Below, piece by piece: positions 1 through 64,000 of a stretch of DNA of 64,000 nucleotides. Source of the stretch: Apostichopus japonicus (Eukaryota; Echinodermata; Holothuroidea; Aspidochirotida; Stichopodidae); contig NC_092562.1 of assembly GCF_037975245.1 (NCBI RefSeq), forward strand, positions 29,093,554-29,157,553, read 5' to 3'. A program made the position numbers and the translations under genes. Position 1 is the first letter of the stretch, and each line of letters starts with the position of its first letter. The notes under the pieces are model-generated. The model searched no databases and had not been told where the DNA came from. It saw nothing but the letters and a program-made list of their open reading frames with translations.

Positions 1-275
1 GAAGTGTTAGCTTAGTGGTTAGCTCAGTGGTTAGCTCAGTGGTTAGCTCAGTGGTTAACGCCGGTGCCTTTCAGTCATAAGGTCCAGAGTTCGAGTCACT
101 CCAAGATTAATGTATGTCGTCCAGTTACAGAGTTGTTGACAAGTGACAATTCATTATTAGGACGTTAAAATATGAATCTGAGAGACTGACTTCGGTCAGC
201 TTGCGGCTTTGATAAGCCAATGATGGCTTTTTCGCGAGTCTCTCTTTGCAGGAGGATCTAAAAAATATATACACA
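1..275 (+). mobile_element. tRNA-derived SINE with expanded box A region
   Basis: A 12-bp unit GTGGTTAGCTCA is repeated about four times at 14-57. It overlaps the tRNA-type box A (TAGCTCAGTGGTTAAC), and a box B-like GAGTTCGAGTCACTCC follows at 88-103. A non-tRNA body with the stem-like TTTGATAAGCCAATGATGGC lies at 210-229. No cloverleaf can be completed, so this is a SINE rather than a tRNA gene. Confidence 0.6.
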
Positions 276-1449
276 CAATACATACATACAGTTCTAGCAA
301 TATTTACGCACAGTTAGATATGGTGCGGTGATATTAGAAAAATATTTGGTGATAAAAATGATAAGATAACATACCGTACGTAGAGTCGTGTATGGGATAT
401 TGTGAAGGAGTGTCACGCCGAAAATTACAATCTGCTCAATATTGGCCTAAGATTACTCATGAAAAAAATACCACTTTACAGAACACTGCCCATGGAAACC
501 AGGAAGCTCTGCCGCACAAACGAAAGGCCAGGTTAACGACTGATGACGTCATAGTAGACAATAGTAGACAACCCTCGGGAATTACTGGTATTTCCCGTTT
601 CAGAAGCGCAACATTACATGACAATACAGGCTTAAACAATTAATACGCCGAACCAAATAGCTTTAAAAAGATACTATGCACGTTAATAGTTACAATACTA
701 ATATCCATCTGAAATCCCAACTTTTGCTTACATTCGCTCTCAAACATATTTGATTGAGAACCTACGAATCCGCCGTTTTCTACAACAGACTTTGTTGCAC
801 TAACTTATTGCGTCAAACAAGTTTATGCGTTATGCTACGCAGTAATAGGCCATCGCGTATTAAGTTTTCTTATCCGCAGAAAGTCTAAGCAAACGGCATA
901 TACACTTATATAGGCTGAAGACTAAAACCGAACACGCACATGTAATCTTTATTTAATTACGGTTTACTGAAACAGCACAAAACCAAGTTACTTCAGTTTA
1001 AGAAGATATTACGTTGTTTTTTAGACTGCAAATTTGCAGAAACAAATTATAGGCGGATGTTATGTGTTTGTGGCTAGTTTTAATGACTACATTGTTGTAA
1101 TGTCATGAAACACAATGTGATATAGGTTTCAACATAACATGCAAGTTCAATGCCTAAACAGCGAAGCTTCACACTAGGTAATTGTAAAAATGACTGTCAC
1201 CTATCACATAGTTCCTGTTGTACATAACATAAATATACTTATTAACATATATACAAATAACCCGTTCGATGCTCAGTTTTAAATGATTGAATCCATCTCT
1301 AACAACCTGTAAAAAAAATGAAGATCGCGTCTAACTCCACGACAGCAAAAACTAAATCGAATTTTAAATTAATTTAAACAGACGTAACCAACCTCTCCGC
1401 CATCCCCGTGCCAAAAATAAAAACCCATGGAATTACTCATTGTACTTAC
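276..1449. other. Intronic/edge sequence without recognised gene
   Basis: AT-rich sequence left of the fibronectin exon. Short ORFs on both strands show no family signal. Further receptor exons would be expected beyond the left border. Confidence 0.5.
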
Positions 1450-17670
<16,221 letters not shown>

Positions 17671-17684
17671 TTTCGTTTCATATT

Positions 17685-17905
17685 CCACTAACGAACTTCT
17701 ACGTGTTGTTCTAATGAGATGGATCCAGCTGAATATTGCATGAACTAAATGCACTGTGAGCTCGATAACCGAAAGCTGTTTGATTTAAAAAGTCAAAAAA
17801 ACAAGACAAACAAGGAAGTTCCTGATCAGCTGGACTGTAATACCGTATGACATGACATGTTAAACGGTCGTTTATGTTTCACATAGTACACTCAAACACG
17901 GTAAG
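17685..17905. promoter_or_regulatory. 5' flank/UTR of Tie-like receptor (duplicated segment, copy 1)
   Basis: Lies directly upstream of the receptor ATG. It is repeated in the same orientation at 18,665-18,870. Shared words include CTACGTGTTGTTCTA, GAGATGGATCCAGCT and AGGAAGTTCCTG. A promoter role is inferred from position only. Confidence 0.5.
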
Positions 17906-18399
17906 TGCTAGATAACAACACTCAACGTGTCATTGTCATGCACTTTGCTATAGTGCCCGAAGAGGGACAGCACCAAAGGTGCAAGTTTAAGCACCAGTGA
18001 CGTGTTATCTGCACATCGGCACTTAGAAGGTGTAATTTAAACACCGGGAAAGTCCAGCGCCCTGCAAACTCTAACAAATAATATTAAACAGAACCTGTTG
18101 GTGTCTCATTCTTGCACTTCTAGGTGCATGGACAAGGATAGCACCAAAGGTGTTAATACTAGCACTTTGTTAACTCGACTTAAATTCCAGCAATTAAGTA
18201 GGTAAATGTTTCGAATGTGTCACCACAAATCAAATTTGATTGATGAGCCTAAGATGTTTACACGGTCAGTAAATAGTGTTATGAAAACAATATATGCATA
18301 TTAAGGCAATAATGTCTTCCTTCCATCTGAATACTCTAAACTGTTGATTGCTTTGACTATCTATGACCCAATACTTCAATTATCTATGTACACTAGATA

Positions 18400-19140
18400 T
18401 ACAAGTGGAATATGCATAGAAGATGCATGAGTTATGTGATAACAGCTTTAGTTTGTTTATCTGAACCAGAAAAGAAGCAAATATTAAACAAATGAGCAGA
18501 ATGAATAAGCCAAGAAGAAAAAATAACAACCATATGAATGTGCAACATATGAGCAACGTTTGCACTCTGGCCTCATAATTTTTTTCATTGCATGACTGTC
18601 CTGAATTTGTCAAGCAGATAATGCAAGTCTAACACAAGATGTAAAGTAAACAGTTTGTCAACTGGCAAGATAAACAAATTTCTACGTGTTGTTCTAGCGA
18701 GATGGATCCAGCTAGATAAGGCATGAACTAAAGTCACTGTGAACTTGATAAACCAAAGCTGTTTGATTAAAAAAGTCAAATAAACAAGACGAACAAGGAA
18801 GTTCCTGGACATCTGGACATTAATATCTCATGAATGTTAAACGGTCGATAACGTATCACATAGTACACTCAATAAGTGTACTATGTAAATCAAGTGTTAG
18901 AAACTTACTCTTAAACTCCTATTGTCTAGCACTCAAAGATGCATGACTGATGTGATATCAGTTTCAGTTTCTTTTCTCTGAAAAAGGAAAAACAACCAAT
19001 ATTAAACAAGTGAGCTGAATGAATAAACCAAGAATAAACATACCAACAATATGAATGTGAAACATACGAGCAAGGTCTGCATTTTGACCTCATTGTTCTC
19101 ATATGCACGACCTGCCAATGCAAGTCTAACACAAAAACTA
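18400..19140 (-). pseudogene. Two decayed copies of a receptor 5' region with leader-like sequence
   Basis: 18,410-18,660 and 18,925-19,155 are related direct repeats. On the minus strand the second copy contains MQTLLVCFTFILLVCLFLVY, a plausible signal peptide, before a stop; the first has GTG in place of that ATG. 18,665-18,870 matches the receptor 5' flank. Together these look like remnants of tandemly duplicated receptor 5' ends, but no later exons are seen. Confidence 0.4.
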
Positions 19141-19339
19141 AAGTAAACAGTTTGTAAAGTAAACGTTGGCTAGCGCCATTTATTGATTATCACGTTTTGT
19201 GTCGATGTCACGTAGGCACGTACGAAAGACAAAAAAAATTGTTTGTAATTAACCTGTGAGATGATAAGCATTTAGTACTCAGGGGTTTACTTTACTCAAT
19301 ACAACAGCGATTCAACCACCAAGTCCTGTGTGTGTCCTG

Positions 19340-21318
19340 CCACATTTGGCGTAGTCAGCAGGATGCTGTTAACCCCTGAATATCATATACTGTACCATGG
19401 AAGAACTATCACCGGATCAGATGAGATTGGAGTTGCATAAGCTGGGGATGCCTTGGAGCAAGATAAGCTAGTCTCAATAACGGCTTATGCAGAGGCAGAA
19501 TATCTACGTCAACAAAGCCCAGCAGAGAAAGGAGACATCCGAGCTGTTTCAATGAAGGAATGCATCCACCATCGGTTGGCAGGACAAGTTCTTCGATAGA
19601 CCAACCGAGGGGGGGGGGGGGATCCTACCACCAATGAGTGGATTCAAGATGTGGAGAATCAGATGGAGTTACGTCAACTCGGGAAAAGGGACAGAGCAAG
19701 CCTCATATACTTAACCACCTGGGTGGAAACGCATGAAGTGAGATTATGGGAAGAGATATGGATGTACAGGAAGACCCCAGCAAGATATTTTTTACATTGA
19801 GTAAGGTATTTTGGGATGGGACACTCTGTTTCAGTTTCAACAACACTTCTTCTTCCTCTTGCCAGTGGGACGGTGGGGAATGGAATGTTCACTATAATTG
19901 GTGGTCTCTCTAAAACGGCATGTCGCTGCTTGCCAGGAGGTGGCGGGTATGTTGCCTGGTCACTGCTCTCTACTTGTCAGAGCAGTTGGGAAATGCCCAG
20001 AGATAAAGGTAGAATATGAGTCGTTACTCATCAGATGTCTTATCGAGACTGGTGCTGAAGTTTCAACCATTGCTGAGTCATTTTTTTGAGCACCTGGCTC
20101 AAGGTGATGAACCTATGGGCATCTAGGCTTTCCTGAAGATAAGAGCTCCTGAGGTACAATTACTATATCTGGGTTATGTTGAGATGTCAATTTCTGTAAT
20201 GGGGCATCATTTTCCGGTTATGGGTTTTATGGTAGTAAAGGACTCACACAATGCAGACTTTGCTGAAAAGAAAAAGAGTGTGCCAGGACTCTTAGGATGT
20301 AACATTCTTAGAGATATGCAGAGATCCTTGCAGGATGAACTCAACAAAAGATGTAAAAGGGATTCCCCTTGAGCGCAAAGTGGCTATCGGGGAGCAGCTT
20401 CATGCAAGTCAGAGGGAAGACTTGAGTTATCTGTTGAACAGGTATAATGATGTGTTCATTTAGCATGAAGGTGACCTTGGTTTATGCGAAGAGGTTGAGC
20501 ACCGGATCATATTACTGGATGATAAACCAGTCAAAGTACCTCACAGAAGAATGCCACCTCATTGATGGAAAGAATTACGCGACCATCTCCAGCAACTGCT
20601 GTCCAGGAAAATAATAAGGGAATCATCCCTGCCGTATGCATCCTCAGTAGTGCTAGTGCGCGAAAAGGACAACAGTCTGAGAATGTGCATATATTATGGA
20701 GCTCTATATGGAAAGACCCACCGAGATGCCTATCCTATCTCAATGATTGAGGAAGCCCTGGAGCACTTAAAGGAGCTACCTACTTCTGTAGTCTTCACCT
20801 GGCTCATGGTTATCATCAGGTGCCAGTTGCTGAGACAGATATAGAGAAGACTGCTTACCGAGTGGGAACTGGAGGCCTATATGAATTCACAAGGATGCCG
20901 TTCGGACTAACAAACGCTCCAGCAACGTTCATGCGCTTCATGGATAAATTTTCGGGGACCAGAACTTCCAGACGGTCCTCATCTACCTGGACGATATTCT
21001 TGTGTATGGGCGTACATATGATGAAACAAAACAACGACTTGAGCTGGTGTTAAGTAGATTGCGATCATTCAATCTCAAAGTCAAGCCTGAGAAGTGCCAT
21101 CTCTTCAAGGAGAAGCTAACATATTTTGGTCACATCGTCAGCATGGATGGTGTTCTGACCCTGAGAAAACTCGTGTCTTTCAAGATTGGCAAAGGCCCCA
21201 AAAGGAGAGAGATGTAAGTGGCCTAGCAAGTTACTACAGACGTTCATTCCCTAACTTTGCTAACATTGCAGTTCCTCTGCATGCCTTGACAGGCTGTAAG
21301 AAAGCCAAAGGAAAGTGA
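19340..21318 (+). mobile_element. Decayed Ty3/gypsy LTR retrotransposon (gag-protease-RT)
   Basis: TTTGGCGTAGTCAGCAGGAT at about 19,350 resembles the leader after a gypsy 5' LTR. A gag-like ATG follows at 19,397. Around 20,040 a protease motif reads CLIETGAEVSTIAESFF, with Glu in place of the catalytic Asp. RT motifs are [17 protein letters not shown] near 20,895 and [11 protein letters not shown] near 20,975; then LASYYRRSFPNFA and PLHALTG mark the RT end. Several frameshifts and stops; RNase H, integrase and 3' LTR are absent. Inactive. Confidence 0.85.
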
Positions 21319-22435
21319 AACAAATTAATTATCTCTATGTGAATTTCCTCTGGAATGAGGTTCATGTCTGGTACAATAATAATGTTAGAGCACGTAAAGT
21401 ACAGGTAACTTATACCGTGTGACGTTCAAATTGTTCACAATTCTTTCTTAGTAGCAATTGTAATCAAAGTAATAATCTGCCTCAAAATGTTGCGAACTCC
21501 ATTTTAAATTTTCACCGCAGCTGTCTAAATAACACGACATTATTAAAGGATTAGGGTTTTTATTATTGTAGCACCTCAATTTTTTTTAGTGTTTATCATA
21601 TCAATTTATGAAAATGTTTCATATTGAAGCCTAAGATAATTCAGGAAGAATGAAATGTTGGCAAAATAAGCAATCACTCGGAAAAATTAAACACGTATGC
21701 AGTTTAGTTTAGTTATGACGTATATATGAGAGCCCGCAAAGGGAGGGGGAAATCAAAGCAGTGAAAAAAGCGAGACATTTCTCAAAATGCTACAGCATCC
21801 GGGGGATTCTCTTCCTGAACCCCCCACTGTTTTTTTTAAGTTCCAATGCATTCCAAATAAATTAAACTGCTCTCTGAAATTGTTTGTTTTAAAGTCACTA
21901 TGACAGAAATTATAATATCTGAAAAGTGAAATTTTTTAGACAAAGTCCCCAAGACTCTTACCAGGACTAAGGATATTTCCGGAGAAACCTAAGTCCTCTT
22001 TATGATATGTATTTTAGTACTTTATATTCACTTAGAGAGAACAAGAAGTCACAGAACAATGTGGCATCCGGCTTCTCCCTCTGTATTTACCGCCAAGTGT
22101 GTAAGGTTACGTAAATAAATTATTAGTAATTTATTCTTCTTTCTGTTATGTACTGCTGTGTTTCTAAATTGCTATCAGACGCCAAAAACTATGTGAGAAA
22201 ATTCTGCAGCTTCGGTATTAAGTTGGAGGGAGAGGGTGGGACCTCGGCCCATCCCTGTTATCCTATAACCAATAACAGTGAACAAAAATATCGCAATCCA
22301 TATCCCACACAGAGACTGCATCATACATTCTGCTGTAGATTCCTGTTAGAAATGTTTTCTGTAATATACGATCTCTTCAAGGACAAGAGGACAAAAATAT
22401 CCGGCCAAAGCTGCAGCCAAAATCTCCGAAACACG
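21319..22435. other. Intergenic sequence, nothing recognised
   Basis: AT-rich sequence between the gypsy remnant and the TTTTACC arrays. I see no gene, RNA or transposon end. Confidence 0.4.
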
Positions 22436-23040
22436 CCCAGGAAAAAAACTTACCTCAAATTTACCGCGGTATCGTACCACACTTTTACCCCGGTAAAACC
22501 GGGGTAAAAACGTGGTAATTTGTTGTACATTACCGCGGTGTTTTGGCCCTATGGACGCGGTAAACCGCGGTTTACCGCAGTAAATTACCACAAATTTACC
22601 ATGGTTTTATCTCACTTTTACCGCAATTTTACCGCAATTTACCACGGTGTTACCATACTTTTACCGCGCTTTTACTACGCTTTTACCCCAAATTTACCAC
22701 AGTTTTACCGTCCTTTTACCCCCATTTTACCGTATATTTACCACGCTTTTTCCTTAGTTTTACCTCAATTTACCATATTTTACCACGCTTTTACCACAGT
22801 TTACCGTTCTTTTACCCCAATTTTACCCTAGATTGACCACGCATTTACTACACTTTTACCCTAAATTTACCAGTTTTACCGTTCTTTTCCCCAATTTTAC
22901 CGTAGATTTACCACGCTTTTACCTTAGTTTTACCTCAATTTACCATACTTTTACCACGCTGTTACCCCAATTTTACCGTAGATTTACTACGCTTTTACCT
23001 TAGTTTTACCTCAATTTACCATGATTTTACACTAATTGTA
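22436..23040. repeat. TTTTACC-word array 1
   Basis: Nearly continuous words of the form TTTTACC plus 3-5 variable bases, grading at the left into self-complementary TTTACCGCGGTAAA blocks. Longer units around 75 bp (TTTTACCGTAGATTTACCAC...) recur at the right. Confidence 0.85.
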
Positions 23041-23360
23041 GGACAGTTTACCTGATTTTGTCCTAACTTCAATTAGCATGTGTACCATATATTTCTTTGA
23101 ATTTCACCCATCAGTGTACTGTATCATAATTTGGCTATATGCCTTTATCCTTATTGTAATGGTTGTATGCCAGACATGTAAGTCCTCAGTTGTAGAATGC
23201 AACAGTTTTTAATTCATCAAATCCATGGAGGTTTCATACATAAGAAAGCTTTGTTTAATTTCAATTACCCTAGATGGTATGATTCCTGACTCTATTCTTT
23301 TGACTTAACTGGTAGTCCAGATTGGACTTTTGATCTCTTATTGATATGATATGATATGAT
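23041..23360 (+). mobile_element. Possible LINE 3' tail ending in (TGATA)n
   Basis: Non-coding sequence that ends with four copies of TGATA/GATAT at about 23,341-23,360. Such pentamer tails are common at LINE 3' ends. No coding part is attached. Confidence 0.35.
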
Positions 23361-23364
23361 ACAC

Positions 23365-23640
23365 CTCGTATTACGCTTCCACCCGAAGGTGCTTCAGCAG
23401 ACTAAGGAAATCCTTAGTCGGAAATTTTTGAGGTTCCAAGTTTTTGTGCGTGGAAGGACACCGGCGAATCTCGCCTTCTCTTTTCGAATAGTGCCCGGAA
23501 GTAACGAGGCAGGGGTGTGTAGTCCTGCTCCCGGGACCGCAATTTAACGTCCCCTCCGAAGGACGTGAATACCGCTTTCCACGTGTAGCCACTTTCCTAC
23601 CACGGGAAAGGAGCGGGTGAAAATTGGTGTCAGTGTCGAC
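23365..23640. repeat. GC-rich block, possible dispersed repeat
   Basis: Clearly more GC-rich than its surroundings and sharply bounded. Contains self-complementary words (CTAAGGAAATCCTTAG). No domain in either translation. I cannot classify it. Confidence 0.3.
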
Positions 23641-24059
23641 ACCTTATTGTTCTCAAAGACTTTAAATGGAAAGAGTACTTAGACTTGCCAAGTCCTTTAA
23701 TGGACCTGACAGAGAATACCCAAATCTGAGGACACTGATTGGTCAATTTTTGTGTGCCACAGTGTTGAGGCACAGAAGCTATGCCTTATGTGTGCTAGTT
23801 TATATAGTTCTTTTTTCATTTTAAAGGCTTTTAGGTTCTCCCTAATAATGAAAAAAGAATTAATTGTTGTCTCCTCTCAAATATATCAGGGATTCCATGA
23901 AGGAATTCTCTATGTATCTATCCTCTGCTTGGTTTTTTTTAGGAAAAGAGATGCATACTATAACATATAAGAATAGCAGTTTGTCTCTCTTCTTTATTCA
24001 ACTCATATCCACAAGAAATTTATATTGCCACATTAAGATATGAATAGAACAAAAGGTTT

Positions 24060-24870
24060 GTCATATCAGTATTGCAAAAATATGGGACAAAATCATGGAA
24101 AATTGCTGTAAATGTACCATCATGTTTCATAGTGTGACCCATATATGTTCTACTGTGGTAAAATCATGGTACAATTATGGTAAATTTACCACAGTATAAT
24201 TGCACCGTATAGTTTTACCCTATTTTTACTGTGGTTAATCATGGCACAATTGTAGGAATTTCACATATGTAGTTTATGTACCATATAAACTTACCCTACT
24301 TTTACTACAGTAATATCATGGTAAAACTATGGTAAATTTACCGTAGTAAATGTACCGCGCTTTTACCCTACTTTTACCGCGGTAATACCATGGTAAAAAC
24401 TGTGGTTAATTTGCCGTAGTTAATGTACTGCACTTTTACCCTACTTATACCGCGGTAATATCATGGTAAAACTGCGGTAAATATACCGCGGTAAATGTAC
24501 CACAGTTTTACCCTACTTTTACCGCGGTAATACCATGGTAAAACTGTGGTAAATTTACCGTAGTAAATGTACCACACTTTTACCGCGGTAATACCATGGT
24601 AAAACTGCGGTAAATTTACCGCAGTAAATGTACCACACTTTTACCCTACTTATACCGCGGTAGTATCATGGTAAAACTGTGGTAAATTTACCGCAGTAAA
24701 TGTACCGCACTTTTACCATACTTTTACCGCGGTAATACCATGGTAAAACTGCGGTAAATGTACCGCGGTTGATTTTACCACAATTTTACCACACATTTAC
24801 CCTATTTACCACACATTTGCCATAGTCTACCGTGGTAAAATTAGGGTACATTTTTTGCTGGGCGGCAGGG
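24060..24870. repeat. TTTTACC-word array 2, about 72-bp tandem unit
   Basis: Six to seven tandem copies, clearest at 24,270-24,770, with the words TTTTACCCTACTTTTACCGC, GGTAATACCATGGTAAAACT and GCGGTAAATTTACCGCAG. Every unit contains several palindromes (TTTACCGCGGTAAA, ACCATGGT). Confidence 0.9.
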
Positions 24871-25147
24871 GTTTGAAGTAAGTTCTAGATAACTGTAATT
24901 CTTCTTTCCAACTTGAGATGCTACGTGCTTTAAATTCGCTAGACGGGGGAATAACAAGCATATCAGCAAATGCCAGAGATTCCAAGGGAACACGCCCTGG
25001 ACCCTCACTGGGGCTTTGAAATACATTCCCAAGAATTGATTTTCTCTCTCTCTCACAAGTATTTTAAGCTTGCTACGAGAGAGAGCAAGAAATATCTAAT
25101 AAAGCTGCAGACCTCCCGGCCCACCCTCCTTCACCCGATCACCCCCC

Positions 25148-26233
25148 CAGTGGCGGCGGAACCGGGGGGGCTTGGGGGGCTCAGCCCCCCCAACGAAAAA
25201 GTTGAGGGGGCAAATGCATGATAAGCCCCCCAATATTTACCAAGGCTCCGAAACGTGCATCTGCCCATTTTTCAATGCATACTTGTCGATCTGTCCGATG
25301 CACACGTATACTATATAGGTGCAATAATTTTAGTAATTGCTGGGGCACCCTCGGCCCGTCCCCTGGCTATAGACTACATTGTCACCCCAACCGCGTCTTC
25401 ACGCCCCGTGAAAAGTGGAAGCAGTGAGTGTGAGTACCAGTAAGCGTAACACAACTTCGTCTTAGGCCAATGACTTGCCTCATTTCAGCCAGTTCTCCAA
25501 CATCCCCTTACTTAGTGGCGGAGCGTCCATATATACAGTCAGGGGCGGATGCCCCCCCCCCCCCTGACAGACTCAAATGGACTGCTGGCGTCCTTTTCAG
25601 CTGTTCACTATACTTTTTACTTATTCGCTATTGTTGACTATTTTATTGCGCTCTCATATACCTATTGACATTTGTCATATTCTGTTGGTGTAATTTTCCG
25701 ACAAAATGGCGACGACACCTATTTATTCTCCGTTTATCTGCAAATTAGCAAGGCCCGGAAAGGGTCATTTCCTGCAATCTTAGGGAGTATCTTTACTCAA
25801 AATTTTTCTGTACGCTCCGCGCCAACCTGTGGTGGCGCTCCGCTTAGATAGTGTCGAAAGCGCCCCTACAGACCATTCTTGCCCCCCCCCCTCCGACCAA
25901 TACCCCTAGCTCCGCCACTGCCCTTACTACACTCAAAAACGTCTTTGCGTGTACACTACGAGTATAATAGCTAACACCATCGAATATACAAATTACAATG
26001 TTTTTACAGACTTTTACGTGCAATCTGAGAAATTGCAGACTTGAGACCCATATTTTAGGGCTAGGTATTCGCAGCATAAAACACACGGGAAGTGCCGTTT
26101 CCGGCCAACTAGGGGTTTGAAATAACCCAAAATTTTCTTGTTCGCTCCGCGCCAACTGATGGTGGCGCTCCGCTTAGATAGTCTCCACACATTAGCCCCC
26201 CAATAATTTGTCCGTTCCGCCGCGCCTGCCCCC
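25148..26233. mobile_element. hAT-type element C, host of a nested insertion
   Basis: Left end CAGTGGCGGCGGAACCGGGG and right end (other strand) CAGGCGCGGCGGAACGGAC are inverted repeats. Flanks CACCCCCC and CCCCCCCC match 7 of 8 but are low complexity. It carries the family core at about 26,141-26,180 and is split by copy B. Confidence 0.65.
25513..25920. mobile_element. hAT-type MITE B nested in element C
   Basis: Ends TAGTGGCGGAGCG and CTAGCTCCGCCACTG. Perfect 8-bp target duplication CCCTTACT at 25505-25512 and 25921-25928. Family core at 25,811-25,850. It inserted after element C. Confidence 0.85.
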
Positions 26234-26471
26234 CCCCCCATTGCTTTAAAGTATATGCGGGAGACATTTAGTTCCTCTCTCTCATATGTAATTCTGTGCT
26301 TTAACGAGAATACGAGCAGAGAAAGATTTGTTTTCTTCTACTAAATTTTTGTTTGATTAAATCCGTGTGATAAATTTCCGAAATTCGAATAAGAGGGTGC
26401 CGGTCTGCAAACCTGACGTGTTCATTGCAGGATTATTGGTTCTATAATATGTCAGTTTGGACGTATGTTCA

Positions 26472-26499
26472 AACCACTGATCTGTACAGATCAGTGGTT
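26472..26499. repeat. Perfect 28-bp palindrome
   Basis: AACCACTGATCTGT followed at once by its exact reverse complement, no loop. It lies about 385 bp upstream of the proposed CLPP start codon. Confidence 0.9.
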
Positions 26500-26882
26500 C
26501 AAACTGATGATTTATAAAAACTTTGCTCGGATGAAAGTGGCTTGCATTTTGAGAGAAATTCAAGAAAAGGATGAACCATTCTGTTTCTTTTTACCTTAAC
26601 GTCTCTTTGATAAATGAGTGACCAATGGGACTTTGCATGATGTCTATACACTATTATTAGCTGGTGTTATGGCTTTTTGAAGATGACGTAGTGGTTAGTT
26701 TTGTTTTATACTACCTCTTCCTCATTTCTTTCATTACGTAATATAATAAAGTGACAAACTTTCTAGAAACGGTTCTTATTACATAGGCCTAAATGATTCA
26801 GAAATAACTTCGTTGCATGATAATATTTAACATATTGGTGTATTAAATTCAACATAGAACGGAAGATCGGGACTCATTCAAC

Positions 26883-26903
26883 ATGAACATTCTCAAATCG
26901 ACA
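26883..26903 (+). CDS. CLPP: CLPP exon 1 (proposed, start codon)
   Basis: ATG AAC ATT CTC AAA TCG ACA, then the donor GTGAGT, phase 0. It fits the phase-0 exon 2 and supplies a start that exon 2 lacks. Another upstream first exon cannot be excluded. Confidence 0.45.
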
Positions 26904-29900
26904 GTGAGTGAAATGTGTCAGTAAACACAGTGATACTGTATGTGATAGGCCCAGTTACACGAAAATAACTAGGCCTAGGCCTATAACCTTTTCTGTGCGT
27001 TTACTGTTCTGCCTGCTCTTGAGGCATTTTGATAGTGAGTATTCGGCCGTTTTCCGGATGCATAGCAGTATATTACACACACTTGGTCGATCAATATAAG
27101 CAGACCTGCAATTTGACAGTGTAACAGTCCATTGGAAGAACATGAAATTCCATTAGCTAGGGCCTAGGCCTACAGCTATACCGAAACAATATATGTCGTT
27201 AGCACACATACACATGTACATAGGTTCGTATCGACATACCATTCCACCATAGGTTTGGATCCTTTCTGTCATGGCGGAAATGCTCGGAATCTATTGCGTA
27301 AAGGTACTGTACATTTAAGGAATGGATTTTACACAGAAATGTTTCGGTGAAACTTTTTTGATTAGCGTGTAAGGATAGGTACACCGTCTTCAAATGTGAC
27401 GGTTCACTGGATTTATAAACTGAAGTAGTTTTGATTGTTAATTCAAAGACTTATTCTTTTGTTGATATAAATGACTGCTTTTGTGGATTTTGCGGGCCTA
27501 GGTAGTGTGAAGCAAAGCAATATATAGTGCATATAGGCCTACAGTGCATCCTAAATAATGTGCTCTTTCCTCCATACAAAAGTGCTTTACCCCCCATCAC
27601 AGTAACATGGCGGAATGGCACTTTTTCTATGGCGGAAAGAGCACATTTTCTATGGAGGAATGTACCGATGGCTGAATGACACATCCCCCGTACAATATAA
27701 TGTATGTATGTATGTATGTATGTATATGTGATCTTCCCGCAATAATACAGTACAGTGATGAGGATTGGTTCTCCCCATTTTAGATGTCATTTTTATACTA
27801 TTACTAGGCCTATAGTACCACTCTCACAGACTGTAAAGTATGTCTGGCATGGGAACACATTCCCAATGCAAACAAATTGTGACTGCTTTATTTTGGAGCA
27901 ATTGCAGTGATTCTATTAAAACCTGTGCATATTTTTCCTGTTTTCAGTTTTCTCTGTTCAGTACCTGCTGTTCATTAGCAGGATATGTTTGTAAGGGCAC
28001 TCATTGCATGTGCACCTACAGTACATTGAGACTCACTCTCTATGTGATGTACGTAAAGCAGGGTGTCACATTGTGTAGTCATTCTATTCTATTATACTGT
28101 ATCTATTGTGTCTAAAGTACCACATGTGTGAGAAGTGTGCAGTGCAGCAAAGCGCTTGAGTGTGTTTTACGCTGATAATATCCAGGACAAAGAATTACAA
28201 CTTATGCATAGGGGCTAGTCTAGATACCTCTGAAGTTCTGTATAGCAATCCACTTATCACACGTATGATACTGTACATGCATATTAAATAAGTAGTGATT
28301 TTCAAAGTTGAAAACCTGTGTGGTAAAATATGTATCCTTCATTACAAAATCTTAAATGGTACTAACTACTAAGTAGACGTCACAGTACTAATACCAGTAT
28401 CACACAGTATTACTACAGTACTAGCTCTTGACAAACCAGAGTTTCTTTCCAGGTTGTCGACTCAGTTCTATCGCATTGGTATTAACAAACATCACCATAC
28501 TAATACCAGTATCACACAGTATGAAATGTTTTATGTTGCAACTGTTTTAACTTGTGAACTGATATCACAGCTTTTAATGTATGTCAAGATTCCCTTCTGA
28601 TTTCAAGAATTGAATACAGTATTAATACTCTTTTTTTTTCTCTCTAAATTCTGTTCAACCTTCAGCAGAAGTTTCTGATACCTGTGTGCAGACAAGCTGT
28701 TTCAAGGCATTTCCAGACAATTCCAATTGTAATTGAACAGACAGTAAGTAAACCCAAGACCGATGAGAGTTCAGTTGGTGGGTTGGAGGGGGAGGGGGGG
28801 GGGGAGGTCACAGAGGCTACAACACAGGGGGGGTCATATGTCAAATCTACAGATTGCTGTTGGTTGACCCTCTCCAAATTATACCTCCCTCTTTTTTAGC
28901 TGTCAAAGACACCTCTTTTTCACTTTTGGTTTAACTTTAAAACCTCAATGATTATGAATAAAGCTAGAACCCTGAAAAGTGGTAAATAGTAAGAACTGAG
29001 ATACCTTATGTGAATGTAAGAATAGTTAACAGCCCTCATCTGGCTATGTTGGGGATAATTCGGCAGCAAAAAACATTCATTATACTGAATCGCAGCATGA
29101 AATACTGTAGCATCTTCTGAAAGTTCTGAGTTGCATAACTTAACAGTGTAACACAGGAAATCATTTTTTGTGTTTGTAGTATCTGGATAATACATACTGT
29201 AACATATTTGACCTTTGCAAAGACACTATGCTGAAGCAATACTTCAGCAATGAATCACCAGAATTGGCTGATTTTTTAGCAAGGAAAATGAAGAATTGAA
29301 TATGACTGCATTTTCTCTTGGCCTAACTCCACAATACAATATTGGAACATACTTAATCTTTGTTCGCCATTCTAAACTTTATAAGTCCGTGTAATAGTAG
29401 GGTTTTAGAATGTGAAATTGCTGAGAAATAGTTTGTAAACATTCAAGAAAATGCCAAAATATCATTTGGCCGTCAAATTGCAAACACCAGCGATCATATT
29501 TGAGCAGAGCATTTTGAAAGCAACAGGATGCTTATGTCATGTTGCTCTAATCATGCAAGTAGGGAGGTAATTTTCGGGGGGAAATTGTGAACTACAAACT
29601 TCTCCAAACTCTGTTGACTTGATATTGAATGGCAAGGGGGCTGGGTTCAATTTATTAGAGCCCTGAGAGAATATGGAGGCGGTTCAGGAAAATAAGGGAT
29701 GAAGAACAATGTACTTTCATTTCCCTAGTCGACTTTCAAGAAGATGAAGGCAGAAGTGCGAGCTTTGACATAATTGTCCACAGGACCCCTATCTGGCTTC
29801 CAGGCCTCTACCCTCACCTTTGAGAGTCTTTTGGTATTCAATATCAACCTACATACCTGTCAGATGATGTAAACAATGAATCAGGCAGTAAGCACTGAAT

Positions 29901-32900
29901 ATTTTCAGGAAGATTTTAATCCACAAGAAAAGTATCAGTTTTTCCCCAATTCTTACGTTTTCTTTGAATATGACTAAATGAGAAACAGCATATTTTATGA
30001 AGTTACAGGTCAGCGTATCTGAATATTACGTCAAGTGGCCTGTGAATGTAATATGACATCATGGATCGTTACCTGAACATTTTGCAAGAACTTTGACAGA
30101 TTCTCTGTTGTTGCGTGATATGATCATGATCAAACGAACTGAGCAAAGAGTGAACAATACCGAGCAATCTACATAATTTATGTGATCATGGAGGTTGGTA
30201 ATCATCTCTGGTATCATTTGTACTCCAGGTTCTAACTGTGTCTTTCTTCATTGATTTAGTTCTGGTTTCTTTCTTGCCTGTTTTCATTTTTAGGGAAGAG
30301 GTGAAAGAGCGTATGACATATACTCCAGATTACTGAAAGAAAGGATTGTATGTTTGATGGGGCCAGTAAGTAAACTTTATTTAATTGTACTCCATATTAA
30401 GGAAAGAAAGGATTGGCTGGGGCCAGTAAGTAAAATTCATGCTCCAAATTATTGAAATAAATGATTGGCTGGGGCCAGTAAGTAAAATTCATGCTCCAGA
30501 TTATTGAAATAAAGGATTGGCTGGGGCCAGTAAGTAAAATTCATGCTCCAGATTATTGAAATAAAGGATTGGCTGAGGCCAGTAAGTAAAATTCATGATC
30601 CAGATTATTGAAAGAAAGGGTCATGTGATGGGGACAGTAAGTAAAATTCTTAATCCAGTTTACTGAAAGAAAGGATTGTGTGTGTGATGGGGCCAGTAAG
30701 TGAACCTCATTTAATTATATAATCCAGATTATTGAAATAAAGGATTGCATGGGGCCAGTAAGTAAAATTCATACACTAGATTACTGAAAAAGGGGTTGTA
30801 CGTGTGATTGGGCCAGTGAGTAAAATCATTTAATTGTACTCCAGATTGCTGAAAGAAAGCATTGGATGTGTGATGTAAGTAAAATGCATTTAATTTTCTC
30901 AGCATTTGGTACTGATGTTCAGGTAAAGTACACCATATCCAGACTTGTCAATTGTGACCAAACAAGCCATTTTGACTTGGTTTGAAATAGATGACATTTT
31001 CCACATTCAATAAGAAGTTTCCATTGTCATATTTTGCACTGTCATTTATGATGTTCAATGGTACTTTTACTGTGCCGTAGCCAGTAGATAACATTGTCCA
31101 GATCATAGGAATATTAAAAACAGCTGGTTGGCTTTTGATACAAAAATACAGTTTGAGATGTCCACTATTTTTTACAATTCATTTAAAATCTTGAAAATAT
31201 CTGTCACATTTTAAAGCAAAAAGGATAACCTAGATAAATTTGTTTTGGTACAGTTTACCATCCAAAAAGGATGACACCTGTGGATTAGTGGTGCAAAACT
31301 TGCAAACTAAATATCAGATTTGATGTTAGTGCTATCAAGACTAATGGAACCTCCACCCATGGTCTTGGTTTTTGGGCACTGCCGTAGTGCCAAACCCTTT
31401 ACTTTGGCTGGATTCCTGTCCCTTTGTGGTTAATGTCCTTCACAATGCGGTGGAATTGTTTTTGGTACAAGTCTGCTAAAACACTTAGGTTTCAGCAAGT
31501 CTGCCCAATTAATAAGATCTTGAAACAAATGATTATGTTAGATTGAGTAAGGAACGATCATGTGAATACAGTGGACCCTTCATGACCCTAACAGATTTAA
31601 ACAGCCCAGGGGCTTTCAATTGTTGGAGGCAGAGACTCTGCTCCCACCACTGCTTTCTCCGATCGCCAACCCCCCCCCCCCCCTCTGCCCTGACATCATT
31701 TCTCTCATTTATGGATCCATGTTCTTTTTTTCCCTTTCTTTTTCATAGGTAACTGATGCTATGGCTAGTCTTGTGATTGCCCAGTTACTGTTTCTGCAAT
31801 CTGAAAGCAGTAAAAAGCCAGTTCACATGTACATCAACAGTCCAGGTCAGTCTCTTCAACACTAAACCTCTCTAATGATTGGCTCCATTTATTTATATCT
31901 ATATAGAGGTCACATGTACATCAACAGTCCAGGTCAGTCTCTTCAACACTGTACCTCTCTAATGATTGGCACTTTCATTGGCTCCATTTAATTATATCTA
32001 CTGTATACAGAGGTCACATGTACATCAACAGTCCAAGTCAGTCTCTTCAACACTATACCTCTCTAATGACTGGCTCCATTTAATTATATCTAGATACATA
32101 GGTCACATGTACATCAACAGTCCAGGTCAGTCTCTTCAACACTAAACCTCTCTAATGATTGGCTCCATTTAATTATATCATATCTATACAGAGGTCACAT
32201 GTACTTCAACAGTCCAGGTCAGTCTCTTCAACACTAAACCTCTCTAATGATTGGCTCCATTTAATTATATCATATCTATACAGAGGTCACATGTACATCA
32301 ACAGTCCAGGTCAGTCTCTTCAACACTAAACCTCTCTAATGATTGGCTCCATTTAATTATATCATATCTATACAGAGGTCACATATACATCAACAGTCCA
32401 GGTTAGTCTCTTCAACACTAAACCTCTCTAATAATTGGCTCCATTTAATTATATCTATGCAGAGGTCACAATTACATCAACAGTCCAGGTCAGTCTCTTC
32501 AACACTATACTTCTCTAATGATTGGCTCCATTTAATTATATCTATACAGAGGTCACATGTACATCAACAGTCCAAGTCAGTCTCTTCAACACTATACATC
32601 TCTAATGATTGGCTCCATTTAATTATATCTAGATACATAGGTCACATGTACATCAACAGTCCAGGTCAGTCTCTTCAACACTATACTTCTCTAATGATTG
32701 GCTCCATTTAATTATAACTATACAGAGGTGATAAAAGCAATGTTTACATCAAAAGCAGATCTTAAAATAAACTCAGTTCTCTATGTACATTAGCAAAGAT
32801 TTCCCCTGACCCCTTATCATATCATTGTTAGCCATTAACCAGCCAACTTTTGTTCTTGCTTTCTTTTGCCTGAATTTCCTATGACATCATCAGACTTGAA

Positions 32901-35900
32901 GTTTAATCATAACAGTCACTGCCCCTTTATGTCATTTTATCTAGGTGTTGTAATTTTTTAGTGAGAGGTGGTGTACAGTAACTCTGATAAACGTAATCAG
33001 CATATTTTCAAGGGCAACTTTGCCACATTTATTGGTGGAGCATAAGAAGAAAGCCAATCTAACCCTCATTGGTCAGGTTTGTGATGTAATGGGAAGTTAT
33101 AAAATACCACAAAATAGCTAAAAACACTTTGTATTCACAGCTTGCAAGATCTCATATCTTATTAAGTCTTCTGCGATCTGTTAAACTCCATGACTAAATT
33201 ATTTGATGTTATAATTGACATTAAATTCAGAGAAGATTTACTATACCCTGGAGTATATTTATTTGTGTACATAACAGTTTATGACGTCCATACAGACCTA
33301 TAGTATCACCCACTCAGGAAACAGATACCTTAAATAAATGTTTCCCTTCTACACTAATTACGCCCACTCACTGCTGGACAATCTTATTTATCAAGGAAAT
33401 GTTATAGTGCCCAGCTAACAAAACCATGTTTGTTGAAGATCAAAATATACATGCACACAAACACACACAAGGAAGTTTACACGGTTTGATGTGGACCAAG
33501 TTGACCTAACCCAATTGTCGTAAATATGGTAGTCAAGGAGATGTAGCTGGATTTTTAATGCAGCATGTGGGATAAATATTTGAAGGTTGTTTGTCATGAA
33601 AATTCCTTTTCCAACATGAGTCATGAGCGTCATCAAGCATCATTCCAAATAGAACGGGAGAGTAAAAAACGGTTGAAACATTTTATGTTTGCTTTCAGAC
33701 TCGTTCTAATTTTGTACTCTATGAAAAGTGTCCGGCAGACAAACTGTTGACCATGGAGTCACTTAATTTGTTTAGCTCCATGACCTAATTTGTTTCCTTA
33801 AAATGCCTAGGCGAGTGCCTTTATCATGATTGGAAACAATTGGGTACAGTTACTGTTCAAGCTGTCTAGGACCGGGCAAGTCTTTACCTTGGCTGGTGAG
33901 AAACCTGCCTCCTACAGTAGGCTAGCAGTATGTCTGTCAGATTAGCACACTCTGTGGGATAATTGTACCGGCATGTGTGGCAGTAGCTCATTGATGAGAG
34001 CTGACCTTGGTAACTCATGCTAGCATCCTCTCTTTACTGTACCTTCCTTAGAAGAACAGTATCCTTGTTTTAGCTGGTAGTCTATGATTGGCATTACCAC
34101 ATAAATCTATATGCAGATTACAGAGATGTTTGCCTATTGTAGTGTGTGATAGGTCGATGAATGGTTATCACACTTTTGAGTACAACTACTTGAATTTGCT
34201 GACTGGTGGCAAAATATCACTGATGTTGTAGTTGCCAATTCATAATTTCTGACTTGCACAACTCCATAACATACTTTAATATAACAAAGCAGAGTTTGCC
34301 AGGACCTGGTACTTCCTTGTGCATAGTATGGTTTCCCTGCAGTTCTTAAAGTAAGGTGTGCAACAGTAAGTGGTAGTCATAAAGATGAAAGTAAATTATA
34401 CATAAATATTTTTCAAACATTCATTTGTTAAAAATGACTAACTTTTGTTTTTTGCAAATGCCACAGTGACTTTGATAGATCAAAGATTTTATAAAAGTGA
34501 ATAGATGTTTAGGAAAGAAAATTCATTTTTGGATGTCAACAAGTGCAGAATGCCAGTTACCAAGGAATGTAACGTGTTAAAAATCAAACTATCAATCCAG
34601 TTTGCATATTAATAAATATTAAATCTCTAATTTTATCTCCGTTCAAGAGATTGATAACTTTATTCTCAGCAGTCGGGGATCATAAACAGCTGTACAGTTT
34701 ATACCCCCGTCCATGTTTATCCCTGCTCAGGTAGTTATAACTCCCACCAAATTTAAATAGCAACCATGTTAAAACTTGCGAGGAGTTTTCAAAAATTGTT
34801 TCCCTGAAGGTATTTAAGAGGTGCGTAAAATTACTGTCTCAAGAAGGTAAACTTCATATAGAGGATGGAATTCTTTTAACTAATGACTTTTTATCTCTTT
34901 CATTTTCCTCGCTGATGGTTAATGAATTCAGGTGGGCTTGTCACAGCTGGGTTAGGCATATATGATACTATGCAGTACATCCTACCACCAATTGCTACTT
35001 GGTGTGTTGGCCAAGCATCTAGTATGGGTTCACTGCTCCTGGCAGCTGGTACTCCCGATATGAGACACAGTTTACCAAATTCTAGGATAATGATCCATCA
35101 ACCCTCAGGTCAAGCAGTGGTAAGTAGTAGCTTTAACTCTAGACGGAACTAAGGGTATATATATATGCAGTCTTCATGAAGAGAACATTTCAACAGAATG
35201 TTCCTACTTTAACTGCAGCAGTGACAAGCATCTTTAAGTCGTGATGAAATTTAGAAATAATTGTAAGCAATACTACAGTGGGAAATGTTTCCCCGAAAGG
35301 TAATGAGGGCGGTATTGAAGAACTTAACATGCATAGACTCCGGATGTGTGACCTGATTAGTTCACTTTGGCTTCGGCTTTGAGTACAATGTTTCTATATG
35401 CTGCTGGTGTTAATAGTAATTACGACTTAAGAGATCCGCATCACAGTCACTGCCAACATTGCAATCCACTGTCCCCCTCATAATTCTCACAAGGTTGGTA
35501 AGAGTGATGTCATAGTGCTCCCTTTGGAGGAAACCAAAAAGGCAAGCTTCACAGAATCCTCCCTTGGAATTACGCCTGAGTATCCTAAGAGGAGAAAACA
35601 TGGTCCTCACAACCAATAAGCTGCTCTTGCAAATAAACATTTCTGCAAGCAATGGAAAGCTTGTTCGGGTTCTTAAACTTTGCAAATGGGTTGTTATGGC
35701 AATAAGATAACTGGCCATGCTGACATAGGCAGGACTACTTATAGACCAGTTGCATGTTATAGTATTTGTCAGTGAATCATCAATGTGATGTACTAGCTCT
35801 TCGATACCTACTGTAGAGAAACTGCAGTTGTATAAATGTTGAGATATTCCTAGAGATTGTGAGTAGAGCAGATGAACTTGACTGAGCTTTGGCGATCTGT

Positions 35901-38900
35901 AGAATGCATATTTGGAAGATTTGGTATTGTCATTACTGTATACGAAGAACCATAGGGTAGTTAATATAGATCTGTGTTTTCTGGGTTTACCTGTAATAAG
36001 GAAATTCACCTACATCAAACTAGGATTTGCATATCACTTAAATATGTAAAACATCACCATTCCGAAAAATTTGTTGAGACTTTATTTCCTGATTACATGT
36101 AAGCCAGTTACAAGGTTAGCCTTTTGTTATTACCAGGTTAGCCTTTTACCAGGCTAGCCTATAATAGTAAGCCTATTACCAGTAGTGGATCCAGAATTTT
36201 AAAGAAGAGGGGTTGTGGTCCTGGGCTTGTAGAAGGCATCTTCCCATGTGCAGGGGATTCTGGGAATTATCTCGCATAGAAAACGTAGACAGATGAAGAT
36301 TGACAGTCAAGGTACTGACAACATAGAGTACAGGGAAACCTGTAAAACTATCAGGAAGAAGATACGTGAGGATGTCAGAAACTACAACACCAAAATGATA
36401 CATGACACAATAGAAAACAACAGGAGTATTAAGAAAACCAACAAGAAGCTTGGCCAGGGAACAAAGAAAATCAATAAACTTTTGGACTCAAATGGGCAGG
36501 AAACAACAGACCAGGATGATATTCTGCGGAGAATAGAGAAATTTTATGAAGAACTATACCAAAGCAATCAGCAAACCAGAGACATAGATGATTCTCAGGA
36601 GAAAGTACCCAAAGTTGAATGCTGGGAAGTAGAATATGCTTTAAGCCAAATGAAATGGGGCAAGGCCCCTGGACAGGACAACATAATGATGGACACACTA
36701 AAAGAAGCAGGGGATGCAGTTAATAAGGAACTGGCAAAGCTCTTCACAGCTTGTCTTCACCAAGGGAAGGTTCCTCAAAAGTGGAAAGATGCCAACATGA
36801 TAATATTGCACAAAAAAGGAGACAAAAGGGACTTGAAGAACTACCGGCCCATTAGCCTTCTATCCAATATATACAAGCTTTTTACAAAGATTCTGACAAA
36901 CAGACTGGAAAGACTTCTAGACGACAACCAACCAAGGGAGCAGGCGGGATTCAGAAGAAATTTCTCAACAATAGATCACATTCATACCCTCAACCAACTG
37001 AAGGAAAAATGTCAGGAGTTCAATATACCTGTATGTGTCGCTTTCGTGGACTATGAGAAAGCTTTCGATTCCGTTGAAACCTGGGCAGTGCTCGAGGCAC
37101 TGAAAGAGCAAGACATCAACCCTAACTACATCAAAGTAATCAAAGACATCTATACTGGCAGCACAACTACTGTTAAGTTACACAAAGAAAGCAACAAAAT
37201 ACCAGTAAGGAAAGGAGTGAGGCAGGGAGATACCATATCTCCAAAGCTCTTTACTGCATGCTTAGAACACATCTTCAAAGACATTAATTGGGAAGATAAA
37301 GGTATCAATGTGAATGGGGAGAAGTTCAACCACCTCCGTTTTGCTGATGATATAGTCATCATAGCTAACAACTTCAACGAAATGGAGAGCATGCTACAGG
37401 ACTTGGACATAGCAAGCAGGAAAAGAGGACTGAAAATGAACATGAAGACCAAAGTATTGGCAGACCAATCAGTTAAACACAAACCAATCATCATTAATGG
37501 AACAGAATTGGAACATGTATCTGAATACATTTACCTGGGACAAAGGTTCACTCTCACCGAAAGGAATCAAGATAATGAAATAAGGAGGAGGATCAAAGCA
37601 GGGTGGCAAGCATTTGGCAGATACAGCCACATCATGAAGGGCAATCTACCGTTATGCTTAAAAAGGAAAGTGTATGACCAATGCATTCTCCCATCAATGA
37701 CATATGCATCAGAAACATGGACACTAACAATTAAAATGGAAAGAAAGTTAGCAGCCGCACAACATAACATGGAGAGGAGTATGCTTAACATAACATACAA
37801 AGATCACAAAACCAATAAGTGGATAAGGGAACAAACAAAGGTACAGGATGTAATGGAAGTAATCAAACATCGTAAATGGACATGGGCCGGCCATGTCACT
37901 AGAAGGGGAGATGGAAGATGGAGCACGATAACCACTGTATGGACACCGCTTGACGGGAAAAGGAACAGAGGCAGGCAAAGAAAGAGATGGAGAGATGAAA
38001 TACAGAAATTCTGGAATGAAACCAATTGGTACACACATGCAAGGGAGAGAGAGAGTTGGAGATATCATGCTGAGGCCTTCATCCAGCAGTGGATCGACAA
38101 TGGCTGAAGAAGAAGAAGGAAATAAAAAATTCTGTTAATAACTTCTTCTGGATGTTTGGTGGAAGAAGGGGTGGTGAGGTGGATGGATAGGGGGTATGGA
38201 GGGATAGGAGGTGTGGTGGTGGGAGTGCGGGGTTGAGGGAGAGGGACAGAATTCTGCATCTGGTTTAGAGTTACTACCCTTTATGGTGTTTCAATAAGTA
38301 TCAGGTCAAGGCTGAATGTATTTCTTCATATGCCTTTAACAATGAGTTAGCCTTTATAATTTTACATATTTATGATTCCAACTATGAGTCTTCAGTACAG
38401 AGATAACATAAATAATGAGCTGAACTGTTCTTCTTTAATGTCAGGGTCAAGCAACGGATATTCAAATACAGGCAGAGGAGATCATCAAGTTAAAGAAACA
38501 ACTGAATAACCTTTATGTCAAGCACACAGGGCAACCACTTGATGTCATAGGTAAGCCAGAGTTGGGTAAATTATTGAGTAAGCACTAGAGGGAATTATCA
38601 TTTTCTACAGGCGCGTAGCCAAGGGGGGGCTAAGGGGCAGCCGCCACCCCCCCTTGAGTATATATAAAAAAAATTTTTTTAATGTTTTATGATATCGCTA
38701 GTACTTTGAAAAGAGAAAATGCTAACATGCAACTTACCTGGGAAGTGCCATTTCCAGCAATCTGGGAGGCATTTTCAGCCAAAATTTTCTTGTATGCTTT
38801 GCGTCAACCGTGGTGGCGCTACGCTTAGATAGTTTGCAAAGCCGTATTTACGGCTCTGATAGTTTGCCTACATTTTCGCCCCTCCTTTGGCATATTCCTG

Positions 38901-39589
38901 GCTACGCCCCTGATTTTCTATATCTCATAATTATGACACAACATGTTACATGAAATATTTATTTATGGTAAGAACTATGAGTCATTAAACAAGATGGGGG
39001 GGAGGGGGGTGGGGATGGGGCATAGAGGGGAATGTAGCCAATATGTCAGTGGAGTGTATTCTCTTAAAGGAATTGCCAAATTACAACACCATCGGTATTT
39101 GTGAGAATAAATTTTCCTAATTGTAAGGAATTTTCCTCAAGAAGCACATCAGTGAAGAAATGTATACTTAATATGCAAGTGCTGCAGCTATGGTAACCAC
39201 TTATATATATGCCAAGTGAAAGAATTAATGTGAGCTTCGAGAAGACTATGGCAGTAATATACTGTTAAATGTAGCAGAAAGGTTACCAGACAATAATGAG
39301 CTGAATCACCATGGAAACGATTTTCTTGACTAGAGTTGCATGATTTTAATGTTTGACATTAATCAAATTTGAATTTGATTTCTATAGTTCCTCTGCTATT
39401 TACTGAAGAGTAGATGATTGTTTCGTTAATTATCCTCCTCCTTTAATTGACCTGTTGTTGTTTACAGAAGCTGCGATGGAGAGAGACAGTTTCATGACTC
39501 CAGAAGAAGCGAAGGAATTTGGTTTGATAGACAAAGTACTGGAACATCCTCCACTGGTTAATGAACAGAACAATACAGACAGTAATTAG
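26883..39589 (+). CDS. CLPP: CLPP, mitochondrial ATP-dependent Clp protease proteolytic subunit
   Basis: Seven exons: 26883-26903, 28666-28743, 30294-30365, 31749-31845, 34932-35119, 38445-38550, 39468-39589; 684 bp, 227 aa. ClpP subunits form a double heptameric ring in the mitochondrial matrix that degrades proteins unfolded by CLPX. Hallmarks: IPIVIEQT and [18 protein letters not shown] at the N-terminal side, YINSPG, catalytic Ser in [11 protein letters not shown], catalytic His in IMIHQPSG, catalytic Asp in AMERDSF. The C-terminal extension is much shorter than in human CLPP. All junction phases agree. The first exon (MNILKST) is the only uncertain part; with exon 2 it gives a basic, hydrophobic leader suitable for mitochondrial import. 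Introns 3 and 4 contain exon-derived arrays, intron 5 a LINE. Confidence 0.93.
27557..27645. repeat. Imperfect hairpin in CLPP intron 1
   Basis: 27557-27584 and 27618-27645 are inverted repeats (AATGTGCTCTTTCC, CCATA, AAAAGTGC) with two mismatches and one bulged base; loop about 33 bases. ATGGCGGAA/ATGGAGGAA words recur around it. Confidence 0.75.
27695..27726. repeat. (GTAT)n microsatellite
   Basis: Several GTAT repeats in CLPP intron 1. Confidence 0.85.
28666..28743 (+). CDS. CLPP: CLPP exon 2
   Basis: Encodes the end of the transit peptide ([16 protein letters not shown]) and IPIVIEQT, the conserved start of mature ClpP. Donor GTAAGT. The acceptor reads TTCAGCAG, so the exon may start at 28666 or 28669. 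Confidence 0.88.
30294..30365 (+). CDS. CLPP: CLPP exon 3
   Basis: 24 codons, phase 0-0, [18 protein letters not shown] then VCLMGP. Donor CCA|GTAAGT. Its last 40-odd bases and donor are the founder of the array that follows. Confidence 0.95.
30323..30900 (+). repeat. Tandem array derived from CLPP exon 3 end plus donor
   Basis: About ten units of 52-68 bp. Each has a copy of the exon 3 end (CTCCAGATTACTGAAAGAAA, GGATTG), most with GGGGCCAGTAAGTAAA including the donor, then intron sequence (ATTCATG or TTTAATTGTA). The first unit is the real exon edge, so exon 3 is part of the array. Confidence 0.92.
31749..31845 (+). CDS. CLPP: CLPP exon 4
   Basis: [20 protein letters not shown] ... HMYINSP, phase 0 to 1, donor GTCAGT. 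The 3' end is repeated about nine more times downstream. Confidence 0.95.
31825..32730 (+). repeat. Tandem array derived from CLPP exon 4 end plus donor
   Basis: About ten units of roughly 88-96 bp. Each contains CACATGTACATCAACAGTCC, the codons of HMYINSP, the donor AG|GTCAGTC, and intron sequence CAACACTAAACCTCTCTAAT. Most units also have CTATACAGAGG just before, so each resembles a 26-bp mini-exon with acceptor and donor. Confidence 0.95.
32740..34931. other. CLPP intron 4, remaining part
   Basis: About 2.2 kb with no recognisable transposon, RNA or exon. Confidence 0.45.
34932..35119 (+). CDS. CLPP: CLPP exon 5 (catalytic Ser and His)
   Basis: Starts [16 protein letters not shown], contains [10 protein letters not shown] with the nucleophilic Ser and RIMIHQPSG with the catalytic His. 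Ends SGQAV, donor GTAAGT, phase 0. Confidence 0.97.
35410..36009 (-). other. Unidentified 199-codon ORF in CLPP intron 5
   Basis: Open for 199 codons on the minus strand, long for AT-rich intronic DNA. Composition is mixed ([39 protein letters not shown]) and no domain is recognised. It could be a captured gene fragment, transposon debris or chance. No splice or start context supports expression. Confidence 0.2.
36180..38135 (+). mobile_element. 5'-truncated non-LTR retrotransposon (RTE-like) with intact RT ORF
   Basis: Sense insertion in CLPP intron 5. The ORF 36248-38107 (619 codons) has no frameshift. Its RT blocks are [43 protein letters not shown] and the catalytic [11 protein letters not shown]. 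The C-terminal part has [13 protein letters not shown] and [11 protein letters not shown], common in endonuclease-RT proteins of RTE-like LINEs. The N-terminal endonuclease is missing, so it cannot be a complete element. The 3' end has GAAGAAGAAGAAGG and A-rich sequence. Uninterrupted coding implies a fairly recent insertion. The clade is uncertain. Confidence 0.88.
38445..38550 (+). CDS. CLPP: CLPP exon 6
   Basis: [20 protein letters not shown] then [12 protein letters not shown], the ClpP handle region. Acceptor GTCAG, donor GTAAGC, phase 0 to 1. Confidence 0.97.
38608..38912. mobile_element. hAT-type MITE D in CLPP intron 6
   Basis: Ends CAGGCGCGTAGCCAAGGGG and TGGCTACGCCCCTG. Perfect 8-bp target duplication ATTTTCTA at 38600-38607 and 38913-38920. 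Family core at about 38,792-38,832. Confidence 0.88.
39468..39589 (+). CDS. CLPP: CLPP exon 7 (catalytic Asp, stop)
   Basis: [20 protein letters not shown] then IDKVLEHPP; the Asp of MERDS aligns with the bacterial catalytic Asp. TAG stop at 39587-39589. Confidence 0.97.
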
Positions 39590-39705
39590 TAGGAATGTAA
39601 CGATTATCACACTTTACAAACTTTATGGCTTTTCTGGAGGACAGATGAACGACTTTTGAAGTACGCTCTGGCGGAGATTTCTCTCACCGAATCGACTATA
39701 AATGA

Positions 39706-39711
39706 AATAAA
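39706..39711 (+). terminator. CLPP polyadenylation signal
   Basis: AATAAA about 120 bp after the stop codon, the first canonical hexamer in the 3' flank. Confidence 0.5.
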
Positions 39712-41009
39712 ACGCAGGAAACCCGACAACACATTGTCAGTTTCTTTAATCGGGATCCTTAAAGCAGCAAGCAGGGTTTCATATAGCTTCAAGAACTAAC
39801 CAGGAGATGGACACATATCATGGACAGTATCAATTAGAAATCATAGTCTAAGATTAAATTCAACTTTTTATCTGTGTAAGGCGTAACTATATTCGTTTAC
39901 TCAGCCAAGAGCTGTCACAAATATCAAATGTTCTCACAAGTATGGTCTATGGGATGAACTTAGCCACGCCAGTGTTGCACATTATGCTTAAAGGCATTGA
40001 AGACTCGTCCCAAACTGTGTGCGGCCATCAGAAAAAGTTAACTTTCTGTTGCTTGCAAGTGACCTTTTGTTTGTGTCGCTACAAAATGCAGACAGTAATG
40101 AAACGTGATACCTTGTTATCTTTAGCTGGACCTGAGATGTCCACGCTGCTATGCACACTGTGTTGTGGGTATTAACCGCAGCTGTATGTACTGACTGTAT
40201 GTACACTTGTGTCTAATTACCGACAGTAGCAAGCTGTGTGTGTATTTTCTGGGATCGATGGTGGTGTCTAACACTTTTGTTACACCTCATTCAAAACTAG
40301 GTCAGATTACCGGCATCAGACGTTTCTTTTTGCCAAGTCTTCACACTTATAAGATGACTGACATTTTGGTCAAAAAAGATGGAGGAGTTATAGTCAGCAA
40401 CTTCACTGATTTCGAGACTCCTACCCATTCTAGAGTGAAATCCCTTGACCCGATATTCAGGTGAATTTAACCAAAGAGATGACAATGGTCCTATCTTTCT
40501 GCTAGAACAATATCATGGTCCTTCCTATTTACACATCCTTGGTCAATGTCACAGGGGCAATACCTGGTTCCTTTCTGGTACTAACAAAATTCCCATCATT
40601 GTCCATTCTTTAAATTAAAGACATTACCGTTGCCCTCCCTCTCTAGAGACAACCCTGTTTTCTTTCATTCTCACTTATTGCCTTCTGTAGTACTGAAGTA
40701 TGTACATTGGTTGTCCTTTATATGATTTTGAAAAGGTCCTCCCACCTCCCCCCCCCCTCCTCCTGTGCCAATTATGGCTTCCATCAACACAAACCTCTGA
40801 TATACAGGGTAATGACCTCTTACTTTCAAATATTTAAATGATCTCATTCAGGTTTATGATATCTTAAGGTAAACTATTTATTTTGCTGATTAGTTTCTCG
40901 ATTAATGTAAACCAACTTTGTTTATTCAAACACTAAGTATCCAAATTTGCTGTAATTAATGACTTGGTGAGATAATATGTTGTAATTTGCAAAGTATTTG
41001 TAAAGTACT
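39712..41009. other. Downstream flank of CLPP
   Basis: No gene or transposon recognised. ORFs here are short and without domains. Confidence 0.4.
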
Positions 41010-42610
41010 TGTTGGTATAATCAACCCCTAACCTTCACCACTGCGAGGCCATGTTGCAGTACTTGTTGGTATAATCCACACCAAACCTACACCACTGTGA
41101 GGCCATGTTGCAGTAATTGTTGGTATAATCCACACCAAACCTACACCACTGTGAGACCATGTTGCAGTAATGGTTGGTATAATCCACACCTAACCTACAC
41201 CACTGTGAGGCCATGTTACAGTAATTGTTGGTATAATCCACACCTAACCTTCACCACTGTGAGGCCATGTTGCAGTAATTGTTGGTATAATCCACACCAA
41301 ACCTACACCACTGTGAGGCCATGTTGCAGTAATTGTTGGTATAATCCACACCAAACCTACACCACTGTGAGACCATGTTGCAGTAATGGTTGGTATAATC
41401 CACACCTAACCTACACCACTGTGAGGCCATGTTACAGTAATTGTTGGTATAATCCACACCTAACCTTCACCACTGTGAGGCCATGTTGCAGTAATTGTTA
41501 GTATAATCCACACCAAACCTACACCACTGTGAGACCATGTTGCAGTAATGGTTGGTATAATCCACACCTAACCTACACCACTGTGAGGCCATGTTACAGT
41601 AATTGTTGGTATAATCCACACCTAACCTTCACCACTGTGAGGCCATGTTGCAGTAATTGTTAGTATAATCCACACCTAACCTACACCACTGTGAGGCCAT
41701 GTTGCAGTAAATGTTGGTATAATCCACACCTAACCTTCACCACTGTGAGGCCATGTTGCAGTAATGGTTGGTATAATCCACACCTAACCTACACCACTGT
41801 GAGGCCATGTTACAGTAATTGTTGGTATAATCCACACCTAACCTTCACCACTGTGAGGCCATGTTGCAGTAATTGTTAGTATAATCCACACCTAACCTAC
41901 ACCACTGTGAGGCCATGTTGCAGTAAATGTTGGTATAATCCACACCTAACCTTCACCACTGTGAGGCCATGTTGCAGTAATGGTTGGTATAATCCACACC
42001 TAACCTACACCACTGTGAGGCCAAGTTGCAGTTATTGTTGGTATAATCCACACCTACCCTACACCACTGTGAAGCCATGTTACAGTAATTGTTGGTATAA
42101 TCCACACCAAACCTACACCACTGTGAGGCCATGTTGCAGTAATTGTTGGTATAATTCACACCTCACCTACACCACTGTGAAGCCATGTTGCAGTAATTGT
42201 TGGTATAATCCACACCTAACCTACACCACTGTGAAGCCATGTTACAGTAATTGTTGGTATAATCCACACCTAACCTACACCACTGTGAAGCCATGTTACA
42301 GTAATTGTTGGTATAATCCACACCTAACCTACACCACTGTGAGGCCATGTTACAGCAATTGTTGGTATAATTCACACCTAACCTACACCACTGTGAAGCC
42401 ATGTTACAGTAATTGTTGGTGTAATCCACACCTAACCTACACCACTGAGGCCATGTTGCAGTAGTTGTTGGTATATTCCACACCTAACCTACACCACTGT
42501 GAGGCCATGTTGCAGTACTTGTTGGTATAATCCACACCTAACCTACACCACTGTTCAGCCACGTTGCAGTACATGTTGGTATAATCTGCACGGTACCTAC
42601 ACCACTGTGA
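41010..42610. repeat. 54-bp minisatellite with 216-bp higher order
   Basis: About thirty copies of a 54-bp unit (TTGTTGGTATAATCCACACC, CTACACCACTGTGAGGCCAT). 54 is divisible by three, so long repetitive ORFs appear on both strands (CWYNPHLTYTTVRPC type); I regard them as artefacts. Identical variant patterns repeat every four units (216 bp), for example 41035-41250 versus 41251-41466. Confidence 0.97.
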
Positions 42611-42619
42611 GGACTTGCA

Positions 42620-43595
42620 TGCAAGTATTATATTTCAGGAACATATCCTGATAGTTTTAATTACAAAGTTTATTTTTATGTTCAATTCTGTGCAGTATAA
42701 AATGGTGTAGGGAGGAAATGTTGACGTTATTAATATGACTCAATTAGACACGGAATCCCCCTTGGAACATTTTCCTATTAATGGTAATGTGTACCAGCCT
42801 TTCCTTATACTCTGTTGTATTGTTTATAACTCTGCTAAAATGTTAAAAGGCAGATCAAACATCTACTTCCTTCCTTCCTTATTTGTAAGAGAGAAGAAAA
42901 GTTATTTGCTCAGCGACTCAAGTCCGCTGTGAGACATTTAATGAAGTTCTCACGTTACATCTTTATGAAAACAATTTCCAAGTTCTTGAAACTCAATACT
43001 GTTCTTTCTGCAGCTGGTCACATTTCAATCAGTAACACGTAGTCTGCAAACTTTTGTTGCTATTCCCATCCAATTTATATATTTATGGCTGCAGAATTTA
43101 GAGTTCCTAAGTTCTGTATAAAGTATTCCTTCTTGTTATCTATCAAGTCCTTGTTAGGTATCAAATCATGTTAGGTATTAAGTCATTTCTTAGTTACAGT
43201 ATCAAGTATTTCTTGTTCTGTACAAATGGTAAAACCATCTGGTAAGCAAATCACTTCTTTCATAAACAACTTCAATCCATATTGTTATCTGCATATTTGT
43301 CCCAGAAAAGTTACATGGGGCTCTGGAGGGGGGGGGGGGCAGAGTTGGGAGGTGATGTTAGGTCCAAGTTTGTATCAAACAGATCTAGTTTGAAGTACAA
43401 AGAGAGCATCCCTTTTACCTTTTTCATCATGAAGCAAGGTTCTGCACACAAGGGTTGGAAAGCCTCTCTGAATTTCCAGCAAACATGTTTGCTAGCACTG
43501 GTGATTTCTTGTAATAGCACTCTTGTAACACAAGAGTAGTTAATAATGAAAAGTACAATAAAGGTCTGTTAAATTGAACGTTGTTTTCTTTCTTC
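42620..43595. other. Intergenic sequence, nothing recognised
   Basis: No gene or mobile element end seen; one G-run at about 43,327. Confidence 0.4.
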
Positions 43596-44143
43596 CTCCT
43601 TCGCATAGGCGTACGGGACCATTTCAGTTTGGGGGGCAGAACTTTTTGTGCCCGAAAGTTCCCGTGACACTAAGCGGAGCGCCACCATCGGTTGGCGCGT
43701 AGCGTACAAGAAAATTTTTGGCACACAATGCCTCTCAGATTGCCGGAAACGGCACTTCTGAGGCCTTGCAAGTTGCATCTAAACATTCTTTATTTTATAA
43801 TCTCACGTTTTAGAAATTTACACTTCCCGAAAAATTTGGTAAATTAGAAGAAGAAAAAATGGTTACATCACTTTGAAGGGAAAAATGGGACAGTATTTTT
43901 TAAGCTCCTATTTAGTTACCTTATTTATTATTTTAACACAGTACTCAGCTACCTCCAGAAAAACATGCATTGTTCAACGACACGTAGGCAGGATAATGTC
44001 GCTGTGTCGGGTGAGACTGCAATTTGTCTCACAAAAAAAGTATAAAATATATATATGATAAACCTGTACTTCCCCCCCCCCCCCCAACCATCCATGAAAA
44101 AGAAAATGTTTCTTATATACACTCATGTTGGGGATGTCCAGAT

Positions 44144-44785
44144 CAAGGGCGGCGGAAGCACTTTTAATCTGGGGGGGGGGGGGACCGACATCAAAGGGCA
44201 CTTTGCAGAAATTCGATTGGAATGATACAGCCTTATAATTAATACCCTGTATAACTCTTATTTTATTATCTTATTTCCATCAACGCCCCCCCCCCCCCCC
44301 AAAGGAAAATATGCATACTAGCACTGCAATATCCAATGCGCAAATTGGGAAACAAGGAACAAGTTTCCTTTTGAGACAAAATGAGGTGAAATCATGCTAG
44401 TTGCTAATGTAGGAATCTTCCGAATTACAGTTTTTTTCTTGTTAATATCTTAACAAATTTTTTTCCATTCGAAATAGCTTTGAGTTTGACCCACAGAAAT
44501 TCATTAAAAGTCACGGGCTTGGCCAGGATTTGCAAAGTTGTATGCACGACTATCTGAGCGGAGCGCCACCATCGGTTGGCGCGGAGCGTACTAGAAAACT
44601 TTGGTTTTACAAACCCCTCAGATGGCCGGAAACGGCCCTTCCCGAGCGTTCATTCTGGTTCCCTGGCCTCTTGCTAACTTGAGGCACCTCAATTTTTATG
44701 TCGAAAAAAGGCACATTTTTAACCTGAGGAAAAGTGGGGGGCACGTGCCCCCTGTGGCCCCCCCCCCTCGGTTCCGCCGCCCTTG
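44144..44785. mobile_element. hAT-type element G nested in F
   Basis: Ends CAAGGGCGGCGGAA and TTCCGCCGCCCTTG are perfect inverted repeats. Flanks GTCCAGAT and GTCCAGGT match 7 of 8. Family core at about 44,550-44,590. Confidence 0.85.
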
Positions 44786-44978
44786 GTCCAGGTATACAAT
44801 TGACTAGTTAGAAAAAAATTGATTGTGCAAAAAGCGTGGTAGCCCAGATGAACTGCGCTTACGGTGGTGTTACACGGAAATATTCGGGCATCATGATGCT
44901 AAATAAAGAAAATCATGGAATTGTCGGGCAAAAATTTGAAGAAGATTCGGGCAAGCTACTGCATATTTATATATATAT

Positions 44979-45101
44979 ATTTCCAGAGGACAAGAAATTC
45001 GGGCAAAAGTCCTGAAAAATTCGGGCAGCCTAATTCGGGCAGCCTCTTAGGCTGCCCGAATTTTTCAGGACTTTTGCCCGAATTTCTTGTCCTCTGGAAA
45101 T
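44979..45101. repeat. Perfect 55-bp-arm palindrome inside element F
   Basis: 44979-45033 and 45047-45101 are exact inverted repeats with a 13-base loop. The arms contain AATTCGGGCA words twice. Confidence 0.9.
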
Positions 45102-45157
45102 TTGGGGGGGCAGTCTGCCCCCCCTGCCCCCCCGCCTCGTACGCCTATGCTCCTTCG

Positions 45158-46665
45158 ATTAAACACCAGCTCTCAGCTTTCATACACATTTTCTATTTAT
45201 ATTATTTTATTATCTCAATACATTACATGTATAGAGATATTGTAACAGTAAGTGGGACTTTCTCTTCTCTTAAAAATTTTTCAGCGTCTTCAAACAAAGT
45301 TCTTTTTCTCTGGAATTTCCAGAGCAAGAATATATCATATAGACCAACAAAAGTTACTATTTTTTATTCCAGAATTGTATCTCATTCTGTGACTTTTTCA
45401 CCGATTTATGTCCAAATCGGGCCAATTTGGACTGAAAACACACTTTGACAGACCTGTTTTGCACACGCTCCAAAACTTATGTTTTATGAAAGAGAATAGA
45501 ATAGCACTGTCTTTCAACAGTGGTATCGTCTAAGATAGGGTCCTATGTATTATATATTTTATTAAAATTTTAAACTTTCATTTGTTGTTTACAGGTGGGT
45601 ATTAATAAGAATTTTACTACCTGTATATGACATTTAATGGCTTTTATTTGCTTGATTTGATGTTTAAATGATTTTTCTTTCTTAAAACAACACTGAGCTG
45701 CCGCCCCTACTTTTAGTAAAAAGGTCCGTTTTTGATGATTAAGCCCCGCCCCCAAGTCTGTTTTGTAGCAGATTGGCTATGACTCATAACAGCTACATGT
45801 TAGATATACGAAAATGGCTACCCTCGCGAACAATTTTCTGTTCTGTAGTTAGGTACGCGGAAAAACGTGGGTTGTTTTGATATCTAGAAGTGGACACAGT
45901 TTTGATGGTAGTCACCACTACAGTCTACAGTAACATACAGTAGGTCAATAGGCCTAGCTCTCAAGGCAGGCATCAAGAATATGGTCGAGTTGTTCGCCTC
46001 TTCTAATTTGGCTGTTGTCATTGACGTCAAACTATATGACCAAAAAGTCCAACTGAGACTGACCTTACCTAAGATGAAGGATACCACATAAAAAACAAGT
46101 TCTTAAATATTCTATGACATTACTAAACCTTGCAACGTCGTTCTTTCAACTAACAGGCAATGAGCGCTAAAGGCAAGACTAGCAGGATAAAGTGTAACCT
46201 GCAGAGACTATTCGTGGCAAAAATGCAAGTTATATATTTGTTGTACCATGATTGATATTGATAATTGTAGAGACAGAGCAAAGATTTGAAATTAGGAATA
46301 AAAATTAAAACTTCCAGTATTGAGATACTGCATCATTGATGCTCTTGTTATTTTAGTTTTAAATTCCAGCAAGGGCTGTATGTTTCTGATTAATTTTGTA
46401 CCCACGCTTTTCCAAACCAGCTGTACCATAAATATTTTCTCTGGCAACATACTCCAGCAATGTAGCTCTAGATGTATATATATATAGCAAGGTAATTTTT
46501 TCACATTATTTCAAATGCATATCAAAACTGCAGAATTGAACTTTAGAGGAGCAAATAATATTGTGGAGCTTCTAAACATGTGCCATTTGGTAAAGAAAAA
46601 TCTTGTCTACAGGGACTTGAGGTTGCATAGAACAAATTTGCATATTAACATTTAATTTTTCCCCC
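45158..46665. other. Intergenic sequence, nothing recognised
   Basis: AT-rich; no supported gene or repeat family. Confidence 0.4.
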
Positions 46666-46670
46666 CTATA

Positions 46671-47060
46671 GTTACCATGGGATATGTAATATACCACCAT
46701 GGGAGCTATGTGATACTATGGGATATGATACACCACTATTTGATACCATGGGATATGATATACCCCTATGTGATACCATGGGATATGATATACCATGGGA
46801 TATGATATACCCCTATGTGATACAATGGGATATGTGATATACCACTATGTGATACCATGGGATATGATATACCCCTATGTGATACCATGGGATATGTGAT
46901 ATACCACTATGTGATACCATGGGATATGATATACCCCTATGGGATACCATGGGATATGATATACCCCTATGTGATACCATGGGATATGATATAAACCACT
47001 AAGTGATATCATGGGAGATGTGATATACTGCTATGTGATATCAGGGGAGATGTGATACCA
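46671..47060. repeat. CCATGGGATATG minisatellite
   Basis: Twelve or so copies of a unit near 30 bp with CCATGGGATATGATATACCC and CTATGTGATA. The CCATGG core is palindromic. Confidence 0.92.
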
Positions 47061-47333
47061 TGGATGTCATGAGATTTAACAAAAATTGATCATCAATAGA
47101 TACTAACATCTGAAAAAGACAAAAATTTGAAACTTGAAAGCAACATAAAAGGACTGAAAAGAAAAATGATATCAATATATTGTTTACAATATCTACTCAT
47201 TTCATTTGCTACAACACTAGATCACATAAAATGCCCATGTGTATCAATTTCTAGGACAGGTTTTAGGGATTGCTCTTCTCATATAAATTCTATAGATTAT
47301 AACCTCAATGCTACTCTGTGAATTATTATTGTT

Positions 47334-47375
47334 TGTTAGCATTTGAAGATCCTGCTAGGATCGAAACGTCAGGCC
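47334..47375 (+). ncRNA. Hammerhead-like motif 1, degenerate
   Basis: GAAGATCCTGCTAGGATCGA, then AAACGTCAGGCC. Helix II (GATCC/GGATC), GAAAC and GUC are kept, but the CUGAUGA box is changed to CATTTGA. Located just downstream of the LRRC40 stop. Confidence 0.45.
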
Positions 47376-47839
47376 AACTTACTTTTACACAATTATTATT
47401 GTTGACAAACACTATGACTAAACTTGGGGCGGTATTTCACTCCCACCACTAATTCAAATAAATTAAGGAGCAAGCTAAATAACCCTCATTACTACTGCAG
47501 GGCATTGTGTAGTAGTTAATACACCATCCTGGGTGGACTAAAACAATCCTATTGTTAAGCTGTTGAAAAACTCAGAACTTTCACCATGGTTCCTGCTGCT
47601 TGGTGAACTGACCATAGCTATATAGTAAGACTGTAAATTTAGAGCTGCTGTAATCAGGGATTCAAAAAAAATTTATGACTCATTCCCAGGCCAGATTGAA
47701 TAAACACTGTCAACTAATTGGAGGGTTCGAAATTTGAATTAGCTCACCAGCAGGTCTAAAGCTTAACTGTTAAGTCAATACTCTAGAATAAATATCCAGC
47801 TGTGACATATACTTATATTGCTATCTCTACTTTAAACAA

Positions 47840-48010
47840 CTCCAGGAAACTTCACAACAGACAAGCAGTGAGTAACTGTCCTACATTACCACCTCTTCCT
47901 TAAACAACCCAAGGACACTTCACCAACATACAACAGACAAGCAGTGAGTAACTGTCCTACATTACCACCTCTGGCTTAAACAACCCAAGGACACTTCACC
48001 AGCACACAAC
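47840..48010. repeat. Two-copy tandem duplication near LRRC40 3' end
   Basis: ACAACAGACAAGCAGTGAGT and AACTGTCCTACATTACCACC occur twice in tandem, with a partial third copy. Confidence 0.8.
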
Positions 48011-48484
48011 ATTGAGTGACCAGAGAGTATCTTAATTTATGGAAGTACCTTACAAAGAAAACTTCCATTAGAAGGAATACAAACAACTTTAATACTGTCA
48101 AATGATAGTGCTGCAATATGTAATCCGAAAGCATTTACATTTATATTCCGAGGTTGGTGGAGAGAAACAGGTCTGTTAATTGCTCGAAATTCAAATTGTT
48201 CACCTTATCTGTCAGATTCCCCTCGCACCACACAGGCATTAGGTATATAAACTTTGCTTCAAATCTGATATATAATATCAGCTTTGTATCATCATATCCA
48301 TTACTTATTGATTACTTGATTATTATCGTTTCATAATTACAATATATAAAACATATTCCATCACAGTTGTGCACAATAATACACAATTACAAAAACACCA
48401 CAGACTCTCCCCCCTCAAACTGATGTAGAACCATTAGTACTTTACTAAATCTTCAACCATGACGATGTTTCGCTCAATCCGTAT

Positions 48485-59804
<11,320 letters not shown>

Positions 59805-60589
59805 GGTTCAGCTAAAACTGTATACCTGGTACTGTAGCTGCTGGTAAAATATGAATATGACTTGCATTATAACTTGGTATAGCCTAGCTGTTCAACTACA
59901 GTATATATGCTGTCCAAAAAAATTTTGGCCATGGCAAACAGAGGTAGTATACTGTATACATGCAAGTAGACCAGCCATTGGGTTAGCATGCACTTACAAG
60001 ATAATAAGTACAAACATTATCAGTTTTGCAAAACATTTACACTCAAAACTTTTAAGCAAAGTGGAGACTTGACAGAGCAAAGCTAAAGGATCAACTTACT
60101 GTAAGTCATGTAAAGAATAAACAATAAAGAGACAGGAACCAGCATCATCAACCTCAATGTCTTCCCCCATAGCCTTCCAAGCCCCTATTTTTTAATATAA
60201 ATGACTTGACACAAACCCTAGGCTATACAGTAGGTCTGATGAAAGCTCCTTATGAGGAAACAGCTATAGATTATCAATGTTGTCTCCATGATGCTATAAA
60301 GTCAAATAATGCTGTGTAAACTCTAACAAACCTCAGAGCATTCTTTACTCTCTTAGAAATTTTGTTGACTACAAAAGTAAGCCCACCTTTTCTTCTGAGA
60401 ATGCAAAAACCAAATGGGATCATATCATCATGAAGCCATATTCACCATAATCAGGCACTGGATAAACTGATGTATAAGTTGACCGTACCTAGGCCTTGGC
60501 CTACTGTATTTTGCACAAGTTATGGAAGTTGAAAGCCTAAATTTCTTATTTGCTGTTACCTATTAAATTTGCGTAAATACTGATTAGGC
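59805..60589. promoter_or_regulatory. LRRC40 upstream flank
   Basis: Would contain the LRRC40 promoter and 5' UTR. No TATA box placed convincingly and no CpG-rich block; function inferred from position. Confidence 0.3.
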
Positions 60590-60594
60590 CTACA

Positions 60595-61050
60595 TTTTGT
60601 ACCTGCAATGCTATACGCTAGTAAGTTTGTAACTCATGATTTCCCTAGGCAATCCAGCATCACTGAGATCTTGAAGACTTTGAAATGGGAACCCCTCACA
60701 GAAAGAAGGAAAAGGGCCAGACTCATGCTTTTTTATCAAATTATTAAAGGCCTAGTTGCAGTCCCAAACGAGACTAATCCCTTCTTGAAACCAGGGAGGC
60801 GTGGCCGCTATACACAAATTCCACATAGTCATTATGCTTTTCAGTATAGTTTCTATCCTAGGACTATAACAGACTGGATTAGGCAATCCTTGGACGTTAA
60901 AGAGAGCCCTAGTCTTGAGGTGTTTAAAACAAGATTGCCCACGCATTGTTACTAGAACTGCTGCGCTGCGTACCAACATCCTCGTTGTGATACCCGAAAG
61001 GGATTTTTAACGAGTACCTAACAGAAACAGAAGAAACAGAAACTTTTATC
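60595..61050 (+). mobile_element. LINE 3' fragment (Jockey/CR1-like ORF2 C-terminus)
   Basis: The ORF 60608-60955 has SKFVTHDFPRQSSITEIL, LKWEPLTERRKRARLMLFYQ, YSFYPRTITDWIRQSL and SPSLEVFKTRL. This is the standard order of the RT C-terminal tail in these LINEs. After the stop comes a short 3' UTR ending in (ACAGAA)n-like sequence. 5'-truncated; the remaining part is open. Confidence 0.85.
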
Positions 61051-64000
61051 TGACCATAAAGTTGCCAACTTCTGGCTCAGTCCTAAAGGTACTATTACTA
61101 CAACTTAGTAATAATATAGCCTACAGTATATTTAGTATAAGCCTAGGCCTAGCCCTTGTTTTGGATCTTGCAATGCAAAATCAGTATATGGGATAATGCT
61201 ACTAATTGTGCCATCTGTTAGCAATGCAACAGTCATGCATGACAATATGTTCATAGTCTATCGCGGTAGGCATGGTAATATTGGCATGGCCTAGGTCCCT
61301 CCGCTCCGGGTCGTGGTACAGTACTTCTCAACTTGTGTGGCGACTACTGTAGGCCTAACCTCACATAAGGTCATATTCCCTACCCTAGATACTGTACTAC
61401 AGTAGGGCCTACACTAGTATTAAGTTAATATTCCTCGTACGTGGGCAAAACCGGGTACATCCAAGAAACAAATCCTCGGATCAAGTCCCAAACACTTCCA
61501 AACGTTAGGTTATCAATCAACCATGATTTGAATTTGTGGGGCACAAAAACCAAAATTACCTGGTACGAACTATTTGTGTACTGATTTTTCTTTTTCGTTG
61601 CCCAATTTTTTAAGGGTGTACAGTAATAAATTCAAAGAAGCTTCCCGCCAGACATAACGTAGCAGTCGTAAGTTTCGCTCGATTTCAGAAGAACATGATT
61701 ATGCAACCTTTCATAGGAGATTCACAACATCATGAGTTGATGAAACATATTTACTCTTTTCCCTTCAATAATAATGTTACTCAATGATAACAATTATAAT
61801 ACAGTGTATGACCGTGGTGATATTCAAAAGATCTTACTGATGAAATCACTAAATCAGTAAAATTACTGTACACGGTGTTTGGTGCTCAACGATAATCGAT
61901 AATACATACATGCTCCCAGTAACACGAAAATCAAACGAAACAGCTAACATGTTTTGGCAGTCATTTTGCACGACTGAATCATCGGCAAGTTGGACACGGA
62001 TTCTCGACAGGATGTCAAGTCCCATATTATATAAACAGGCGAAGTGACAAATTTTAACACGTATGTATATCGTTGGAACCCTGACTTTTGGACTAGCCTA
62101 TGCCTGTATCCGTTAAGTTATCGTGTAACAACAGTACTCTTGCCCGCCTAGTGAACATTAGGGCTCTAGGCAAAGTTACTATATATGCCTTACAGTTACA
62201 CGTTAGATATCATATTGTAATGTTAGTTGAGGACTTGGTGCTCAGCTTAAAGTTAGCGTACAGTACTTCACAATAACAGTGCTTTAGTGTGAAAGTGTTT
62301 AGAATACATCCAATGAAGTGAATTGATTCAGTGCAACTGACCAACTGACCATTTGGTCTACTACTATTACTAGCCTAGATAAGTATTGACCCCTTGTATT
62401 CAAATTGGCGTTGCGACCCTTTGATGTTTGGAGGGTTGTCAGTATTTGTGAAGAACAAAGCTATTGGCGATATCTGTGGTATAAAAAGAAAAAGTCTTGA
62501 GCATAAAGTAGCTTCAAAAATAGCTGAATATTTACCATTTTGCAACTAAGCACCATTAATCATTATATGATCTCAGGGGGGAGAGGTGTGGCAATATCTC
62601 CTCCCTGTAGACCTCTCTCCCATGCCATAACATCTGCTACCAGAGGGTCCCTAAGATTATGTAGGAGAAAGCCGAGGTCACCAAGCAAAACAGTTTGAGT
62701 ACCACTAGGGCTATAGACTACACATTGCGCAACTAGATTATGACCTCCCCTAAGGACTCCAATTCAATAACTGTTGGAATTCCGAAGCAGTGAAGTAAGA
62801 CCGTTTATTCTGTGATGCCTTACTCTATGCTTCATCCCCTGAAGCATTCGCAGAGGCTGAAATTGAAATGTACATCTAACTTAGTACTGTGATTCTTTAG
62901 AAAGTAGCATAATTTGTTTCTGGAGATGTGCACACAGCCATTATGTCTGCAGAGTGTTTGCAGAAATTTCAAATCAAAGCAAATACATTTGGCAGACCTT
63001 ATAAGCAGCTACACACCTGAAATTTTACAAATTTTAGATTGATAAATATGAACATAGCATGATTTGGCATGTTTGTAGTGATGTGAGTTTGTAATTCAGT
63101 GATAGCATATGGCTAGCCTGCTGTGACAGCTGTCTGAATATAAAACATCTTTACAGCAATCACCAGCTGAGTTTATTCTATACATTCATAATTGCTTTCT
63201 ATTTTTCTTAATAGTTGAGTTACCAGGATGTGTGCTGTTAAGGATCCCACATCCCTGGAGTCTGGTTGTACAATAATTCCAGAGAACCGTTGGAAAAAAG
63301 ATCCATTATTTTCCTGTTGCTGTAATCTGTTCATCAAAGATATTCTTGATCTTCGGCCATACCCAAGTGGATCCCAGGAATGTAAGGATATACTACAGTA
63401 CTATGCAACAAATATATTGCAATAACTTAACCATTTCTTGCATATTTCTAGATGGTAGGGGTTTCAGTCAAGCTGTTTGTTAAGTTTGAAGAAGACTAGA
63501 ATGATGACATGGATATTTTTCTACTTTTTCAGTGGGCATTATACCAAAATGGTATATAATTCAACTCCTACTGTTACTAAATTCTGAGTGTCTGTGAAGC
63601 AGATAAAGATGCTACAGTCTACAGACATATACATATGCAAGTAGACCTGCCATTGACTTTCATAGCAGTCTGAGTGTCTGTGAAGGAAAACTTTAGGTTC
63701 ACATTACTTTATGAAATTTATGGAATTTATGGATATAACTTCAAATGTACAACCCAGAAACTAGTTCTAAGTTTCAGTTTTCTTACATAGATAGAAAGCA
63801 GTTTTAAAGTCAAAGAATTGACAATAACTGATTTGACGTACTGTACATACTTTATACTTTTTTAATGTTTCTTGAAAAGATTGAAATTAGCTTTAAGGAT
63901 TGTCAATTTCCTGGTCAAACAACTTTCAGTGTTTAATACATTCTAAAATTGCAGCATCTGATAGTAATCCTCTTGTCCATTCTACAGTAGTAAGTAGTGA
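61051..64000. other. Sequence without supported gene at the right edge
   Basis: GGCCTAGGCC-rich at the left, otherwise AT-rich. A 65-codon ORF at 63228-63425 (MCAVKDPTSLESG...) follows an acceptor-like TTCTTAATAG but shows no family signal or donor. I do not call it a gene. Confidence 0.35.

Follow-up and report, generated by a model that had tools for sequence, protein, structure and literature searches.

How do tandem arrays come to lie over the edges of exons, and does some process favour splice junctions as the place where they grow? A stretch of the genome of the sea cucumber Apostichopus japonicus (C2:29093554-29157553, 64,000 nucleotides, hereafter the window) raises this question, as a preliminary description had reported five minisatellites in two of its genes, CLPP and LRRC40, whose units hold coding sequence, a splice site and a piece of intron. 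It had suggested that such repetition reflects a process that favours splice junctions, or at least a tolerance of expansions there. We examined the two genes, an independent set of introns from other genes and the genome as a whole (671,581,487 bases searched, in 35 contigs).

Five arrays at the exon edges of two intact genes

Both genes can be read through. LRRC40 lies on the minus strand in 13 exons, from position 59804 down to 48485, and translates into a single uninterrupted protein without an early stop, while exons 3 to 7 of CLPP, on the plus strand, translate as a single open ClpP frame through to the stop. CLPP exons 3-5 match human CLPP (E 4.8e-67) as well as the Pfam CLP_protease family. 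It is with the outermost copy of each array taken as the splice site that LRRC40 and CLPP (exons 3-7) give these intact readings.

Each of the 34 junctions of the 17 introns in CLPP and LRRC40 was aligned against its own intron. Copies spanning the junction were found at exactly five of the 34, and these are the five that had been named. The alignment was used because TRF was too insensitive at two of the edges: it fails to enter CLPP exon 3, and of LRRC40 exon 8 (coding strand) it covers no more than 6 bp, since the terminal units have diverged there, and the alignment reveals the homology. At the looser threshold, nine copies were counted at the CLPP exon 3 donor, nine at the exon 4 donor, nine at the LRRC40 exon 3 donor, two at the exon 6 acceptor and ten at the exon 8 donor, with a spacing of 52-62, 87-104, 34-36, 110-111 and 28-51 bp, respectively. 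The stricter threshold gave 9, 9, 5, 2 and 7 copies in the same order.

CLPP exon 3 (30294..30365, plus strand) encodes 24 residues, is placed by its translation and the human CLPP match, and has its genuine donor from 30366. Array 1 (30326..30900, plus strand) repeats at least 40 bp of this exon edge, which is the limit of the probe, together with the donor GTAAGT in nine downstream copies, whose donors lie at 30426, 30478, 30530, 30582, 30637, 30696, 30758, 30816 and 30875. The GT is kept in all nine, and eight of them match or exceed the true donor in score. At CLPP exon 4 (31749..31845, plus strand), the genuine donor begins at 31846 and the ClpP translation runs on into exon 5 at 34932. 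The corresponding array 2 (31823..32716, plus strand) repeats 23-26 bp of the exon edge and the donor in nine downstream copies with donors from 31933 to 32665; GT is again kept in 9/9, and 6/9 score at or above the genuine donor. A DNA search of the genome, in which very common words were skipped, found no second place for this array, which therefore looks locally grown and not dispersed. By reading, many of its units between 31846 and 32716 also hold a possible acceptor (e.g., TATACAG) just 5' of the copied exon piece, so that the unit looks like a ~26-bp mini-exon.

The three LRRC40 arrays are on the minus strand. Array 3 (57920..58270), at the donor of exon 3 (58259..58332), has a 34-bp unit with about 11-12 bp of exon edge and the donor, in nine copies, seven of them with GT. 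Array 4 (55148..55487) is the single acceptor-side case; its 110-bp unit, present in two upstream copies, holds 37 bp of the start of exon 6 (55042..55184) and the AG acceptor. Array 5 (53218..53718), at the donor of exon 8 (53697..53787), shows TRF periods of 26-88 and repeats about 9-22 bp of exon edge plus the donor in ten copies, eight of which have GT. All five arrays have the genuine edge as their terminal unit. An array in LRRC40 intron 1 (59357..59612, minus strand), which served as an internal comparison, does not reach an exon. The anatomy given in the preliminary description, with four donor-side arrays, one acceptor-side array, the true edge at the end of each and an intron 1 minisatellite devoid of recognised exon sequence, is thus borne out.

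Duplicated junctions in motor-protein genes

As the window had been selected on account of its arrays, its count of 5/34 junctions is unusable for judging enrichment, and our inference comes from genes elsewhere. Exon matches of the kinesin, myosin head and dynein AAA_6 families outside the window were collected as an independent sample, and neighbouring matches were paired into introns bounded by GT and AG sites of compatible phase. The sample comprises 85 introns in 40 stretches (167,815 bp). It is not random: its kinesin part consists of the 30 loci with the best-scoring matches, and exon density guided the choice of dynein and myosin stretches. For seven of the 85 introns, placement is uncertain (penalty above 2), and dropping them leaves the counts of strong arrays as they are. 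Splice sites were scored with frequency tables. The AMP-binding exons (16 matches) were left out of the counts, as were the kinase matches (134, with 30 loci fetched), since by reading few of their neighbouring exons matched together.

At an alignment threshold of 36, 12 of the 170 sample junctions (7.1%), in 11 of the 85 introns, were copied into the adjacent intron; one of the twelve belongs to a C16 intron whose site placement is uncertain (penalty 7). Lowering the threshold to 30 gave 13/170, the extra one being a weak match of 21 bp at C20:12845800. After three rounds of shuffling each intron in two-base blocks, copies were found at none of 510 junctions. Within the same sample, intronic pseudo-junctions were duplicated in 175 of 1741 cases (10.1%) and exon-interior positions in 3 of 854, and the bootstrap interval for the junction rate minus the intron rate was -0.086 to +0.019. 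With only three gene families sampled, the 7% is an estimate for such genes and not for the genome. Edges without a paired neighbour were kept outside the main counts; 2/64 of them were duplicated, and this set is poorer because the splice site is only predicted.

Donors and acceptors were affected alike, with six of each among the twelve sample junctions; once the window is added, the families number ten for donors and seven for acceptors. On C19, one dynein gene (L067) has seven upstream acceptors with scores of 10.0 to 11.4, next to a true site at 11.3, and another on C1 (L066) has eight extra acceptors scoring 5.2 to 7.8, with the true site at 7.7. In two further dynein genes, on C21 (L074) and C4 (L076), single copies of the exon edge lie 364 and 475 bp off inside the intron; there are no arrays at these edges, which are absent from the strong TRF arrays, as if larger duplications also occurred.

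Splice signals in the copies

Taking the 17 families together (five from the window and twelve from the sample), GT or AG is intact in 61 of 65 copies, and 30 of the 65 equal or exceed the true site in score. The preliminary description had expected the arrays to create series of decoy splice sites, and by their sequence the copies would qualify as such. In donor copies, GT has changed at 4 of 77 bases, compared with 24 of 377 at the remaining positions up to 6 bp away; as the GT changes about as often as its neighbours, nothing suggests that donor decoys are removed. In acceptor copies, which are not independent of one another, AG has changed at 0 of 52 bases, compared with 21 of 260 for neighbouring positions in the same 6-bp range. 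The AG and the base before it are invariant in 26/26 aligned acceptor copies from the seven families. The invariant acceptor AG may be due to chance, given few families, or it may mean that decoy acceptors are kept. As for coding potential, a single one of the 61 signal-intact copies, the +60 decoy of CLPP exon 3, would extend its exon in frame and free of stops, by 20 codons.

Position of duplications and arrays relative to junctions

In the 85-intron sample, the duplication profile across junctions is flat and has no peak at the edge. Duplication affects 7.1% of the junctions themselves. On the intron side, the rate stays at 6.5-6.6% between 5 and 110 bp and is 8-13% beyond that; on the exon side, it drops to 5.3% (12-25 bp), 2.6% (25-40 bp), 1.0% (40-60 bp) and finally 0/821 (60-90 bp). 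A junction rate that does not exceed the intronic one, together with a flat profile that falls to zero 60-90 bp into the exon, argues for tolerance and not for targeting. Therefore, of the two options left by the preliminary description, tolerance at splice junctions stands, and a process that favours them does not follow from 12/170 junctions against 175/1741 intronic positions and a profile without a peak.

The placement of arrays was analyzed separately. Nine of the 15 strong TRF arrays in or at sample introns cross an edge, against 4.2 expected under uniform placement (P 0.0014). Adding weaker arrays gave 9/24 against 4.4 expected (P 0.004), and removing the two arrays that fill their introns gave 7/13 against 2.2 (P 0.0013). 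In CLPP and LRRC40, the same TRF test gave 3/7 edge arrays against 2.2 expected (P 0.37), and five of the seven strong arrays are edge arrays once the alignment is used. The nine edge arrays of the sample overlap the exon by 11 to 51 bp, without a fixed breakpoint. An array that includes a conserved exon edge would diverge from that edge more slowly than two free copies diverge from each other, and longer detectability beside a conserved exon may be the source of the excess of edge arrays. When edge arrays were weighted for detectability, P became 0.026 at a factor of two and 0.10 at a factor of three.

Age of the affected introns

Five of the nine affected dynein introns have a position and phase in common with array-free paralogues (positions 22.7, 141, 156 twice and 206). 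Since these paralogues share the introns, the array came to an old intron and did not make it; in these five, the intron was not absent before the duplication, as intron gain would demand. At position 156, phase 0, two paralogues have seven (L067, C19) and eight (L066, C1) near-identical acceptors at the shared intron site. The two arrays have units of 39 and 82 bp that are unlike in sequence, so that they probably arose separately.

Relation to described exon-boundary repeats

The arrays are of a known kind, the mirages, which had been known mainly from amphioxus. According to two papers (PMC3087553, PMC3902484), mirages are minisatellite-like duplications of exon-intron boundaries, found in several amphioxus genes (Adh3, the globins BflGb6 and BflGb9, troponin C and PGBD5) and unstable in length, and regular splicing is reported there to be undisturbed by them (PMC3087553). 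The likeness is close: the unit lies across the boundary, at a donor or an acceptor, beside the authentic edge, its signal is often kept, and unit lengths of about 10 to 160 bp are as here. In the sea cucumber, boundary-spanning units occur at 5/34 window and 12/170 sample junctions and at both 5' and 3' boundaries; many copies, though not all, keep AG or GT (61/65); and the authentic edge is terminal in genes that are intact, judging from the frames of LRRC40 and of CLPP exons 3-7 and from the phase-compatible exon pairs of the sample. The differences are the host, the genes concerned and the fact that the arrays were counted here against controls (~7% of sampled junctions). RNA and length instability are also reported for amphioxus, whereas the present arrays are known from the DNA of one assembly alone.

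Human genes offer related cases. One interferon-induced gene reportedly (going by the title of a paper) has minisatellite repeats that supply several donor sites, and to that extent resembles the arrays described here, being a minisatellite with repeated donors. The 31-bp VNTR of CBS, c.1444_1467+7(16_21), has a named unit of 24 exonic and 7 intronic nucleotides (PMC2630376); like the present units it lies across a donor, but it is one polymorphic human locus. In human segmental duplications, minisatellite-like repeats at exon-intron boundaries are described as altering gene structure; in contrast to the arrays here, that work concerns recent primate paralogues and has transcript evidence for new introns (PMC2812944). 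Among the open-licence papers found on mirages or minisatellites in amphioxus or sea cucumbers and on repeats at exon-intron boundaries, none, judged by title and abstract opening, reported such repeats from an echinoderm. Our data extend amphioxus mirages to an echinoderm with a controlled frequency (~7% of sampled junctions, in 11/85 introns). With up to eight extra donors (CLPP exon 3) or up to five extra acceptors (in a dynein gene) that score at or above the real site within a kilobase of it, such edges are natural experiments on how the splicing machinery picks one among near-identical sites. They are also places where gene predictors and short-read mappers can err, and they offer raw material for longer introns and novel splice variants.

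Origin of the arrays

We consider it likely that the arrays are mirages in the sense of ordinary tandem duplications that are tolerated at exon edges, grow by slippage or unequal exchange and are spliced at the outermost copy. This reading draws on what was observed: the anatomy and frequency of the arrays, a junction profile that is flat, decoys whose signals are intact, and introns of which some are older than their arrays. An ordinary local tandem duplication would come first, its initial unit straddling an exon edge by chance, and copy number would then grow and shrink through slippage or unequal exchange. The spliceosome would stay with the copy nearest the exon body, presumably through exon definition; use of this outermost site is suggested by protein conservation and not by transcripts. 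The extra copies would become intron. With the protein unchanged and the added copies intronic, a duplication at a junction would be about as harmless, and presumably as neutral, as one within an intron, a duplication inside the exon would be lost, and the conserved exon edge would keep that end of the array recognizable for longer. Our main reading is that tolerance accounts for most of the pattern; a mild preference for junctions may act beside it.

A full targeting model, in which breaks or slippage at exon edges (e.g., promoted by transcription or R-loops) seed the arrays, seems rather unlikely to us. It would explain the nine edge arrays where 4.2 were expected (7/13 against 2.2 without the intron-filling arrays) and the five of seven strong arrays that the alignment places at edges in CLPP and LRRC40, and a twofold detectability bias, which leaves P at 0.026, does not wholly absorb this excess and so counts against tolerance. 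However, the duplication profile has no junction peak, duplication is no more frequent at junctions than within introns, donors and acceptors are hit alike with scattered breakpoints, detectability weighting takes away much of the excess, and the TRF test is null (P 0.37) in the window, which was itself picked for its arrays. We hold similarly small expectations for a bolder version, according to which an active duplication process with a preference for exon edges has left about one intron in eight flanked by a ladder of splice sites, up to nine of them at least as strong as the true one, with the outermost picked by exon context alone and some inner copies used in certain tissues. Less probable again is that selection keeps the arrays, the decoys giving alternative proteins or buffering the loss of splice sites. 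The intact GT or AG of 61/65 copies, the 30/65 that score at or above the true site, the acceptor AG (0/52 mismatches against 21/260 nearby) and the open +60 decoy of CLPP exon 3 with its 20 codons fit such selection, but that decoy stands alone among 61 intact-signal copies, donor GT changes like its neighbours (4/77 against 24/377) and copies inside one family are not independent.

Two further explanations appear very improbable. Tandem repeats are liable to collapse or inflation in assemblies, and an assembly artefact or chance similarity might therefore mimic the arrays; yet the units differ among themselves by substitutions and indels, and 12/170 junctions outside the window were duplicated against 0/510 after shuffling. 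The reads were moreover HiFi, if the assembly is that of PMC10344927. In the Rogers model, a coding segment that holds a proto-splice site is duplicated in tandem and thereby gives rise to an intron. Duplications carrying AG/GT are the same raw material, and the amphioxus globin paper puts this model forward as a consequence of mirages (PMC3087553). Here, however, the units hold intron sequence past the splice site, so that the intron was already present, and 5/9 affected dynein introns match array-free paralogues in position and phase.

Other features of the window

Between its exons 5 and 6, CLPP has an intron with a long open frame (36233-38107) that resembles, by reading only, the reverse transcriptase of a LINE. 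The window also holds three occurrences of a 26-base motif (GATCCTGCTAGGATNGAAANGTCAGG), at 47348-47373, 50965-50990 and 54330-54355, where 0 occurrences are expected. In the copy at 50965, which CTGATGA precedes, the motif is reminiscent of the core of a hammerhead ribozyme, but Rfam gave no match, either for the window at gathering scores or for 50900-51060 at E up to 1.
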